Positions 1 through 64,000 of a DNA stretch of 64,000 nt are shown here, piece after piece. The stretch is taken from positions 558,001 to 622,000 of the forward strand of contig NZ_LT703003.1 in NCBI RefSeq assembly GCF_900149695.1. The letters run 5' to 3'. Under the pieces are notes generated by a model. That model saw nothing but the letters and a program-made list of their open reading frames with translations. It ran no database searches and was not told where the DNA came from. Position 1 is the stretch's first letter. Each line of letters begins with the position of its first letter. The stretch comes from Anderseniella sp. Alg231-50 (GTDB lineage Bacteria > Pseudomonadota > Alphaproteobacteria > Rhizobiales > Aestuariivirgaceae). The translations under genes were made by a program, and so were the position numbers.

Positions 1-2757
1 TCAGCCATGCTCGGATGCCTCCTGGATGGCCGCCATCACCTTGTCCGGAGTGGCCGGCAGATGCCGCACACTGGCACCTGTTGCATCGCGGATGGCATTA
101 AGGATCGCAGGTGCCGTGGGGATCAGCACATGCTCGCCCAGCCCCTTTGCCCCATAAGGCCCGTGCGGGTCCGGCACCTCGACAATGATCGATGTAACCG
201 GCGGCATGTCACCGATGGTGGGGATCAGGTAGTCATGCAGGTTCTCGGTCCGGCCCGGCTGGAAATCCTCCATCAGCGCCATGCCGATGCCCTGTGCCAC
301 GCCGCCCTCGATCTGGCCCTCCACCAACAGGGGATTGATCGCCCTGCCCACATCATGGGCCGCGGTCAGGCGATCCAGCGCGACGGTGCCAAGCCGTGTA
401 TCGACGGTCAGTTCAATCATCTGCGCGCCATAGCCAAACACGGCGTATGGCGAACCCTGCCCGTTTTCATCCAGGGGTGTTGTGGGCGGGTCATAGGTTT
501 CTTCCGCCCTGAAGACATAGCCTTCGTCATCTGATGCAAGTGCGGCCAGGTCAATCCTGCGTTCGCTGTCGCCGTCGCTGATGACCAGAGCCTGGCCTTC
601 AACGCTGATCGACGCCCCATCAGTCACGTTGGCATGGCGCAGAATAGTGGCGCGCAAGGCTTCACCGGACAATCTGGTGGCATTGCCGGACACGAATGTC
701 TGGCGCGAGGCGGATGTCTTGCCCGCATCCGGTGTGATGGCGGTGTCGGCTGACTGCAGGAAGATGGTGTCTGCCGGCACGCCCAGCGCATCGGCTGCAA
801 TCTGTGCCATCACCGTGCTGGCCCCCTGACCGATGTCCACCGCACCCTGATGCAGGACGATGCGACCATCGCCGGTCACACCGATTTTCATGGTGGAGGG
901 ATTGGGCAGGGAGGTGTTGCCGCAGCCGTACCAGCAGGTGCCCAGTCCAACGCCCTTGCGCACATGCGACCCGGTGGCGTTGAAATCAACCACCCGTTGC
1001 CGGGCCTGTTCCCAAGAAGTCTGCAATGCTTCCAGGCAATCCCTGATGCCGACACCGGATGCGAACACCTGGCCGGTTGCGGTCGGCAAGCCATCATCAA
1101 GCGCGTTGATCAACCGGAACTCCAGCCTGTCGATACCGGCCGCGTCGGCCAGTTCGTCGAAAACGCACTCCTGGGCTATTGCCGACTGCGGCACGCCGAA
1201 GCCGCGGAAGGCCCCCGAAGGCGAACAGTTAGTGTGCACTGCAATCGAGTGGGCGCGATAGTTGGCTATGTGAAACGGGCCGGATGCGTGCACCGGCACG
1301 CGGTTGGCCACGGTCGGACCCCAGCTCGCATAGGCACCGGTGTTGAAATAGCCCTTGAAATCAAACCCGGTAATGCGGCCTTCGCTGTCACAGCCCGCCC
1401 TGAGCCTGATCTCGCTGGGATGGCGCTTGGTGGAAGACCGCATGGATTCCTGGCGCGTATAGACAATGCCGCACGGCCGGTTCAGTTTCCAGGCGGCAAG
1501 CGCGATAAACGGCTGCATTGAGATATCCAGCTTCGAGCCGAAGCCACCGCCGCAGGCCGTCGGCACAATGCGAACCCGGTCAACGTCCAGGTCCATGATC
1601 GCGGCCATGGCGTCCCTGTCCATGTGCGGGGCCTGGGTAGAGGCATGAATTGCAATCGTATCACCGTCACGGACCGCCCAGCCTGCTTCCGGCTCGATAT
1701 AGGCATGCTCGATAAACGGCGTGGAGAAACTGCGCTCGACGATATGGGCGGCCTCGTCCAGACCGGCAGGCACATCGCCTTTGTGCACCAGGCCTTCCAC
1801 CATGACATTGCCGGCGCGGGCCTCATGCACGAGCGGCGCATCTACGGCCATTGCATCTGCACAGACAAGCACAGCCGGCAGTTCCTGCCATGAAACCGGA
1901 AAATCCTCGATGTGCAGGCCCGCAACGGTGTCGGCGTCACCCACCACCATGGCAACAGCTTCGCCGCGATAGCGGGCTTCGGTTTCTGCGAACACCGGCT
2001 GATCGGCGAACTGCGGAATGACACCGTGCTGGTTGATGCCGGGAATGTCGGCGGCCGTCATCACTGCATCAATGCCTGGATGGCCTGCAATGAACCGGTC
2101 GACGTCACCGATCCGGAATGCCGCGCGATGATATGGCGAGCGGATGATTTTCACCATCAGGGCGCCGGCGGGAATGGCGTCTGCGCCAAACTGTTCGTGT
2201 CCGTCGACCTTCGGGGTCCCGTCAACCCTGCGCATCGGCTTTCCGACCACCTGCCGGGTAGTATCCACCGGCGACACGGTGTTTGAGCCTGCCGCAAACA
2301 ACACCGCATCGATGATCTTTGCGTATCCGGTACAGCGGCACAGCACACCGCCCAGTGCGTCTTCGACTTCAGTCCTTTCTGGTGTGGCGGAAGACGCCAG
2401 CAGTGCTGCAGCGCTCATCAGCATGCCCGGCGTGCAGATGCCGCACTGGGCCGCACCAAACTGCAGGAATGCATCCTGCAGCCTGCTCAGGCTGCCATTG
2501 CTGCTCAGGCCTTCAATGGTGGTGATGTCAGTGCCGCTCACCTGGCCGACTGCCGTCAGACAGGCACACACCGGCTCGCCGTCCACCAGCACCGTGCAGG
2601 CGCCGCAGTCACCTGCGTCACAGCCGACCTTGGTTCCGGGCAGGTCAAACTCGTCCCGCAACACACCCGACAGGCGTTTGTAGGGCGCACTGGTGACGAC
2701 GGCCTTGTTGCCATTGATAGTCAGTTTCGTGACCGGCGGCGGCACATGGCGGTTCAT
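1..2757 (-). CDS. Molybdenum hydroxylase, fused [2Fe-2S] and molybdopterin subunit (xanthine dehydrogenase family)
   Basis: Large subunit of a xanthine dehydrogenase/aldehyde oxidase-type enzyme that hydroxylates a substrate with water-derived oxygen. Residues 1-150 carry the plant-type [2Fe-2S] domain (C46, C51, C54, C64/C66) and the second cluster domain (QCGIC at 104-108, LCRC at 139-142). A molybdopterin-binding region follows, with GGGFGSK and GAFRGFG motifs and a C-terminal GLGE whose Glu matches the family's catalytic base. The ATG at 2757 is preferred over an in-frame one 18 bp upstream because it overlaps the stop of the FAD gene as ATGA, indicating translational coupling. The Fe-S and Moco parts are fused while the FAD subunit is separate. 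The substrate cannot be named, and no XdhC-type maturation gene is in view. The stop codon is the first base triplet of the window. Confidence 0.88.
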   Translation of the reverse strand: MNRHVPPPVTKLTINGNKAVVTSAPYKRLSGVLRDEFDLPGTKVGCDAGDCGACTVLVDGEPVCACLTAVGQVSGTDITTIEGLSSNGSLSRLQDAFLQFGAAQCGICTPGMLMSAAALLASSATPERTEVEDALGGVLCRCTGYAKIIDAVLFAAGSNTVSPVDTTRQVVGKPMRRVDGTPKVDGHEQFGADAIPAGALMVKIIRSPYHRAAFRIGDVDRFIAGHPGIDAVMTAADIPGINQHGVIPQFADQPVFAETEARYRGEAVAMVVGDADTVAGLHIEDFPVSWQELPAVLVCADAMAVDAPLVHEARAGNVMVEGLVHKGDVPAGLDEAAHIVERSFSTPFIEHAYIEPEAGWAVRDGDTIAIHASTQAPHMDRDAMAAIMDLDVDRVRIVPTACGGGFGSKLDISMQPFIALAAWKLNRPCGIVYTRQESMRSSTKRHPSEIRLRAGCDSEGRITGFDFKGYFNTGAYASWGPTVANRVPVHASGPFHIANYRAHSIAVHTNCSPSGAFRGFGVPQSAIAQECVFDELADAAGIDRLEFRLINALDDGLPTATGQVFASGVGIRDCLEALQTSWEQARQRVVDFNATGSHVRKGVGLGTCWYGCGNTSLPNPSTMKIGVTGDGRIVLHQGAVDIGQGASTVMAQIAADALGVPADTIFLQSADTAITPDAGKTSASRQTFVSGNATRLSGEALRATILRHANVTDGASISVEGQALVISDGDSERRIDLAALASDDEGYVFRAEETYDPPTTPLDENGQGSPYAVFGYGAQMIELTVDTRLGTVALDRLTAAHDVGRAINPLLVEGQIEGGVAQGIGMALMEDFQPGRTENLHDYLIPTIGDMPPVTSIIVEVPDPHGPYGAKGLGEHVLIPTAPAILNAIRDATGASVRHLPATPDKVMAAIQEASEHG

Positions 2758-3605
2758 GAATGGTCCTCCACACACGCAGCAAGCGCCCGGCGCACGCCTT
2801 CAAGTGCCGCATCGAGCCGGTAGCCGGCGGGCGCGCGCACATCGTCAATCGGCGACAGGCCATCGAGATGGCGGGCTTCCGGGACTGACTGAATATCCGA
2901 CGGGCTGGCGCCCATCAGGTCATTTTCAAGGCTGGACAAGCGCTGCGCCACGACCGAACACGCTCCCACACTGACGGCGGCAGCCTTGATGAGGCCAGTG
3001 CTATCCAGTTCGAGGCGCGCTGCAACCATGGCGATGGAGATAACCAGATAGCGCCGGGCGCCGAGTTTGAAAAACGCCGACGAACCCTGCGCGCTGCTGT
3101 CGGGAATGAAAATGCCCGTGACAATCTCATCCGGGCGACGTGCGGTCCGGCGGTTACCCTGCAGAAACTCGCCCAACCCCATTCGCCGGGTCTTGCGCAC
3201 CGAGGCCAGTTCAACTTCCGCATCCAGAACCAGCAGCGCAGGTACGCCGTCAGCCGCGGGCGAGGCATTGCAGATATTGCCGACAATGGTTGCCCGGTTC
3301 TGTATCTGGACGGAGCCCACTTCAAGGGCGGCCTGCTTCAGGCAATCGAATGATTGCGGCAGGAAATCTGCACGCACCAGTTGTGTCCAGGTGGCAAGCG
3401 CGCCGATGCGCCAGCCTGCCTCGTCATCGTCGCGGGAAACGCCCTGCAAGCCTTCTATACAGGAAATATCCAGCACCGGGCCGGCAACCGGACCTTCGCC
3501 AAGGCCGGGATAGAAGTCGGTTCCGCCGGCAAGCATAACCCAAGCATCAGTAGCCAGAAGCTCAATCGCCTCTTTCACCGACGTGGGTTGTGCGTAGCTC
3601 TCCAT
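2754..3605 (-). CDS. FAD-binding subunit of the molybdenum hydroxylase (CoxM/CutM type)
   Basis: Medium subunit that would carry FAD and pass electrons from the [2Fe-2S] clusters to an acceptor. The N-terminal AGGTDFYPGL matches the AGGTDL-type FAD pyrophosphate loop, and a central segment around TIVGNICNASPAAD matches the second flavin-binding motif of the family. At 283 aa it has the usual CoxM length. It is the first gene of a two-gene minus-strand operon and overlaps the large subunit by 4 bp. A plausible sigma-70-type promoter lies directly upstream. The identity of the family is secure; the substrate of the complex is not. Confidence 0.87.
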   Translation of the reverse strand: MESYAQPTSVKEAIELLATDAWVMLAGGTDFYPGLGEGPVAGPVLDISCIEGLQGVSRDDDEAGWRIGALATWTQLVRADFLPQSFDCLKQAALEVGSVQIQNRATIVGNICNASPAADGVPALLVLDAEVELASVRKTRRMGLGEFLQGNRRTARRPDEIVTGIFIPDSSAQGSSAFFKLGARRYLVISIAMVAARLELDSTGLIKAAAVSVGACSVVAQRLSSLENDLMGASPSDIQSVPEARHLDGLSPIDDVRAPAGYRLDAALEGVRRALAACVEDHS

Positions 3606-3630
3606 GCCTGCCCTTTTTGTTTGTACACTA

Positions 3631-3660
3631 ATGATAGGACCGGTTTTGAAACAGAGTCAA
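3631..3660 (-). promoter_or_regulatory. Putative sigma-70 promoter of the molybdenum hydroxylase operon
   Basis: On the minus strand, TTGACT (3655-3660) and TATCAT (3631-3636) are separated by 18 bp, about 25 bp upstream of the FAD-subunit ATG. The fit to the -35/-10 consensus is good, but this is only a sequence match. Confidence 0.45.
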
Positions 3661-3847
3661 TCGCTGTCTTTCGGGATGCAGAAAACCGCGGAACCGACGG
3701 CGAGCAGAAGCCATGCCGCATTATTTGCCGGATTTTCCGAAGGAGGAATGCCGTTTATGTGGGCTATCCCACATTCTGATGGCTGAAAGACTGGCATAGT
3801 GGGGACGGCATGGGGCAGTTGCGACTTTCGAGACGGAGCGCCAACCT

Positions 3848-4018
3848 GTGAAGGACACCGCCGAACAGACCGACACATTCGAGAACGCCTACCCGAAGTA
3901 TCCGTTCTCCGAACTGGTCAGACTATCGCTCAAGCTAACAGGTTGTCTGGTCGCCCATTGCAGCAAGGCAGGGCGGACAAAGGTCGCGCATCCGCGGGTT
4001 TTCACGAACACACGTTGA
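3848..4018 (+). CDS. Possible 56-aa small protein upstream of the peroxidase
   Basis: A GTG-initiated ORF preceded by CGGAG at a 9-10 nt distance. It encodes an acidic N-terminus (KDTAEQTDTFENAYPKYPF) followed by a leucine-rich stretch with Cys-x4-Cys (LTGCLVAHCSK). It ends 3 bp before the AGGAGG of the cytochrome c peroxidase gene, so the two could be co-translated. I do not recognise the family. It could be a genuine small protein, a decayed N-terminus, or chance. Confidence 0.3.
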   Translation: MKDTAEQTDTFENAYPKYPFSELVRLSLKLTGCLVAHCSKAGRTKVAHPRVFTNTR

Positions 4019-4032
4019 TCAGGAGGTTAAAA

Positions 4033-5103
4033 ATGAAATTTCGGGTCCAAAGACAAACCGTTCTTGCAGCTTTGGTTCTTGTGGCGCTTGGCACCGGTCA
4101 GGCGCTGGCAGACAACTCTGTAACACCGTCCAATGACCGAAGCGCCTGGCCTGAAGGTACACCGCGCAGCGATGCCGCCGTGGATCTTGGAAGGTACCTG
4201 TTTTTTGACCCGCGTCTTGTGCTTTCACAGGACCAGTCCTGTGCGAGCTGTCACAGCCCGCATGCCGGATATGCCGACAGTGTGGCGCTCGACCTTACCG
4301 GGCACAAAGGATGGAAGCGCGCCAAGCGCAACTCGCCAACCATCTACAATCTGAGCGATGCGCCGGTTGTCCACTGGGACGGGCGCACACCGGCGGGTCA
4401 ATGCCTGACGGCTGAAGACACCGGGATTGAAACCTGTCTGGAACCCCTGGAGGCCCAGGCGTTCAAATCCATGCGCTCGCGCAAGGTCTACAAGGGTTTC
4501 CTGCCGAAGGTGAAGGCCGAGCCTGCCTATCAGGAGATGTTCAAACAGGCCTTTCCACCCAAAGGCGAAGTCACGCACCTGAACCTGGCGCTGGCCATCG
4601 CTGCGTTCGAGCGCACGCTTGTCAGCAACGACTCCGCCTATGACAAGTACAAGGCCGGCGACCGGTCGGCCCTGTCAATTGAGGCCCAGCGCGGACTGGC
4701 GATCTACGAAGGCAAGGGAAACTGCACGGCCTGTCACAGCGGCCCGCATCTGACCGACTGGCAGTTTCACAATATCGGAGTCGACAGCGACGATGACGGT
4801 CGCGGCGCGAAAATGAAGACCGAAGATGAAAAGGCACAGTTCCGTGGTGCATTCAAAACGCCCGGACTGCGCAACGTGGCCCTGACCGCACCTTACATGC
4901 ACAACGGCTCGATCGGCACGCTTGAAGGTGTGGTGGAGTTCTACGACCGTGGCGGTGACCGCGATGCCAACCTGTCGCCTTTGATCGAACCCCTGGGCCT
5001 GACCGACCGTGAGAAATGGGACCTCGTAGCGTTCCTCAATTCACTTACCCATACGCTCAAGGTTCAGGTTCCGGATATTCCGGGGCTGGCAAGCAAGCAA
5101 TGA
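4033..5103 (+). CDS. Diheme cytochrome c peroxidase / MauG-family protein
   Basis: Periplasmic diheme enzyme of the bacterial cytochrome c peroxidase family, which reduces hydrogen peroxide with electrons from cytochrome c. A signal peptide (residues 1-26, ending QALA) precedes the protein. Two c-type heme sites are present: C70-A-S-C73-H74 and C231-T-A-C234-H235. A conserved APYMHNGS segment (M289) fits the methionine ligand of the high-potential heme in peroxidases rather than the tyrosine of true MauG. The 356-aa length is normal. The ATG at 4033 has AGGAGG 7 bp upstream, so the longer in-frame extension back to 3799 is unlikely to be translated. It is divergent from the molybdenum hydroxylase operon, with no clear functional link. 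Confidence 0.9.
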   Translation: MKFRVQRQTVLAALVLVALGTGQALADNSVTPSNDRSAWPEGTPRSDAAVDLGRYLFFDPRLVLSQDQSCASCHSPHAGYADSVALDLTGHKGWKRAKRNSPTIYNLSDAPVVHWDGRTPAGQCLTAEDTGIETCLEPLEAQAFKSMRSRKVYKGFLPKVKAEPAYQEMFKQAFPPKGEVTHLNLALAIAAFERTLVSNDSAYDKYKAGDRSALSIEAQRGLAIYEGKGNCTACHSGPHLTDWQFHNIGVDSDDDGRGAKMKTEDEKAQFRGAFKTPGLRNVALTAPYMHNGSIGTLEGVVEFYDRGGDRDANLSPLIEPLGLTDREKWDLVAFLNSLTHTLKVQVPDIPGLASKQ

Positions 5104-5153
5104 CACAAGGTGCATTGGCGGTGTCAGCGCTCCCGCGCTGATGCGGCCCATAG

Positions 5154-5190
5154 CGGTCTTTCGTTTGTCGCGCAGCGAACGACGGGAGCG
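5154..5190 (+). repeat. Intergenic repeat family 3, copy A
   Basis: The core CTTTCGT-n-TGTCGCGCAGCGAACG recurs on the same strand at about 47031-47056. Here it follows the peroxidase gene and lies about 180 bp before the cyclase gene. A second GCAGCGAAC occurs at about 5215. Such short GC-rich elements often sit at the edges of accessory genes. Confidence 0.5.
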
Positions 5191-5367
5191 AGCCCAACCA
5201 AGACGTTCACTGCGACGCAGCGAACTTCAGCTCTGAGCCCATTGCAGACGTCTATTGAGATGCAACCGATGTCCGCTTTGTGCCAATAAGAGACTCTCAC
5301 CAGTTACATCTAGACCGTAGCTTTTGAAGCCTATTGTCTCTAACGTTTCAGCCAGGAGGAACTGCGC

Positions 5368-7092
5368 GTGGAACGAAGGCTGTGTGCCATACTTGCCGCT
5401 GATGTCGTTGGCTATTCCAAGCTGATGGGTGAAGATGAAGAGGCAACGCTGACTCACCTAAAAGCACATAGATCTGAGTTGTTTGAACCGTGTGTTGTCG
5501 AGCACAGTGGCCGCATTATCAAACTGATGGGTGACGGTACGCTGGTAGAGTTTTCCAGTGTCGTCGAAGCGGTGAAATGTGCGGTCGCCATTCAATCAGC
5601 ACAGGCCATCGCCGATGGCCCGATCCGACTACGCATAGGCATTAATCTCGGCGACATCATTGTCGAAGGTGACGACATCTATGGGGACGGCGTCAATATA
5701 GCTGCGAGAATTGAACCCCTCGCCGACCCGGGCGGCATTGTGTTGAGCGCGTTCGCCTACCAGCAGGTTGAGCGCAAAGTAGATTTTGCCTTCGAAGACG
5801 CAGGCGAGCATCGCCTGAAGAACATTGATAGCCCGATTCAGGTTTACCGGGTTGCCCTGGATACTGGCGAAAACAGGCAGACAGAGGAACTTGAGGCCCC
5901 TGTACAAACCAATCGACCTTCCATTGCGGTTTTGGCGTTCGACAACATGTCTGATGATCCTGAGCAGGAGTATTTTTCAGATGGAATCAGCGAGGACATT
6001 ATCACCGAGCTGAGCCGCTTTCAGGACCTCTTTGTGATCGCGCGCAATTCCTCATTCTCTTACAAGGGAGCATCGACGAAGGTTCAGGAGATCGGCGAGA
6101 ATCTTGGCGTTGAATATGTGGTCGAGGGAAGCGTCCGCAAGGCCGGAAACAGGATCCGCGTGACTGTGCAGCTCGTGGAGGCAGCGACGGGAAATCACAT
6201 ATGGGCCGAGCGTTACGACCGGGAACTGGAGGACATTTTCGACCTTCAAGACGAGATCACACAGGCCATCGTGACGATGCTCCCATTTCGCCTGCGCACG
6301 ATGCTGGCTGAGAATGTCAGAACCAAACGGAGCGACAACCTGACAGCGGTCGATTGCTTTATGCGGGCACGCTGGTTAGGTCATAAGACCGCAGAGGGGG
6401 TCCGTGACGAAGTGCTGGATCTTCTTTCCCGGGCGATTGCAATTGACCCCGATTATGCGCCTGCTTATGCGCTGATGGCCGATTTACATGCTTACAGCGT
6501 TTATACGTTCAGCCCCCTTGGCGACGACCCAACCATCGCAGCGCGTCAATACATTGAACAAGCGCTCAAGTTGGGGGGAGATGATCATTATGTCCACGCC
6601 AAGGCAGCCCACGTTTACCTAAGCTGCGGTCTGCACGATCACGCTCAGACCCATGCAGAACGGGCAGTGGCGCTTAACCCAAACGAAATTGAAGGACTGC
6701 TAGTCCGAGGCTTCGTCACAAGCTATACAGGTGATCCCGGTCAAGGGGTCATACTTTTGAAGCAGGCGCTTGACCACAATCCCCTCGCACCAGACTCAGA
6801 CTACGAAATGCTTGCGGAAACATATTACCTTCTTGGTGAGTATGACGGAGCCATTAAGCTTTACCAGCGTTGGCGGGACCCACCCATACACATGTACACT
6901 CACCTGGCGGCCTGCCATGCCCAACTGGGCCAGTTGGAAGCCATGCGCCATGCTGCAACGATATTCAACAAAAGGCGCCCTGAGGGTTCCGATTTCTCGT
7001 TCTATGCTTCGGCCCATGCGCGGCTCTGCAAACAGCCAGTACAGGCCGACCACTGGCTTGATGGGTATCGGAAGGCTGGCCTGATTGATTGA
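5368..7092 (+). CDS. Class III adenylate/guanylate cyclase with TolB-like and TPR regions
   Basis: Predicted cytoplasmic nucleotide cyclase making cAMP or cGMP. The N-terminal cyclase domain (about 1-165) keeps the two metal-binding aspartates (D12, D56), K52 before GDG, and the transition-state pair N110/R114, so it should be active. Residues about 185-310 match the TolB-like amino-terminal fold common in this family (AVLAFDNMSDDPEQEYFSDG). The remainder (about 340-570) is TPR-like, with repeated Ala-rich helices and NPNE motifs. The GTG start at 5368 has AGGAGGA 7 bp upstream. No membrane segment is seen. Base composition is lower in GC than its neighbours, and the gene is monocistronic between two intergenic repeat types, suggesting an acquired module. 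Confidence 0.88.
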   Translation: MERRLCAILAADVVGYSKLMGEDEEATLTHLKAHRSELFEPCVVEHSGRIIKLMGDGTLVEFSSVVEAVKCAVAIQSAQAIADGPIRLRIGINLGDIIVEGDDIYGDGVNIAARIEPLADPGGIVLSAFAYQQVERKVDFAFEDAGEHRLKNIDSPIQVYRVALDTGENRQTEELEAPVQTNRPSIAVLAFDNMSDDPEQEYFSDGISEDIITELSRFQDLFVIARNSSFSYKGASTKVQEIGENLGVEYVVEGSVRKAGNRIRVTVQLVEAATGNHIWAERYDRELEDIFDLQDEITQAIVTMLPFRLRTMLAENVRTKRSDNLTAVDCFMRARWLGHKTAEGVRDEVLDLLSRAIAIDPDYAPAYALMADLHAYSVYTFSPLGDDPTIAARQYIEQALKLGGDDHYVHAKAAHVYLSCGLHDHAQTHAERAVALNPNEIEGLLVRGFVTSYTGDPGQGVILLKQALDHNPLAPDSDYEMLAETYYLLGEYDGAIKLYQRWRDPPIHMYTHLAACHAQLGQLEAMRHAATIFNKRRPEGSDFSFYASAHARLCKQPVQADHWLDGYRKAGLID

Positions 7093-7156
7093 ACGAAATG
7101 GAGAACAATGTCCGCAGCGGGTCACAAGCGGACATTCGTGCATCCATGGTCCGTGG

Positions 7157-7215
7157 TCGTTTTGTCCGCTAAGTTGCCGTTCATGCCAGTCGCAGCGAAA
7201 TTCCGCTTTCTGCCC
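7157..7215 (+). repeat. Intergenic repeat family 2, copy A
   Basis: Begins CGTTTTGTCCGC and continues with GCC-TT-ATGC-AG-CGCAGC. By eye it matches about three quarters of the positions of 50337-50395 on the same strand. It lies downstream of the cyclase gene just as copy B lies downstream of the ferric-reductase-like gene. Confidence 0.5.
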
Positions 7216-7357
7216 TCTCCCGCCATTGACTGCACTGCAGCAACTTTCCTGACCAACCTCAAGTTCATTGCGGTTGTCCCCAGGCCATACGAAAGTCTCG
7301 CAGATGTTGAGGCAGCGGCTTGTCTTCATGGCAACCGGATTATTGACACGTGGGCGT

Positions 7358-7385
7358 TGAACCATATCCCGACTGGTTTCGTTAA
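7358..7385 (+). promoter_or_regulatory. Putative sigma-E (RpoE/ChrR) promoter of the FAD-DUF1365-Cfa operon
   Basis: TGAACC (7358-7363), 16 bp, CGTTAA (7380-7385). This differs by one base in the -35 from the sites at 10822 and 18152 and has identical spacing. It lies about 70 bp before the first start codon. The motif fits the ECF11-type consensus known from Rhodobacter sphaeroides sigma-E targets (TGATCC -35). Confidence 0.7.
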
Positions 7386-7457
7386 TAGACGCGGAACAAG
7401 AACAAACAAGTCACCGGTTACCCGGTCCGATGTGCCTGTACCGGGAGTTGTATGCAC

Positions 7458-8801
7458 ATGAATAGACTTTCCATTGCTGTTATCGGGTCCGGCATTTCGG
7501 CCTTGTCAGCAGCCTGGCACCTGTCGCGGCATCATCACGTGACGGTTTTCGAACGGAACGGGCGGCTGGGCGGCCATTCAAACACTGTCGACGTAAACAC
7601 CGGCGACGGCTCAGTGCGGGTCGACACCGGCTTCATTGTCTTCAACCCGGCGAGCTATCCGAACCTGGTGGCACTGTTTGACCACCTGGGTGTGGACACA
7701 CCGGAAACCAACATGACCTTCTCAGCATCGCTCGACGATGGTGGGTATGAGTATTCCGGCAGTGGGCCCCGCGGCCTGTTCGGCCAGATGTCAAATGTCG
7801 CGTCGCCCAGGCACTGGCGCATGATTGCCGATATATCCCGTTTCTTCAAACAGGCCGCCGCGGACGCACCTGGCATTGATCACTCGGTGTCTCTGGGCAC
7901 CTGGCTGAAACAGAACAGGTATAGCGAAGCCTTTGTGCACAACCACCTGACACCGATGGCCGCTGCAATCTGGTCGACCCCGTCGGCCGATGTGCTGGAC
8001 TTTCCTGCCGCCAGCTTCATGCGGTTCTTCGCCAATCACGGCCTGCTGAAGGTGCGCAACCGGCCCAGCTGGCGCACCGTCGCCGGCGGCTCCAGGCAGT
8101 ATGTCCAGAAACTGGTTGCCCAAGCGCAGTTCAAGGTACGCACGAACAGTGGAATTACCGGGGTGTCCAGGATGCCGGACGGCGTTACAATCACAGATTG
8201 TCATGGCGGACAGCACAAGTTCGACCATGTGGTGATCGGAACCCATGCCGACGAGGCCCTGGCCATGCTGGATGATGCGGATGCAACGGAGAGCAACCTG
8301 CTTGGCAAGTTCGGCTATTCGGAAAACCTCGCCGTTCTGCATACCGACCCTGTCCAGATGCCGAAGCGACGCAGGCTGTGGTCAAGCTGGAATTATATTG
8401 AGCGGCCTGATGAAGCGGGGGAAAACCAGCTGACCGTTTCATACTGGATGAACTCGCTGCAGCCGTTGAGGACAGATACCGACCTGTTCGTTACACTAAA
8501 CCCCGCAGGCACAGTTGAACCCGCCAGTGTCCTGAGGCAGTTCAATTATACCCACCCGGTGTTCAATACAGCGGCCATGGACGCCCAGCAGGATTTGTGG
8601 GATCTGCAGGGCCGGCGCCGGACATGGTTCTGCGGCAGCTATTTCGGTTACGGGTTCCATGAGGACGCGCTGCAGTCCGGCCTTGCCGTGGCAGAAGACC
8701 TGACCGGCTGTCCAAGGCCCTGGGTGGTGGAAAACCCGTCGGGCAGGATACATCGCAAATCGCCCGCGTTGCCGGAACCTGTCCGTGAGGCGGCGGAATG
8801 A
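7458..8801 (+). CDS. FAD-dependent amine-oxidase-like oxidoreductase
   Basis: Flavoprotein with an N-terminal Rossmann dinucleotide motif (VIGSGISALSAAW) and the ERNGRLGGHS segment typical of amine oxidase/phytoene desaturase-like proteins, 447 aa. The substrate is not known from sequence. The constant linkage to DUF1365 and cyclopropane-fatty-acid-synthase-like genes in proteobacteria suggests it oxidises or desaturates a modified membrane fatty acid. The ATG at 7458 lies 10 bp after GGGAG; an in-frame ATG at 7452 is only 4 bp away and less likely. The gene is first in a three-gene operon joined by two ATGA overlaps, behind a sigma-E-type promoter. R. sphaeroides sigma-E controls similar genes. 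Confidence 0.85.
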   Translation: MNRLSIAVIGSGISALSAAWHLSRHHHVTVFERNGRLGGHSNTVDVNTGDGSVRVDTGFIVFNPASYPNLVALFDHLGVDTPETNMTFSASLDDGGYEYSGSGPRGLFGQMSNVASPRHWRMIADISRFFKQAAADAPGIDHSVSLGTWLKQNRYSEAFVHNHLTPMAAAIWSTPSADVLDFPAASFMRFFANHGLLKVRNRPSWRTVAGGSRQYVQKLVAQAQFKVRTNSGITGVSRMPDGVTITDCHGGQHKFDHVVIGTHADEALAMLDDADATESNLLGKFGYSENLAVLHTDPVQMPKRRRLWSSWNYIERPDEAGENQLTVSYWMNSLQPLRTDTDLFVTLNPAGTVEPASVLRQFNYTHPVFNTAAMDAQQDLWDLQGRRRTWFCGSYFGYGFHEDALQSGLAVAEDLTGCPRPWVVENPSGRIHRKSPALPEPVREAAE

Positions 8802-9589
8802 AGCGCGCTCCCACACAAGCCGCGCTTTATCACGGCAAGGTTGTGCACAAGCGGTTCACACCGGTACGGCACCGGCTTTCCTATCGTGTTTTCAGTATGT
8901 TACTTCCCCTGAAAGGTATCGACGAGGTGTGCGGAGTAACCAGGTTCCTGTCGCATAACCGGTTCAACCTGGTGTCCTTTCATGATCGCGACCACGGTTT
9001 GCGCGACGGCTCAAGCGTTGCGGATTTCGTCACGCGGACCATGCAGGCAGGCGGTGTCGATACGGACGCCTGCGAGCTGCTGGTACTGTGTTATCCGAGA
9101 ATTCTCGGCTACTGCTTCAACCCGCTGACGACCTACTATGCCGTGACCAAAGCAGGCGACATAACCGCCATGCTGTATGAAGTGTCGAATACGTTCGGCG
9201 AACACACCCACTATTTCGTAACCGGCGGCACAACCCGCAACGGTACGCTGGAGCAAGGGTGCAACAAGCTGTTTCACGTTTCGCCGTTCAACGAGGCAGA
9301 CGGCGAGTACGGCTTCCGCGTTACGACACCGGATGACAATGTTTGCGTCGGCGTATCGCTGCGGCGCGCAGGCAAGGCCATTCTCAATGCGTATTTCAAG
9401 GGCAGCAGGACCAGGCTGACATCGCGCAGCCTCGTGTCAGCAGTGGCGCGTCAGCCGCTGATGACCTGGAAAGTCATTGCCGGCATTCATTTGGAGGCAC
9501 TGCGCCTGTGGATGAAGGGGTTGAAACTACGCCGCAAACCGGGGTTTGCCGGTCTGACGGTGCACAGGACGGAAAGATTTGAACGATGA
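8798..9589 (+). CDS. DUF1365 family protein
   Basis: A 263-aa protein of the DUF1365 family. Visible hallmarks are the start ALYHGKVVHKRFTPVRHRLSY, the central CYPRILGYCFNPLTTYY, and YEVSNTFGEHTHYF. The family's biochemical role is not established; it is almost always encoded between an FAD oxidoreductase and a Cfa-like methyltransferase, as here. No signal peptide or clear transmembrane helix is seen, so it is probably cytoplasmic or peripheral to the membrane. It overlaps the genes on both sides by 4 bp (ATGA), so stoichiometric translation is likely. Confidence 0.85.
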   Translation: MKRAPTQAALYHGKVVHKRFTPVRHRLSYRVFSMLLPLKGIDEVCGVTRFLSHNRFNLVSFHDRDHGLRDGSSVADFVTRTMQAGGVDTDACELLVLCYPRILGYCFNPLTTYYAVTKAGDITAMLYEVSNTFGEHTHYFVTGGTTRNGTLEQGCNKLFHVSPFNEADGEYGFRVTTPDDNVCVGVSLRRAGKAILNAYFKGSRTRLTSRSLVSAVARQPLMTWKVIAGIHLEALRLWMKGLKLRRKPGFAGLTVHRTERFER

Positions 9590-10824
9590 GTGACGAACTA
9601 CTTCAAGCGGCACCGCGACCGGCCAGGTCCCGGCGGCGCCTGACCGGCCGCGTGCTTGAAATTCTCGGCAGGCGCATGGTGAAGGATCGCCTGCAAGGGC
9701 AACTGCGGCTGACCCTGCCGGACGGCCATCGGCTTGCCTTGGGGCAAAGGACAGCACACGGTGTTGATGCCGACCTGACGATAAACTCATACCGGGTCCT
9801 GGAAAAATGTATCCGGCGCGGATCGGTCGGGTTTGGCGAAGCCTATATGGCAGGCGATATAGACTGCAGCGACCTGGTGGCATTGTTCCGGTTTTTCCTG
9901 GTTAACCGTGGCGCGTTTCATGCAGCCGGCGGCAATCTGTTCAAGGTACGCCTCGGCGACAAGCTCGCCCACAAGCAGCGCAGAAACACACTTTCCGGCA
10001 GCCGCCGCAACATTGCTGCCCACTATGACATGGGCAATGATTTTTATGCCCACTGGCTCGATGCGGGCCTGACCTATTCAAGCGCCCTGTTCGACGGCAG
10101 GGATATCGACCTGGAAACCGCGCAACGCGCAAAATATGCCCGCGCCCTGGAACTGGCCGATGTGGCAGACGGGCAATCCATCCTGGAGATCGGCTGCGGC
10201 TGGGGCGGCATGGCGGAACATGCGGCACAGGCCGGCAAAACAGTGGACGGCATCACGCTGTCGGCCCGGCAGCTCGAATTCGCCAAAGACCGCATGAAAC
10301 AGCAAGACCTGGACGATAAGGTTTCCCTGGCGCTCAGGGATTACCGCCAGGTTGAGGGCCGGTATGATGCCATCGTGTCGATCGAGATGATCGAGGCCGT
10401 GGGCGAAGAAAACTGGCCGGCCTACTTTGCCACCCTGGCGCGCCTGCTGAAACCCGGCGGACAGGCCGTCATCCAGGCCATCACGATTGCGCCGGAACAT
10501 TTTGAGCGTTACCGGGCCAAGGTCGACTTCATACAGCGCTACGTCTTCCCAGGCGGCATGCTGCTGACGGACAGCGCGATTTCCGCACATGCAACCGATC
10601 ATGGCATGGCGTTGACGCAAACCCAGAAATTCGGTCGCGACTACGCCACGACCCTGCGCATGTGGAGGCAGAATTTCAACGCAGCCTGGGATGATATCAG
10701 TCCACTTGGTTATGACGAGAAATTCAGGCGCATGTGGTTGTATTACCTGACCTACTGCGAGGCAGGCTTTGACGACGGTGCCATTGATGTGGGTTTTTAC
10801 GTGCTGCGCAAGCAGGCGCACTGA
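9586..10824 (+). CDS. Cyclopropane-fatty-acyl-phospholipid synthase-like SAM methyltransferase
   Basis: Transfers a methylene or methyl group from SAM to a double bond in phospholipid acyl chains. The SAM-binding motif ILEIGCGWGGMAEHAA lies at about residues 197-212, preceded by the family signature AHYDMGNDFYAHWLD and followed by SIEMIEAVGEENW, which carries family active-site residues. Length (412 aa) is normal. Genomes often hold a housekeeping cfa plus this paralogue linked to DUF1365; the linked form may make methylated rather than cyclopropane products, but this cannot be told from sequence. It is coupled to DUF1365 by ATGA. Its stop codon lies inside the -35 element of the next promoter. 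Confidence 0.9.
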   Translation: MSDELLQAAPRPARSRRRLTGRVLEILGRRMVKDRLQGQLRLTLPDGHRLALGQRTAHGVDADLTINSYRVLEKCIRRGSVGFGEAYMAGDIDCSDLVALFRFFLVNRGAFHAAGGNLFKVRLGDKLAHKQRRNTLSGSRRNIAAHYDMGNDFYAHWLDAGLTYSSALFDGRDIDLETAQRAKYARALELADVADGQSILEIGCGWGGMAEHAAQAGKTVDGITLSARQLEFAKDRMKQQDLDDKVSLALRDYRQVEGRYDAIVSIEMIEAVGEENWPAYFATLARLLKPGGQAVIQAITIAPEHFERYRAKVDFIQRYVFPGGMLLTDSAISAHATDHGMALTQTQKFGRDYATTLRMWRQNFNAAWDDISPLGYDEKFRRMWLYYLTYCEAGFDDGAIDVGFYVLRKQAH

Positions 10825-10849
10825 TCCATCCGGCCAACGGTTTCGTTAG
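10822..10849 (+). promoter_or_regulatory. Putative sigma-E promoter overlapping the cfa stop codon
   Basis: TGATCC (10822-10827), 16 bp, CGTTAG (10844-10849). The first three bases of the -35 are the TGA stop of the cfa-like gene. It lies about 50 bp before the DUF3833 start. Spacing and bases match the sites before the upstream operon and before rpoE. Confidence 0.7.
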
Positions 10850-10900
10850 AGATATCAACGCTCTATTTCAACTCATAAAACCCGTGTCAGGACCCACGAA

Positions 10901-11371
10901 ATGCTTCAACGCAATCCGGACAGCATCGCCATGCCGGCATTCAACATGGCCGGCTATTTTGAAGGCCGCACCCGCGCCTGGGGAATGTTTGAGACCATCA
11001 CCGGCAAGGTCAAGAAATCCTTCGTGGCAGATATCGAAGGCCGCTGGGACGGCAGGGACTTCCTTCTGGAAGAAGATTTCACGTTTTCCGACGGAGAAAA
11101 GGAATCCCGCGTCTGGCGGTTGAAATTCAGCGATGACGGCAGCTTTCAGGCCAGTTGCGCCGATACACCGTCTCCGGGCAAGGGCGTAGTGACGGCCATG
11201 CGCGGAGACCTGGCCTATTCGATGGCCCTGAGGGTCGGCGGCAAGAAAGTGATGCTGTCATTCTCGGACCTGTTTTACCAGATCGATGAAAATACCGTGC
11301 TCAATCGCGCGAAGGTCAAGAAGTTCGGCATCCCCGTCGGCCAGGTCCTGATTTCTTTCCGCAAGGCGTAA
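10901..11371 (+). CDS. DUF3833 family protein
   Basis: A 156-aa protein matching DUF3833 by its FEGRTRAWGMFE opening and the DIEGRWDGRDFLLEEDFTFSDGEKESRVW block. Family members are often lipoproteins encoded in the same FAD oxidoreductase/DUF1365/Cfa cluster. This one has no lipobox or signal peptide, so it is probably cytoplasmic or peripheral. Function is unknown; a lipid-binding or lipid-modification role is inferred from context. The ATG has AGGA about 8 bp upstream. The gene has its own sigma-E-type promoter in addition to possible read-through from cfa. Confidence 0.8.
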   Translation: MLQRNPDSIAMPAFNMAGYFEGRTRAWGMFETITGKVKKSFVADIEGRWDGRDFLLEEDFTFSDGEKESRVWRLKFSDDGSFQASCADTPSPGKGVVTAMRGDLAYSMALRVGGKKVMLSFSDLFYQIDENTVLNRAKVKKFGIPVGQVLISFRKA

Positions 11372-11540
11372 GCGGCGCCTTCAGCGGGGCGTCCGGGCGG
11401 TTGCTGCCCGCGACGCTTCATCAAATACCCCGCCCCCGAAAACGGGAGACCTCGCCCGGAGGCGAGGCCAGCATCAGGTAAATGCCACTACAGAGGGGGC
11501 AGGCGGCAAATCCCAACGCATTCTGCAAACCCGGAAGAGT

Positions 11541-12158
11541 TTACTCTGCTGCTTCGCTGGGCGCCTGATCACACATCTGGGCGATCTGGTCACCGAGCAT
11601 GGAGATGGCGTGGCCAACATCGCGGATCTTGCTGTCCTGCTGCTTGTTTGCCAGTGAGAGCGACGCGGTAAAGTCCATGTCCATTCTCATATTGGCAGCC
11701 TTGCAGTTGCCGATCTGGGTATCGAGTTCGGACAGCTTTTCGCTCAGCGACTGTTCACGTTCAGCCAGTTCACGTTCCACATTGGCAACTTTCTGAAACA
11801 GCGCCTCTTCGCGTGCCGCCAGTTCCGCTTCAACCTGGGAAATCTTCTTGTTGAGAGCCTGTTCGCGCTCGGTTACATCCGACTGAACGTAGGTTATCTG
11901 CTGCTGCAGCATTTCCTCGCGCTTGTTCAGGTCTTCTTCACGCTCTTCGAGAATGAGCAAAAGCTCCTTGAGACGGGTTTCCGTCACCGTCAGGCTTGGA
12001 CCGACCAGAATGTCGCGCAGGGTCTCCAGCTGGTCTGGAGTTGGCTCGTGCTCCTGCTCGGAGACGGAATTGTGGCCCACAGGCGCTGGTGCGGTTTCCA
12101 TGGCTTCGTTCTCCTGCCCACTCGGCGCGGTGTTCTTTTTCCGGTTCAGTTTTTTCAT
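11541..12158 (-). CDS. Coiled-coil protein with four 18-residue repeats
   Basis: A 205-aa soluble protein of unknown function. Residues 1-50 are polar and probably disordered. Residues 60-150 form a long charged helix containing four consecutive 18-residue repeats (79-96, 97-114, 115-132, 133-150) with consensus (E/K/A)RE(E/Q)xL at each start. Eighteen residues equals a heptad plus a hendecad, which favours an extended coiled coil. The tail has two Cys (C152, C196). The start at 12158 is chosen for GGAGG 8 bp upstream; the frame stays open for 57 more codons to 12329 but has no ribosome site there. I do not recognise the family; a scaffold or structural role is a guess. Confidence 0.65.
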   Translation of the reverse strand: MKKLNRKKNTAPSGQENEAMETAPAPVGHNSVSEQEHEPTPDQLETLRDILVGPSLTVTETRLKELLLILEEREEDLNKREEMLQQQITYVQSDVTEREQALNKKISQVEAELAAREEALFQKVANVERELAEREQSLSEKLSELDTQIGNCKAANMRMDMDFTASLSLANKQQDSKIRDVGHAISMLGDQIAQMCDQAPSEAAE

Positions 12159-12511
12159 CGGCTCATCCTCCGTCCGGTCTGATTCTGCTTCAAACTGGGA
12201 CACATGCCCCTTCTGTAAGATGTGTTGAACATATTCATTATCAGCCAGATGATAGTTGAAACTGGCAAGATTTGGCTCAATTACAGGCTTTTTCGACCCA
12301 CTAAGCCCGTTACCCTGGGTAGTCCGCATTTGCTTTTGTCTTTCGTTTCAATCAGTAATGCCGTGAACTGACGCAAATGCCGTGCCAAACATACCCTTGC
12401 GTTATTTTTCGCTGTTTTTCGCCGATACCACCACTTATTCGTGTTGTTATGAAGCTCACTACACGTCCCAATTTGATTCAGAGATGATCTGTAATTCCCT
12501 TTTTGAACAAC
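12159..12511. other. Divergent intergenic region, comparatively AT-rich
   Basis: A 353-bp region between the coiled-coil gene and the MFS gene. It contains the GGAGG for the former and T-rich stretches (around 12410-12422 and 12496-12505). The frame of the coiled-coil gene remains open through half of it, so a longer product cannot be fully excluded. No RNA gene, repeat or clear promoter is recognised. Confidence 0.5.
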
Positions 12512-13726
12512 ATGTTAACCACTGCAAAAACAGCGCCAGCCATAGCCACCCTCATTCTGATCACCGGGCTTTCGACGCTTTCGTTGAACATGTTCATTCC
12601 GTCATTGTCGAAAATCGCGGAGACCTTCGACGCTGACTACAGCCTGACCAGCCTGTCAATCGCCGGCTATCTGGGCATGACGGCGATATTGCAGATCATC
12701 ATCGGACCCCTGTCGGACAGATTTGGCCGGCGCCCGATCCTGCTCGCCGGGCTGCTGATTTTCATCCTGGCGTCGGTCGGCTGTCTGCTGGCGAGGGACA
12801 TCTGGACATTTCTGTCTTTCAGGATGATCCAGGCCAGCGTTATCTGCGGGGCGGCGCTGTCGCCGGCAATCGTCAGGGACATGGTGCCCGAAAGGCAGGC
12901 GGCCAGTCTTCTAGGCTATGTCAGCATGGCGATGGCAGTTGCCCCAATGCTGGGTCCGATGTTCGGCGGACTGCTGGATGAACTGTTCGGATGGCGGGCC
13001 AGTTTCGTAGCTTTCGTCGGCATTGGCATGTTTGTTTTCGGCTTGTGCTGGATCGATCTGGGCGAAACCAACCATAATCGCTCGGATACTTTTTCCGACC
13101 AGTTTGGGACATATCCCGAATTGTTGTCCTCGAAACGCTTCTGGGGCTACTCAGCATGCATGGCATTCTCAACAGGCGCGTTTTATGCATTTCTGGCCGG
13201 TGTGCCATTGGTCGCCCAGACACTGTTTGGCATGTCGAGCGGAACACTGGGCATTTACATCGGCAGCATTACCGGGGGGTTCTTTGTCGGCAGTTTCCTG
13301 TCCGGCCGCTATGCGAAGCGCTATCACCTGACCAGCCTGATGATTGCTGGCAGGGTGGCCGCCTGCATCGGTCTTACAGCTGGCCTGATGATATTCCTGG
13401 CCGGATATGTGCACGAGTTATTCCTGTTCGGCGCGACGATTTTCGTCGGGCTCGGCAACGGCCTGACAATGCCCAGCAGCAGTGTTGGCGCGATGTCGGT
13501 CAGGCCGCAGCTGGCCGGCAGTGCAGCCGGCCTGTCCGGCGCCCTGACAGTGGCCGGTGGTGCCATCATCACCTATCTGACCAGCTCCATGCTGACGGAG
13601 CAAAACGGCGTCTATGTCCTGTTTGCCATGATGCTGTTGTGTTCAGCCCTTGGCTTGCTGGCAGCACTTGCGGTCCGCTGGCTGGATCAGAAAGAGTGCC
13701 AGAGCCAAAATCCGGACCATCGCTGA
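12512..13726 (+). CDS. MFS multidrug efflux transporter, Bcr/CflA type
   Basis: Inner-membrane drug/proton antiporter with about 12 hydrophobic segments. Visible signatures are LNMFIPSL in the first helix, GPLSDRFGRRP in the loop between helices 2 and 3, and the long amphipathic central loop after residue 185. Length (404 aa) is typical of Bcr/CflA exporters. The ATG at 12512 is preferred to a TTG three codons upstream; no strong ribosome site is seen for either. The substrate is unknown. It is monocistronic and convergent with the VOC-protein gene. Confidence 0.87.
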   Translation: MLTTAKTAPAIATLILITGLSTLSLNMFIPSLSKIAETFDADYSLTSLSIAGYLGMTAILQIIIGPLSDRFGRRPILLAGLLIFILASVGCLLARDIWTFLSFRMIQASVICGAALSPAIVRDMVPERQAASLLGYVSMAMAVAPMLGPMFGGLLDELFGWRASFVAFVGIGMFVFGLCWIDLGETNHNRSDTFSDQFGTYPELLSSKRFWGYSACMAFSTGAFYAFLAGVPLVAQTLFGMSSGTLGIYIGSITGGFFVGSFLSGRYAKRYHLTSLMIAGRVAACIGLTAGLMIFLAGYVHELFLFGATIFVGLGNGLTMPSSSVGAMSVRPQLAGSAAGLSGALTVAGGAIITYLTSSMLTEQNGVYVLFAMMLLCSALGLLAALAVRWLDQKECQSQNPDHR

Positions 13727-13743
13727 GCCGGACTGCCGGTGGA

Positions 13744-14499
13744 TCAGCCCCGGCGATCCTCAATGAGCAGGCCCGCATACCCGGCTCTGCCGGAAGCTGC
13801 GGGCCGAACCGGCCTTTCCGGCTCCGTCAGGTGCTGCAACTCCAGCGTTGTGTAAGGCCGCTGCCACAGCCACGGCCGGTCCTCTACCGCTTCGATGTCT
13901 CCGTTGGGCGGCGTTTCACCGGTGAATGCCAGAAAATACAGCGTGAATCCGCGCCCGGCGACAACCTGTTTTGACAGCAGGCGCATGCCCATTGAACGCT
14001 GATAAAGCGCAAGAGCGTTATCAAGGTTCGCCACCCGCAATGTAATCTGTCCAATCTGCGCACCGCCACCCAGCGGCAGGTCAGGATTGCCCGGCGATGT
14101 GCGCGGCCGGCCTTCAAATGTGTGCTGCAGCAACTCGATCTGAAAACCATCCGGGTCGGTGAGGTGGCACATGTAACCGATATCGAGAAACTGGCGCGGC
14201 TGCGTGACCGCCACACCCGCCCGGCTGAGCTGTTCAAACGCCATGTCCACATCCGGCAGCGTGATGCCGATCTTCCAGTATTCATCAGACCCATCATGGA
14301 CGTAAGGGTCTGGAGAAGATGCCGGCCGCAGCTCCAGGCCTGCTCCAGGCCCGCCATAGCCCAGCCGCAGGAATTCACCGGAGCGGTCAACGGCCATGCC
14401 GAGATGCCGGGTATAAAATGCGGCAAGCTGTTCAGGCGAGGCCACGTTCAGGGCCACCCCTGCGAGCCTGTGGGCTGCGGCTGACCCGCCAGTGTTCAT
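13744..14499 (-). CDS. VOC superfamily protein (glyoxalase/dioxygenase-like), two modules
   Basis: A 251-aa protein with two vicinal-oxygen-chelate modules. The first covers about 10-130 (GVALNVASPEQLAAFY ... DPDGFQIELLQ) and the second about 145-250 (ITLRVANLDNALALYQRSMGM). The DPDG(F)xIEL motif and Glu positions fit a metal site in the first module; the second lacks an equally clear one. It could be a glyoxalase I-like lyase, an extradiol dioxygenase or a resistance protein. The ATG has GAGGGG about 10 bp upstream. It lies about 70 bp from the EamA gene on the same strand and may share its transcript. Confidence 0.75.
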   Translation of the reverse strand: MNTGGSAAAHRLAGVALNVASPEQLAAFYTRHLGMAVDRSGEFLRLGYGGPGAGLELRPASSPDPYVHDGSDEYWKIGITLPDVDMAFEQLSRAGVAVTQPRQFLDIGYMCHLTDPDGFQIELLQHTFEGRPRTSPGNPDLPLGGGAQIGQITLRVANLDNALALYQRSMGMRLLSKQVVAGRGFTLYFLAFTGETPPNGDIEAVEDRPWLWQRPYTTLELQHLTEPERPVRPAASGRAGYAGLLIEDRRG

Positions 14500-14569
14500 A
14501 CCAGCATCCCCTCATGAACAAAATTGACCATCGTTCCCGCCTGAAAACAGTATCTGCAGCAAACAACTA

Positions 14570-15457
14570 TCACACTTTCACCGGTCGCCATCCAGCCGCC
14601 AGAAGTATACCGCCTGTCGCCAGGAAAAGCCCTGCCCAGGCCAGCAGGCTCGGCCATTCGCCCAATACGGGAATTGCCAGCAGGGCAACCATGCCGGGCA
14701 CCATCGCCATCATCGCAGCGGTTGCCGACGGGCCTATCGAGCGCACCGCTGTTGTAAACAGCAGCACAGCCACCACGCTGGGACCGAGTCCCTGATAGGC
14801 ACCCTGCAGAATGATCTCGGACCAGGGCGCTGCCTGCACCGCCTTGGGCAGAAAGGCCAGGTAAAGCAGGCCGAACCATGCGAGATTAACCGTTGGAATA
14901 CACACCATGGCCTGCATCGGCGTGAGCTGCCAGGCCTTGGTGCCGATCATGTTGATGGCAATAAACAGGGCCGAGCCGATGAACATGAGATGGCCAATCC
15001 ACGCATTGGGCGCCACGCCGCCGGTATCCCGGTCCCAGCCGATCAACGCGCAGCCGACCAGTATCACGGCCATGCCGGCAACTTTCCATGTATCCGGCCG
15101 GTCTTTCAGCCATATCCAGCCCAGAATGGCCGCGAATACCGGCAGTGTGCCGTTCATCATGATGCCTGCATGCGAGGCAGGTGCGAACTGGAAACCGCCG
15201 AAGGCCAGCAGCAGATACGGGACACCCTGGCCGCATGAAATGAGAAAAATCTGCCACCATCGCAGGTTGCGTGGCCAATAGCGCCAGACAAAGGGCGCCA
15301 CAGCAACGGTTGCAACCACAAACCGCAATGCAACCATGTCGTAGATAGTCAACGTCTGAACAACGCCGAGCCTCGACACCACAACCCATCCCGACCAGAT
15401 AAAGATGACACCGAGCGCGGCAAACCATCCGATCAGGGGGTGGGCAGGGGCAGACAT
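14570..15457 (-). CDS. EamA/DMT-superfamily transporter
   Basis: A 295-aa inner-membrane protein with ten hydrophobic segments in two EamA repeats, the architecture of the drug/metabolite transporter superfamily. The first begins GWFAALGVIFIWSGWVVVSRLG and the second around WIGHLMFIGSALFIAINM. Members export amino acids, nucleotides or other metabolites; the substrate here is not predictable. It is first of a possible two-gene minus-strand unit with the VOC gene. Confidence 0.85.
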   Translation of the reverse strand: MSAPAHPLIGWFAALGVIFIWSGWVVVSRLGVVQTLTIYDMVALRFVVATVAVAPFVWRYWPRNLRWWQIFLISCGQGVPYLLLAFGGFQFAPASHAGIMMNGTLPVFAAILGWIWLKDRPDTWKVAGMAVILVGCALIGWDRDTGGVAPNAWIGHLMFIGSALFIAINMIGTKAWQLTPMQAMVCIPTVNLAWFGLLYLAFLPKAVQAAPWSEIILQGAYQGLGPSVVAVLLFTTAVRSIGPSATAAMMAMVPGMVALLAIPVLGEWPSLLAWAGLFLATGGILLAAGWRPVKV

Positions 15458-15606
15458 GGCAACGGGTTTTCCTGAAAAGTCATGCGGTTTTCAAAACAGC
15501 AGAGGACCGGCCATCTGAAAACGGGGAAGTGAATAGGCTTGCACGCAGTTTTGCGCCTGCATCCTGCTTAACACACACATGGCAATCCGGTTCATGACAT
15601 TTTCAG

Positions 15607-15948
15607 CTAGCATCCATGCGCCAGCGCGCAGGCATCGGCATCATCGCTGCAATCCGCCAGCAGGCCGGCTTCACCGCCGGCAAGTGCGTCACACTCCGCC
15701 TTGTAGGACAGGCATTCGGAGACGGTGGGCGTGGCAGGACACACCGGCAGTTCCATTTTCCCGATACAACGGGTAAAATCCGCATAGCAAACCGACCGCC
15801 ATTGCGCGTCCCCGAAAGACAGGCGGGCGCAGCTTGCATATTCCCACCAGCACGACGGCGCATCATTTTCATCCTGAGCCTGAGCGAGACCTGCACCGAT
15901 CACACAGCAGCCAACAAGGACAATTGCCAATGTGTTGATTTTCCCCAT
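15607..15948 (-). CDS. Small exported cysteine-rich protein
   Basis: A 113-aa protein with a signal peptide (MGKINTLAIVLVGCCVIGAG, probable cleavage after AQA near residue 24). The mature part has ten cysteines, an even number consistent with periplasmic disulfides, plus an adjacent Trp pair after the first Cys. A lipobox-like LVGC lies at 11-14, but the hydrophobic run continues past it, so signal peptidase I processing is more likely. The ATG at 15948 has GGAGG upstream; the in-frame extension to 15993 has none. I do not recognise the family. Its neighbours are an EamA gene and the rpoE-chrR-SDR operon, with about 100 bp to the latter. Confidence 0.7.
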   Translation of the reverse strand: MGKINTLAIVLVGCCVIGAGLAQAQDENDAPSCWWEYASCARLSFGDAQWRSVCYADFTRCIGKMELPVCPATPTVSECLSYKAECDALAGGEAGLLADCSDDADACALAHGC

Positions 15949-16054
15949 ATGCCCTCCTGTCCATCGCCAACAGACTAACGCCATCTGCACCACGTTTGAA
16001 ACAGGGTGTGCAATACCGGGGCTTCAAGCCGGACAGATACCTGCGCCAAACACG

Positions 16055-16819
16055 TCAGGTGCGCTGCACGAAGCGTGCCATCAGCCAGAAGTAGAGCCGG
16101 TAGGGCAACACGCGCAAAAGCTTCATGATCACGGCCAGGCGGGTCGGAAACACGATCTCGAACCGGTCGGACCGCAACCCTGCAATAATGCGGCGCGAGG
16201 CGTCTTGCGGCTCCATGAGAAACGGCATCGGAAAGTCATTGGTATCTGTCATCGGCGTACGCACGAACCCGGGATTGATGATCTGCACCTTGATGTTGTG
16301 CTGCGCGGCATCGGTTCGCAAGGCTTCCGCCATGGAGATCAGGGCTGCCTTGGTGGGCGCATAGGTAACCGCCCGTGGAATGCCGCGATATCCGGCAACC
16401 GATGCTACCGGTGCGATGTGACCGGCGCGACGCCTGATCATGGACGGCAGAACAGCATCAACCAAATTGGCCGCACCTTCATAATTGACCCGCATTGCAT
16501 TGATCGAATCCTCCGCCTGGAAACTCTCGATATCCCGGATGATCCAGATCCCCGCCGCCATGATAACAAGGTCCGGTGGCCCGATGTCCGCTTCAATCGC
16601 CCGGGCGGTTTTCCGGCAGGCGGCCAGATCAGTCACGTCAAGCGGGTAACTGCAGATGTTGGGACTGTCAGCGGCAAGTTCCGCAAGTGCATCGCCTGAG
16701 CGCGCTGATGCCGCAACCATTGCGCCCTGACCGGCAAGATCAAGTGCAAGCTGGCGGCCGATGCCGGAGCTCGCACCGGTAATCCATACTGTTTTCCAGG
16801 ATGCTTGGGATTGATCCAT
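16055..16819 (-). CDS. Short-chain dehydrogenase/reductase in the rpoE-chrR operon
   Basis: A 254-aa classical SDR. The cofactor motif TGASSGIG lies near residue 15, an AAG motif is present (VIMAAGIW), and the catalytic YAPTK (Tyr-x3-Lys) follows SVAGYRG with the serine upstream. It likely reduces or oxidises a carbonyl/hydroxyl with NAD(P). It starts 12 bp after chrR on the same strand, so it is transcribed from the sigma-E promoter at 18125-18152. An SDR is also part of the sigma-E regulon in R. sphaeroides. A role in repairing or modifying oxidised lipids is inferred from that context only. Confidence 0.87.
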   Translation of the reverse strand: MDQSQASWKTVWITGASSGIGRQLALDLAGQGAMVAASARSGDALAELAADSPNICSYPLDVTDLAACRKTARAIEADIGPPDLVIMAAGIWIIRDIESFQAEDSINAMRVNYEGAANLVDAVLPSMIRRRAGHIAPVASVAGYRGIPRAVTYAPTKAALISMAEALRTDAAQHNIKVQIINPGFVRTPMTDTNDFPMPFLMEPQDASRRIIAGLRSDRFEIVFPTRLAVIMKLLRVLPYRLYFWLMARFVQRT

Positions 16820-16831
16820 GCTTGCGGAGCG

Positions 16832-17491
16832 TCAGATACCGACAATGGGTTGCAGCAACCGGGGTACCAGCCCCTTGAAACGTGCCGGCGCTTCGGTGGC
16901 GATCAGGCAAATGCAGTCTTCGCCGTCCTCAATCACCGGCTGGTGTTCAATATCTTCGTCCAGGTCAGCCACGTCACCAGGCGCAAACCGCCCGATCTGG
17001 TCACGATAGGCACCACGCAGGATCAATGTCATTTCCTGGCCTGCATGACCGTGATCAGGCAGTTTATGCCCGGGCCGAACCTTCAACAGGTAGAGGCTGG
17101 AGCCATCAGGATTTTTCTCAATGACATGAATACCGACACCTGGTCCCGCCGTCTTCCAGCGCACATCATCAAGCTTGTGGTCAAGCAAGCGGGATACCGG
17201 CAAGGGCAATGACGGATCCGGATCGTCAGACACATCCCTGCGCGACTTCGGTTGCACCCAGTCGCTGCCGTCAATGCGTTCGAACACCGATGACAGGGCA
17301 TCAGAACTCATCTGCTCTTTTTCACTGGTCTCCAGCAATGCGGCCCCGACGGCCTCGGCAGTGCGCACCTTGGCCCGACAATGATCGCACATGGCAACAT
17401 GACTTGCAGCCACCACGGACAGACAGTTGGAAAGGCTGCCGCCCGCATAGGCCACTACTGTTGCATCGTCCAGATGGAACACCGTATTCAT
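16832..17491 (-). CDS. chrR: ChrR-type zinc anti-sigma factor with cupin domain
   Basis: Anti-sigma factor that holds sigma-E inactive until singlet oxygen or a related stress acts. The N-terminal zinc domain has H6, H31, C35 and C38, the same spacing as the characterised R. sphaeroides ChrR ligands. The C-terminal cupin has H147-x-H149-x3-E153 and H183, matching the second zinc site needed for singlet-oxygen sensing in that protein. The 219-aa length is typical. It overlaps rpoE by 4 bp (ATGA), coupling antagonist to sigma factor, and is followed 12 bp later by an SDR gene. Confidence 0.93.
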   Translation of the reverse strand: MNTVFHLDDATVVAYAGGSLSNCLSVVAASHVAMCDHCRAKVRTAEAVGAALLETSEKEQMSSDALSSVFERIDGSDWVQPKSRRDVSDDPDPSLPLPVSRLLDHKLDDVRWKTAGPGVGIHVIEKNPDGSSLYLLKVRPGHKLPDHGHAGQEMTLILRGAYRDQIGRFAPGDVADLDEDIEHQPVIEDGEDCICLIATEAPARFKGLVPRLLQPIVGI

Positions 17492-18090
17492 CTCAAGTCC
17501 TCCAGAACTGAGCCCATCTTGCGATAGGCCAGTCGCATTCTAGATTTGACAGTGCCCAGCGGCACGTCGAGTTTTTCCGCTATCTCGGATTGCGTCAGGT
17601 CGTCCATGAACGCCATGACAATCACTTCGCGCTGGTCATCCGGCAATACGTCAAGCGCCTCGGTTACCGCCAGATCCTGCTGCTTGCTTATTACGACGTC
17701 ATCGCTGGCCGGATCATCGCTGGCTTCCTCATAATCATCTATGTCGGTAAAGTACCGGGACCCTTCACGGCGCAGCCGGTCGATGCGCAGGTTGCGGGCA
17801 ATGGTATAAATCCATGTCGTCACCGACCCCTTGCCGGGGGAAAACATGCCGGCCTTGTTCCAGACTGCAATCATTGCGTCCTGTACCAGGTCTTCAGCGA
17901 GCTCGGCATTGGCGCCCTTGCGCATCATGAACCCCTTCAAGCGGGGCCCAAAATGCTCAAAAAGCTGCGCAAAAGCCTGACGGTCGCGCCGTTCAGCAAC
18001 GTCATTCAACAGCTGGGCAAACAACTCAGCCTGTGGGTTTTTGCCGGTTTGCCGGCGGATTCCATCTGTCACAGCGGGGGCAATCACCAT
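17488..18090 (-). CDS. rpoE: ECF sigma factor RpoE (ChrR-associated, ECF11 type)
   Basis: Extracytoplasmic-function sigma factor, 200 aa. Region 2 spans about 30-95 (AFAQLFEHFGPRLKGFM ... VWNKAGMF ... TWIYTIARNLRIDRLRRE). Region 4 spans about 135-190 (LDVLPDDQREVIVMAFMDDLTQSEIAEKLDVPLGTVKSR). The start is placed at 18090. The frame is open to an upstream ATG at 18126, but that codon overlaps the -10 element of the promoter found here, so a transcript from it could not encode those first 12 codons. It forms an operon with chrR and an SDR, is probably autoregulated, and the same promoter motif occurs at the lipid module. Confidence 0.93.
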   Translation of the reverse strand: MVIAPAVTDGIRRQTGKNPQAELFAQLLNDVAERRDRQAFAQLFEHFGPRLKGFMMRKGANAELAEDLVQDAMIAVWNKAGMFSPGKGSVTTWIYTIARNLRIDRLRREGSRYFTDIDDYEEASDDPASDDVVISKQQDLAVTEALDVLPDDQREVIVMAFMDDLTQSEIAEKLDVPLGTVKSRMRLAYRKMGSVLEDLR

Positions 18091-18124
18091 AAATTCGGTC
18101 TCAGGCTCGGTTGCAATTAGTATC

Positions 18125-18152
18125 ACTACGCTGGATGCTCAGTTGCGGATCA
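18125..18152 (-). promoter_or_regulatory. Putative autoregulated sigma-E promoter of rpoE-chrR-SDR
   Basis: On the minus strand: TGATCC (18147-18152), 16 bp, CGTAGT (18125-18130). The -35 is identical to the site at 10822, and the spacing is identical to both other sites. Transcription would begin near 18118, giving a leader of about 28 nt before the ATG at 18090. Confidence 0.75.
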
Positions 18153-18250
18153 ACCGAGCCGACCGGTTAATTCCAGCACCAACACTAACGGGTGAACGCA
18201 CACGGCAACAATCGGAAATTTGCCGGCGTGTCCCGGCAGCCATGGCAAAT

Positions 18251-18284
18251 AAAAAAGCCGGACCATGTATCGGTCCGGCTTTTT
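18251..18284. terminator. Bidirectional intrinsic terminator downstream of infC
   Basis: A perfect 8-bp stem, GCCGGACC (18257-18264) with GGTCCGGC (18272-18279), is flanked by six A on the left and five T on the right. It can work on both strands; its natural role is to end the infC transcript before the rpoE operon. Confidence 0.85.
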
Positions 18285-18306
18285 CAGCATGGTATGCGAA
18301 TTCACA

Positions 18307-18846
18307 TCACCTGGGTGACAGAATCATGATCATCTGACGGCCTTCCATTTTCGGCTCGTATTCCACCTTGGCAAACTCGTCAGTGTCGGATTTAACTTTC
18401 TGCAAAAGGTCGAAACCAAGCTCGGTATGGGCCATTTCGCGACCACGGAACCGCATGGTCACCTTGACCTTGTCACCATCATCAAAGAACCGTTTCATGG
18501 CGCGCATCTTCACGTCGTAATCGTGCGTGTCGATGCCGGGGCGCAGCTTGATTTCCTTGACCTCAATAACCTTCTGTTTCTTCTTGGCTTCGTTGGCCTT
18601 CTTCTGGGCCTGATACTTGTACTTGCCGTAGTCCAGCACCTTGCACACAGGTGTGTCGGCGTTCGGAGACACTTCAACGAGATCCATCCCGGCGTCAGCC
18701 GCGAGATCGAGCGCATCTTCAATTTTCATGACACCGCGCTTTTCACCTTCTGCGTCAATCAGAAGTACATTGGCATTGGTGATAGCTTCGTTGATACGTG
18801 GTCCGTCATCCTTGGGCGGCATTTGCCCGTTCATCGGTCTGCGAAT
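18307..18846 (-). CDS. infC: Translation initiation factor IF-3 with AUU start codon
   Basis: IF-3 binds the 30S subunit, blocks premature 50S joining and checks the initiator codon. The N-terminal domain ([10 protein letters not shown] ... [13 protein letters not shown]), a Lys-rich linker ([12 protein letters not shown]) and the C-terminal domain ([16 protein letters not shown] ... [12 protein letters not shown]) are all present. The start is placed at ATT (18844-18846), because AAGGAG lies 8 bp before it and translation then gives MRRPMNG, as in other alphaproteobacterial IF-3 proteins; the next ATG (18834) is 20 bp from the ribosome site. AUU initiation is the known basis of IF-3 self-repression in E. 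coli. Unusually, no rpmI-rplT follows; a terminator does. Confidence 0.93.
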
Positions 18847-18966
18847 GGTATAATCTCCTTAGATTTTATGCGGTTTGATTGTTCCAGATACCGCAAGAGG
18901 GTTCAAAATGCGTGAAAACGCACCTAAAGACCTTTTATCAGATTTTGCAAGCAATGTTGAGAGGCT

Positions 18967-19068
18967 AGAGCACCATAGGCTCAGTTGAGCCCATAAAGTT
19001 GCTCTAACCCTTTAGAAACGATCAGGTTTATGGTTTATGGTTTCAGCAGCCAAAAAACCATCCTGATC
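18967..19068 (+). repeat. Structured intergenic repeat family 1, full copy A
   Basis: About 102 bp between infC and a hydrolase gene. It starts AGAGCA, holds GTTGCTCTAA in the middle and ends ATCAGG ... CCTGATC. The reverse complement of 58942-59042 aligns along its whole length, with substitutions that keep two hairpins: AGAGCA/TGCTCT, and GATCAGG/CCTGATC with an inner GGTTT/AAACC-like arm. Confidence 0.6.
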
Positions 19069-19079
19069 CTGTAGCATCC

Positions 19080-19889
19080 ATGTCCTGTTCCGCCCAAAAG
19101 CCCCCCGAACGCCTTGAAACAAACAGCGGCATCGCAATCGCGTGGCTGAGTGACGGTGCCGAGCCGGCGCCGGCGGGCCGCTGCGGCACATTCTGGCTTG
19201 GCGGGTTCAAGTCCGACATGCGCGGGTCGAAGGCAGAAGTGCTGGCAGATCACGCACGCGCAAGCGACCGGTCATTCGTCAGGTTCGACTATTCCGGCCA
19301 TGGTGAAAGCGGCGGCAAATTTGAGGACGGCACGATTTCGAGCTGGCTTGACCAGGCACAGGCGGTGTTCACGCAGTGCGCGCCGGGCCGCAGGGTACTG
19401 GTCGGCTCCAGCATGGGCGGCTGGATCGCGCTGCTGCTGGCGCGCCGGCTGATTGAGGCCGGCTATGCCGCACGGCTCGGCGGGCTGATCCTGATCGCAC
19501 CGGCAGCGGACATGACCAAAGACCTGATGTGGGACAAATATGGTGACGAGTTTCGCGACGAGGTCATGCGGCTCGGCAAGTATGAGCGTCCTTCGGAGTA
19601 TTCCGACGAACCTTATGTGATCACCAGGGCGCTCATCGAGGACGGTGAACAACACCTGGTGCTGGAAAACGGTCTGAATATGCCCTGCCCGGTCCGGATT
19701 CTGCAGGGTGAGGACGACCCGGACGTACCCTGGAAGCACGCCCTCAAGACATATCATGCCCTGAGCGGTGACGATGTCATGCTCGAACTGATCAAGCACG
19801 GCGACCATCGCCTGTCGAGCGAGCGCAACCTGGCCCTGTTGACCGAAACAGCAGAGACACTTTGCGCCCGCGCGGATCAGGATGCCTAG
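19080..19889 (+). CDS. Alpha/beta hydrolase
   Basis: A 269-aa serine hydrolase. The nucleophile elbow is VGSSMGG (about residues 116-122), preceded by FDYSGHGESGG. The late Asp (GEDDPDVP) and His (KHGDHRLS) complete a catalytic triad. It resembles the ABHD10-like/prolyl oligopeptidase-like alpha/beta hydrolases often encoded opposite infC in alphaproteobacteria. The substrate is unknown, probably a thioester or ester. It converges on the next gene with a 4-bp overlap of stop codons. Confidence 0.85.
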   Translation: MSCSAQKPPERLETNSGIAIAWLSDGAEPAPAGRCGTFWLGGFKSDMRGSKAEVLADHARASDRSFVRFDYSGHGESGGKFEDGTISSWLDQAQAVFTQCAPGRRVLVGSSMGGWIALLLARRLIEAGYAARLGGLILIAPAADMTKDLMWDKYGDEFRDEVMRLGKYERPSEYSDEPYVITRALIEDGEQHLVLENGLNMPCPVRILQGEDDPDVPWKHALKTYHALSGDDVMLELIKHGDHRLSSERNLALLTETAETLCARADQDA

Positions 19890-20752
19890 AGCAACGCCTT
19901 CAGACCCTGGCGGTATGTCGGGTACATGAAACTGTAGTCCAGCTCCGTTTTGACCCTTTTGTTCGAAACGCGTTTGGACTCCGCATAAAAGCTCTTCGCC
20001 ATGTCCGACAGTTCGGCGTCTTCAAAGGCGACTTCAGGCGGCGGCTGGATGCCCAGCAGGTCAGCGGCATAGGCGACCACGTCCTGTGGCGGGGCCGCCT
20101 CATCATCACACACATTATAGGCACTGCCCGGACTGGGCCTGTCGATTGATGCGCGAAGGATACCGGCAATATCTGCCACATGGATGCGGCTGAACACCTG
20201 ACCCTGCTTGACAATGCGCCGCGCCTTGCCGGATTTCAGCGACTGCAGCTGGTTGCGGCCCGGGCCGTATATCCCCGCCAGGCGAAACAGGTGCACAGCC
20301 AGTCCGGCGTCGCGCCACAGATCGAGCCAGCCTGATTCCGCCGCCAGCCTGGCATGCCCACGTGAAGTGCTGGGCTCAAGCGGCGACGTTTCATCAACCC
20401 ATCCACCCTGCCGGTCGCCATACACACCGGTGGTGGACAGGTAAGCCATCCACTTGATGTGCGCTGCGCGTTTGCCGAGATGGCGGCCATGGCGTTTCAG
20501 AACCGGATCGCCGGTCTTGCCGGGCGGCGCAGACACAACCACATGTGTAACCGTGTCCAGCAATGAGGTATCCAGCGGCGTGTCGTCGTTGAACTGCGCT
20601 GCGTCAAACCCGAGTTGCCTGATTTTCTCACAGCCTTCGGCAGATCTGCTGGTGCCGGTGATGGTCCACCGGTCGCGCGGCAAGGCCCGGGCCAGGGCAC
20701 GGGCTGAAAACCCGAAGCCAAAACACAACAGATGATCGGGTTTCTCAGACAT
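19886..20752 (-). CDS. Atypical SDR, NAD-dependent epimerase-like (YeeZ type)
   Basis: A 288-aa protein with a divergent Rossmann glycine motif (LLCFGFGFSARALARAL) and the STTGVYGDRQGGWVDE segment typical of the YeeZ-like atypical SDR subgroup. The standard YxxxK is not evident, so catalysis is uncertain and it may be a binding protein. It overlaps queG by 8 bp and follows it on the same strand, suggesting co-translation. Confidence 0.75.
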   Translation of the reverse strand: MSEKPDHLLCFGFGFSARALARALPRDRWTITGTSRSAEGCEKIRQLGFDAAQFNDDTPLDTSLLDTVTHVVVSAPPGKTGDPVLKRHGRHLGKRAAHIKWMAYLSTTGVYGDRQGGWVDETSPLEPSTSRGHARLAAESGWLDLWRDAGLAVHLFRLAGIYGPGRNQLQSLKSGKARRIVKQGQVFSRIHVADIAGILRASIDRPSPGSAYNVCDDEAAPPQDVVAYAADLLGIQPPPEVAFEDAELSDMAKSFYAESKRVSNKRVKTELDYSFMYPTYRQGLKALL

Positions 20753-21857
20753 CCCATTCCCTTCTTACGTCTTGATCAGGTTCACCGTTCCGGCGGGCAG
20801 CGGCCAGTTGCGCGAACCGGCCCTGGGACAGCAGCCTGGACAGCGCCCATATGGCCATGGCCCGAACCTCCGCGGATGCATCGTCCAACAGTTTCTCTGC
20901 ACACGGTATCAGATTCACATCACCGGAATTGCCAACTGCGATCATGACATTGCGCACAAAGCGGTCGCGCCCGATGCGCTTGACCGGCGAGCCTGAAAAC
21001 AATGTCCTGAACCCTTGGTCGTCCAGCGCCGCAAGGTCTGCAAGCGGCGGCGAGACAAGGTCTTCCCGCGCGGCCAGCTTCGCCTCGCGCGCGGCACCGG
21101 CGAACTTGTTCCACGGACACACCGCAAGGCAATCGTCGCAACCATAGATGCGATTGCCCATGGCTTCGCGAAACTCAGGCTCGATGTGTCCCTTGTGCTC
21201 GATGGTGAGGTAGGAAATGCAACGCCCGGCATCAAGCCGGTAAGGCGCCGGAAACGCCCGGGTCGGGCATACATCTAGGCATGATGTGCATGACCCGCAA
21301 TGATCCACCTCCGCCTCGTCGTACGTCAGTTCCGCCGCTGACAATATGGCGCCGAGAAAAAACCAGGAGCCGTGCTCGCGCGACACCAGATTTGTATGCT
21401 TGCCCTGCCATCCGAGCCCGGCACGATGGGCCAGCGGTTTTTCCATCAGCGGGGCGGTATCGACAAACACTTTCACATCCTGCGCAGTTTGTGCCGCCAG
21501 CCATCCGGCAAGTGTCTTCAGCCTGCCCTTGATGACATCATGATAGTCACGGCCCAGCGCATAGGTTGAAATCACCCCGGTGGAGCGGTCCTGCAGGCGG
21601 GCCATGACATCCACTTCAGGCGTGTAGGACATGGCCAGCATGATGCAGCTTCTGGCACCCTCCCACATGGCATCGGGAGAACTGCGCCTGTCCAGTGTGG
21701 TTTCCAGCCACTCCATGCCCGCATGAAAACCGTCACCGACAGCCTCGCGAAGCCGGTGTCCCGTTTCAGCAGGCAGCGTGGACCCGGTAATGCGCAATTC
21801 GCAAAACCCGAGATCACCGGCACGCTGCCGCAATTGTGTCTCAATAGACGGAGCCAT
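20745..21857 (-). CDS. queG: Epoxyqueuosine reductase
   Basis: Cobalamin-dependent iron-sulfur enzyme that reduces epoxyqueuosine to queuosine in tRNA, the last step of queuosine synthesis. The ferredoxin-like part shows two [4Fe-4S] motifs, CGSCTSCLDVCP and CDDCLAVCP. The N-terminal cobalamin-binding part has YALGRDYHDVIKGRL and GWQGKHTNL. A HEAT-like C-terminal tail (VRAMAIWALSRL) completes the family architecture at 370 aa. It is followed by an SDR gene overlapping by 8 bp and preceded 12 bp upstream by a GST gene on the same strand. Confidence 0.93.
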   Translation of the reverse strand: MAPSIETQLRQRAGDLGFCELRITGSTLPAETGHRLREAVGDGFHAGMEWLETTLDRRSSPDAMWEGARSCIMLAMSYTPEVDVMARLQDRSTGVISTYALGRDYHDVIKGRLKTLAGWLAAQTAQDVKVFVDTAPLMEKPLAHRAGLGWQGKHTNLVSREHGSWFFLGAILSAAELTYDEAEVDHCGSCTSCLDVCPTRAFPAPYRLDAGRCISYLTIEHKGHIEPEFREAMGNRIYGCDDCLAVCPWNKFAGAAREAKLAAREDLVSPPLADLAALDDQGFRTLFSGSPVKRIGRDRFVRNVMIAVGNSGDVNLIPCAEKLLDDASAEVRAMAIWALSRLLSQGRFAQLAAARRNGEPDQDVRREWDV

Positions 21858-21869
21858 GCAGCAAGACTA

Positions 21870-22556
21870 TCAGAAGTCGAGCTCGGAGTACTGCGAAGAA
21901 GGCGGCATGCCGCGCACCTGGTCAGCCAGCAAGGAACGGAATGACGGCCTCGACTTGATGCGCTGGTACCAGGCCTTGGCATCCGGCACCTCATCCCATG
22001 AGATATCACCGAGATAGTCTGCCACAGACAAATGCGAGGCCGCGGCCAGGTCTGCCACGGTCAGGTCATCGCCAACCAGCAGGTTGCGGGCCTGGGCCAG
22101 AGCATTGATATAGGCCAGATGGGTGCGCAGCGCCTCCAGCGCAGAACGCACGCGGTTCATTTTCGGCGCCCCGCCACCCTGCGCCGCGGAAACGAAACGG
22201 CGCACCACCTTTTCCATCAGCAAAGGCGATGTGACCTCGTGATGAAACTTGCCGTCAAACCAGGCCACAAGCCTGCGCACCTCGGCCCGCACCACAGGAT
22301 TGGTTCCCCACAAGGAACCGGTTTCAAGTGGCCATTGCTCATCCAGATAACCGCCAACCGCTTCAACACCGGCACACACCGTGCCATCCTGATCGATCAG
22401 TACCGGCAAGGTGCCGGACGGGTTCATATCGAGAAACGCGTCGCGCATTTCCCAGGGGCGTTCCTCGTTCAGTTCTGCCGCCAAACCCATTTCGGCAAGC
22501 GACAACCTGATACGCCGTGAAAACGGATCCAGAGAAAAATGCAAAAGACGCACCAT
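21870..22556 (-). CDS. Glutathione S-transferase family protein
   Basis: A 228-aa cytosolic GST. The thioredoxin-like N-terminal half (LLHFSLDPFSRRIRLSLAE ... GTLPVLIDQDGTVCAGVEAVGGYLDE) has the cis-Pro and the E/S-like glutathione-binding region. The helical C-terminal half includes LVGDDLTVADLAAASHLSVADYLG, the N-capping box of the family. The usual catalytic position near the N-terminus carries Ser/Asp-Pro-Phe-Ser. Substrates are unknown. It lies immediately upstream of queG on the same strand. Confidence 0.85.
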   Translation of the reverse strand: MVRLLHFSLDPFSRRIRLSLAEMGLAAELNEERPWEMRDAFLDMNPSGTLPVLIDQDGTVCAGVEAVGGYLDEQWPLETGSLWGTNPVVRAEVRRLVAWFDGKFHHEVTSPLLMEKVVRRFVSAAQGGGAPKMNRVRSALEALRTHLAYINALAQARNLLVGDDLTVADLAAASHLSVADYLGDISWDEVPDAKAWYQRIKSRPSFRSLLADQVRGMPPSSQYSELDF

Positions 22557-22689
22557 AGCGCTGTCACCAAAAAGTCTGATATGAGAGCCAATACCCGAAC
22601 AGGTTGCAAGCGATTCGCAACCCTATGTATTATTTCAGTAAAGCTAAGTTGTGGCCAGTGCTAGCGCAACGTCAACAGGGATCAACTGC

Positions 22690-23511
22690 ATGTTTCTGGA
22701 ACAGATCATCGTACTGGCCGTCATTCAGGGAATTACCGAATTTTTGCCAATCTCGTCTTCAGGCCACCTGATACTGGTTCCAGCCCTGACAGGTTGGAAG
22801 GATCAGGGCCTGATTGTCGACGTGATGGTTCACATGGGCTCATTCCTGGCAGTGATCACGTATTTCTGGCGGGATGTCCTGGCATTGACCCTGGGGGCGC
22901 TGAACCTGCTGCGCGGACGCATGACCGATCATGGCCGTCTCGGCCTGCTGATTGTCGTTGCCACCATTCCGGCTGTTGCGTTTGGCCTGTTCGTGAAGAA
23001 AACAGGCATGATTGATGCAGTGCGCGGGCCGGAAATCGTTGCCTGGAACGCCATTATTTTCGGCGTCCTGATGTATTTCGCGGACCGCTTCGGCAAGCAC
23101 GTAAAGGCCATGGAGAACATGACCTTCATGCCGGCCCTGATTATCGGACTGGCCCAGGCCGTTGCTATTATTCCCGGCACCAGCCGTTCCGGCATCACCA
23201 TGACGGCTGCCCGGTTTTTGGGTTTCCAGCGCTCGGAAGCAGCCCGGTTTTCGTTCCTCGTCGGCATCCCCGCCATCGCCGGCGCCGGCGTGCTGGTTCT
23301 GGGCGAAGCGATATCGGACGGAGCCACCATTTCCGGTGATGCCATTATCACCGGTATCCTGACTTTCTTCACCGCGCTTGCTGCCATCTGGTTCCTGATG
23401 GCAATCGTCAAGCGGTATTCATTGACCAGTTTCGTGATCTACCGGCTGCTGTTGGGCGCCGGACTGCTGTATCTTGCGCACACCGGGTTCTTTGCCGAAG
23501 CAGGCAGTTGA
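22690..23511 (+). CDS. uppP: Undecaprenyl-diphosphate phosphatase
   Basis: Inner-membrane phosphatase that recycles undecaprenyl pyrophosphate to the monophosphate carrier for peptidoglycan and other envelope polymers. Both BacA/UppP motifs are visible: EFLPISSSGHLIL near residue 20 and PGTSRSGITM near residue 162. About eight hydrophobic helices are present, 273 aa. The ATG at 22690 fits the family N-terminus (MFLEQIIVLAVIQGITEF); the 13 extra in-frame codons upstream are unlikely to be used. Confidence 0.94.
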   Translation: MFLEQIIVLAVIQGITEFLPISSSGHLILVPALTGWKDQGLIVDVMVHMGSFLAVITYFWRDVLALTLGALNLLRGRMTDHGRLGLLIVVATIPAVAFGLFVKKTGMIDAVRGPEIVAWNAIIFGVLMYFADRFGKHVKAMENMTFMPALIIGLAQAVAIIPGTSRSGITMTAARFLGFQRSEAARFSFLVGIPAIAGAGVLVLGEAISDGATISGDAIITGILTFFTALAAIWFLMAIVKRYSLTSFVIYRLLLGAGLLYLAHTGFFAEAGS

Positions 23512-23522
23512 TCACTGGAAAC

Positions 23523-24242
23523 TCAGTCAACGGCGGCTGACACCGGCCCGGTGATTTCACGCACCAGCTTGGCGCGGATGGCAGTGCGAAAGTCGTCAAA
23601 ATTCCTTGCCGTCATCATGAACGAGCCGGGTCCGCCAATGACATGATTGGCGTAGTGTTCGCGCAGGTCGATATTGGCCAGTTCGCCGAGATCAATGTCC
23701 TTGTTGTGAATCACAAGGCCGTTGATGGTGATGCCGCGTGCCCTGGCGGCATCGCGGGCCGCCTCGGAGCGGCGCGCGTCGCTGGATCCGTCACCTGAAA
23801 TATCAATGACCCGGCGCGTACCCAGATAGTTGTTTGCCTCTATGGAATTGACTGAGAACCCGATGGCACCGGCAATATCGGTCAACCCCCTGATGGCTCG
23901 CGGCGACGCGGAAATTTTTGCAGACAATTCTGCCGCAGTCTGGCCATCGCGCACCACATGCCAGTCAACCGCGGTGGCCTGCCGGGCCTCACCGGCCCAC
24001 TGAACGAGCGTAACGGCAACCCCCAGGGTGCCGGCGAAGCGGACAGCGGCAACAACGTCGGGGTGCAGGAAGGCTTCGGCCAGCCCCTGCGACTGCAGAG
24101 CAAACTCCTCGGCGTCCACGCTGGTGGAGGTGTCGACCGCCAGAACCAGTTCGAGATCTACCGGCTGCAAGCCCTGCGCACCCGCACCCGATGACAGCAA
24201 TAACGAGCCCAGCAGAAAAAATGCAAAGGCTCTGGCCAGCAT
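23523..24242 (-). CDS. DUF1194 protein with von Willebrand A-like fold, exported
   Basis: A 239-aa protein with a signal peptide (MLARAFAFFLLGSLLLSSGAG, cleavage near AQG). The mature part begins with a MIDAS-like VDTSTSVDAEEF and has later DISGDGSSD, the pattern of DUF1194/VWA proteins. Function is unknown; metal-dependent protein binding in the periplasm is plausible. Its ATG overlaps the stop of the upstream NAD-binding gene by one base (TGATG), so the two are translationally coupled. Confidence 0.82.
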   Translation of the reverse strand: MLARAFAFFLLGSLLLSSGAGAQGLQPVDLELVLAVDTSTSVDAEEFALQSQGLAEAFLHPDVVAAVRFAGTLGVAVTLVQWAGEARQATAVDWHVVRDGQTAAELSAKISASPRAIRGLTDIAGAIGFSVNSIEANNYLGTRRVIDISGDGSSDARRSEAARDAARARGITINGLVIHNKDIDLGELANIDLREHYANHVIGGPGSFMMTARNFDDFRTAIRAKLVREITGPVSAAVD

Positions 24243-25207
24243 CAGATAACCGGAGCGGAGAACTGGCCGGCCTTCCGGAAGCGATACAGATATTCCGGCA
24301 CAATGGCCTCGATCGGTTCCGGTTTGATACCGAGACCTTCCAGCGTGCGGCCTTCGGCAATGGCGGCCTCAGACACGACATTGTCGGATTTCAGCAGGTC
24401 AACCTGGTCCGCCGTCAGCAACGGGTTGGGCAGCAGGCCCAGAATTGTTCCCTTGATACGGGCAAGCGCAAACGGAACCGGCACCAGGAGGCGCTTGCGG
24501 CCGGTTACTTCAACCACATATTCCAATAGTTCCCTGAAGCTGCGTTGTGCAGGCCCGCCAAACTCCCAGGTTTTTCCGTTGCCATTGCCGCTCGCCACCA
24601 ATGTTGTGATCGCGTCTGCAACATCACCGACAAAAACCGGCTGGAATCTGGTTTCGCCGCCGCCGATCAGTGGCAGAACCGGAGAGAACCGCGCCATGGC
24701 GGCAAACTGGTTGAAGAAATTGTCTTCCGGGCCAAATACGATCGACGGCCTGATGATGGTTGCGCCGGGAAACTCCTCACGGGCCGCGGCCTCGCCTTCG
24801 GCCTTGGTGCGGGCATATTCGGATGCAGAGTCTTCGTCAGCACCGATTGCCGACATCTGGATGAACTGTGCCGCACCGGCATTCTTCGCCGCGCGCGCCG
24901 CAACCCGGGCGCCGTGCGCATGCAGGGCCGAAAAGGTCTGGCCGCCCGATGAAAACAGCACGCCGACCAGGTTAATCACCACATCAGAGCCTGCACATGC
25001 TGCCTCAACCGACTCCGGATAGCGCAGATTTGCCTGTACCGGCATGATCTGGCCGGGTGTTCCCAGCGGCTGCACGTGTCCGGCGAGGTCAGGCCGCCTG
25101 ACCGCGACCCGGATGCGGTGACCCTGGCGTGCCAGGGCACGAGTGATGTGGCGACCCAGAAAGCCTGAGCCACCGATGATCGTCACGAGTTTTGAAGATG
25201 CGGTCAT
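24242..25207 (-). CDS. NDUFA9-like NAD(P)-binding protein (complex I-associated)
   Basis: A 321-aa atypical SDR. The glycine motif TIIGGSGFLGRHITRALA is at residues 9-26, followed by DVVINLVGVLF, QMSAIGADEDSASEYARTKAEGE (with Y-x3-K) and IIRPSIVFGPEDNFFNQFA. This combination matches the 39-kDa NDUFA9-type proteins, which in alphaproteobacteria are thought to associate with respiratory complex I or to act in quinone-related metabolism. It is coupled by TGATG to the DUF1194 gene. Confidence 0.85.
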   Translation of the reverse strand: MTASSKLVTIIGGSGFLGRHITRALARQGHRIRVAVRRPDLAGHVQPLGTPGQIMPVQANLRYPESVEAACAGSDVVINLVGVLFSSGGQTFSALHAHGARVAARAAKNAGAAQFIQMSAIGADEDSASEYARTKAEGEAAAREEFPGATIIRPSIVFGPEDNFFNQFAAMARFSPVLPLIGGGETRFQPVFVGDVADAITTLVASGNGNGKTWEFGGPAQRSFRELLEYVVEVTGRKRLLVPVPFALARIKGTILGLLPNPLLTADQVDLLKSDNVVSEAAIAEGRTLEGLGIKPEPIEAIVPEYLYRFRKAGQFSAPVI

Positions 25208-25377
25208 GTCGGTTCAATTCGCCTTTGAAACAGATGCGGAAAAGGCCATGTGCCAGTGCCCGGTTGTGTGGGTTTTAACGATCCGCCGCAGGCTTTTAAA
25301 GACCCTTGATGCCACAACCGGAAATTCATCATGGCACACTTATTCCGCCAGCGGCCAGGAATTGCACAAGACGCCGG

Positions 25378-25407
25378 TTGACAAGCTGCCTTGGGTCCAA
25401 CTATGAG
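25378..25407 (+). promoter_or_regulatory. Putative sigma-70 promoter of tRNA-Leu
   Basis: TTGACA (25378-25383), 18 bp, TATGAG (25402-25407). The predicted start near 25414 lies about 36 bp before the mature tRNA and is followed by a GC-rich discriminator, as usual for stable RNA promoters. Confidence 0.6.
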
Positions 25408-25450
25408 TGCGCCTGCCTGATGGCTTTTTGTTCGAGAAAGCCGCTTTTGG

Positions 25451-25537
25451 GCCCAGGTGGCGGAATTGGTAGACGCGCTAGCTTCAGGTGCTAGTTTCCG
25501 TAAGGAAGTGGAAGTTCGAGTCTTCTCCTGGGCACCA
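25451..25537 (+). tRNA. tRNA-Leu (anticodon CAG)
   Basis: An 87-nt class II tRNA with CCA encoded. The acceptor stem is GCCCAGG/CCTGGGC (25451-25457 with 25527-25533), followed by A and CCA. The anticodon arm is CTAGC-TTCAGGT-GCTAG, giving anticodon CAG. A long variable arm (TTTCCGTAAGGAAG) and the T-arm GTTCGAGTC are present. It reads leucine codon CUG, the main Leu codon in this GC-rich sequence. There is no sign of an integrated element at its 3' end. Confidence 0.97.
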
Positions 25538-25650
25538 AAAACCCTGACTAAAGTTTCCGGAACGATTGAATTGCCTGCGCTGACAGCGTTGGTAATTGGC
25601 TTCTGCCGGCAATTACAACCACTCGAAACCTTAGCAAGGAAGCCATTTTC

Positions 25651-26430
25651 ATGACCAGCACACTCAATGGAAAAGCCGCCATCATTACCGGAGCCAGTCG
25701 TGGTATCGGCGCAGCAGCGGCAAGACAGCTTGCCGCCGAGGGTGTCTCGGTGCTGCTGGCAGCGCGCACATCATCCGAGATAGAACAGGTCGCACAGGAC
25801 ATTCGCGCCGATGGCGGAACCGCACAAACCGTCACCTGCGACGTCAGCAGTTACCCGCAAGTGGCCGCCATGGTGGCGAAATGCAAACAGGACTTTGGCC
25901 GGGTGGACATTCTGGTCAACAATGCCGGACTGATCGACCCGATTTCCCGGATGGGCGATGCCGATCCAGATGACTGGGCGAAAGTGGCCGATGTGAATTA
26001 CAAGGGGGTGTTTTTCGGCCTGCGCGCAGCCATTCCCGAAATGGAGGCTCAGGGCGACGGTACCATCATCAACATTTCTTCAGGCGCGGCTTACGGGCCG
26101 ATGGAGGGCTGGAGCCACTACTGTTCTTCCAAGGCGGCTGCGCTGATGCTGACGCGATGTGCAGACAAGGAATACGGCGGCAGGGGCATTCGCGTTGTGG
26201 GCCTGAGCCCGGGCACGGTGGCAACGGACATGCAGGTGTCCATCAAGGCATCGGGCATCAACCCGGTGAGCCAACTGGACCCGTCGGTTCACATTCCCGC
26301 TGACTGGGTCGGCAAAACGGTGGTGTGGCTGTGCAGGGAAGGCGCTGACGAGTTTGCCGGACAGGACTTTTCCCTGAAGTCCGATGAAGGCCGCGCCAGG
26401 GTCGGACTTCCCGGCCTGACGGCCGCCTGA
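25651..26430 (+). CDS. SDR family oxidoreductase
   Basis: A 259-aa classical SDR. It has TGASRGIG (residues 12-19), NNAG (about 90-93), the catalytic Ser in ISSGAAYG, and YCSSK as Tyr-x3-Lys. The Arg after TGASRG suggests NADP preference. It resembles 3-ketoacyl-ACP reductase-like enzymes, but the substrate is not determined. It is preceded by tRNA-Leu and followed by RNase D on the same strand, probably without shared function. Confidence 0.85.
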   Translation: MTSTLNGKAAIITGASRGIGAAAARQLAAEGVSVLLAARTSSEIEQVAQDIRADGGTAQTVTCDVSSYPQVAAMVAKCKQDFGRVDILVNNAGLIDPISRMGDADPDDWAKVADVNYKGVFFGLRAAIPEMEAQGDGTIINISSGAAYGPMEGWSHYCSSKAAALMLTRCADKEYGGRGIRVVGLSPGTVATDMQVSIKASGINPVSQLDPSVHIPADWVGKTVVWLCREGADEFAGQDFSLKSDEGRARVGLPGLTAA

Positions 26431-26517
26431 CACCATCACCGAAGTGTTGCCAATGAGGCGGCTTGTGTTATAGCCCATGGGTAAATCGCAGTCAGACAAG
26501 CAAGGCAAAAAGCAAAA

Positions 26518-27132
26518 ATGGCAGTCAAGATACACCAGGGCGACCTGCCCGACGGACTGGACTTCGGATCGAGTGTGGCGGTTGATACCGAAACCATGGG
26601 ACTGCATGCCCATCGTGACAAGCTGTGCGTGGTGCAACTGTCCGCCGGCGATGATGATGCTCATCTGGTGCAGCTTGATCGCAAGACCTATCATGCGCCG
26701 CGCCTGAAAGCACTGATGGAAGATGCAAACGTGACCAAGATCTTCCATTACGCGCGCTTTGACGTCGGCATGCTGAAAGCCTACCTGGACGTGGATACGT
26801 CACCGGTCTACTGCACCAAGATTGCCTCGCGGCTGGCCCGCACTTATACCGACAGGCATGGCCTGAAGGACCTGGTGCGCGAAATGCTGGGTATTGAGAT
26901 GTCGAAGCAGCAGCAGAGTTCCGACTGGGGCACACCGGTCTTGTCGGACGCCCAGAAGCAGTATGCCGCGCTTGACGTGATTTACCTGCATGAACTCAAG
27001 GTCAGGCTGGACCAGATGCTGCGCCGGGAAGACCGGGCCGAGCTTGCCCAGGCCTGTTTCGAGTTCCTGCCGATCCGTGCCGGTCTCGACCTTGCCGGCT
27101 GGCCGAACGAGGACATTTTTGCCCACTCATGA
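26518..27132 (+). CDS. rnd: Ribonuclease D (short form)
   Basis: A 3'-5' exoribonuclease of the DEDDy type, acting on tRNA and small structured RNA 3' ends. The catalytic residues appear as VAVDTETMG (Asp and Glu), FHYARFDVG (Asp) and QKQYAALDVIYL (Tyr-x3-Asp). At 204 aa it contains only the exonuclease domain; the HRDC domains of the E. coli enzyme are absent, as is usual in alphaproteobacteria. It lies upstream of the lpt operon, as in other Hyphomicrobiales. Confidence 0.88.
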   Translation: MAVKIHQGDLPDGLDFGSSVAVDTETMGLHAHRDKLCVVQLSAGDDDAHLVQLDRKTYHAPRLKALMEDANVTKIFHYARFDVGMLKAYLDVDTSPVYCTKIASRLARTYTDRHGLKDLVREMLGIEMSKQQQSSDWGTPVLSDAQKQYAALDVIYLHELKVRLDQMLRREDRAELAQACFEFLPIRAGLDLAGWPNEDIFAHS

Positions 27133-27241
27133 AGCTGAGGCGGCGGCTCCCGCCTTTATTCGGCAAGAATTTCCGGGCAAAACGCACGACAGACCCTGGT
27201 TGCACCCGGTATGATCCGGATGAAAGGGTGAGAAAACGGCA

Positions 27242-27934
27242 ATGATACCTGGCAGACAAGCACGACCAACCCTAAGGCGCAGGCGGCGCGGGCCTGCGAT
27301 AATGGTATGGTTGTTCATGTTGGCTGCGGCAGGTGTGTTCGGGGTTTTCCTGATCCAGGCCTCCGGCTTCGACATAGAAACCGCGACCAGCCCGGAACCG
27401 GCCGCGCCGGTAGCGGCGACGAAACAGGCGTCGGAACAGGAACGGTTTGCCGTGCAGGGTTCCGAGGTTGCCGGCTTCGACAATGACCAGCAGCCCTACA
27501 AGATTGCCGCCGTGGAAGCCAACCAGGACAAGGAACAGCCCAATCTTGTGCACATGCGGCAGGTCATCGGCCTGCTCAGGCGCACTGATGGGCGCGCCAT
27601 GGACGTGACCGCAAAAACCGGCCTGTTCAACTCCAAGGACAAATCCCTGCGGTTGTCGGGCGATGTGTCCATCAAGCTGGCCGACACGTTCACCGCCAGC
27701 ATGGACACCGCAGACATTGACGTGAAGCAGAAGGCGTTGACCTCGCAGGACGAGATCGTGGTGGTGATGGATGGCGGGGTAATCAGGTCCACCGGTGTCG
27801 ACGTTACCAACAATGGTGAACATGTGACTTTCAAAGCACGGGTTCGTGCGATATTCAACTCTGCAGCAACGCAGGACAGCCCGCCTGCCGCGCCGGTGGA
27901 AACCTCCAGTTCAAAAGGAAACCTGCAACAATGA
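27242..27934 (+). CDS. lptC: LPS export protein LptC
   Basis: Bitopic inner-membrane component of the Lpt bridge that passes lipopolysaccharide from LptB2FG to LptA. An Arg-rich N-terminus precedes one transmembrane helix (residues 21-38, MVWLFMLAAAGVFGVFLI). A periplasmic OstA-like beta domain follows (YKIAAVEANQD ... DVTAKTGLFNSKDKSLRLSGDVSI). The 230-aa length and the position directly before lptA support the call. Its stop overlaps the lptA start by 4 bp. Confidence 0.88.
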   Translation: MIPGRQARPTLRRRRRGPAIMVWLFMLAAAGVFGVFLIQASGFDIETATSPEPAAPVAATKQASEQERFAVQGSEVAGFDNDQQPYKIAAVEANQDKEQPNLVHMRQVIGLLRRTDGRAMDVTAKTGLFNSKDKSLRLSGDVSIKLADTFTASMDTADIDVKQKALTSQDEIVVVMDGGVIRSTGVDVTNNGEHVTFKARVRAIFNSAATQDSPPAAPVETSSSKGNLQQ

Positions 27935-28446
27935 AACTGAACAGGACCGGAAAACTGAACAGGACCCGTATCGCCGTTGCACTGATCGTGATGGCTGCAA
28001 GTGTTGCCGCAATGCCTGCCCATGCCCAGAAAAAGAAAAGCAAGGTCAATATCGAATCCGATCAGATGGAACTGTTCGAGAGCAAGAACCAGGCGATTTT
28101 CCGCGGCAATGTCCGTGCCCGGCAAAACAACGTCAAGTTGAATTCAACCAACCTGATCGCTACTTTTGTCAAGACCAAGAGCGGCGGAACCGATGTTACC
28201 TGGCTGGAGACAAAGGGCGGCGGGGTAAAAATCGTAACGTCGTCACAAACCATCACCGGCGACCGCATGAAGATGAACGTCAAGGCCAACACCGCCGTTG
28301 TCACAGGCAAGGTCACCGTCATCCAGGGGACCAGCGTCGTGAAAGGTGAAAAACTGAATGTGAACCTGAATACCAACGAGTCGAAATTTACAGGTGGTCA
28401 GGGAAAACGTGTCATTTTCTCTTTCGACCCTGACAAATCCAACTAG
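27931..28446 (+). CDS. lptA: Periplasmic LPS transport protein LptA
   Basis: Periplasmic bridge protein of the OstA/LptA fold that polymerises between LptC and LptD and shields the lipid A chains. A signal peptide ends at AHA near residue 31. The mature part shows IESDQMELFESKNQAIFRGNVRARQNN, the family's hallmark, then repeated beta-strand units (GDRMKMNVKANTAVVTGKVTVIQG). It has 171 residues. It lies between lptC (4-bp overlap) and lptB. Confidence 0.9.
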   Translation: MKLNRTGKLNRTRIAVALIVMAASVAAMPAHAQKKKSKVNIESDQMELFESKNQAIFRGNVRARQNNVKLNSTNLIATFVKTKSGGTDVTWLETKGGGVKIVTSSQTITGDRMKMNVKANTAVVTGKVTVIQGTSVVKGEKLNVNLNTNESKFTGGQGKRVIFSFDPDKSN

Positions 28447-28549
28447 TATTTCCCACCCCGGAAGCTCCAAACATGGTTGCTGCTTGCAAATTCAGCAATT
28501 ATTAACCATAGGGCTTCAGCAAACCTTAATCCTGTTGAGCGGTAATCAC

Positions 28550-29371
28550 GTGAAGCGAACCGGCAAGTCATCGTTTTGGTCTTCGTTGTTTGGCAGACAG
28601 GCAAAACAGCCTTCCCGCCGGACATTTACAAGACCGGGAACTGCGCCGACAGAAGGCCTTGTGGCGCGTAATTTGCGCAAGTCCTTCAAACGGCGGCCAG
28701 TAACCAGGGATGTCAGCGTGTCGGTCCGCCGTGGAGAAGCTGTAGGGTTGCTTGGCCCGAATGGCGCAGGGAAAACGACGGTGTTTTACATGATCACCGG
28801 CCTGATCGCTGCCGATTCCGGGACCATATCGCTCGATGGGGAAGATATCACTGACTTGCCGATGTATCAGCGAGCCAGGCTGGGAATTGGATATCTGCCA
28901 CAGGAAGCGTCGGTTTTCCGGGCACTTACGGTTGAGGACAATATTCGCGCGGTGCTGGAACTACACGTTCCCGATCGCACTGAGCGCGAGCGTAAGTTGC
29001 GTGGGTTACTAAATGAGTTTCAGATCACACATATCACGAATTCGCCAGCTATGGCATTGTCTGGCGGAGAACGACGCAGGGTTGAGATTGCCAGAGCCCT
29101 TGCCGCAAATCCCCGATTCATACTGCTCGACGAACCCTTCGCAGGGATTGATCCAATTGCGATCAATGATATTCGCCAACTGGTGCGACAGCTCACCTCT
29201 AGGGGCCTCGGGGTGCTTATTACGGATCACAACGTCCGAGAAACCCTCGAGATCATTGATCGCGCCCTTATCATCCATGAAGGCCACGTATTAATGGAAG
29301 GTACACCACAACAGATCGTTGCGCATCCCGATGTGCGACGTCTTTACCTTGGTGAAGGTTTCAGCCTTTAA
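28550..29371 (+). CDS. lptB: LPS export ABC transporter ATPase LptB
   Basis: Cytoplasmic ATPase that powers LPS extraction. Walker A GPNGAGKTT, signature LSGGERRRVEIARAL, Walker B RFILLDEPFAGID and the H-loop TDHN are complete. The likely start is the GTG at 28550 (VKRTGKSSFW), giving 273 aa with a basic N-terminal extension before the ABC domain; the frame is open back to 28394 but that part overlaps lptA. From about 28980 onward, codon choice is visibly less GC-biased than in the neighbouring genes (for example CGT, TTA and CTA codons). Confidence 0.92.
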   Translation: MKRTGKSSFWSSLFGRQAKQPSRRTFTRPGTAPTEGLVARNLRKSFKRRPVTRDVSVSVRRGEAVGLLGPNGAGKTTVFYMITGLIAADSGTISLDGEDITDLPMYQRARLGIGYLPQEASVFRALTVEDNIRAVLELHVPDRTERERKLRGLLNEFQITHITNSPAMALSGGERRRVEIARALAANPRFILLDEPFAGIDPIAINDIRQLVRQLTSRGLGVLITDHNVRETLEIIDRALIIHEGHVLMEGTPQQIVAHPDVRRLYLGEGFSL

Positions 29372-29554
29372 TATCCCGCAGACAAGTGCCGTGAACGACT
29401 GAAGCGCAGATTATGTCGCCGGGCGCGAGATCAGCATGGTTTTGGTGTAACGAAAAAACCGCCTGCCTGGTCGTTTTTATAGTGTTGGAGCAACTTTACG
29501 GGTCCCGCAAACCCTCATGTTACTCCGGTTTGTTGTGCGGGGAGTATGCCAGCG

Positions 29555-31138
29555 ATGGCGTTGAGTCAAAAATTGCAGATGCGCCAGGGCCAGTCCCTGG
29601 TCATGACGCCGCAACTGCAGCAGGCCATCAAGCTGCTGCAGATGTCGAATTTTGAGCTGCAGGCATATGTGGAAAGCGAGCTGGAGTCGAACCCGTTGCT
29701 GGAGCGCGACGAGCGCGATGAAGCAGGCCGGGATATTGTGTCCGACAGCGACGGACAAACCGTTTCCGACGATGCTGCCGCCGGTACGGAACTGAAAGAT
29801 ACCGCAGACCAGATCGCATCGGGTGAAAATACCCCGGAAAACCTCGACCAGTTCGATACCGGTCTTGAAAACGTCTACGCCGATGAAGCCACCGCCGATA
29901 AAATCAACCGTGAAGCCGCAGACCCCATGGGGATGCAGGATTCAGGCTGGCAGTTGTCCAGCACGGGCAATACGGCAGGCGGCAATGGTAGTGGCGGCGG
30001 CGGTGGTTATGACGGCGAGATGGCCTTCGACGCAACGCTTGCCAGCGAAAGCACGCTTGCTGACCACCTGACCGAACAACTTCACCTTACCGTGTCTGAT
30101 CCTGCCATGCGCATGATTGGCGCACACCTGATCGGGCTGGTGAATGAAGCAGGTTACCTGACCGGCGACGTTGCAACGGTTGCCGACACACTGGGCGCAA
30201 CCGTTGATCTTGTCGAACAGACCCTGGCCATCGTGCAGACGTTCGATCCGCCCGGTATCCTGGCGCGTGATCTGAAGGAATGCCTGGCCATCCAGCTCAG
30301 GGAACGCGACCGGTTTGACCCCGCCATGCAGGTTTTCATCGACAATCTCGACCTGCTTGCCAAGCATGATTTCGCGCGGCTCAAGACCATGTGCAAAGTT
30401 GATATGGATGACCTGCGCGACATGGCCGACGAGGTCCGGTCGCTGAACCCGAAACCCGGCAATGTGTTTGGATCGATTGTGGTGCAACCGGTTGTCCCGG
30501 ATGTTATTGTGCGCCCTGCCCCGGATGGCAGCTGGGCTGTTGAACTGAACACCGAAACGCTGCCGCGGGTATTGGTCAACAACCAGTATTTTGCGCAGGT
30601 GAGCCGTGGCACGACGCGTGACGCGGACAAGCTGTACCTGTCGGACTGCATGTCCAATGCAACCTGGCTGGTGAAGAGCCTGGACCAGCGCGCGCGCACA
30701 ATTCTGGCGGTCGCACGCGAAATCGTGCGCCAGCAGGATGCCTTCCTGATGTACGGCGTGGAGCATTTGCGGCCGCTCAATCTCAAAACGGTTGCCGACG
30801 CCATTTCCATGCATGAGTCCACGATCAGCCGCGTCACGTCGAACAAATATTTCGAAACCCCGCGCGGCGTGTTCGAGCTGAAATACTTCTTCACGACCGC
30901 AATTTCTTCCTCAGCCGGCGGTGATGATCATTCTGCCGAATCCGTGCGGCACAAGATCCGGGCCATGATCGACGAGGAAACCGCTGCGAAAATACTTTCA
31001 GACGATCAGATCGTCGAAATGCTGCGGGCGGAAGGCATCGATATCGCACGGCGCACAGTGGCGAAATACCGCGAAGCCATGCAAATTCCGTCCTCGATCA
31101 TGCGGCGGCGCCAGAAACGCATGCTTGAGGCCGGCTAG
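29555..31138 (+). CDS. rpoN: RNA polymerase sigma-54 factor RpoN
   Basis: Alternative sigma factor for -24/-12 promoters, activated by enhancer-binding ATPases. The N-terminal activator-interacting region I (LSQKLQMRQGQSLVMTPQLQQAIKLLQ) is followed by an acidic, glycine-rich linker (about residues 50-145). The core-binding domain comes next, and the C-terminal RpoN box region ends ARRTVAKYREAMQIPSS. The ATG at 29555 has GGGGAG about 10 bp upstream; an ATG three codons earlier is too close to it. The order lptB-rpoN-hpf-ptsN is classical in proteobacteria. Confidence 0.95.
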   Translation: MALSQKLQMRQGQSLVMTPQLQQAIKLLQMSNFELQAYVESELESNPLLERDERDEAGRDIVSDSDGQTVSDDAAAGTELKDTADQIASGENTPENLDQFDTGLENVYADEATADKINREAADPMGMQDSGWQLSSTGNTAGGNGSGGGGGYDGEMAFDATLASESTLADHLTEQLHLTVSDPAMRMIGAHLIGLVNEAGYLTGDVATVADTLGATVDLVEQTLAIVQTFDPPGILARDLKECLAIQLRERDRFDPAMQVFIDNLDLLAKHDFARLKTMCKVDMDDLRDMADEVRSLNPKPGNVFGSIVVQPVVPDVIVRPAPDGSWAVELNTETLPRVLVNNQYFAQVSRGTTRDADKLYLSDCMSNATWLVKSLDQRARTILAVAREIVRQQDAFLMYGVEHLRPLNLKTVADAISMHESTISRVTSNKYFETPRGVFELKYFFTTAISSSAGGDDHSAESVRHKIRAMIDEETAAKILSDDQIVEMLRAEGIDIARRTVAKYREAMQIPSSIMRRRQKRMLEAG

Positions 31139-31232
31139 GCCACTACGGGTGCGCTTGAACAAGCTGCAAAACCGTAGCTCTGTCGTCGAAAAGCAGGCGG
31201 CAAAACTTTCCCACATTCTTTTCATAGGCTGA

Positions 31233-31261
31233 TTGACAAGCTGGCCGGGTGGCAATAGGTT
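31233..31261 (+). promoter_or_regulatory. Putative sigma-70 promoter for hpf-ptsN
   Basis: TTGACA (31233-31238), 17 bp, TAGGTT (31256-31261), in the 276-bp gap after rpoN and about 150 bp before hpf. The -35 is perfect and the -10 weak. Confidence 0.4.
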
Positions 31262-31414
31262 CCGCGCGCCTTGATCGGAAAAGACAGATTCACAGCAGCA
31301 AAACGAACACCAGTTCCGAAACGCGCTTAAGCAGGTCCGATCGAAACAGTCAATATTGAAAATGTAATCGGCTTTCGACAGACTTGGTCTTCGAAGAAGG
31401 GGTAATCCTAAATC

Positions 31415-31987
31415 ATGCAGATTCAGATAACCGGCAAAAACCTCGACATCGGCGACGCATTGCGTGAGCATGTCGAAGGACGCATCCACAATGATGTTGC
31501 AAAATATTTTGACGGTATCGTTCGCTGCCTGGTGGTGGTGGAAAAACAGCGCTCCGGCTTCGACTGCGAAATCACCCTGCATCTGACAACAGGTCTTTCG
31601 CTCAATGCCAACGGCAACGGCGGCGATGCTCACAGCGCGGCAGATACAGCCGTCGGGCATCTGGAAAAACGGCTGCGCCGCTACAAAAGACGCCTGAAGG
31701 ATCATCACCTTGCCCGCAAGGAACCGGTGAACGCGGTCCCTGCGGCTGCTTACGTCCTGCAGGCAGATGCTGAGGGCGCAACAGAAGAACCGGTTGATCT
31801 GAACCCTGTTATCATAGCAGAATCAACAGCCAGTATTGATGAGCTGTCGGTTGGGGAGGCCGTCATGAAGCTTGATTTCACGAATGAACAATTTGTGCTT
31901 TTCCGCAATGGCCGCAATGGCAGCTTAAATGTAGTCTACAAGCGCAAAGACGGAAATGTCGGGTGGTTGGACCCTGGTGGGAACTAG
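31415..31987 (+). CDS. hpf: Ribosome hibernation promoting factor, long form
   Basis: Binds the 30S decoding region and dimerises ribosomes in stationary phase. The N-terminal HPF/RaiA domain (MQIQITGKNLDIGDALREHVEGRI ... LEKRLRRYKRRLKDHH) is joined by an Ala/Glu linker to the C-terminal dimerisation domain (about 125-185), which ends FRNGRNGSLNVVYKRKDGNVGWLDP. The 190-aa length identifies the long type, which forms 100S ribosomes without RMF. It follows rpoN and precedes ptsN. Confidence 0.93.
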   Translation: MQIQITGKNLDIGDALREHVEGRIHNDVAKYFDGIVRCLVVVEKQRSGFDCEITLHLTTGLSLNANGNGGDAHSAADTAVGHLEKRLRRYKRRLKDHHLARKEPVNAVPAAAYVLQADAEGATEEPVDLNPVIIAESTASIDELSVGEAVMKLDFTNEQFVLFRNGRNGSLNVVYKRKDGNVGWLDPGGN

Positions 31988-32074
31988 CACACTGACCTGC
32001 TGAACGCCTTTAGCCTTCCGGACCCTCGCCGGACCGGATTCTGATACACAAAGTGCATGGAGTTTCAGTCAATC

Positions 32075-32545
32075 ATGCAATTGTCGAACATAATTTCCAG
32101 TAATGCCGTACTGCCTAATCTCAAGGCATCCAGCAAACGCCAATTGCTGCAGGAACTGGCTCAGGAAGGCGCTCGGCTTTCCGGACTCGATACGCAAGTC
32201 ATCTTCGAAACCCTGTTGAGGCGCGAAAAACTGGGATCGACCGGCCTTGGACAGGGCATTGCCATTCCGCACGGAAAATTCCAGGCACTGGAAAAAGTGC
32301 ACGGCCTGTTCGCCAGGCTGGCCACGCCGGTCAAATTTGATTCCGTCGACGACAATCCCGTCGATCTGGTGTTTTTGCTGCTGGCTCCGGAAAGCGCCGG
32401 CGCAGACCATCTGAAAGCACTGGCGCGTATTTCACGCCTGCTGCGCGATGCCACCGTCGTGGAAAAACTGCGCGGCACGGACAAGGCGGAAGGACTTTAT
32501 GCGATTTTGACCGAACCAGCCGCATCGGCGCCGCATGCCGCGTGA
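32075..32545 (+). CDS. ptsN: PTS-Ntr EIIA component PtsN
   Basis: Regulatory EIIA of the nitrogen PTS, phosphorylated by HPr rather than moving sugar. The phospho-acceptor is H66 in GIAIPHGKF; the rest shows the EIIA-2 fold (LVFLLLAPESAGADHLKALARISRLL). The ATG at 32075 begins MQLSNII, which fits the family; an in-frame ATG six codons earlier is less likely. Its partners, the HPr and EIIA-Man genes, are also in this window near 57 kb, together with an HPr kinase. Confidence 0.93.
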   Translation: MQLSNIISSNAVLPNLKASSKRQLLQELAQEGARLSGLDTQVIFETLLRREKLGSTGLGQGIAIPHGKFQALEKVHGLFARLATPVKFDSVDDNPVDLVFLLLAPESAGADHLKALARISRLLRDATVVEKLRGTDKAEGLYAILTEPAASAPHAA

Positions 32546-32580
32546 GCCCATGGCATGGTCCAGTCCAGGCAGGCCATACT

Positions 32581-32850
32581 CTAGTTGGGATTGATGGCGG
32601 CGAGGTCATGCTCGATGGCATTTGCGATGGCGGCTTCACGGCTGTCGGACACCGAAACCGGTGTGCCGTCGGCCAGATACAGGCAATACAGGGGTGTAGC
32701 AGGGTCAGCTGCGATTTTCTGGCCAATCATGCGCTCAACTTCCTGAGCCGGTACCTTTCGTACATAGGCCACTTCACCTAAGCCCATGTTTGCAAGCGCA
32801 ATTTCGCTTTCAGGGACTTGAGGCAACCGGTTTGTCTTGTGATCCGTCAT
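32581..32850 (-). CDS. DUF1150 family protein
   Basis: An 89-aa small protein with the DUF1150 pattern: ALANMGLGEVAYVRKV near the start, LYCLYLADGTPVSVSDSREAAIANA near the end. The family is restricted to alphaproteobacteria and is commonly next to a small heat-shock protein gene, as here (39 bp downstream of it on the same strand). Function is unknown. The ATG has AAGGAG upstream. Confidence 0.85.
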   Translation of the reverse strand: MTDHKTNRLPQVPESEIALANMGLGEVAYVRKVPAQEVERMIGQKIAADPATPLYCLYLADGTPVSVSDSREAAIANAIEHDLAAINPN

Positions 32851-32889
32851 GGTCTGGTCTCCTTCAATAATTGCGTTATCAGGCAGAAA

Positions 32890-33318
32890 TCATGACTGCT
32901 GTATCTCGATCTTGCGGACCACCCGCTGAGGTTCCGGGCGTTCCAGGTCGATGGCCAACAGCCCGTTGTCGAGGCTGGCGGACACGACATTCATGCCGTC
33001 GGCCAGCACGAAGATGCGGCGAAACTGGCGCGCGGCAATACCACGATGCAGGAACTCGCGGGTTGAATCATCTGTCTGGCGGCCTTCTATCACCAGTTCG
33101 TTGTCTTCGAGCGTCAGTTCCAGTTCTTCAGCGGAAAACCCCGCCACGGCCAGCGTAATGCGCAGTTTTTCGGCATTATCTTCACCGCTCGGCGGCTGTT
33201 TCTCGACATTGTAGGGCGGATAGCCGTCGGGAGCGGTTTTTGCAGTTCGCTCCAGCAGTCGCTCAATTTCATCAAATCCGACGAAGAAAGGCGACGGAAA
33301 GGCCGTATTACGCGTCAT
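32890..33318 (-). CDS. Small heat-shock protein, Hsp20/IbpA type
   Basis: ATP-independent holdase chaperone, 142 aa. The alpha-crystallin domain covers about 35-125 (YNVEKQPPSGEDNAEKLRITLAVAGFSAEEL ... GIAARQFRRIFVLADGMNVVSASLDNGLLAIDL), with the conserved A-x-x-x-N-G-L motif. The N-terminal FPSPFFVGFDEIERLL matches IbpA-like proteins. It is transcribed ahead of DUF1150. No convincing RpoH promoter was found by eye. Confidence 0.92.
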   Translation of the reverse strand: MTRNTAFPSPFFVGFDEIERLLERTAKTAPDGYPPYNVEKQPPSGEDNAEKLRITLAVAGFSAEELELTLEDNELVIEGRQTDDSTREFLHRGIAARQFRRIFVLADGMNVVSASLDNGLLAIDLERPEPQRVVRKIEIQQS

Positions 33319-33454
33319 TTTTCAAAGCCCTTTAACAAGCAGCTCGATGTTTAACCGGTCAGCTTTTGCGGTCTGAGCGTTCAGCCCCGCCTGTTTTCGA
33401 CCCGGCAATCAACTTCATATCTGGGATATTGTGCTACAGGCCCACAACGTCAAG

Positions 33455-33491
33455 ATGCCGGAAGTGCGCCGGCGTCTCACTTTTCCGGCAT
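33455..33491. repeat. Inverted repeat upstream of marC
   Basis: Perfect 9-bp arms ATGCCGGAA (33455-33463) and TTCCGGCAT (33483-33491) with a 19-nt loop, in the 295-bp gap between the divergent hsp20 and marC genes. No T-run follows. It may be a hairpin in the marC leader or an operator; nothing else is recognised in this gap. Confidence 0.5.
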
Positions 33492-33613
33492 TCGGGCGAC
33501 ATTCCGCGTTTACTCCCTATGAAGAATAAATGTCTTCCGGTGCTGGTGATTGACCTGCGAACATGGTCTATGGGAGATCAGTGAACTATGGCAGCGGGGC
33601 TGAGAACACACCG

Positions 33614-34240
33614 ATGCAAGCGATTTTCGAGCAATTTGTCACCCTGTGGGTGGTTATTGACCCGATCGGCACAATTCCGGTTTTTGTAGCCGTTACGGCC
33701 AGTATTGAAGCGAAAAAACGCAACCGGGTGGCAGTCCATGCCGCCGTGCTGGCGATCTGCGTGTTGATGTTCTTCCTGGTGGCCGGGCAATTCCTCATCG
33801 ATGCACTGGGCATCGGCCTGCCCGCCTTCCAGATCGCCGGTGGCCTCATCCTGTTCCTGTTCGCGCTGACGATGATTTTCGGCGACTCAAAACCGAAACA
33901 GGAAATCAGCAAGCTGGAGGCCGAAGAAGAACCGGAAAGCCCGGCCGTGTTTCCATTGGCAGTACCGTCACTGGCCTCGCCCGGTGCAATGCTGGCAGTT
34001 GTTCTGCTCACCGACAACAACCGGTTCAGCTTCGCCGAGCAGGCGGTAACGGCCGGCATCCTGGTTGCGGTGGTTGGCGTGGCGCTTGTTCTGATGCTGA
34101 TGGCAGCGCCGATTCTGAAACTGATCGGCACCAGCGGCGCCGCGATCGTCAGTCGCGTGATGGGAATGATCCTGGCCGCGGTTGCCGTCGACAATGTCAT
34201 CAGCGCCGTCCTGGAACTGATAAAAATCAATACCGCGTGA
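33614..34240 (+). CDS. MarC family integral membrane protein
   Basis: A 208-aa inner-membrane protein with six hydrophobic helices. The family signature VVIDPIGTIPVF is in the first helix, and PLAVPSLASPGAMLAVVLL in the centre repeats the pattern. MarC proteins were once tied to antibiotic resistance, but no such role is established; transport of small molecules is a guess. The ATG at 33614 (MQAIFEQFVTLW) fits the family better than an in-frame ATG 17 codons upstream. Confidence 0.87.
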   Translation: MQAIFEQFVTLWVVIDPIGTIPVFVAVTASIEAKKRNRVAVHAAVLAICVLMFFLVAGQFLIDALGIGLPAFQIAGGLILFLFALTMIFGDSKPKQEISKLEAEEEPESPAVFPLAVPSLASPGAMLAVVLLTDNNRFSFAEQAVTAGILVAVVGVALVLMLMAAPILKLIGTSGAAIVSRVMGMILAAVAVDNVISAVLELIKINTA

Positions 34241-34262
34241 CAATCGTTCAGCCACATGAAAA

Positions 34263-34287
34263 CGGCCGCCTGCAGGACAGGCGGCCG
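34263..34287 (-). terminator. Intrinsic terminator between marC and the aminotransferase
   Basis: A 10-bp perfect stem, CGGCCGCCTG with CAGGCGGCCG, and a 5-nt loop. On the minus strand it is followed by TTTTC, so it best serves the aminotransferase transcript; it could also stop marC on the plus strand. Confidence 0.75.
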
Positions 34288-34318
34288 AAGTGTCTCTTTA
34301 CTGACGGCTGAGTTGTGC

Positions 34319-35707
34319 CTAGGCGGCAGCAACCTTGGTCAATGCGCGGTCCACCGATGCCACGACCTCATCCAGGTCAGACTTGGTGCAGATCAGCGCC
34401 GGTGAGAAGCACAATGTGTTGTTGAGGCCGCTCAGTGAACGGTTGGTTGCACCGATAATAACCGCATCGGTTGCGAAACAATCACCCACAATGGCTTGCG
34501 TCGTGCTTTCGGGAACCGGCTCGCGTGTATCACGGTCAAGCACCAGTTCCATGCCGCAGAACAGACCCTTGCCGCGCACATCGCCAACCATGGCGTGCTT
34601 GGCTTTCAGGCCCTCGAACTGTTCCAGCAGGTACTCACCCATGGCGGTGGTGTTTTCCAGCAGCTTCTCATCTTCGAGAATGCGCATGTTTTCAAGTGCC
34701 GCCGCCGGGCCTGCCGCACACCCGCCAAACGTGGAGATGTCGCGGAAATAGCTCATCGGATCAGACGGATCCGCCTTGAACTGGTTGAACACGGCTTCCG
34801 TTGTCACGGTGCACGAGATGGCGGCATAACCCGACGCCACACCCTTGGCCATGGTCACCATGTCGGGCTGAATGCCATAGTGCTGATAGCCGAACCACTC
34901 GCCGGTGCGTCCCATGCCGCAGACAACTTCGTCGATGATCAGCAGCACGTCGTACTTCTTGCAGATTTCCTGGACGCGGTCCCAATAGCCCTGTGGCGGT
35001 GTGATGACGCCGCCGCCTGCCGTCACCGGCTCAAGTATCAGGCCGCCGACGGTATCGGCACCTTCACGCAGAATAACCTCTTCAATGGCATTGGCGGCGC
35101 GGATGCCGTAGTCGTCCACCTCGCCCCATTGCGAGCGATATTCGAGACAATGCGGCACTTCAACGAAGCCGGGGGTAAACGGCCCGTACTGGTCGCGGCG
35201 CTCGTTCTGGCCACACGATGACAGCGCGGTAATGGTGGTGCCGTGATAATCACGCTCGCGATACAGGATCTTGTGTTTCTTGCCGCCGTGCTTGTTGTGC
35301 GAAATCTGGCGGACAATCTTGTAGGCCTTCTCATTGGCTTCCGAGCCCGAGTTTGAGTAATAGACGCGGGTCATGCCGGGCATCTTGGAGATCAGCCGCT
35401 CGGCGAATTTGGCGCCCGGAATGCTGCCGGCGGAATTGGCAAAATAGTTCAACTGGACAAGCTGATCGCGAACCGCATCGGCAATGCTTTCGCGGCCATA
35501 GCCCACGTTGACTGTCCACACGCCGCCGGATACCGCGTCGAGGTGCTCACGGCCTGCGGTGTTCCACACCCGCATTCCCTTGCCTTCGATGATGACAAGA
35601 GGGTCTACAGTTTCGAACTTCTTGTGCTGGGTCAGATGGTGCCAGACGTGTTCACGGTCGGCCTTGATGATCCCGCTGAAGTCATTTTCATTCGCCTGAA
35701 GGTTCAT
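34319..35707 (-). CDS. tpa: Class III aminotransferase, probably taurine-pyruvate aminotransferase
   Basis: PLP-dependent omega-aminotransferase, 462 aa. The PLP lysine lies in VTMAKGVASGYAAIS, preceded by LLIIDEVVCGMGRTG. SGGVWTVNVGYGRESIADAVRDQ, YYSNSGSEANEKA and the YRERDYHGTTI region resemble taurine-pyruvate aminotransferases that turn taurine into sulfoacetaldehyde and alanine. No taurine transporter, xsc or ald gene is nearby, so the substrate is inferred from similarity alone; other omega-amino acids are possible. The ATG at 35707 has AGGGAG about 9 bp upstream; the longer ORF start has no such site. Confidence 0.8.
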   Translation of the reverse strand: MNLQANENDFSGIIKADREHVWHHLTQHKKFETVDPLVIIEGKGMRVWNTAGREHLDAVSGGVWTVNVGYGRESIADAVRDQLVQLNYFANSAGSIPGAKFAERLISKMPGMTRVYYSNSGSEANEKAYKIVRQISHNKHGGKKHKILYRERDYHGTTITALSSCGQNERRDQYGPFTPGFVEVPHCLEYRSQWGEVDDYGIRAANAIEEVILREGADTVGGLILEPVTAGGGVITPPQGYWDRVQEICKKYDVLLIIDEVVCGMGRTGEWFGYQHYGIQPDMVTMAKGVASGYAAISCTVTTEAVFNQFKADPSDPMSYFRDISTFGGCAAGPAAALENMRILEDEKLLENTTAMGEYLLEQFEGLKAKHAMVGDVRGKGLFCGMELVLDRDTREPVPESTTQAIVGDCFATDAVIIGATNRSLSGLNNTLCFSPALICTKSDLDEVVASVDRALTKVAAA

Positions 35708-35937
35708 GGCACTACTCCCTAGATTAAGAAGTCTCATTATCCAACTATCCGGGGGGCACTTGGCAAGGGGATTTAGCCAGCCAGAACGGCAAATAATGTG
35801 GAACCACCCTCACGCGGCGCAATATTGTGCCGTTCGGCACCGGTGTCAGCTAATGTCAGCAAGCATCACCATGCCTGTGCAAACAAGCGTTTCAGCTTAT
35901 GGCAAAGGCGCCGGGCAGGTGGCATAGTGCGCCCACC

Positions 35938-38877
35938 ATGAGTACAGCAGCATCCCGCCCGATCCAGCCCGGTGACCATCTCTATCTGATAGATGCCTCC
36001 GGCTATATTTTCCGCGCCTACCACGCATTGCCGCCCCTGACCCGCAAGTCTGACGGTTTGCCGGTCGGGGCCGTACAGGGCTTTTGCAACATGCTGTACA
36101 AACTGCTCCAGCAAATGTCGGCCGACGACAAGCCCACCCACATTGCGGCTATCTTCGACAAATCCTCGAAATCGTTCCGCAATGACATCTATCCCGACTA
36201 CAAGGCCCATCGCCCGCCGGCGCCGGAAGACCTGGTGCCGCAGTTCGGCTTGATCCGGCAGGCGACGGAAGCCTTCAACGTGGCGTGTATCGAGCAGGAA
36301 AACTATGAGGCTGACGACCTGATCGCCACCTATGCCACCCAGGCCGCGGCTGCCGGGGCAACGGTGCGCATCGTGTCGTCCGACAAGGACCTGATGCAAC
36401 TGGTCACCGATCAGGTGATGTTGCTGGATACCATGAAAGACAAGGCCATCGGGCGTGACGAGGTTATCGAGAAATTCGGCGTGCCACCTGAAAAGGTTGT
36501 TGAAGTTCAGGCACTTGCCGGTGACAGCGTCGACAATGTGCCCGGCGTGCCCGGCATTGGAGTCAAGACCGGTGCGCAGCTGATCGAGGAATATGGCGAC
36601 CTGGAAAGCCTGCTGGCGCGGGCCGGCGAAATCAAACAACCAAAACGGCGCGAAAAGCTGATCGAGTTCGCCGACCAGGCACGGGTTTCCAAAGAGCTGG
36701 TGATCCTGAAAACCGATGTGGATGTTGATCACCCGATTGAAGATTTCGGCGTTATCGAACCGGAAGCAAAATCCCTGATCGGGTTCCTGAAGGCGCTGGA
36801 CTTCAATACACTGATCCGCCGAGTGTCAGGCGATTTCGAAGCCAGTGCCGCCGACATTGAACCGATTGAGGTGACGTTTACCGGCTGGCCGCCCGAGGGT
36901 GCGGACGTAGATGAACTCGGTGCACCGGCAACAGGTGATGCAGGCGATGCACCTGCAGGCGACGCATCAGATGCCGCAACCGGCGGCGATGCCGCCGCCG
37001 TCATGGCGGACAGGATGCGCAACCTGCCGCCGCCTGATCATGCCGCCTATGAACGCGTTACCACCCGGGACCGCCTGGAAGCCTGGGTACAGATGATCCA
37101 GAAGGCCGGGCTGGTGGCGGTAGACACCGAAACCACGTCACTCGACAACATGCAGGCAAGCCTGTGCGGCATTTCCTTCAGCGTCGAGCCGGGCAAGGCC
37201 TGCTACATCCCGACAGGCCACCGGGCGTCGGACGGCCTGGATTTCGGCGGTGGCGACCTGGAACAGCTGTCCGAAGCGGAGGTTATCGGCGCGGTCAAGG
37301 AGGTGCTCGAACATCCGGGCATCCTGAAAATCGGCCAGAACCTGAAATATGACCTGACGGTGTTTCAGCGCCTCGGCATCAGTGTGGCGCCGATCGATGA
37401 TACGATGCTGCTGTCCTATGCGCTGGATTCAGGCGTCAACGGGCATGGCATGGATGAGCTGGCCGATGTCCACCTCGGCCTCAAGCCGATCAAGTTCAAG
37501 GACGTTGCCGGCACCGGAAAATCCCAGGTTACGTTCGACCTGGTGCCGCTGGACCAGGCGACAAGCTATGCCGCTGAAGACGCGGACATCACGCTGAGGC
37601 TGTGGAACGTGCTGAAGCCGCGGCTGGCATCGGAACACCGTGCAACCGTCTATGAAACGCTGGAGCGTCCGCTGGTGCCGGTGCTGGCGGCGATGGAACG
37701 CGAAGGCATTCTCGTGGACAGGACCGTACTGGCCCGATTGTCGGCCGAGTTTTCCAAAGACGCCGAAGTACTGGAAAAACAGGTGCACGAACTTGCCGGT
37801 GAAACCTTCAACCTGGGCTCGCCAAAGCAGATCGGTGAAATCCTGTTCGGCAAACTGGGGCTTCAGGGCGGCAAGAAAACCGCTACCGGCGCCTGGAGCA
37901 CCGACAGTCAGGTGATGGAAGATTTGGCAGGCGACGGCGTTGAACTGGCCCGCAAGCTGCTGGATTGGCGCCAGCTGACCAAGTTGCGCTCGACCTATAC
38001 AGACGCCCTGACCGGACACATCAACCCTGAAACCGGGCGGGTGCACACATCCTATTCGCTGGCCTCGACATCTACCGGCAGGCTGTCTTCTACCGATCCG
38101 AACCTGCAGAACATTCCGGTGCGCACCGCAGAAGGCCGGCAGATCAGGACGGCCTTCGTTGCAGCCCCCGGCCACAAGCTGGTGTCTGCCGACTACAGCC
38201 AGATCGAATTGCGCGTTCTGGCCCATATTGCCGGCATCGACCAGTTGAAGAAAGCGTTTGCGGACGGGCTGGACATTCACGCGATGACCGCATCGGAGAT
38301 GTTCGACACGCCGGTCGAAGGCATGGACCCGAGCATCCGCCGCAAGGCCAAGGCCATCAATTTCGGCATCATCTATGGTATTTCAGCGTTCGGACTGGCC
38401 AACCAGCTTGCCATCCCGCGCGAAGAGGCTGGCCGCTATATCAAGACCTATTTCGAACGTTTCCCCGGCATCAAGGACTATATGGAGCACACCAAGGCAT
38501 TTTGCCGGACCAATGGCTATGTGGAGACGGTGTTCGGCAGGCGCATGCATTTTCCGCGCATAAAATCACCCAACCCGTCGGAACGGGCCTTCCAGGAACG
38601 CGCCTCCATCAACGCGCCGATCCAGGGCTCTGCCGCCGACATCATCCGGCGCGCCATGATCCGCATGCCGCAGGCCCTGACAGATGCAGGCCTGAACGCA
38701 CGCATGTTGCTGCAGGTGCATGATGAGCTGATCTTCGAAGTGCCGGATGCGGAAGCCGACGCAACCATCAAGGTTGCATCGGAAGTGATGGTTGCAGCGC
38801 CCCTGCCGACAGTATCGTTCTCGGTGCCGATCCAGGTGGATGCGCGCGCGGCAGACAACTGGGACGAGGCGCACTAA
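35938..38877 (+). CDS. polA: DNA polymerase I
   Basis: Repair and Okazaki-fragment polymerase of 979 aa with all three domains. The N-terminal 5'-3' exonuclease (about 10-300) has YLIDASGYIFRAYHALPPL and EADDLIATYA. A 3'-5' exonuclease follows, in which VAVDTETTSLDN keeps the catalytic Asp/Glu, so proofreading is likely. The polymerase domain has SADYSQIELRVLAHI, RRKAKAINFGIIYG and LLQVHDELIFE. A linker of about 40 residues rich in Gly, Asp and Ala (GDAGDAPAGDAS region) sits between the exonuclease domains. The ATG at 35938 is used because the upstream in-frame codons do not match the family. Confidence 0.95.
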   Translation: MSTAASRPIQPGDHLYLIDASGYIFRAYHALPPLTRKSDGLPVGAVQGFCNMLYKLLQQMSADDKPTHIAAIFDKSSKSFRNDIYPDYKAHRPPAPEDLVPQFGLIRQATEAFNVACIEQENYEADDLIATYATQAAAAGATVRIVSSDKDLMQLVTDQVMLLDTMKDKAIGRDEVIEKFGVPPEKVVEVQALAGDSVDNVPGVPGIGVKTGAQLIEEYGDLESLLARAGEIKQPKRREKLIEFADQARVSKELVILKTDVDVDHPIEDFGVIEPEAKSLIGFLKALDFNTLIRRVSGDFEASAADIEPIEVTFTGWPPEGADVDELGAPATGDAGDAPAGDASDAATGGDAAAVMADRMRNLPPPDHAAYERVTTRDRLEAWVQMIQKAGLVAVDTETTSLDNMQASLCGISFSVEPGKACYIPTGHRASDGLDFGGGDLEQLSEAEVIGAVKEVLEHPGILKIGQNLKYDLTVFQRLGISVAPIDDTMLLSYALDSGVNGHGMDELADVHLGLKPIKFKDVAGTGKSQVTFDLVPLDQATSYAAEDADITLRLWNVLKPRLASEHRATVYETLERPLVPVLAAMEREGILVDRTVLARLSAEFSKDAEVLEKQVHELAGETFNLGSPKQIGEILFGKLGLQGGKKTATGAWSTDSQVMEDLAGDGVELARKLLDWRQLTKLRSTYTDALTGHINPETGRVHTSYSLASTSTGRLSSTDPNLQNIPVRTAEGRQIRTAFVAAPGHKLVSADYSQIELRVLAHIAGIDQLKKAFADGLDIHAMTASEMFDTPVEGMDPSIRRKAKAINFGIIYGISAFGLANQLAIPREEAGRYIKTYFERFPGIKDYMEHTKAFCRTNGYVETVFGRRMHFPRIKSPNPSERAFQERASINAPIQGSAADIIRRAMIRMPQALTDAGLNARMLLQVHDELIFEVPDAEADATIKVASEVMVAAPLPTVSFSVPIQVDARAADNWDEAH

Positions 38878-39007
38878 ATCGCTCTGGCGCTGATATTCGA
38901 AGACGGTCCAAAGGGTCAGGTACACAGCCTCACCATGTTGTGCCGCAGCACCGCCATAGCGAACATGGGCGCTGCGCAGCGGTTTTCGCCGTCACACGCC
39001 GGCAATT

Positions 39008-39826
39008 TCATTCCTTGCCAATTTTATACTCGAGGTTGAACGAAAAGACCGCATCCGACGAGTTGTCATTGAGACCAAACAAGACCGCCGCTCTTGGTTC
39101 AATAACATGCCCGTTCGGCAGTTCTGTCTCAAAATAAAGCGCAGGACCTGCATAGTGTTCCTGGTCCCCGGCATCGCCAAATGCACCCTCAAACTCACCA
39201 AAGTTTTCCACGCCAATGCCGACACTTTCATTCAGCGGAAGAACAATCTGCGACGCATAGGCAAGTCCCGGATCGCCCTCCTCAAACGGCACTTCAACCA
39301 ACAGGTTTCCAACCCATTTTAAGGATCCGACTTCGGCTTCGAAAACGGGACCAAACGCAATTCCACCGGCATCGATACCGCCTTCTCTTGGAACTTCCAA
39401 AGCCGTGTAAAAGCCAAGCGTGAACTCGGAATGATTGCCGTCAGACTCTTTTCCACCGTGACCATGTCCACCACCAAAAAACGGCAGGAGTACAAGGTTT
39501 TCAAATTCAAACGCCTCGACTTCCGCATTTTCCGACTCCGGATTTGCAAGTTCCACAGCAGCAGTGAACTTCCAGATGTCCGTCAGCCCGTAGCCGATTG
39601 CGAATTCATGGACCGAACGTTCGTCTCCATCGTCAACCCCGCCAAGCCCCACACCGTTCAATATTTCAATTTCGATCTCGCCCTGTTCCACATCCGGGTG
39701 GACGACCTCAAATATTGCAGCTTGCGCGCGCGCTTCTGTGGAAACGGCCACTTGCATACCCGACACCAATGCGATTGTTGCAAAAGCGGTTTGCAGAAAT
39801 TTCGCCGCAGACAGTTTTTCAATCAT
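39008..39826 (-). CDS. Exported barrel-like protein of the zinc island
   Basis: A 272-aa protein with a signal sequence (about 1-34, ending ARA). The mature chain alternates short beta segments, is strongly acidic, and ends in EYKIGKE without the usual terminal Phe. It looks like an outer-membrane beta-barrel or periplasmic beta protein. A His/Gly-rich loop (GGGHGHGGKE, about 113-122) could bind zinc. I do not recognise a named family. It starts 32 bp after DUF1826 on the same strand, in an operon with a COG0523 GTPase behind a Zur-like box, so a role in zinc acquisition under limitation is inferred. Confidence 0.72.
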   Translation of the reverse strand: MIEKLSAAKFLQTAFATIALVSGMQVAVSTEARAQAAIFEVVHPDVEQGEIEIEILNGVGLGGVDDGDERSVHEFAIGYGLTDIWKFTAAVELANPESENAEVEAFEFENLVLLPFFGGGHGHGGKESDGNHSEFTLGFYTALEVPREGGIDAGGIAFGPVFEAEVGSLKWVGNLLVEVPFEEGDPGLAYASQIVLPLNESVGIGVENFGEFEGAFGDAGDQEHYAGPALYFETELPNGHVIEPRAAVLFGLNDNSSDAVFSFNLEYKIGKE

Positions 39827-39858
39827 TTTCTTTCCCCTGTTTGGTGACGTTGTTTTGA

Positions 39859-40512
39859 TCAGTTTTGGTGTGCAGGTGATGTGCTCGCCAGTTCATCGCC
39901 CACCGGGTCCAGAACCAGCACCAGCCTGGTCTCCCCCGTACCCTCGATTGGCGGGGAACGGTGCAACAGTCCGGAAGGCGGCGGGTCTGGCCACTTTGTG
40001 CCGCGCAGGATGATCGGTGCTCCGGTTGGCACAGTGAATACCCGCGCCGGCTCCGCCCCATCGGTCGAAATGCCATACTGGGTACCGAGGCCGCGATAGG
40101 TGCAAACCAGCCGTGCGGTTACGGCGTCTATATGAAACTTGCGGCAGGCATTGTCGTTTACGACATCCAGCCTCAGGCGCAGGTAAGAGGTGTTCATCAA
40201 CGTGGCAAACACGTCTGCCAGTGCCGCAATGTCGTCGACGAGCACGTTGGGCTGTTCACCGTCCGGCATGCCGGCGCCGAGACAGATCAAAGCGACTACG
40301 TCGCGCACGGAGTGCGGCTGCAGGACAACACGCGCACGCGGCAGGCAGGCCGGATCCAGGCTATCAATCCAGGCCTGAAAACAGCGCGCCGGCTGGCGCT
40401 TCCAGATCACGGCAGCAGCACCGCGCGTGTGGATGAGGTTCATGGCTTGCGGACTGTCGGCCAGACCGACACCAACGCCTGCATTGCGAACAAATTGCCG
40501 GTGGTAGTTCAT
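39859..40512 (-). CDS. DUF1826 family protein
   Basis: A 217-aa protein of the DUF1826 family, which is repeatedly found next to COG0523 GTPases in Zur regulons. Likely metal or active-site residues include [19 protein letters not shown] and LLHRSPP. No signal peptide is present. Function is unestablished; the pattern of His and Asp has been compared with Fe(II)-dependent oxygenases, but that is weak. The ATG at 40512 overlaps the stop of the GTPase gene (ATGA); the upstream in-frame ATG six codons earlier is less likely. Confidence 0.8.
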
Positions 40513-41717
40513 GACGCACCTGCTTCCCACGCCGGAAACGGATCAGGCATGTCGCGCCATATGGCAGGCAGGAACGCCGGCGCCTTCACCAGGCAAGCAT
40601 CGAGGTTCCCGCGTATGGCAGCCTCGTCCATCGGGTCACAGCCGATGAAGACGAGTTCCTGACGCCGATCTCCCCAAACAGGGTCGAAATACGGTTCCAT
40701 CGAACGCTTCCAGGCCGGGTCGTCTGGCCAGTACTCCCTGGGCGCAGCCGACCACCACAGACCCCGCTTCTCGGTGCGAACGAGTGCACCAGCCATGGAG
40801 AGTTCGCCGACAAACTGCGGACGCGTGGCGAGCCAGAAGAACCCCTTGGCACGTACGACACCCTGCCATGGGCGGTTGACGAATGCCTTCAGTTTCACGG
40901 GATCAAACGGCTGGCGCGCCCGGTAGACGAAGGAGCGAACGCCATACTCTTCGGTCTCCGGCACATGATCGGCAAAGCCGTTCAGTTCCTTGTACCAGAG
41001 CGGATGCTCATGCGCCTTTTCGAAATCGAAGCGGCCGGTACCAAGCACCTCGCCAAGCGGTATACGGGCGAAGTCTGCCTCGATCACGGTCGCATCAGGG
41101 TTGAGCGAGCGGATGATCTTACACGCGGCATCCAGATCTTGCGGAGAAGCTGCCGAAACCTTGTTGAGAATGATCGTGTCGGCAAACTCGATCTGATCGA
41201 CCAGGAGGTCGACCAGCGTACGGGCATCGTCTTCTCCCATCGTTTCGCCACGGTCGCGCAGGAAATCGCTGGACCCGTAGTCTTTCAGCAGGCTTGCTGC
41301 GTCGACCACAGTGACCATGGAGTCCAGTTGCGCGACATCCGACAGGCTATCACCGTCCTCATCGCGAAATTCAAAGGTGGACGCCACGGGAAGCGGCTCC
41401 GAGATGCCGGTCGACTCGATCAGCAGGTGATCGAAACGCCCCTGTCCAGCAAGCGCCCTCACTTCTTTGAGCAGATCATCGCGCAACGTGCAGCAGATGC
41501 ATCCATTGGTCATTTCGACGAGTTGCTCATCGGTGCGTGAGAGGTCGGCTCCACCATCGCGAACCAGGCTCGCGTCGATGTTAACCTCGCTCATGTCATT
41601 GACGATCACGGCAACGCGCATGTCCTCGCGGTTGTTCAGGATGTGGTTGAGAAGCGTTGTCTTGCCTGCGCCGAGGAAACCGGACAGGACCGTGACGGGG
41701 AGTAGATTTGTTTTCAT
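40509..41717 (-). CDS. zigA: COG0523 (CobW/ZigA-like) GTP-binding metallochaperone
   Basis: P-loop GTPase, 402 aa, proposed to deliver zinc to client proteins when zinc is scarce. Walker [12 protein letters not shown] and the metal-binding CxCC (NGCICC, about 72-77) are present. The GTPase guanine motif region (ILNKVS) and a C-terminal CobW_C domain (about 250-390) complete the family pattern. The ATG is 2 bp downstream of a 13-bp Zur-like palindrome. It leads a three-gene operon with DUF1826 and an exported protein. The symbol is by analogy with ZigA. Confidence 0.88.
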
Positions 41718-41719
41718 AT

Positions 41720-41732
41720 GTTATTACATTAC
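41720..41732. promoter_or_regulatory. Putative Zur box upstream of the COG0523 GTPase
   Basis: GTTATTACATTAC, a 13-bp imperfect palindrome (GTNAT-N3-ATNAC). It matches the two boxes between znuA and znuC in all positions outside the central three bases, apart from one arm base in the second of them. It abuts the start codon of the GTPase gene. Confidence 0.65.
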
Positions 41733-41745
41733 ATCAATTTGTGTG

Positions 41746-41768
41746 AAAAAGAGGCGACGCTAGTCGCC
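41746..41768 (-). terminator. Intrinsic terminator downstream of znuA
   Basis: On the minus strand, GGCGAC-tagc-GTCGCC is followed by TCTTTTTC, about 25 bp past the znuA stop and upstream of the Zur box of the next operon. Confidence 0.7.
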
Positions 41769-41792
41769 CGCTATGTTTGCGCTCCGACTTCG

Positions 41793-42932
41793 TCAGCTGG
41801 CTTCAGACAGGCAGGTCTTGATTGACGTCGACATGTTGCGGATCAACTGGAAGTAAAGTTGCGGCCCGGTATCGAGTGTTGCGCCGAGCGGATCAATAAC
41901 ACCTGATTTTGCCTGCGTTCTTTCGGTGACAGTGGCTACCAGCTTGGGTTCAAATTGCGGCTCGGCAAACACGCATGTTGCGCCCAAGTCCTTGACCTTT
42001 GCACGGATCTCGGTGATGCGCTCAGCACCGGGCATGACTTCAGGTGAAACAGTGATTGAGCCGGCCGCGGTCACATCAAAGCGCTTTTCGAAGTACTGAT
42101 AGGCATCGTGAAACACGATGAACCTCTGGTCGTGAACCGGCTTCAGATCAGCCGAAACCTCGGTGACCAGTGCATCAAGTTCGGCCATCACCGTTTCTGC
42201 ATTGGCTTTGTATTTGCCGGCATTGTCGGGGTCAGCCTCCGCAAGAACCTCCTCAATCTCGTGTACGAGCGCCTTGGCGTTTATGGGATCCAGCCAGACA
42301 TGAGGATTGAATTTCCCATGGCCATGGTCATCATGGTCAGCTTCGGCCTTTTTCCCATGGTCATGGTCATCATGGTCAGCTTCGGCCTTTTTCCCATGGT
42401 CATGGTCGTCATGGTCAGCTTCGGCCTTTTTCCCATGGTCATGGTCATCATGGTCAGCTTCGGCCTTTTTCCCATGGTCATGGTCGTCATGGTCAGCTTC
42501 GGCCTTTTTCCCATGGTCATGGTCGTCATGATCGTCGTGACCAACCTCTTCTCCATGGGCATGGTCATCAAAGGCGCCGCCCTTGCGGAACTCGAGCTTG
42601 ACGAGGCCGTGGGCATCAATCAGTTCGACGGTCTTGGCATTCGCTGCAATCGTTTCCAGCGGTTTTTCCAGGAAGGCTTCCAGTTCGTGGCCAACCCAGA
42701 ACACGACTTTGGCAGACTCCAGCATCTGCGCCTGTGATGGCTTCAAAGCATAGTTATGCGGCGATCCGGCACCTTCAACGATCAGCCCTGGTTCCCCGAC
42801 ACCCTGCATTACTGCAGCAACGAGAGAATGAACCGGCTTGATGGACGCCACCACATTCACGTCGGCAATGGCAGAAACGGCGGAGGAAGCCAGCAGCGTG
42901 GAAGCGAGAAAAAAAGTCTTGATGCGGCGCAT
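41793..42932 (-). CDS. znuA: Zinc ABC transporter periplasmic binding protein ZnuA
   Basis: Periplasmic zinc-binding lipocalin-like cluster A-I receptor that feeds ZnuBC. A signal peptide (about 1-23, ending AIA) is followed by VVASIKPVHSLVAAV and SPHNYALKPSQ, which holds the first zinc His. The central flexible loop is greatly expanded with His/Asp repeats: five tandem 13-residue units containing DHDDHDHGKKAEA, flanked by further HDDH motifs. NPHVWLDP and IVFHDAYQYFEKRF carry further ligands. At 379 aa it is longer than typical ZnuA (about 310) because of this loop. It is divergent from znuCB-zur, with two Zur-like boxes between. Confidence 0.95.
   Translation of the reverse strand: MRRIKTFFLASTLLASSAVSAIADVNVVASIKPVHSLVAAVMQGVGEPGLIVEGAGSPHNYALKPSQAQMLESAKVVFWVGHELEAFLEKPLETIAANAKTVELIDAHGLVKLEFRKGGAFDDHAHGEEVGHDDHDDHDHGKKAEADHDDHDHGKKAEADHDDHDHGKKAEADHDDHDHGKKAEADHDDHDHGKKAEADHDDHGHGKFNPHVWLDPINAKALVHEIEEVLAEADPDNAGKYKANAETVMAELDALVTEVSADLKPVHDQRFIVFHDAYQYFEKRFDVTAAGSITVSPEVMPGAERITEIRAKVKDLGATCVFAEPQFEPKLVATVTERTQAKSGVIDPLGATLDTGPQLYFQLIRNMSTSIKTCLSEAS
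42312..42506. repeat. Tandem 39-bp repeat (5 units) inside znuA
   Basis: Five near-identical 39-bp units followed by a partial sixth (to about 42533). Each encodes 13 residues of the ZnuA His-rich loop. Units differ mainly in a CATCAT/CGTCAT position. The repeat makes all reading frames look open, so ORFs on the opposite strand here are artefacts. Copy number is likely to vary between strains. Confidence 0.95.
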
Positions 42933-42970
42933 GACGGTCTTTCCTGGTCAACATGACAAACGGGTGTGAC

Positions 42971-43004
42971 GTTATCTCATTACAAGATTGCGTAACTGTA
43001 TAAC
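42971..43004. promoter_or_regulatory. Paired Zur boxes in the znuA-znuC divergent promoter region
   Basis: Two 13-bp elements, GTTATCTCATTAC (42971-42983) and GTAACTGTATAAC (42992-43004), with centres 21 bp apart, so they lie on the same face of the helix. They follow the GTNAT-N3-ATNAC pattern also found at 41720 (one deviation in the second). Both divergent operons would be repressed by zinc-loaded Zur. Confidence 0.72.
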
Positions 43005-43066
43005 GTGTGCGATAAGATGTGGCAATACCCTTCGCCACAAAAAACAAGACACCCTGCAGGGCGGCC

Positions 43067-43924
43067 ATGCTGAAGAGACCTGAATCACTTGTCACACTGG
43101 ACAATGCCGGCATAAACCGCGCCGGCCGCTGGCTCGTGCGCGGCGTGGCATTCTCCATTGATGCGGGTGAGATCGTCACGCTGATCGGGCCGAATGGTTC
43201 AGGAAAATCTACAACAGCCAAAATGGCACTTGGAATTCTCAAACCCGATGAGGGGACGATCCTCCGCCGTCCAGACCTGAAGATTGCCTATGTACCGCAG
43301 AAACTCGCAGTCGACTGGACATTACCATTGACGGTACACCGTTTCATGCGGCTGACCGGGCATGCCAGCGTTGATGAGGCTGATGAAGCAATGGCAGCCA
43401 CCGGCGTCAGTCATCTGGCAACGGCGGAAGTCCGCACCCTTTCGGGCGGCGAGTTCCAGCGCGTCATGCTGGCGCGCGCCATTGCAAGAAAGCCCGATCT
43501 GCTGGTTCTCGACGAGCCCGTCCAGGGCGTGGATTTCACCGGCGAAATTGCCCTTTATGACCTGATCAAGCGCATTCGGGACGAGATACATTGCGGCATC
43601 CTGCTGATCTCCCATGATTTGCATGTCGTCATGGCAGCCACTGACCGGGTGATCTGCCTTAACGGGCATGTGTGCTGTTCCGGCACGCCAACCGTGGTCG
43701 CCTCAAGCCCCGAATACAAGGCGCTGTTCGGCGCCCGGGCCGGGCCGACACTGGCGGTCTATGAGCATCACCACGATCATTCGCATCTGCCTGACGGCCG
43801 TGTGCAGCATGGCGATGGCTCCATCACGGACCATTGCCACCCGCAAGACGGCCATCATCACCGCGAGAGCTCGCCGGGCGACAGCCATTCCTCTCATGAC
43901 GGCGAGAGGAAACACGATGCTTGA
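43067..43924 (+). CDS. znuC: Zinc ABC transporter ATP-binding protein ZnuC
   Basis: Cytoplasmic ATPase of the high-affinity zinc importer, 285 aa. Walker A GPNGSGKSTT, signature LSGGEFQRVMLARAI, Walker B LLVLDEPVQGVD and the H-loop SHDLH are all present. The C-terminal 45 residues are rich in His and Asp (for example YEHHHDHSH and DGHHHRES), probably a metal-binding tail. The ATG at 43067 is used; a GTG in frame at 43019 would start within about 15 bp of a Zur box. The stop overlaps znuB by 8 bp. Confidence 0.94.
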   Translation: MLKRPESLVTLDNAGINRAGRWLVRGVAFSIDAGEIVTLIGPNGSGKSTTAKMALGILKPDEGTILRRPDLKIAYVPQKLAVDWTLPLTVHRFMRLTGHASVDEADEAMAATGVSHLATAEVRTLSGGEFQRVMLARAIARKPDLLVLDEPVQGVDFTGEIALYDLIKRIRDEIHCGILLISHDLHVVMAATDRVICLNGHVCCSGTPTVVASSPEYKALFGARAGPTLAVYEHHHDHSHLPDGRVQHGDGSITDHCHPQDGHHHRESSPGDSHSSHDGERKHDA

Positions 43925-44768
43925 CGACTTTTTCACCCGCGCGCTTGTCGCCGGCATCGGCGTTGCCCTGGTGGCCGGCCCGCTCGGCTGCTTCATTGTC
44001 TGGCGGCGGCTTGCCTATTTCGGCGACACGCTTTCGCATGCAGCACTACTCGGTGTCGCGCTGGCTTTCCTGTTTGAGGTCAACATCACACTGGCGGTTT
44101 TCGGCGTGTCGGCCTGTGTCTCCATTGCGCTGTTGCTGCTTCAGAAACGTGCAACGCTTTCTGCCGACGCATTGCTTGGCCTTCTGGCCCATTCCGCACT
44201 TGCGCTGGGCCTCGTTGTTCTCGCCTTCATGACCTGGATCCGCATAGATCTGATGGGCTTCCTGTTCGGTGACATCCTTGCGGTTTCCAAAACGGACATC
44301 GCTGTTGTCTGGCTGGGCGGTACGGTGGTGCTGGCAGTGCTTGCAGCCATCTGGCGGCCACTGTTTGCCGCAACTGTCAACCGCGAGTTGGCGGAAGCCG
44401 AAGGCATGAACCCGGAACGCGCCAATATCATCTTCATGTTGCTGATGGCCGCCGTCATTGCCATTTCGATGAAAATCGTGGGCGTGTTGCTGATCACCGC
44501 CATGCTCATCATTCCCGCCGCAGCCGCTCGCCGGTTTGCGTCCGGCCCGGAGCAGATGGCGCTTCTGGCGGCTGGCATTGGTGCGGCATCGGTTGTTGGC
44601 GGTCTGTTCGGCTCGCTGGAATGGGACACACCCGCCGGGCCCAGCATTGTGGTGGCTGCCCTGGGCCTGTTCGTGCTGTCAGTCCTGCCGGCATTTTCGC
44701 GCAGCCCGATTAAGAGTAATGGACCGGAAAAACCTGCAACCGAACCCCAGAAAGAAACCAGGCCATGA
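43917..44768 (+). CDS. znuB: Zinc ABC transporter permease ZnuB
   Basis: Inner-membrane permease of the ABC-3 family, 283 aa, with about eight hydrophobic helices. GCFIVWRRLAYFGDTLSHAALLGVAL near the N-terminus is the family hallmark, and VGVLLITAMLIIPAAAARR marks the C-terminal half. The ATG at 43917 lies within the end of znuC (8-bp overlap). The stop overlaps zur by ATGA, so znuC, znuB and zur are translationally linked. Confidence 0.94.
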   Translation: MLDDFFTRALVAGIGVALVAGPLGCFIVWRRLAYFGDTLSHAALLGVALAFLFEVNITLAVFGVSACVSIALLLLQKRATLSADALLGLLAHSALALGLVVLAFMTWIRIDLMGFLFGDILAVSKTDIAVVWLGGTVVLAVLAAIWRPLFAATVNRELAEAEGMNPERANIIFMLLMAAVIAISMKIVGVLLITAMLIIPAAAARRFASGPEQMALLAAGIGAASVVGGLFGSLEWDTPAGPSIVVAALGLFVLSVLPAFSRSPIKSNGPEKPATEPQKETRP

Positions 44769-45175
44769 ATGAACATGTTCACCCATCCGCGGACCTGACC
44801 AAAAACCAGTCACTGGTCATGGGCGCGCTGACAAAGTCGAACGGACCGCTCAGCGCCTACACCATTTTGGACCAGCTTCGCGATCATGGTTTTCGCGCCC
44901 CGTTGCAGGTCTATCGGGCACTCGACAAGCTGGTTGAATTCGGGATGGTTCATCGCCTTGAAAGCCTCAATGCCTTTGTTGCCTGCCGCCATCCGGATTG
45001 CGATGACCACGAAACCATCGCCTTCATGATCTGCGAGAGTTGCGGGCAGGTGAACGAAATCACCGATAACGCCCTCGCCAACAGGCTCAAGCTTCTTGCC
45101 GAAGAAGGCCATTTTGCCTTGAAGAAAACCACCATAGAGCTGCGCGGCCTCTGTCGTAACTGCCAGAATGCCTGA
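44765..45175 (+). CDS. zur: Zinc uptake regulator Zur (Fur family)
   Basis: Zinc-sensing repressor, 136 aa. The winged-helix part shows SAYTILDQLRDHGFRAPLQVYRALDKLVEFGMVHRLES. The metal part has CRHPDCDDHET and the structural zinc cysteines C-x2-C twice (CESCG and CRNCQ). It is the third gene of znuCB-zur and so probably autoregulated through the paired boxes at 42971-43004. Its last codons overlap the start of an alpha/beta hydrolase gene by 8 bp. Confidence 0.93.
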   Translation: MNEHVHPSADLTKNQSLVMGALTKSNGPLSAYTILDQLRDHGFRAPLQVYRALDKLVEFGMVHRLESLNAFVACRHPDCDDHETIAFMICESCGQVNEITDNALANRLKLLAEEGHFALKKTTIELRGLCRNCQNA

Positions 45176-45971
45176 CGTTGACTTGAACGGTGCACATATT
45201 CATTTCACCGACACCGGTGGCGCCGGAGAGGTCATCGTTTTTTCGCACGGGCTCTTGCTGAACGGAACCATGTTTGATGAGCAGGTCACCCATCTGCGGG
45301 CCAACTATCGCTGCATCACTTTCGATCATCGCGGTCAGGGCCTGAGCGGCGTAACCAGGCACGGATACGACATGGACACGCTGACGGCGGATGCCGCAGC
45401 GCTGATCGGCCATCTGGATATCGCGCCTTGCCACTTTGTCGGTTTGAGCATGGGCGGTTTCGTCGGCATGCGTCTGGCCGCGCGAAAGCCGGAGTTGCTG
45501 AAAACGCTCACCCTTCTGGATACCTCTGCCGACCCTGAACCCGTTGAGAACGGACCGAAATACCGGATGCTCAACATTGTTGCGCGCTGGATCGGGCTGT
45601 GGGCTGTTATTGGCCGCGTCATGCCGATCATGTTTGGCCGGACGTTCCTGGGCGACCCAACCCGCGTGCAGGAAAAGCGACGGTGGGCGAACGCGATCGG
45701 AAGCAATGACCGCTCGGGCATAACCCGGGCAGTGTCGGGTGTGATTGACCGTAACGGTTGCAGTGATCTTCTGGGCGATATCAAAATGCCGGTCGGCATT
45801 GGTGTCGGGGATGAGGACACAGCCACGGAACCTGAGAAAGCCGAGCGCATACATGCAGCAATCGAAGGGTCGGAACTGGTCGTGTTCAAGGGTGCGGGCC
45901 ATTCCTCTTCAATCGAAACACCGGCACTGGTAAACAACCTTATCGATCGGACGATAAGGCGGGCAACATAG
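45168..45971 (+). CDS. Alpha/beta hydrolase overlapping zur
   Basis: A 267-aa hydrolase with FDHRGQGLSG, the nucleophile elbow GLSMGGF (about 92-98), a late Asp (GVGDEDTA) and His (GAGHSSS). It resembles 3-oxoadipate enol-lactonase-like and haloperoxidase-like hydrolases; the substrate is unknown. It begins 8 bp inside zur, so it is very likely part of the znuCB-zur transcript. A link to zinc is not evident from its sequence. Confidence 0.82.
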   Translation: MPDVDLNGAHIHFTDTGGAGEVIVFSHGLLLNGTMFDEQVTHLRANYRCITFDHRGQGLSGVTRHGYDMDTLTADAAALIGHLDIAPCHFVGLSMGGFVGMRLAARKPELLKTLTLLDTSADPEPVENGPKYRMLNIVARWIGLWAVIGRVMPIMFGRTFLGDPTRVQEKRRWANAIGSNDRSGITRAVSGVIDRNGCSDLLGDIKMPVGIGVGDEDTATEPEKAERIHAAIEGSELVVFKGAGHSSSIETPALVNNLIDRTIRRAT

Positions 45972-46091
45972 CGGAAGCGCTCAACGCCCGCAGGTGTCAG
46001 CCAGATCGCTGCAGTACAACGCCCGGTAGCTGGCATGGAACCGGGATGTGCTATCAAATACCCCGAATAACAGAACACAGGAAAGCTTCGC

Positions 46092-46940
46092 ATGTTGTGC
46101 AGAATAGGTGACGTCGAGGTCTGGCGTATTCTGGAGATAAACGGGCCTTATCTGAGCCCTGAAGACCTGTTTCCAACGGCCGGACCGGACGCGCGGGAAA
46201 CCATAAAGGAACACGTTCCACACCAGTTGTGCGCCGCGACGGGACGGCTGATCCTGCCCATACAGGGGTTTTTGCTGAAAACACCCTCACACACCGTCCT
46301 GGTCGATAGTTGTGTGGGCAATGATAAATCAAATCCCAACACGCCGGACTGGAACATGCGGTCGGATGACCGTTTCATGGCAGCGCTGACTGCCGCCGGC
46401 ATTGGCCCTGCAGATGTGGACTATGTTTTGTGCACACATCTTCATACCGACCATGTCGGATGGAACACCAGGCTTGAGGATGGCCGCTGGGTCCCGACTT
46501 TTCCCAATGCGCGCTACCTGATGCCCACCGCGGATGAAGCCTTTTTCCGCAACTCAGCAGGTAACGCTTTTACGCAAAGCGTTCTGCCGGTGATTGAAGC
46601 CGGTCAGACCGAGCTTGTAGAGGCAGGACACATGCTTGGTGACTACGTTACCCTGATCCCCACGCCCGGCCACACACCGGGGCATGTTTCAGTGCTGGTG
46701 AAAAGCGGTGCTGCCGAAGCGATCATCACCGGCGATGCATTGCATACATCAGCCCAGTGCTGGCGGCCGGACTGGCATTTCAAGTATGATACGGACGCCG
46801 ACATGGCCGCTGTCTCGCGCCGGAAATTGCTGGAAGATGCAACCGAAGCGGACCGGAAAGTGCTGGGCAACCATTTCGCGTTACCGTCCATAGGCCGCGT
46901 AAAAGTGCATGGCGATGCGTTCCGCTGGGAGGATGATTGA
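46092..46940 (+). CDS. MBL-fold metallohydrolase
   Basis: A 282-aa metallo-beta-lactamase-fold hydrolase. The dinuclear metal motif THLHTDHVGW (HxHxDH) is followed by TPGHTPGH and ITGDALHT, supplying the remaining His and Asp ligands. It resembles the lactonase/arylsulfatase-like group. It is located 120 bp after the hydrolase gene on the same strand. It has no signal peptide. The exact substrate is unknown. Confidence 0.86.
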   Translation: MLCRIGDVEVWRILEINGPYLSPEDLFPTAGPDARETIKEHVPHQLCAATGRLILPIQGFLLKTPSHTVLVDSCVGNDKSNPNTPDWNMRSDDRFMAALTAAGIGPADVDYVLCTHLHTDHVGWNTRLEDGRWVPTFPNARYLMPTADEAFFRNSAGNAFTQSVLPVIEAGQTELVEAGHMLGDYVTLIPTPGHTPGHVSVLVKSGAAEAIITGDALHTSAQCWRPDWHFKYDTDADMAAVSRRKLLEDATEADRKVLGNHFALPSIGRVKVHGDAFRWEDD

Positions 46941-47027
46941 GCGGAGCGTTGTCTGCTTGGACTCGTTTACAATCCCCATTGAGACGGAGCGGTTCGTGTT
47001 ATTCTAACGGCACTGACGGTCCTTTGC

Positions 47028-47060
47028 TGCCTTTCGTGTGTCGCGCAGCGAACGGCAACA
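47028..47060 (+). repeat. Intergenic repeat family 3, copy B
   Basis: The segment CTTTCGTGTGTCGCGCAGCG, continuing GAACGGC, matches copy A at about 5158-5184 with one or two differences over 26 bp, on the same strand. It again marks the left edge of a lower-GC module. Confidence 0.5.
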
Positions 47061-47193
47061 CTGAGCGCATACCTACCGACTGTTGCACGGAGTCCGAATG
47101 TCAGGATTCTTCAAATTTGCCCGCTGATATGACCGGCGAATACTGTGCGAAGTCCCCCCTCAATCTCCGGTGCGCTGGCAGGAAATGACCCCT

Positions 47194-47231
47194 TTTGGCG
47201 AGTATTGTCCGGCATTTGGCGAGTATTGTCC
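47194..47231 (+). promoter_or_regulatory. Tandem 17-bp direct-repeat operator, AraC type
   Basis: TTTGGCGAGTATTGTCC occurs at 47194-47210 and again, without mismatch, at 47215-47231. The 4-bp gap gives a 21-bp period, the same geometry as the paired half-sites of AraC-family activators. It lies about 60 bp upstream of the leader ORF and 170 bp upstream of the AraC-family gene. Confidence 0.7.
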
Positions 47232-47291
47232 TATAAATCTGTGCCGCAGACGTTCATTCTTATCTCAACAACGAACATCCAGAGGGTTGAG

Positions 47292-47405
47292 ATGAAACGC
47301 TTTTTTCAGAAACCTGACAGGAACGAGATGCTTTGTTCCGACAGACGTCACCTTAGAGCGAGTCGTACTTTGACCCGGACAGAATGCACGGAGGTCCGAT
47401 CGTGA
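47292..47405 (+). CDS. Short 37-aa leader ORF coupled to the AraC regulator
   Basis: ATG preceded by GAGGG; the product is a basic peptide starting MKRFFQKPDRNEM. Its TGA (47403-47405) overlaps the GTG start of the next gene (47402-47404) as GTGA, so ribosomes ending here could re-initiate on the regulator. Either a translational leader or a small protein; no family is recognised. Confidence 0.4.
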   Translation: MKRFFQKPDRNEMLCSDRRHLRASRTLTRTECTEVRS

Positions 47406-48418
47406 CGACAGTCAGCAATGGAACCGTTATGTCGGTTGTCGCGTCTGCACTCTCTCGCGGATTGACGATAACTGAGGTTCAGGAAGCAGCCGGTATCTCT
47501 TGCAATGTTTTGATGAACCCCGAGGCCCGTCCTCCGGAAGATGTGATGCCGAGGATTATGGCGCTGATCGGGGAACGGTTTCCCGGGGAGCCGACTACAC
47601 TGGACATTGCCCGCGCGGCTCCCTTCTCATTCTTTGGCGGCCTGGCTGACGGTGCGCGTTATGCAGATGACCTTCGGGCAGCAACAAAGCTTCTGGCAAA
47701 GAACTGCACGGTGATTTCCGACCAGCTGGAACTGACGTTTCACGAAGGCCCCTCGGGCGCAAAACTGATTTCCAGTCATCCGATGAATCACATGGATGGT
47801 GGCCGCTCTGCGGAAATCGGCTCAGCCTTGATCGCGCGGCTCTTCACTGAATTTCTTGGTATCCCTGACTGTTTTAAACACATCACGTTCTCACATGCAC
47901 CGCATAGCGACGTTGACCACTATGTCGATTACTTCGGCGTACCAGTCGAATTCAACGCACAAGAGATCAGCCTCGTCATTAAACCGAAAAAGCTGAATGA
48001 GCGGATCAAGCAAGCGAATGTCGAGCTGTTCAACTACGTTCAGACCCACCTGTCCGGCGTCAAGAAGCAAATTGAAGCCGCCAAAGAGCCAAGGGAACTG
48101 AAAGCACTGCGAAATGCGGCTGCGGAGAACGCAGAAGCGGGCGTGTTCACAACGACGAGTGTCGCGGTTGCCGCTAATATGAGTGTCCGCACGGCCCAGA
48201 GAATAACCGCAGAGCATGGGACAACCGTGCAAGGTTTGATCGACAAGGTCCGTGAGCACAGGGCGACAGAGCTGCTTGGCGACAATCGCAATGATATCGG
48301 TTCAATCGCGTTCCTGCTTGGCTACTCAGATGAACGGGCCTTTCGACGCGCGTTCCAAAGATGGACCGACCGAACACCTTCGGACTACCGAAAGCAGCTC
48401 AACAAACAGATCGAATAG
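47402..48418 (+). CDS. AraC family transcriptional regulator
   Basis: A 338-aa regulator. The N-terminal 200 residues match the arabinose-binding-like domain found in OruR-type AraC proteins. The C-terminal pair of helix-turn-helix motifs is at about 245-335 (VAVAANMSVRTAQRITAEHG, then IGSIAFLLGYSDERAFRRAFQRW and TPSDYRK). The GTG at 47402 has GGAGG exactly 7 bp upstream; the in-frame ATG at 47384 lies before that site and is rejected. It is followed after about 140 bp by a membrane protein and a ferric-reductase-like gene, its probable targets. Confidence 0.88.
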   Translation: MTTVSNGTVMSVVASALSRGLTITEVQEAAGISCNVLMNPEARPPEDVMPRIMALIGERFPGEPTTLDIARAAPFSFFGGLADGARYADDLRAATKLLAKNCTVISDQLELTFHEGPSGAKLISSHPMNHMDGGRSAEIGSALIARLFTEFLGIPDCFKHITFSHAPHSDVDHYVDYFGVPVEFNAQEISLVIKPKKLNERIKQANVELFNYVQTHLSGVKKQIEAAKEPRELKALRNAAAENAEAGVFTTTSVAVAANMSVRTAQRITAEHGTTVQGLIDKVREHRATELLGDNRNDIGSIAFLLGYSDERAFRRAFQRWTDRTPSDYRKQLNKQIE

Positions 48419-48559
48419 AACCCGAGCTGCGGCGATCTCTCCCCTGGGGATGATCTAGCAACCGCCAATCCCACAACCAGCGAAGCCTAACCGATGCTCT
48501 GCACCGGATGAACCTTTGCGCGCTGAATTCAACCCTAAGCAAACCTCAAGGAGCTAAAA

Positions 48560-49024
48560 ATGAAGATACTCTCACAAATCGCAACCACCCTATTTGGACT
48601 GCTGGCAGGCGGCATGGTGCTGATCGCCACGGGGCTTGTGCCGTACTGGCGTTCGCTCGACCCTGCAGACTTCACCCAAGTCTTCGCAACAAGTCTGCCC
48701 ACAGTGGGCGGCACTATGATCGCCCTGACGATTTTGGGGACGGGCTCAATGTTCGTGGCGGCAGGGCTCGCGCTCTGGAAGAAACTGCCGAACAAGCTCT
48801 GGCTCTCAGCAGGTGCCGCAGCCACACTCATCATGCTCATATGCGTTCCGATCTATTTCGGAACTGCCAACCCGCTTCTTGCAGGCGGAACACTGACTCC
48901 CGACGCCATTACCGCCGAGCTCGCAACCTGGCAACAGATGCACTGGTTCCGGACCATCGTCGGCATTCTCGGTCTCTTCTGTGCAGTGCGCGCTGGATAT
49001 GTCGGCGCCTCAAGCAGCAAATAG
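48560..49024 (+). CDS. Four-helix membrane protein, DUF1772-like
   Basis: A 154-aa protein with four hydrophobic helices (about 7-28, 48-70, 78-100, 130-150). The first loop has PYWRSLDPADF and the last helix is preceded by WQQMHWFRT, a pattern seen in DUF1772/anthrone-oxygenase-like membrane proteins. Assignment is tentative. AAGGAGC precedes the ATG. It ends 12 bp before the ferric-reductase-like gene, forming an operon with it, so it may be its membrane partner. Confidence 0.65.
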   Translation: MKILSQIATTLFGLLAGGMVLIATGLVPYWRSLDPADFTQVFATSLPTVGGTMIALTILGTGSMFVAAGLALWKKLPNKLWLSAGAAATLIMLICVPIYFGTANPLLAGGTLTPDAITAELATWQQMHWFRTIVGILGLFCAVRAGYVGASSSK

Positions 49025-49036
49025 GGAGGATCAGTC

Positions 49037-50299
49037 ATGCTACGTCTCCAAGGTATCAATGCCGTCATCGCTGTCCTGGTCGCATTTGTAGTATTGCACC
49101 TGGTTTTTGTACCTGAACAGCATTCCATTAGAACCACCTTTTCAACCTTGCTGGGCGGGACCAGCTTCTTGCTAATGACCTGGTCCGTCGTGTTGGCCAC
49201 CCGGCTGGAGATCTTCGAAGAGATGTTCGGCGGGTTGGACCGGATGTATCAGGTACATCGTGTTGCGGGCACCTTCACTGCAGTTTTTGCTCTGGTACAT
49301 TTCTTCAGCATTCCAAAAGAGCTTCCGGCTGGTGTCGATCCTGTTCTCAACTCAACCTTTCCCTCGGCGCAGATTGGCATGGCTGCGATGGTTCTTCTGG
49401 TGATTGGTCTGTTCGTAGCGCTCAATCGGAAGATCAGCTATTCGCGTTGGCGCAATCCGCACAAGGTCATGGCGTTCGTCTACATTCTCGTGATCGGCCA
49501 CTTCATGAATGCGCCAGGCATCTTTTTTGAACAGTTTAGCGCCGCCGGCATCCTGCTCATCGTGGCGGGGCTGATTGGCATGATCGCGCTTGTCTATACG
49601 ATGTTTGGCATGAACAAGCGCACGGCCAAGCATTTCACTATCGAAGCGGTGAACTCGCTGGAGCGTGCCACGGAAGTGGTGCTGAAACCGGTCGGCGACA
49701 TGCTGAAGTTCAAGCCGGGCCAGTTTGCCTTTGTCGAAATCCAAGGCAAAGACTGGTCAGAACCGCATCCGTTCACAATCGCTAGCGCGCCGGATGAAGA
49801 CCGTTTGCGCTTCACCATGAAGGTGCTCGGCGACTGGACCAGGAAGGTACGCGAAGAGTTGCAGCCGGGTGGCGAGGTTGTGGTACGTGGGCCCTATGGG
49901 CGCTTCGATGCCTCAAAGACCAGTTCCAAAAGGCAGGTCTGGATCGCCGGAGGCATTGGTTTGACCCCGTTCCTCTCAAAGCTCCGTGCGATGGACGAGG
50001 AAGACAACAGGGAAGTCCACTTCGCCTATGCGGCCCGCAACAAGGAAGAAGCCATATTCATCGAAGAGCTCGAAGCGATTGCTACGGATCGGCACAACAT
50101 AACGATCTATCCTCTGTTTTCCGATGAAGGAGACTTTGCCCGTATCGATGTGGCAAAGCAAAAGTTGCCCGACCCGCTAACGGACTATGAGTATTTCATC
50201 TGCGGGCCAAAGCCGATGGTCGAAGGTCTCATGAAAGATCTCAAGAAAGAAGGCGTGAAGCGCAAAGCCATTCACGTCGAGGCGTTTGAGTTTAGATAA
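49037..50299 (+). CDS. Ferric-reductase-like transmembrane flavoprotein
   Basis: A 420-aa membrane oxidoreductase. The N-terminal half has six hydrophobic helices with two His pairs, H74/H88 and H142/H155 (13-14 apart), positioned to bind two b hemes as in ferric reductases and NADPH oxidases. The C-terminal half is an FNR-like module: FAD motif HPFTIAS, then GPYGRFD, NAD(P) motif IAGGIGLTPFLS and the terminal YFICGPKPMVEGL. It moves electrons from NAD(P)H across the membrane; the acceptor may be Fe(III), oxygen or a periplasmic partner. GGGAGGA precedes the ATG. Confidence 0.87.
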   Translation: MLRLQGINAVIAVLVAFVVLHLVFVPEQHSIRTTFSTLLGGTSFLLMTWSVVLATRLEIFEEMFGGLDRMYQVHRVAGTFTAVFALVHFFSIPKELPAGVDPVLNSTFPSAQIGMAAMVLLVIGLFVALNRKISYSRWRNPHKVMAFVYILVIGHFMNAPGIFFEQFSAAGILLIVAGLIGMIALVYTMFGMNKRTAKHFTIEAVNSLERATEVVLKPVGDMLKFKPGQFAFVEIQGKDWSEPHPFTIASAPDEDRLRFTMKVLGDWTRKVREELQPGGEVVVRGPYGRFDASKTSSKRQVWIAGGIGLTPFLSKLRAMDEEDNREVHFAYAARNKEEAIFIEELEAIATDRHNITIYPLFSDEGDFARIDVAKQKLPDPLTDYEYFICGPKPMVEGLMKDLKKEGVKRKAIHVEAFEFR

Positions 50300-50707
50300 A
50301 ACCTGAATGCGGCCATTGGGTGTGGAGAACTCAATGGCCGTTTTGTCCGCAGAGCCGCCATTGATGCTAGCCGCAGCAAAAGTCCACTTCCCCCTTCAGC
50401 GAATAGAAATATTTGGCGAAAAACAGCCGCCTATACGCCGGACGTATAAGTCTCTTTTACCTGCATAGAAGTGAAACGCACGCCAAAATCACGTACGTTT
50501 GGCATTGCTGTCAGAGCAAATTCCAATTTTTCGCGGTGAGGTATATGTTTTTACTTGGGCCATATGACACAACCCGCCTGCCGGATAGCCTTTTACTTCT
50601 AATTCCTTATCTCTGACCAATTTGATTGTGACAATTGAGTTTCATAGTCTCTCAGTGATCTGAGTCGACACCGAAACCGTTTATATGTTTGAAAATGACT
50701 GGGGGGC
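50300..50707. other. Intergenic region upstream of the MarR gene
   Basis: About 408 bp, noticeably AT-richer to the right. It contains repeat family 2 (50337-50395), a palindrome TATACG-ccgga-CGTATA (50432-50448) and arms GCCAAA/TTTGGC (50482-50487 with 50498-50503). These may be regulatory. A 67-codon frame across it has no ribosome site and is not called. Confidence 0.5.
50337..50395 (+). repeat. Intergenic repeat family 2, copy B
   Basis: Begins CCGTTTTGTCCGC and aligns with 7157-7215 over about 58 bp (roughly 75 percent by eye) in the same orientation, just downstream of the ferric-reductase-like gene. Confidence 0.5.
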
Positions 50708-51286
50708 ATGATGGCCAGTGACGTGAGTACCGACGATATGGTTATCCTGCTGGAGCGCTTGAGCCGCCTGGTTCGGGCACAGGAGCATGCGTCAGACCTA
50801 AATCCGGCGCAGTGGGAAGCGTTGCGTTACCTGTCGCGATGCAATCGCTTCTCCAATGCTCCAGCCTTCCTGACCCGTTACCTGTCTGCAACCAAGGGCA
50901 CGATATCGCAAACCCTGATTGCCCTGGAACGAAAGGGGCTGCTGAGCAAGGCGCCAAGGCCGGGCCAGGCCCGTTCGGTAGTACTGGCGCTTACCGCAGA
51001 AGGTGAAGCCAAACTGCGCGACGACCCATGGCAGCAAGTGTCCTCCATGATTGAGGCAAGCGGACCCAAAACCCGCAAGAAACTCGCTTCGGGGTCACAA
51101 AAACTGGTCAACAAGATCATCAAGTCGCGCGGCCTGCCCAGTTTCGGGTCATGCGACACGTGCCGGTATTTCCGTGAAGGCGGTGCCCCTGACAACGTCA
51201 AGGGCAAACACTGGTGCCTGCTGTTTGAACAGCCTATCACCAAGACCGAAGCCGCAAAAATCTGCGCCAGCCACGATACGGCGTGA
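50708..51286 (+). CDS. MarR family regulator with C-terminal four-cysteine cluster
   Basis: A 192-aa protein. Residues 1-140 are a MarR winged helix (LNPAQWEALRYLSR ... TRYLSATKGTISQTLIALERKGLLSKAP ... VVLALTAEGEAKL). The extension of about 50 residues holds C149-x2-C152-x17-C170-x15-C186, with a conserved-looking HWCLLFEQPIT. Such spacing could bind zinc or an iron-sulfur cluster, which would make the protein a metal or redox sensor. Two ATGs (50708 and 50711) are usable. It converges on pckA. Targets are unknown. Confidence 0.83.
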   Translation: MMASDVSTDDMVILLERLSRLVRAQEHASDLNPAQWEALRYLSRCNRFSNAPAFLTRYLSATKGTISQTLIALERKGLLSKAPRPGQARSVVLALTAEGEAKLRDDPWQQVSSMIEASGPKTRKKLASGSQKLVNKIIKSRGLPSFGSCDTCRYFREGGAPDNVKGKHWCLLFEQPITKTEAAKICASHDTA

Positions 51287-51335
51287 GGGCGCCCGCCGTT
51301 CACGTATTCAGCAACCCACACCGGGTTATCAGGCC

Positions 51336-52949
51336 CTATTCGGCAGCGTCACGCACTGCCGGTGCCGCTGCCAGTACTTCGGTGTCGACGTGTTCGGCAA
51401 ACTTCTCGAAATTATCCACGAACATGGCAACCAGTTCGCTGGCCTTTGCATCATAGGCTGCCGGATCAGCCCAGGTGCTGCGCGGATCCAGAATTGCGCT
51501 GTCCACGTTCGGGACAGACATCGGCACCTCGAAACCGAAGGATGCATCGGTGCGCATCGGCACGTTGTTGAGACTGCCGTCAAGCGCGGCGGCCAATAGT
51601 GCGCGGGTTGCCTTGATCGGCATGCGGTGGCCTTCACCGTACGGCCCGCCGGTCCAGCCGGTATTGACCAGCCAGCATGTGGCACCATGTTCGGCAATCA
51701 GCTTTTTCAGCAGATTACCGTAAACGCTCGGGTGGCGCGGCATGAAGGGCGCGCCAAAACAGGTCGAGAACGTCGCCACGGTGCCTTTGACACCTTTTTC
51801 GGTGCCGGCCACCTTGGCGGTGTAGCCGGACAGGAAGTGATACATCGCCTGGTGCGGTGTCAGGCGCGCGATCGGCGGCAGGACACCGGAGGCATCCGCG
51901 GTCAGCATGATGACATTCTTCGGATGCGGCGCGGTCCCGTCTTCCGATGCGTTCGGAATGAAATGCATCGGATAGGCCACCCGGCCATTTTCGGTCAACG
52001 AGACATCGTCGAAGTCCGGTGTCCGCGTGTCGGCGTCGACCATGACGTTTTCAAGCACCGAGCCCCAACGCTGTGTGGTCGAGTAAATCTCCGGTTCGGC
52101 TTCTGCGGACAGATTTACCGTCTTGGCATAGCAACCGCCTTCAAAGTTGAAGATGCCGTTTGGCGACCAGCCATGTTCATCATCGCCGACGAGCGTGCGT
52201 GATGCATCTGATGACAATGTGGTCTTGCCGGTGCCTGACAGGCCGAAGAACAATGCAGATGTGCCGTCGTCGCCGGCATTGGCCGAACAGTGCATCGGCA
52301 TAATGCCTTTTTCAGGCAGGAAGTAGTTGAGCGTGCCGAATACCGACTTCTTGGTTTCGCCGGCATATTCACTGTCACCGATCAACACAAGTTTCTCGCT
52401 CAGATTGATGGCAATGACCGTTTCGGTGCGTGATCCGTGTTTTGCCGGATCAGCCTTGAAACTGGGCTGGTTGATGATTGTCAGTTCAGGTGTGAAATCC
52501 ATCACCTCGTCTCGCGACGGGCGGCGCAGCAGGTACCGGATGAACAATGCGTGCCAGGCAAACTGTGTCACGACGCGGACCTTGATGCGGTGTTCAGGGT
52601 CGGCACCGCCATACAGGTCCTGGACAAACAGGCGCTTGCCCCTGGCATGGTCGAGGAAATCGGCTTTCAGGGCGGCAAAATGATCGGGAGACATGCCCTT
52701 GTTGTTGTCCCACCAGATATTGTCTTCCGTGTTGGCGTCGCGAACGATGAACTTGTCCTGGGCGGACCGGCCTGTGTGCTTTCCGGTAACAACTGCCAGC
52801 GCACCGCTGTCGGTCACCATGCCTTCCTTCAGCTTGAGCGACATTTCGAAAAGCTGCGCGGCATTCAGGTTGTAGTGAACCTCCTGCGCCCCGCTGATCC
52901 GGGTTGTCTCTATAGGAAAGGCTGGATTGAAATGGCCTGTGTGTTGCAA
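51336..52949 (-). CDS. pckA: Phosphoenolpyruvate carboxykinase (ATP)
   Basis: First committed step of gluconeogenesis: oxaloacetate plus ATP to PEP and CO2. The P-loop/kinase-1a motif [11 protein letters not shown], the metal site [22 protein letters not shown] and R-containing [13 protein letters not shown] are all present. The ORF opens with GTG at 52988, but AGGAG lies 7 bp before the TTG at 52949, and the product then begins [11 protein letters not shown], matching alphaproteobacterial PckA; this gives 537 aa. It is divergent from chvI, a conserved arrangement in Hyphomicrobiales where ChvI affects pckA. Confidence 0.95.
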
Positions 52950-53370
52950 CGCGCTGCTCCTGACACAGTAATGAAAGACACACGGCACCTAACAGCCATG
53001 ACTTTGTTCATTACGTCTGTGATCTCTTTTTCTGTGGATGAAACGGGTTGTGATTTCACGGCGCATCGCCCTCAACTGAACCCTGTATAAAAAGTAAACT
53101 AAGCAATCTTTTGATCGCCTTCAAGCAGTCAAAAGGATGATATGCGATTTCTGTTGATAGCGTAATTGTGGCAAATTTCGCAAAGCTGCCGGGGCTGACG
53201 GATTGTCGCGGCCTTCACGTTTTGGCCCCCGCACTTGTTATCTTTTGGCAGTGGCACCATATTCCGTCCATGTTTTACTTAGCGACAACGTAAAACATCC
53301 TGCCACAATTTGTGCCAGATCAGTCTTTACGGCTCGCCATCAGGACGGAGATAAAGCATTGGGAAAACGC
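52950..53370. other. Divergent pckA-chvI regulatory region
   Basis: About 420 bp without a supported gene. Inverted arms CTTTTGA (53108-53114) and TCAAAAG (53129-53135) lie in an AT-rich stretch. The chvI frame is open upstream to 53203 but without a ribosome site or resemblance to response regulators. ChvI boxes could not be assigned with confidence. Confidence 0.45.
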
Positions 53371-54069
53371 ATGCCAACAATTGCGCTCGTTGATGACGAC
53401 CGGCACATTCTGACATCGGTGTCCATGGCACTGGAGGCAGAAGGTTACAGCACCAGCACCTACACCGACGGCGTTGCCGCGCTGCAGGGGTTGGAGGACA
53501 CGCCACCAGACATGGCCATCTTCGATATCAAGATGCCACGCATGGACGGTATGGAGTTATTGCGGCGCCTGCGGCAGAAATCCGACCTTCCCGTGATCTT
53601 CCTGACCTCCAAGGACGAGGAAATTGACGAGTTGTTCGGCCTGAAAATGGGCGCGGACGACTTTATCCGCAAACCGTTCTCGCAACGCCTCCTGGTCGAG
53701 CGCGTCAAGGCAGTTTTGCGCCGCGCACAGAACCGCGAAGGCATCGAGGTTACCGGAGAAGCCAGCAAGATTATCGAGCGTGGCCGCCTGATGATGGACC
53801 CGGACCGCCATTCCAGCACCTGGGATGGAAGGTCCGTTACCCTAACGGTTACCGAATTTCTGATCCTGCAGGCGCTTGCGCAGCGCCCGGGCATCGTAAA
53901 AAGCCGCGATTCACTGATGGACGCCGCCTATGACGACCAGGTCTATGTTGATGACCGCACGATTGACAGCCACATCAAGCGGCTGCGCAAAAAATTCAAG
54001 GTAGTCGACGACGATTTCGACGCTATCGAAACGCTCTATGGAGTTGGATACCGGTTCCGCGAGATGTAA
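53371..54069 (+). CDS. chvI: Response regulator ChvI
   Basis: OmpR-class regulator, 232 aa, of the ExoR-ChvG-ChvI envelope/acid response system. The receiver domain has acidic residues VDDDR, the phospho-acceptor D52 ([10 protein letters not shown]), T in LTSKD and K in IRKPFSQ. The winged-helix output ends [14 protein letters not shown] ... YGVGYRFRE. The ATG at 53371 gives [26 protein letters not shown], the family N-terminus. A TTG at 53359 (8 bp after CGGAG) is a real alternative and would add four residues. chvG follows after a 180-bp gap with two hairpins. Confidence 0.94.
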
Positions 54070-54133
54070 GCTCAACGTGGCTGGTGATCGTTGACTTGCC
54101 AATATGCCCGGCGGAAGATGGGCGAATTGACCA

Positions 54134-54170
54134 GATCAGGATGATTTCTGGTTGTAACGACCATAAATCA
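54134..54170 (+). repeat. Intergenic repeat family 1, fragment
   Basis: GATCAGGATGATTTCTGGTT, then 17 further bases ending CCATAAATCA, matches the end of the full copy at 58942. It forms a hairpin TGATTTCTGGT/ACCATAAATCA after chvI. Confidence 0.5.
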
Positions 54171-54189
54171 CCCGATTGTTTGCAAAATA

Positions 54190-54229
54190 CCAGACCATCC
54201 CGGGCTCACCTGAACCCGGGGTGGTCTGG
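54190..54229 (+). other. Strong hairpin between chvI and chvG
   Basis: Arms CCAGACCATCCCGGG (54190-54204) and CCCGGGGTGGTCTGG (54215-54229) pair over 15 positions with one T-G wobble and a 10-nt loop. No T-run follows, so it is not a standard terminator. It ends 23 bp before the chvG start and may stabilise or process the mRNA or lower chvG translation. Confidence 0.6.
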
Positions 54230-54252
54230 CAGCGTTTCAGCAGGGACGGCCA

Positions 54253-56088
54253 ATGACGATCCAGTCGGATCTTGGACATAACAAGCAGGCGACTCCGGTT
54301 TCTGAGCATGCGGTTTCTGAAAACATGTCGTCTGAGGAGCAGTTGACCCGGCCCGCTGCCTGGTGGGACCGTTTCGCACCGGCTCATCTGACAAGCCGCA
54401 TTCTGATCATCAACCTGTGTGGCCTCATCATCCTGGTCCTCGGCATCCTGTTCTTCAATCAAAGCCGCAAGAGCCTGATTGACAGCCGCGTGCAAAGCCT
54501 GATGACCCAGGCCCAGATCATGGCAGCTGCGGTCGGTTCTTCGGTTTCAGTGGAAACCGACCAGCTCATTCTCGACCCGGAACAACTGATCGAACAGCAG
54601 CTCAACCCCAATGCGGCAGCGCCGGCAACTTCGGGGCAGACCGATTTCCTGGTAAACCCGGACCGCGCCGGGCCCGTACTGCGGCGCCTGGTATCAAACA
54701 CCGACATTCGCGCTCACCTGTTTGACCGTGACGGCGCCATGATCGTGGACAGCCGTTATTTCTACGGGCGTGGCGAGGTCCTGCGGATCAACCTGCCGCC
54801 GCGCGACACAAAAGACGAACACTCCGTGTACGACACGCTATGGGACAAATTCAACGAGTGGTTCTTCGCTGTCGGATACAAGGAACAAAAGGAATATACC
54901 GCCACCAATGGCGGCGAGTTTGAAGAAATCCGCGCTGCCCTGAACGGGGCGTCGGTGTCGGTTGTGCGCGTCAACAAGAAGAAAGAGATCATTGTTGCCG
55001 TTGCGGTTCCGGTGCAGCGGTTCCGGGCCGTTCAGGGTGCGCTTGTGCTGACCACGCCGGGCGGCGAGATTGACGCGGTGCTGCGCGAAGACCTGCGGAT
55101 CATCCTGTTTATCTTCATGTTCACTTCGCTCGTGACAATCATTTTGTCATTGCTGATGGCAGGCCATATCGCCGAGCCCATAAGACGGCTGTCCGGGGCT
55201 GCCGCCGCGGTGAGCCGCGGCCATGCCAAGCGCGTGGAAATCCCGGACTTTTCATCGCGGCGCGACGAAATCGGGCACTTGTCCGGTTCCCTGCGCGAAA
55301 TGACCAGTTCGCTGTACAACCGGATCGAGGCCATCGAGGCGTTTGCCGCAGATGTCGCCCATGAACTCAAAAACCCCCTGACTTCGCTGCGTTCGGCCGT
55401 TGAAACCATTGAATATGCCCGCACGCCGGAACAGCGTGAACGTCTGGTTGCCATCGTCAAGGATGACGTCAAGCGGCTGGACCGGCTTATTTCCGACATT
55501 TCCGATGCGTCGCGACTGGATGCAGAACTGGCCCGCAGCGAGGCCGGTCCGGTCGACATGCGACAGCTGCTCGAGACCTTTGTTGAACTGGCCAATGAGA
55601 CCCGGCGCGAAAACCAGCCCCGGGTAACGCTGAAAATCGAACCATTGCCAGGCGAGGTCTCGGACAAGGACGGATTCACAATAAACGGGCATGACAACCG
55701 GTTGGGCCAGGTCACGCGCAACCTGATCGCCAATGCGGTTTCGTTTTCCCCGGCAGACGGTGAAGTCGCCGTGACACTGCGGCGTAAAAAACGCAGTGTG
55801 GAATATGTCGTAGAGGACTCAGGACCCGGCATTCCACCAGCCAACCTGGAGCGGGTATTCGAGCGATTCTACACCGACAGGCCGGAAAATTCATTCGGCA
55901 AGAATTCCGGCCTGGGCCTGTCCATCTCACGCCAGATCGTGGAGGCGCACCACGGCACAATCCGGGCATCGAACCACTATGGCGGCCAGTCCGGCACCGG
56001 CAGCGATGCTGAAATCAGGGGCGCCCGCTTTACGGTACAGCTACCGGTTGAACGTTCTGCGTCCGACCTGCCTCGCCGCAAGTCCTGA
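54253..56088 (+). CDS. chvG: Sensor histidine kinase ChvG
   Basis: Membrane sensor kinase of 611 aa that phosphorylates ChvI and is held off by periplasmic ExoR in relatives. TM1 spans about 49-70 and TM2 about 281-303, enclosing a 210-residue periplasmic domain. HAMP is at about 303-355. The HisKA phospho-acceptor is H370 in DVAHELKNPL. The ATPase has NLIANAVSFSP (N box), DSGPGIPP (G1), ERFYTDRP (F) and GLGLSISRQIV (G2). hprK follows 8 bp after the stop. Confidence 0.94.
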   Translation: MTIQSDLGHNKQATPVSEHAVSENMSSEEQLTRPAAWWDRFAPAHLTSRILIINLCGLIILVLGILFFNQSRKSLIDSRVQSLMTQAQIMAAAVGSSVSVETDQLILDPEQLIEQQLNPNAAAPATSGQTDFLVNPDRAGPVLRRLVSNTDIRAHLFDRDGAMIVDSRYFYGRGEVLRINLPPRDTKDEHSVYDTLWDKFNEWFFAVGYKEQKEYTATNGGEFEEIRAALNGASVSVVRVNKKKEIIVAVAVPVQRFRAVQGALVLTTPGGEIDAVLREDLRIILFIFMFTSLVTIILSLLMAGHIAEPIRRLSGAAAAVSRGHAKRVEIPDFSSRRDEIGHLSGSLREMTSSLYNRIEAIEAFAADVAHELKNPLTSLRSAVETIEYARTPEQRERLVAIVKDDVKRLDRLISDISDASRLDAELARSEAGPVDMRQLLETFVELANETRRENQPRVTLKIEPLPGEVSDKDGFTINGHDNRLGQVTRNLIANAVSFSPADGEVAVTLRRKKRSVEYVVEDSGPGIPPANLERVFERFYTDRPENSFGKNSGLGLSISRQIVEAHHGTIRASNHYGGQSGTGSDAEIRGARFTVQLPVERSASDLPRRKS

Positions 56089-56096
56089 CACCTACC

Positions 56097-56603
56097 ATGA
56101 ACAACCCGGTTCCGGCCCCTATCACCACACATGGCACCTGCATCGCCTTGTCGTGCGCAGGGCACTCGGCCGGCATATTGCTACTGGGCGCACCTGGTAC
56201 CGGCAAGTCATCGCTGGCCCTGCAGTTGATCGATCAACCGGGTTCCGGCGCCGGATCGGCGGAGCCCGTCCGCGGACACCTGGTGAGCGACGACCAGGTT
56301 CTGCTTGAAGACGTGGACGGTGCCCTCACAGCAAGTGCGCCACCCGCCATTGACGGACTGCTGGAAGTGCGCGGCATAGGCATTGTCAAGGTCGCCAAAT
56401 CCGGTTTTCCAGTGCGCCTCGACATGGTCGTTGCCCATGCGGACGCGGCAGATATCGAGCGGATGCCGGAGCCTGCGGTCATAGAACTGGGCGGCCGGAA
56501 CCTGCCGCTGCACGAAATCGACTTTTCAACCCCGCCGGCAGCGGCACAGGTACGCACCCTGGCCCTCATCCACTGGGGATTGGCGGCCTTAAGCATTTCG
56601 TGA
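56097..56603 (+). CDS. hprK: HPr kinase/phosphorylase, short form
   Basis: Serine kinase/phosphorylase acting on HPr of the regulatory PTS. It has the P-loop GAPGTGKSS and a later EVRGIGIVKV that matches the HprK signature region. The N-terminal domain of Firmicutes HprK is missing; the 168-aa catalytic core alone is normal for Alphaproteobacteria. Position between chvG and the manX-HPr pair is conserved in Hyphomicrobiales. Confidence 0.92.
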   Translation: MNNPVPAPITTHGTCIALSCAGHSAGILLLGAPGTGKSSLALQLIDQPGSGAGSAEPVRGHLVSDDQVLLEDVDGALTASAPPAIDGLLEVRGIGIVKVAKSGFPVRLDMVVAHADAADIERMPEPAVIELGGRNLPLHEIDFSTPPAAAQVRTLALIHWGLAALSIS

Positions 56604-56734
56604 GTATCCTTGGATCGGGCCTTGCAGACAATCACCGAAACGGTAATGTAACCATCCGTAAAACGAAAATACCGGCCCGCTGCCGGTAAATTTTACAGAC
56701 TTGATACCAAAGGACCTAGTCAGGCTTTGCACAT

Positions 56735-57133
56735 ATGATCGGACTCGTACTGGTTTCACACGGCAGGCTGGCACAGGAACTGTGCAATGCGCTGGTTCAT
56801 GTGGTGGGGCCTCAGGAAAACATCGAAGTCATCGGGATCGGGCCAGACGATGACGGGGATCAGCGTCGCGACGACATTCTGACAGCCATCAAGAAAGTCG
56901 ATTCCGGAAAGGGCGTCGTTGTTGTAACGGACATGTTCGGCGGCACACCGTCCAATCTTGCCATTTCGGCAATGGATGACGGCGAGATAGAAGTGCTGGC
57001 CGGCGCAAACCTGCCAATGCTGATCAAGCTTGCCAGTGTGCGCGGGGCGCTGCCTTTGCAAAAGGCGGCCGAAGAAGCCCAGAATGCCGGGCGCAAATAC
57101 ATAAACCTGGCAGGAAGCCTGCTTGATCGATGA
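56735..57133 (+). CDS. manX: PTS EIIA-Man family protein ManX
   Basis: A 132-aa EIIA of the mannose type. The phospho-His is H9 in LVLVSHGRLAQEL, and VVVTDMFGGTPSNLA is the family's second signature. No EIIB, EIIC or EIID partner is encoded nearby, so like ptsN it is probably regulatory rather than sugar-transporting. It overlaps the HPr gene by ATGA. Confidence 0.92.
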   Translation: MIGLVLVSHGRLAQELCNALVHVVGPQENIEVIGIGPDDDGDQRRDDILTAIKKVDSGKGVVVVTDMFGGTPSNLAISAMDDGEIEVLAGANLPMLIKLASVRGALPLQKAAEEAQNAGRKYINLAGSLLDR

Positions 57134-57444
57134 CGACGGTGCGCGAGCTTGAGATTACCAACCGCCGTGGTTTGCATGCACGCGCTTCGGCCAAGTTTGT
57201 CAAATGCGTCGAGCAGTTCGATGTCGACGTGACAGTATCCCATGACGGTCAAAGCGTGCCGGGAACATCAATTCTGGGTCTGATGATGCTTGCCGCATCA
57301 ACCGGCACCATCATCAAGGTCGCCGCGACCGGCAAAGATGCAAAGGTCGCCGTTGAAGCAATTACCGCCCTTTTGGCCGACCGGTTTGGCGAAGACCGGG
57401 AAGACAATGCCGCCGACAGCGCTGCTGCCACAGGCGATATATAA
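57130..57444 (+). CDS. ptsH: Phosphocarrier protein HPr
   Basis: A 104-aa HPr. The phosphotransfer His is H16 ([12 protein letters not shown]), and the regulatory serine is S47 ([11 protein letters not shown]), the target of the HprK encoded just upstream. With ManX, PtsN and an EI encoded elsewhere it forms a nitrogen/regulatory PTS. It is about 100 bp upstream of ahcY. Confidence 0.93.
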
Positions 57445-57541
57445 AGATTTATTTATATGTTCATTGCGATCCGGGCCGCGTCCTGATATAGAGCGCGCAA
57501 ATAAAAGTCCTATTGCACAATTCACACAGGAATTGCTGATC

Positions 57542-58942
57542 ATGACCAGCTCGAACGATTATGCCGTCGCCGATATTTCCCTTGCAGGATTTGGCCGCAA
57601 GGAAATCACCATTGCAGAAGTTGAAATGCCGGGACTGATGTCTGTGCGCGAAGAATACGGCACTGCCCAGCCTCTCAAGGGCGCCCGTATCGCCGGCTCC
57701 TTGCACATGACCATCCAGACAGCTGTCCTGATCGAAACACTCGTGGCGCTGGGAGCAGAAGTGCGCTGGGCGTCATGCAATATCTTCTCGACCCAAGATC
57801 ACGCCGCCGCCGCCATTGCCGAACGCGGCATACCGGTTTTTGCCCACAAGGGTGAAACACTGCAGGAATACTGGGATTTCGCCGACAAGATCTTCGACTG
57901 GCCGGACGGCGAAACAGCCAACATGATCCTGGACGACGGCGGCGACGCCACCATGTACATCCTGATCGGCGCCAAGGCTGAAAAGGACATTTCCGTGCTG
58001 GATAATCCCGGTAATGAAGAAGAAGAAATCTTCTTCGCGACCATCCGCAAACGCATGGAGCGCGACCCGGGCTTCTTCACCAGGGCACGTGCGGCCATCA
58101 AGGGCGTGTCCGAAGAAACCACGACCGGTGTGCATCGCCTGTATGAGCTGGAAAAGAAGGGCGATCTGCCGTTCCCGGCCATCAATGTCAACGACAGCGT
58201 GACCAAGTCGAAATTCGACAACAAATACGGTTGCCGCGAATCACTGGTGGACGCCATCCGCCGCGGCACAGACGTCATGCTTGCCGGCAAGGTGGCAATC
58301 GTTGCCGGATACGGAGACGTCGGCAAAGGGTCAGCACAGTCCCTGGCCGGTGCCGGTGCACGGGTGCTGGTCACCGAAGTCGATCCGATCTGTGCGTTGC
58401 AGGCCGCCATGGACGGTTTTGAAGTGGTGACACTGGATGACGATATTGAACGGGCCGATGTCATTGTCACCGCAACAGGCAACAAGGATATCCTGACGGT
58501 GGAACACATGCGCCGCGTCAAGGACATGGCAATCGTGTGCAATATCGGCCACTTCGACAATGAAATTCAGGTCGCAGGCCTGAAAAACTTCAAATGGACC
58601 AACGTCAAACCGCAAGTGGACATGATCGAATTTCCCGCCGGCAACCGGATGATCCTGCTGTCTGAAGGACGCCTGGTGAATCTCGGCAACGCGACAGGCC
58701 ATCCGAGTTTCGTCATGTCCGCTTCCTTTGCCAACCAGACGCTGGCGCAGATCGAGTTGTGGACCAAGGGTGATCAGTACAAAAATTCGGTCTACGTGCT
58801 GCCCAAGCATCTCGATGAAAAGGTTGCCATGCTGCATCTGTCCAAGATCGGTGCCAAGCTGACCAGGCTCTCCGAAGAGCAGGCAAGCTATATCGGCGTC
58901 ACCCCGGACGGCCCGTTCAAGCCGGAAACCTATCGTTACTAG
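57542..58942 (+). CDS. ahcY: Adenosylhomocysteinase
   Basis: Hydrolyses S-adenosylhomocysteine to adenosine and homocysteine, relieving product inhibition of methyltransferases and feeding methionine recycling. 466 aa. The NAD-binding motif [15 protein letters not shown], the substrate segment [12 protein letters not shown] and the C-terminal K-x5-YR ending (FKPETYRY) are present. The ATG at 57542 has AGGAAT upstream; the long N-terminal frame back to 57290 overlaps HPr and is not coding. No SAH or SAM riboswitch was recognisable in the 97-bp leader. Confidence 0.96.
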
Positions 58943-59042
58943 ATCAGCATGATTTTTGGTTGAACCAACCAAAAATCATAAACCTGACCGCTTTCAAAGT
59001 AACAGAGCAACTCTATAGGTACTATCGAACCCATGTTGCTCT
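58942..59042 (-). repeat. Structured intergenic repeat family 1, full copy B
   Basis: About 101 bp after ahcY. It contains a perfect 13-bp stem, TGATTTTTGGTTG with CAACCAAAAATCA and a 3-nt loop (58950-58978), and the AGAGCAAC ... GTTGCTCT arms (59003-59042). Its reverse complement aligns with 18967-19068. The first hairpin may also end the ahcY transcript. Confidence 0.65.
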
Positions 59043-59367
59043 GGCGCTGTTTCCGATATCCCCAGACGTTTTCCAGAGCGCACTGTCCCGTTGATAAGAT
59101 TTCAACGGGGTAGTGTGCTTTTTGCTCCCATGCGGCTATACCTGTCACGGGACATTGCGTGTTCGATTCGCACGGGGACGCACAGCATGCTGCAGTAACC
59201 CCGATATGGGTGAGTGAAGTTGCTTTGCGTTCGGGACAACAGGCATTCACATTAATGCGTAGAGTTGCTCTAACACTTTGGAATCGAGTACCTTTTCTTC
59301 TGTCAGGTGATTCCGTCTGACTGGAGGGTGCTCCAGGAAAAAACGTTTTCAGGGGGCCTGAAACGCT
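58943..59367. other. Intergenic region between ahcY and divL
   Basis: About 425 bp filled by the family 1 repeat on the left, a central stretch with no recognisable gene, a second family 1 fragment (59259-59287), and AGGGGG (59351-59356) ahead of divL. A 144-codon minus-strand frame covering it starts inside divL's leader and has no recognisable product. Confidence 0.5.
59259..59287 (+). repeat. Intergenic repeat family 1, second fragment
   Basis: TAGAGTTGCTCTAACACTTT followed by GGAATCGA matches the middle of copy A (AAAGTTGCTCTAACCCTTTAG around 18995-19015) in direct orientation. Confidence 0.5.
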
Positions 59368-61863
59368 TTGCACTTTGTGCGAGACACTGGCAGGGGGTCA
59401 TGTGCGGCAACACTGATAGTTGCCGCGACAGCCGGATTGTGTGCGCTGCCGTCCCATGCTGTCGCCCAGAGCTTTTTGAATACAACGGTTTCCGTCCAGA
59501 ACAGCTATGCTTTTGCAACCCTGCTTTTGTCGGCAGTTGTGATGCTGTGGGCTTTCATCGCAGTGCGCCGCATTACGACGGGCAAAACCGAAGCTGAGGC
59601 CAGAATTGCCGGGCTGGAAGCAGACCTGAACGAGGCGCAGGCCATCATCAACGCCGAGCCAAGCGTGCTGTTCATCTGGCGGACCAGTCAGGGTGCACCG
59701 GATACCATCACCGGTGATTTGCGCGGCACGGTTCAACTGAATACCGAACTGGAAAATCTGGCCGAGTTTTCCAGTTGGCTTGATGAGGAATCCATCGGCG
59801 CCATGGAAAGCGGGCTGGATGTGCTGCGCTCGGCCGGTACGCCGTTCAACATGGCCCTGAAGACCCTGGATGGCGAACTGGTCGAAGCAGACGGCCGCGT
59901 CGCCGGCGGTGTCGCGACCATGCGCATCAAGCCATTGTCCGGTGAACGGCGCGACACAAAGGAGCTGATGTTCGATGCCAGGCGCCTGGGCAAACAGGTT
60001 GAACGGCTGAGTTCAATGCTCGACAAGGCGCCGTTTCCGGTGTTTCTGCGCGACGAGGCCGGTAGCCTGGTCTGGGTAAACCAGGCCTATATGGACGCTA
60101 TTGAACATTCAGATATCGACGAGGTGATTTCGCAAAACATTTCCCTCATCGACCGGGAAGCCTTCAAGCTGGTTTCTACCCAAGCCGGTAACGAGCGCTC
60201 GATTTCCCGCGGTGCCGCAGTTGTGGCAGGCGCCAAACGCATTCTGGAACTGGTGGAAGTGCCGTTCGACAACACGACCGCCTCGTTTGCGCTGGACATG
60301 ACGCGCCTTGAAGACACCCGCAAGGAGCTGGATCGCCAGATTCGCTCCCATGCCAGTACGCTGAACAAGATCACGGCAGCCATAGCCACCTTTGCAGCGG
60401 ACCAGAAGCTGTCGTTCTACAATGCCGCCTTTGCGCAATTGTGGTCGCTGGACACAAAGTGGCTCGACACGCACCCCAGCCATGGCGAGATTCTCGACCG
60501 GCTGCGCGAGGAACGCAAACTGCCTGAACAGGCCAATTACCGGAGCTGGAAAACAGAGCAGCTTGCGTCCTATGCGCGCCTGGATACGCCGGACGAATTG
60601 TGGCACCTGCCGGATGGCCGGTCCCTGCGCGTGGTGTCCGAGCAGCCGCGCTCCGGCGAGGTCTCGGTGTTGTACGAAGACGTGTCCGAGAAGATACAGC
60701 TTGAAAGCCGCTACAACGAGCTGATCGGCGTACAGCGCGAGACGATCGACAACATGCATGAAGGGCTGGCGCTGTTTGGCACAGACGGTTGCCTGAAACT
60801 CTTCAACCCGACATTCGGCCGTTTCTGGCAACTGGACGAAGCCTTTCTCGATAAACGCCCGCACGTGGTTGAAGTGTTTCAGCAATGTGCCCGGCTGATG
60901 CCGCAGCAGGATATGTGGAACGAGGTCAAGCTGGCCGTTACATCGCTGTCCGACAGCCGCAGACCGCTTCAGGACCGGCTGATCCGCCCGGACGGCATGG
61001 TGCTGGATTACAATGTCGTGCCGTTGCCCGACGGCAACACGCTGATAACCTATGTGGACGTAACTGCCAGTTCGGGTATTGAACGTGCACTGCGCGAGCG
61101 CAATGAGGCGCTGGAAGCCGCAGACCGGCTCAAGACCGGCTTCCTGTCAAATGTGTCCTATGAACTGCGCACGCCGCTGAACTCGATCTTGGGATTTGCC
61201 TCGATGCTGTCGGCCGGTATTGCCGGTGAACTGGCTCCGAAACAATCGGAATATGTTGCCGACATTCAGTCATCATCAAATGATCTGCTGGCGGTCATCG
61301 ACGCCATTCTAGACCTCACGACCATTGATGCAGGCGCCATGGAACTGCGTCTGGAGACGATTGCGGTCGAAGACCTGTTGTCGGATGTCGCCAATGATTT
61401 CTCCAGGCGTATCGACGAACGGGATCTGACGCTGAACATAGAGATTGCCGAAAACGCCGGGTCGCTGAAGGCCGACAGCCGGCGGCTTCATCAGACCATC
61501 GGTCACCTGTTGTCGAATGCCATCGGCTTTTCGCCAACCGGCGCCACAGTGCGCATGGGCGCCCGGCGCGACGGCAGCGATGTACTGTTGTGGGTAGCTG
61601 ATAACGGCAGGGGCATGGATGATGAATTCCAGAAAAAGGCGTTTGAACGGTTCAATGCGAAACCGCTTGCGGGTGGCCATCGCGGCCCCGGCCTGGGCCT
61701 GGCACTGGTGAAGAGTTTTGTGGAACTGCACGGCGGGTCGGTCCGCCTGATGTCAAAGCTGCAACAAGGTACAACCGTCATTTGCAGGTTACCGGATTCA
61801 GGACCGCGCGAGGTGATTCCTCCCGGCAGCATTGAACAGCCCCGATCTGTGTCGATGAATTGA
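59368..61863 (+). CDS. divL: DivL-like PAS sensor kinase with tyrosine at the phospho-site
   Basis: Cell-cycle signalling protein that in relatives binds DivK and controls the CckA-ChpT-CtrA relay. A signal-like segment (about 12-34) and a TM helix (about 48-67) precede several PAS-like regions (about 215-310, 335-440, 455-570). The HisKA helix reads NVSYELRTPLNSILGF, with Y598 where kinases have His, the mark of DivL. ATPase motifs remain (HLLSNAIGFSPTG, DNGRGMDDE, GPGLGLALVKSF). The start is TTG at 59368 with AGGGGG 11 bp upstream; no better start is seen. It lies between ahcY and tsaE, as in Agrobacterium-type genomes. Confidence 0.9.
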   Translation: MHFVRDTGRGSCAATLIVAATAGLCALPSHAVAQSFLNTTVSVQNSYAFATLLLSAVVMLWAFIAVRRITTGKTEAEARIAGLEADLNEAQAIINAEPSVLFIWRTSQGAPDTITGDLRGTVQLNTELENLAEFSSWLDEESIGAMESGLDVLRSAGTPFNMALKTLDGELVEADGRVAGGVATMRIKPLSGERRDTKELMFDARRLGKQVERLSSMLDKAPFPVFLRDEAGSLVWVNQAYMDAIEHSDIDEVISQNISLIDREAFKLVSTQAGNERSISRGAAVVAGAKRILELVEVPFDNTTASFALDMTRLEDTRKELDRQIRSHASTLNKITAAIATFAADQKLSFYNAAFAQLWSLDTKWLDTHPSHGEILDRLREERKLPEQANYRSWKTEQLASYARLDTPDELWHLPDGRSLRVVSEQPRSGEVSVLYEDVSEKIQLESRYNELIGVQRETIDNMHEGLALFGTDGCLKLFNPTFGRFWQLDEAFLDKRPHVVEVFQQCARLMPQQDMWNEVKLAVTSLSDSRRPLQDRLIRPDGMVLDYNVVPLPDGNTLITYVDVTASSGIERALRERNEALEAADRLKTGFLSNVSYELRTPLNSILGFASMLSAGIAGELAPKQSEYVADIQSSSNDLLAVIDAILDLTTIDAGAMELRLETIAVEDLLSDVANDFSRRIDERDLTLNIEIAENAGSLKADSRRLHQTIGHLLSNAIGFSPTGATVRMGARRDGSDVLLWVADNGRGMDDEFQKKAFERFNAKPLAGGHRGPGLGLALVKSFVELHGGSVRLMSKLQQGTTVICRLPDSGPREVIPPGSIEQPRSVSMN

Positions 61864-63422
61864 ACACCATGATATCAACCAGGGTCAGCGAGCCGGGCTT
61901 GCGAATAGAACTAGCGGACGAGGCAGCCAGCGAACGCCTTGCGGCCGGACTTGCCATGCTGGCGGGCAAAGGCGATCTGATTGCGCTTGAAGGCGACCTT
62001 GGAGCCGGCAAAACCACAATTGCCAGGAGCTTTGTACGCACCCTTGCCGATAACCCGGCACTGGAGGTACCAAGCCCGACTTTCACCCTGGTTCAGACAT
62101 ACGAACTGGACGGGATGAGCGTGGCACACATGGATTTCTACCGGCTGGAGGAACCGGCGGAGATCGACGAACTCGGTATCGACGAAGCGCTTGATACAGG
62201 CGCCGTGATTGTCGAATGGCCATCGCGTGCTGCCGATTTGCTGCCGCCCGGCGGATTGCTGATCGAGCTGAGCGAAGAGGACGGTGGGCGCAGCGCCCGG
62301 TTGTCCAGCAGCAATGAGAATTGGTCTGCGCGCCTCGGCAAGCTGCAGCACATTGACGACCTGCTGGCAGCAAGCGGCTGGCAGGCTGCAACCCGTCACA
62401 AAATGCCGGCCGACGCCTCATCGCGGCGCTATGAGCGCCTGAGCGGCGGGCCGGGCGGTGCCAGCGGCCTACTGATGGACATGCCGTCGCGTCCCGACGG
62501 CGACCCCGTCCGCAACGGCCTGCCCTACAGCCGCATTGCGCATCTGGCGGAGGACATCCGTGCTGTTGAAGCGGTCAATCGCGGCCTGCTGGCGCAGGGC
62601 CTTTCCGCACCGGAAATCCATGCCATCGACACCCGCAACGGGTTCGCGGTCATCGAAGATTTCGGGGCGGTGAGTTTCCGGTCGCTGCTCGACGACAGCG
62701 AGCAGTTTCCGCTGTGCCTGACAGCTGCGGTGATGATGCTGGCCAATCTGGCCCAGGCCAACTGGCCCGAGCGGATTGAATTGTCTTCGGGCGATGCCTA
62801 CCAGCTGTCGCACTACGATATGGATGCACTGCTGATCGAGGCGGAATTGTGCCTTGACTGGTACTGGCCGCACGTGAGCAGCAAGCCTGTTGATGACCGG
62901 GCGCGCGATGAATTCATGGCCGCATGGCACGATGTTCTGCAACTGGTGCAGACCAGTCAGCCGGTCTGGGTGTTGCGAGATTTTCATGTCGACAACCTGT
63001 TCTGGCTGCCGCAGCGTGACGGCGACCGCAAGATTGGCCTGATCGACACGCAGGACTGCGTGCTGGGCCATCCGGCCTATGATCTCGCGTCATTGCTGCA
63101 GGATGTTCGGGTGACGATCCCCGCTCAGGTCGAACGGGACTATTATGACATGTACGTTGCAGCCCGAGGCGCTGATGACGAGAGCTTTGACACCGGCTCT
63201 TTCGCGGCGGCCTATGCCATACTGGGGGCTCAGCGCGCCACCAAGATACTGGGGATTTTCGCCCGTCTGAATGCACGCGACGGAAAACCTGCCTATCTCA
63301 GGCATTTGCCGCGCGCCAGTGATGTGCTGGAGCACAATCTGCGCCATCCCGCCCTTGCCACGGTGAAGGCATGGTTTGACGAACATCTGCCGCGTACCTT
63401 GCGTGAGGATGCCGGATCATGA
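61860..63422 (+). CDS. TsaE-AmgK fusion: tRNA t6A ATPase plus amino-sugar kinase
   Basis: A 520-aa two-domain protein. Residues about 15-155 are TsaE, the ATPase of the threonylcarbamoyl-adenosine tRNA modification complex: GDLGAGKTT, SPTFTLVQTYE and HMDFYRLEE. Residues about 165-515 are an aminoglycoside-phosphotransferase fold resembling AmgK, the N-acetylmuramate/GlcNAc anomeric kinase of cell-wall recycling, with catalytic VLRDFHVDNLFW and metal-binding LIDTQDCVLG. The start overlaps divL by 4 bp and the stop overlaps the next gene, a MurU-like nucleotidyltransferase, by ATGA. The kinase-uridylyltransferase pairing supports the AmgK reading. The fusion is known in alphaproteobacteria. Confidence 0.88.
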   Translation: MNTMISTRVSEPGLRIELADEAASERLAAGLAMLAGKGDLIALEGDLGAGKTTIARSFVRTLADNPALEVPSPTFTLVQTYELDGMSVAHMDFYRLEEPAEIDELGIDEALDTGAVIVEWPSRAADLLPPGGLLIELSEEDGGRSARLSSSNENWSARLGKLQHIDDLLAASGWQAATRHKMPADASSRRYERLSGGPGGASGLLMDMPSRPDGDPVRNGLPYSRIAHLAEDIRAVEAVNRGLLAQGLSAPEIHAIDTRNGFAVIEDFGAVSFRSLLDDSEQFPLCLTAAVMMLANLAQANWPERIELSSGDAYQLSHYDMDALLIEAELCLDWYWPHVSSKPVDDRARDEFMAAWHDVLQLVQTSQPVWVLRDFHVDNLFWLPQRDGDRKIGLIDTQDCVLGHPAYDLASLLQDVRVTIPAQVERDYYDMYVAARGADDESFDTGSFAAAYAILGAQRATKILGIFARLNARDGKPAYLRHLPRASDVLEHNLRHPALATVKAWFDEHLPRTLREDAGS

Positions 63423-64000
63423 CCGGTTCACGCGCCATGGTGCTGGCAGCGGGACTGGGCACCCGCATGCGGCCTCTGACGCTTGACCGGCCAAAACCGC
63501 TGATCGAGGTTGCCGGCAGATCACTGCTGGATCGCGGCGTGGACGTGCTGCAGCGTTCAGGTGTGACGCACATGGTCGTCAACAAGCACTACCTGCCTGA
63601 CCAGATACAGGCCTGGGCAGGCAACAGACACGATCTGGACATCACGGTGCAGGATGAAACGGCTGAACTGCTGGATACCGGCGGCGGTGTGGCGCGGGCA
63701 TTGCCGCAACTGGGCGAGGAACCGTTTTTCGTGCTGAACTCGGATTCGTTCTGGGTGGACGGGCCCACGCCGGCACTGCAACGCCTGGCGGCACTGTGGG
63801 ATGACGGTGCGATGGACTGTCTGCTATTATTGTCCGGCAAAGCCCGTTCGATCGGTTTTGACGGGCCCGGTGATTTTGAAATGAACACAAGCGGACAACT
63901 GTCGCGCCGCAGCGACGCCACCGCATCACTGGTCTATGCCGGTGCCTATATGGTGCATCCGCGATTGTTCGCCGACGCGCCGGACGGCGCCTTTTCCATG
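63419..64000 (+). CDS. murU: MurU-like nucleotidyltransferase (partial, runs off the window)
   Basis: The first 194 residues of a sugar-1-phosphate nucleotidyltransferase. MVLAAGLGTRMRPLTLDRPKPL is the signature nucleotide-binding loop, LNSDSFW supplies a metal-binding Asp, and ETAELLDTGGGVA follows the fold. In cell-wall recycling MurU makes UDP-MurNAc from the product of AmgK, and the kinase is encoded directly upstream with an ATGA overlap. The 3' end lies beyond the window. Confidence 0.85.
   Translation, partial: MTGSRAMVLAAGLGTRMRPLTLDRPKPLIEVAGRSLLDRGVDVLQRSGVTHMVVNKHYLPDQIQAWAGNRHDLDITVQDETAELLDTGGGVARALPQLGEEPFFVLNSDSFWVDGPTPALQRLAALWDDGAMDCLLLLSGKARSIGFDGPGDFEMNTSGQLSRRSDATASLVYAGAYMVHPRLFADAPDGAFSM

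Follow-up and report, generated by a model that had tools for sequence, protein, structure and literature searches.

Anderseniella sp. Alg231-50 carries, within a window of 64,000 nucleotides (the whole stretch of DNA analysed here), three promoter-like sites of closely similar form, and the question raised by this locus is whether they place a lipid-synthesis operon, a DUF3833 gene and an rpoE-chrR unit under one sigma factor. The features concerned are as follows:

7358..7385, plus strand: promoter-like site TGAACC-N16-CGTTAA, upstream of the ufaD-ufaO-ufaM operon (sequence reading)
7458..8801, plus strand: ufaD homologue, flavin amine-oxidase-like, expected fatty acyl desaturase (Pfam Amino_oxidase, NAD_binding_8; RSP1091/RPA2571 type)
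8798..9589, plus strand: ufaO homologue, DUF1365 protein of RSP1090/RPA2570 type (Pfam DUF1365, E 2.5e-71)
9586..10824, plus strand: ufaM homologue, putative SAM-dependent fatty acyl methyltransferase (Pfam CMAS)
10822..10849, plus strand: promoter-like site TGATCC-N16-CGTTAG, upstream of DUF3833 (sequence reading)
10901..11371, plus strand: DUF3833 protein (Pfam DUF3833, E 1.9e-43)
16055..16819, minus strand: short-chain dehydrogenase (SDR), third gene of the rpoE-chrR unit (Pfam adh_short)
16832..17491, minus strand: chrR, zinc-dependent anti-sigma factor with a cupin-like domain (TIGR02451, Cupin_7, 2z2s_B)
17488..18090, minus strand: rpoE, ECF sigma factor (sigma-E, ECF11 type; Sigma70_r2 and r4, match to 2q1z_A)
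18125..18152, minus strand: promoter-like site TGATCC-N16-CGTAGT, upstream of rpoE-chrR-SDR, a putative autoregulatory site

The initial annotation had reported three motifs of equal spacing, and a re-reading of the sequence confirmed this observation: each has a 16-base spacer, between TGAACC (7358-7363) and CGTTAA (7380-7385) and between TGATCC (10822-10827) and CGTTAG (10844-10849) on the plus strand, and between TGATCC (18152-18147) and CGTAGT (18130-18125) on the minus strand. From the end of the -10 element it is 72 nt to the codon used for ufaD (7458), 51 nt to the DUF3833 ATG (10901) and 34 nt to the rpoE ATG (18090); the TGA of the -35 element at 10822 doubles as the stop of the cfa-like ufaM. 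A longer listed reading frame for rpoE begins at GTG 18126, a start that is unlikely because it would overlap the -10 element. The promoter described in the literature for RpoE-ChrR (ECF11) systems is TGATCC-N16-CGTA. All three sites fit the general ECF11 form, and to this extent their assignment to the sigma-E type stands, but only the rpoE site fits in full: the sites at 7358 and 10822 have CGTT instead of CGTA, and the former departs also at -35 (TGAACC), so that it agrees with the consensus at 8/10, a score equalled or exceeded by about 14% of the upstream regions after shuffling.

The best solved relative of RpoE is 2q1z_A, the sigma-E of the ChrR complex (E 3.1e-40), followed by SigK (1.4e-24). 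The stop codon of rpoE overlaps the start of chrR by 4 nt, and the ChrR protein scores 185.3 bits against TIGR02451 (cut-off 124.5) and matches 2z2s_B at E 6.8e-48. The zinc ligands of Rhodobacter sphaeroides ChrR, which we take to be H6, H31, C35 and C38 together with H141, H143, E147 and H177, align with the same letters in the window protein (H6, H31, C35, C38; H147, H149, E153, H183); the proposal that all eight expected ligands are retained holds good. An SDR gene lies directly downstream of chrR in 16 of 30 chrR loci, the window included. In the sequence we thus find what defines ECF11 membership, that is a sigma-E-like ECF factor, an adjoining ChrR-family gene and a predicted autoregulatory TGATCC-N16-CGTA; as for the core members of an ECF11 regulon, sites precede ufaD, DUF3833 and the photolyase gene phr, all three deviating at -10, and the SDR gene is part of the rpoE unit. 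The locus is best interpreted as an RpoE-ChrR (ECF11) pair together with a linked regulon.

What the initial annotation had called an FAD-DUF1365-cfa operon does lie behind the 7358 site, but its "cfa" is most likely ufaM. A flavin amine-oxidase-like protein, a DUF1365 protein and a CMAS-like methyltransferase make up the three-gene set of the UfaD-UfaO-UfaM pathway, and the module is best read, from its sequence, as ufaD-ufaO-ufaM. Consecutive homologues occur in Rhodopseudomonas palustris as RPA2571-2570-2569, and PMC7380195 describes the role of RSP1091/RPA2571 in furan fatty acid synthesis, places DUF1365 in homologues of UfaO, and reports the three R. palustris genes to be both needed and sufficient for a 9M5-furan fatty acid. 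It is very improbable that the third gene encodes a genuine cyclopropane fatty acid synthase and that the module makes cyclopropane instead of furan lipids, although its product belongs to Pfam family CMAS and matches the CFA synthase 6bqc significantly, and although cyclic fatty acids were also seen in a UfaM strain of Halomonas (PMC12089945). The gene sits behind ufaD and ufaO homologues, and its product scores below the NCBIfam cut-offs for CFA synthases (PRK11705, 248.5 vs 400; CPFASynBruc, 246.7 vs 600; CfaB, 211.6 vs 650). The bicarbonate-site cysteine and histidine of Escherichia coli CFA synthase, presumably C139 and H266, are replaced by S166 and Q297 in the alignment to 6bqc, with the glutamate of the site retained (E270); among the matched rows of the fetched loci, with duplicates and the window's own loci counted, 38/40 have S and 2/40 have A at position 166, and 19/19 have Q at position 297. 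Furan fatty acid synthesis by these genes is, judged from their sequences, very likely.

Motif counts gave little on which to base the regulon. TGATCC-N15..17-CGT matches the window four times against an expectation of 1.9, a number attained in 10 of 100 shuffles. Genome-wide, the matches at N15/N16/N17 number 9/4/5 for TGATCC..CGTA, 0/3/2 for TGATCC..CGTTA and 1/4/3 for TGAACC..CGTTA, summing to 10/11/10, in which an excess at N16 is not clear; the genome-wide motif frequency, named at the outset as the check that could refute the proposal, yields no support for it, and the count was dropped as an argument. Backward-pattern controls (2, 1 and 6 genome matches vs 18, 5 and 8 for the forward patterns) were not relied on because backward TGATCC contains CTAG. 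To build a scoring matrix we used 20 rpoE promoters from other genera, taken from 26 non-window rpoE rows; L021, L022, L023, L024, L026 and L029 were omitted because no N16 site close to their starts was convincing. By this matrix the three sites take ranks 1, 2 and 3 in the window, with a fourth site (54211), which lies before a sensor-kinase gene, tied or nearly tied with the weakest of them (14.27 vs 14.29 for 7358 on 12 columns, a tie on 10 columns); dinucleotide shuffles held at least three sites as good in 3 of 200 cases (12 columns) and 9 of 200 (10 columns).

It is conservation, not motif count, that decides that the sites are real, as judged from comparison of sequences. Across the order, sites of at least 9/10 occur upstream of rpoE in 21/27 loci, upstream of ufaD in 23/29 and upstream of DUF3833 in 14/29, in each case specifically at N16 when set against other spacings and shuffles; the 15/29 DUF3833 loci with no site at 9/10 count against the regulon reading, and a ufaM homologue lies no more than about 1.5 kb away in only 5/30 DUF3833 loci. 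Within the genus, motif identity is 1.00 in six promoter sets vs a spacer identity of 0.33-0.67: the letters of the ufaD site are unchanged in the five members in which ufaD was found while its spacer varies, those of the DUF3833 site in 3/3 members compared (spacer identity 0.33), and the rpoE site is unchanged in four members. One could suppose that the sites at 7358 and 10822 are chance matches, with only the rpoE site real and the lipid operon driven by another promoter, given that both depart from the consensus and that the genome shows no clear excess of the motif. However, motif letters that stay fixed at homologous places while spacers drift, and sites that precede the same genes across the order, make this explanation extremely improbable.

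The distribution of the genes points the same way. Among 150 genomes (the window genome included) 83 have both chrR and ufaD, 10 chrR only, 7 ufaD only and 50 neither, an association whose p-value ignores shared ancestry and which covers 93/101 chrR genomes (E 1e-15 or better) and 90/94 ufaD genomes (E 1e-80 or better). The two genes lie at most 12 kb apart in 70 of the 73 genomes having both on one contig, and ufaD has no site upstream in two genomes of one genus without a chrR match (L066, L068). A counter-case is G032, an assembly of 770 contigs with no chrR match and yet a 10/10 site upstream of ufaD (L047). A second is the Anderseniella member G151 (85% complete), in which ufaD was not found and the chrR match is weak and cupin-like only, but which has TGAACC-N16-CGTT upstream of phr. 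Furan fatty acid genes belong to the sigma-E regulon in R. sphaeroides and have been predicted as part of the core sigma-E regulon across alpha- and gammaproteobacteria. The earlier suggestion that the lipid module is under this sigma factor is therefore supported, at the level of sequence, by the conserved sites before ufaD, the co-occurrence of chrR and ufaD and the published regulon; membership of the module is supported but expected, not new.

The regulon had been described as local, and the three sites in the window agree with this, but it is not only local: elsewhere in the genome, genus-conserved sites also stand upstream of the sole photolyase gene (phr), a BLUF gene and folE (18/24 phr loci, 5/20 BLUF loci and 14/24 folE loci were scanned). 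A site at the photolyase gene is an independent prediction of the regulon reading, and TGAACC-N16-CGTTA is found 34 nt upstream of the genome's only gene matching the photolyase family PF03441. A lead is an AraC-family gene behind a site at C1:381262, the counterpart of which in G150 reads, by eye, CGATCC-N16-CGTA with a changed spacer. A candidate N17 CGTTA site (C1:1986270) lies 167 nt upstream of rpoH. The msrA gene behind another N17 site (C1:727806) was set aside as uninformative, since the site is also present in G150 but with nearly identical spacer and flanks, and N16 matches at C1:37956, C2:492022, C2:7737 and C1:199325, inside other reading frames or with no near gene, were taken as chance.

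The effector promoters resemble the general-stress consensus of EcfG. In the five effector sets of the genus (furan lipid, photolyase, folE, BLUF and DUF3833) CGTT is present in 5/5 and TGAACC in 3/5. The EcfG consensus is given as GGAAC-N16-CGTT in PMC7083833; the letters AAC and CGTT are common to it and to the ufaD, phr and folE sites, but EcfG promoters have G first where these have T, and in that paper a spacer one shorter than here. The window holds no exact GGAAC-N16/17-CGTT, and a tblastn search with RpoE at E 1 found no second sigma gene in it. N17 is also an allowed EcfG promoter spacing.

It follows from this resemblance that the TGAACC-N16-CGTT promoters of ufaD, phr and folE might serve both sigma-E and a putative EcfG, leaving the rpoE promoter as pure ECF11, which we regard as rather unlikely. 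Read with N17, those three sites score 8/9 for EcfG and 8/10 for ECF11, compared with 6/9 and 10/10 for rpoE sites; their nearly equal distance from the two consensus forms also counts against the sigma-E reading. Outside the genus the full TGATCC-N16-CGTA is the form of 16/23 ufaD sites at 9/10 or better, of 2/4 phr sites at that level (L155, L156) and of 1/1 folE site (L208). G151, although without a full chrR match, retains TGAACC-N16-CGTT upstream of phr, and PhyR influences RpoE-dependent expression in R. sphaeroides according to PMC5830050. Against this, every site read in the genus begins with T instead of G, the spacing to CGTT is 17 vs the 16 of PMC7083833, and other genera have TGAACC with CGTA (L061, L062, L067) as well as CGTT with a TGATCC -35 element. 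A broader proposal, in which the regulon has been rewired, with hybrid effector sites readable by sigma-E and a putative EcfG, a pure rpoE site, and a BLUF target coupling light sensing to photo-oxidative defence, appears doubtful.

We conclude with high confidence, from sequence comparison, that this Anderseniella species probably has here the core of a photo-oxidative stress regulon under sigma-E and ChrR (ECF11). In R. sphaeroides, singlet oxygen is described as freeing sigma-E by way of ChrR turnover; there it also destroys the furan lipid, and the genes that synthesise this lipid are needed for the turnover of ChrR. By analogy with these relatives, sigma-E would be held at rest by the N-terminal zinc domain of ChrR; singlet oxygen, the presumed signal in Anderseniella, or organic peroxides would lead to ChrR turnover, with the cupin-like domain needed, and the freed sigma-E would transcribe from TGATCC/TGAACC-N16-CGTA/CGTT sites. 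Its predicted targets are rpoE-chrR-SDR (autoregulation), ufaD-ufaO-ufaM, DUF3833, the photolyase gene, the BLUF gene and folE. UfaM, UfaD and UfaO may turn vaccenoyl chains into a furan fatty acid, the products expected of such a pathway being 11Me-12t-18:1 and 9M5-furan fatty acid, and if the furan lipid genes are needed for ChrR turnover as in R. sphaeroides, they would close a feedback loop.

The R. sphaeroides system is alike in its rpoE-chrR pair, zinc ligands, furan fatty acid genes and SDR and photolyase members. It differs in that the SDR gene lies in the RSP1091-1087 operon there and in the rpoE unit here, and that ufaM is at a separate locus (RSP2144) whereas here it forms one operon with ufaD-ufaO; CGTT effector promoters are a feature of Anderseniella, and in place of folE2 it is a type I folE, together with a BLUF gene, that carries sites. 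TGATCC-N16-CGTA-type promoters also precede rpoE and the phrB/cfa locus in the systems of Pseudomonas syringae (PSPTO_1043) and Shewanella (RpoE2), where they are backed by ChIP-Seq or mapped starts; CGTA is present in 18/18 tabled promoters of P. syringae, whereas CGTT is frequent in Anderseniella.

ChrR is not named for the genus Anderseniella in the literature searched. The arrangement is a well-described one met in a new host, and a few additional target genes in other parts of the genome look promising. The furan fatty acid identity of the lipid module predicts a measurable lipid, and the CGTT shared by the five effector promoter sets of the genus allows an overlap of promoters between two ECF sigma factors to be tested. 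If the BLUF gene, the type I folE and the AraC-type regulator are true targets, the extended regulon would be widened towards light sensing and pterin supply.

The window corresponds to C1:558001-622000 of a genome totalling 4.61 Mb over 8 contigs; judged by ChrR (92% and 89% identity), Anderseniella MAGs are the closest named relatives. The genes concerned are:

7458-8801, + strand, flavin amine-oxidase-like gene (ufaD), overlapping the DUF1365 gene
8798-9589, + strand, DUF1365 gene (ufaO), overlapping the CMAS-family gene
9586-10824, + strand, CMAS-family methyltransferase gene (putative ufaM)
10901-11371, + strand, DUF3833 gene, after the CMAS-family gene
18090-17488, - strand, rpoE
17491-16832, - strand, chrR, with a 4-nt overlap with rpoE
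16819-16055, - strand, SDR gene, after chrR

rpoE starts at ATG 18090 or GTG 18087, and a related locus, L120, has ATA at the first of these; the long-ORF start at 18126 is unlikely, as it would fall within the promoter. About 4.7 kb of other genes separate the two units, encoding a coiled-coil-like protein, an MFS transporter, a glyoxalase-fold protein, an EamA transporter and a small cysteine-rich protein. Homologues of all five occur in loci L121 and L122 (the MFS protein only partially in L122), which belong to genomes G150 and G153, respectively, each counted once in the genus comparison. The small cysteine-rich protein (15607-15993, - strand) has no Pfam match and is kept beside the SDR gene in both loci.

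The best solved relative of RpoE is 2q1z_A, the sigma-E of the ChrR complex (E 3.1e-40), with SigK (1.4e-24) a distant second. ChrR scores 185.3 bits on TIGR02451 (cut-off 124.5), and its residues 5-207 align to 2z2s_B; the eight positions which we take to be zinc ligands are all conserved, as the initial annotation had proposed. Also conserved are two cysteines that align to C187 and C189; these are reported to be dispensable for induction, while E147 and H177 are required (PMC6852236). Two further loci in the genus, G150:C16:176410-176628 (L233) and G154:C699:3704-3937 (L229), match the ChrR N-terminal zinc domain only (42-44% identity), and are possibly second, cupin-less anti-sigma factors.

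UfaM (RSP2144), UfaD (RSP1091) and UfaO (RSP1090) have been shown to convert cis-vaccenate to 9M5-furan fatty acid, with DUF1365 present in UfaO homologues, and R. palustris RPA2569 (ufaM), RPA2570 (ufaO) and RPA2571 (ufaD) to be sufficient for its formation (PMC7380195). The window has the same three gene kinds, in the order ufaD-ufaO-ufaM. The gene initially annotated as cfa does encode a CMAS-family methyltransferase in an operon with the FAD and DUF1365 genes, but most likely not a CFA synthase: it falls under the curated CFA-synthase cut-offs, and when aligned to CFA synthase 6bqc it has S166 in place of the conserved YSC cysteine and Q297 in place of the histidine. Among the matched locus rows, which include duplicates and the window's own loci, residue 166 is S in 38/40 and A in 2/40, and residue 297 is Q in 19/19. 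From these features we read the protein as a probable UfaM.

Homologues of RSP1091-RSP1090 are reported to be well conserved in Alphaproteobacteria, often beside rpoE-chrR (PMC3818230), and our count agrees. Of 150 genomes, 83 have chrR and ufaD, 10 chrR only, 7 ufaD only and 50 neither (Fisher p 5e-22, which overstates independence as the genomes are related); chrR and ufaD lie <12 kb apart in 70 of the 73 genomes with both on one contig. The SDR gene directly follows chrR in 16/30 loci.

Reading of the sequence confirmed three motifs at 7358 (+), 10822 (+) and 18152 (-), each with a 16-base spacer. By count, the motif is not clearly beyond chance: the window holds 4 against 1.9 expected, and genome matches at N15/N16/N17 number 9/4/5 for TGATCC-CGTA, 0/3/2 for TGATCC-CGTTA and 1/4/3 for TGAACC-CGTTA, summing to 10/11/10, so that a genome-wide N16 excess is not clear. 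Position and conservation, as read from sequence, do set it beyond chance. With a matrix built from 20 rpoE promoters outside the genus, which had been chosen by their likeness to the consensus, the three sites rank 1, 2 and 3 among all window positions, site 54211 coming to a near tie on 12 matrix columns and a tie on 10; at least three sites that good arose in 3/200 and 9/200 dinucleotide shuffles, respectively. This fourth site (54211-54238, + strand; TGAACC-N16-CGTTTC), equal or almost equal in score to that at 7358, ends 14 nt upstream of the start codon (ATG) of a gene for a two-component sensor kinase and, by eye, sits inside a hairpin-like repeat.

Conservation was surveyed in the best-scoring loci of the order (30 of 101 chrR genomes, 30 of 94 FAD genomes and 30 loci of 38 DUF3833 genomes), taking for each gene the best TGATCC-N16-CGTA in a stretch of 350 nt upstream and 90 nt of the gene itself; 27 rpoE, 29 FAD and 29 DUF3833 loci, window included, were examined, as the remainder lacked a tblastn match or upstream sequence that could be used. 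A score of at least 9/10 was reached in 21/27, 23/29 and 14/29, respectively, whereas other spacings from 12 to 20 gave a score of 9 in at most 4, 2 and 1 loci, and base-composition shuffles reached 9 in ~1% and 8 in 13-15%. In the window itself, the rpoE site scores 10, the FAD site 8 and the DUF3833 site 9. All ten motif letters are constant across the genus while spacers drift (mean spacer identity 0.67 for rpoE in 4 genomes, 0.33 for DUF3833 in 3, and 0.65 for ufaD in 4 plus a fifth). Two ufaD loci of one genus, in genomes with no chrR match, have no site (L066, L068); ufaD in G032 (L047), also with no chrR match in the genome, has a 10/10 site.

The 11 N16 genome matches comprise the window's three sites and 8 others, 4 of which sit 33-47 nt before an ORF. 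These four are:

757186, site of the photolyase gene (phr), the sole PF03441 match in the genome
G000:C1:1337751-1337777, - strand, TGATCC-N16-CGTTA (L100, L173), site of a BLUF blue-light receptor gene (Pfam BLUF), ~91 nt before the gene start that relatives share
G000:C4:58628-58654, + strand, TGAACC-N16-CGTTAAAT (L104, L193), site of folE (GTP cyclohydrolase I)
381262, site of an AraC-type regulator gene

The regulon proposed as local thus has linked targets but is not only local. The phr, BLUF and folE sites are kept in the genus with drifting spacers: TGAACC-N16-CGTT at phr in 5/5 genomes with usable upstream sequence, TGATCC-N16-CGTTACA at BLUF in 4/4 members with a close homologue, and TGAACC-N16-CGTTAAAT at folE in 5/6. 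In the exception, G151 (85% complete), ufaD had no match and chrR just a weak, cupin-like one; the phr site is retained there despite the absence of a full chrR match. Outside the genus, support is thinner. N16 scores of 9 or 10 occur at 4/13 phr loci (L155, L156, L164, L170), every one in a chrR-bearing genome; five other such genomes score 7-8 (L157, L159, L162, L163, L167) and four with no full-length chrR match 6-7 (L158, L160, L161, L165). For folE, only L208 of 8 loci scores at least 9, and a BLUF site of another genus reads TGATCC-N16-CGTTTGT (L177). RpoE-dependent folE2 is reported in Rhodobacter (PMC7074977), of which the type I folE would be an analogue here; for a BLUF gene in a sigma-E/ChrR regulon we found no statement in the limited literature searched.

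A sister genus has a folE-like paralogue adjoining a BLUF gene, and TGGTCC-N16-CGTAAC lies immediately upstream of the two (L180 in G135, L182 in G068), possibly marking a folE-BLUF sigma-E operon; in G104 (L179) this gene pair has no site of that type. With a 17-base spacer, TGATCC-N17-CGTTA lies 167 nt before a gene whose translation reads as rpoH-like (G000:C1:1986270-1986297, - strand; L116); in R. sphaeroides, rpoHII is reported to be under direct sigma-E control (PMC6852236). TGATCC-N17-CGTA lies 49 nt before an msrA-like gene (G000:C1:727806-727832, + strand; L005), and is kept in G150 (L235), where the whole upstream region is nearly identical too, and hence uninformative.

In the genus, CGTT takes the place of the published CGTA in all five effector promoter sets, three of which (ufaD, phr, folE) have TGAACC as well; only the rpoE promoter retains TGATCC/CGTA. 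Judged on the motif letters, both changes shift toward the EcfG consensus, GGAAC-N16-CGTT as given in PMC7083833: the ufaD, phr and folE sites match 8/9 EcfG positions (spacer 17) versus 8/10 for ECF11 (sigma-E/ChrR), and rpoE sites 6/9 and 10/10. CGTT is also present at other loci of the order (L028, L033, L042, L048; also L220, L222, L225), so sigma-E may just be tolerant of it.

ChrR turnover by singlet oxygen, the roles of zinc and a need for furan fatty acid genes in that turnover are reported in PMC6852236. In the window's system the genes, sites, conservation and co-occurrence are directly observed, and site position and conservation fit the proposed induction of the lipid module by sigma-E; the singlet oxygen signal and feedback loop would, by analogy with that literature, also operate here. 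The finding holds up well, yet what it adds is a further instance of a regulon already known. Four very small genomes in the order (G003, G054, G091 and G125; family f4, 1.3-1.4 Mb) retain both chrR and ufaD, which suggests that the response stays important even in reduced genomes.
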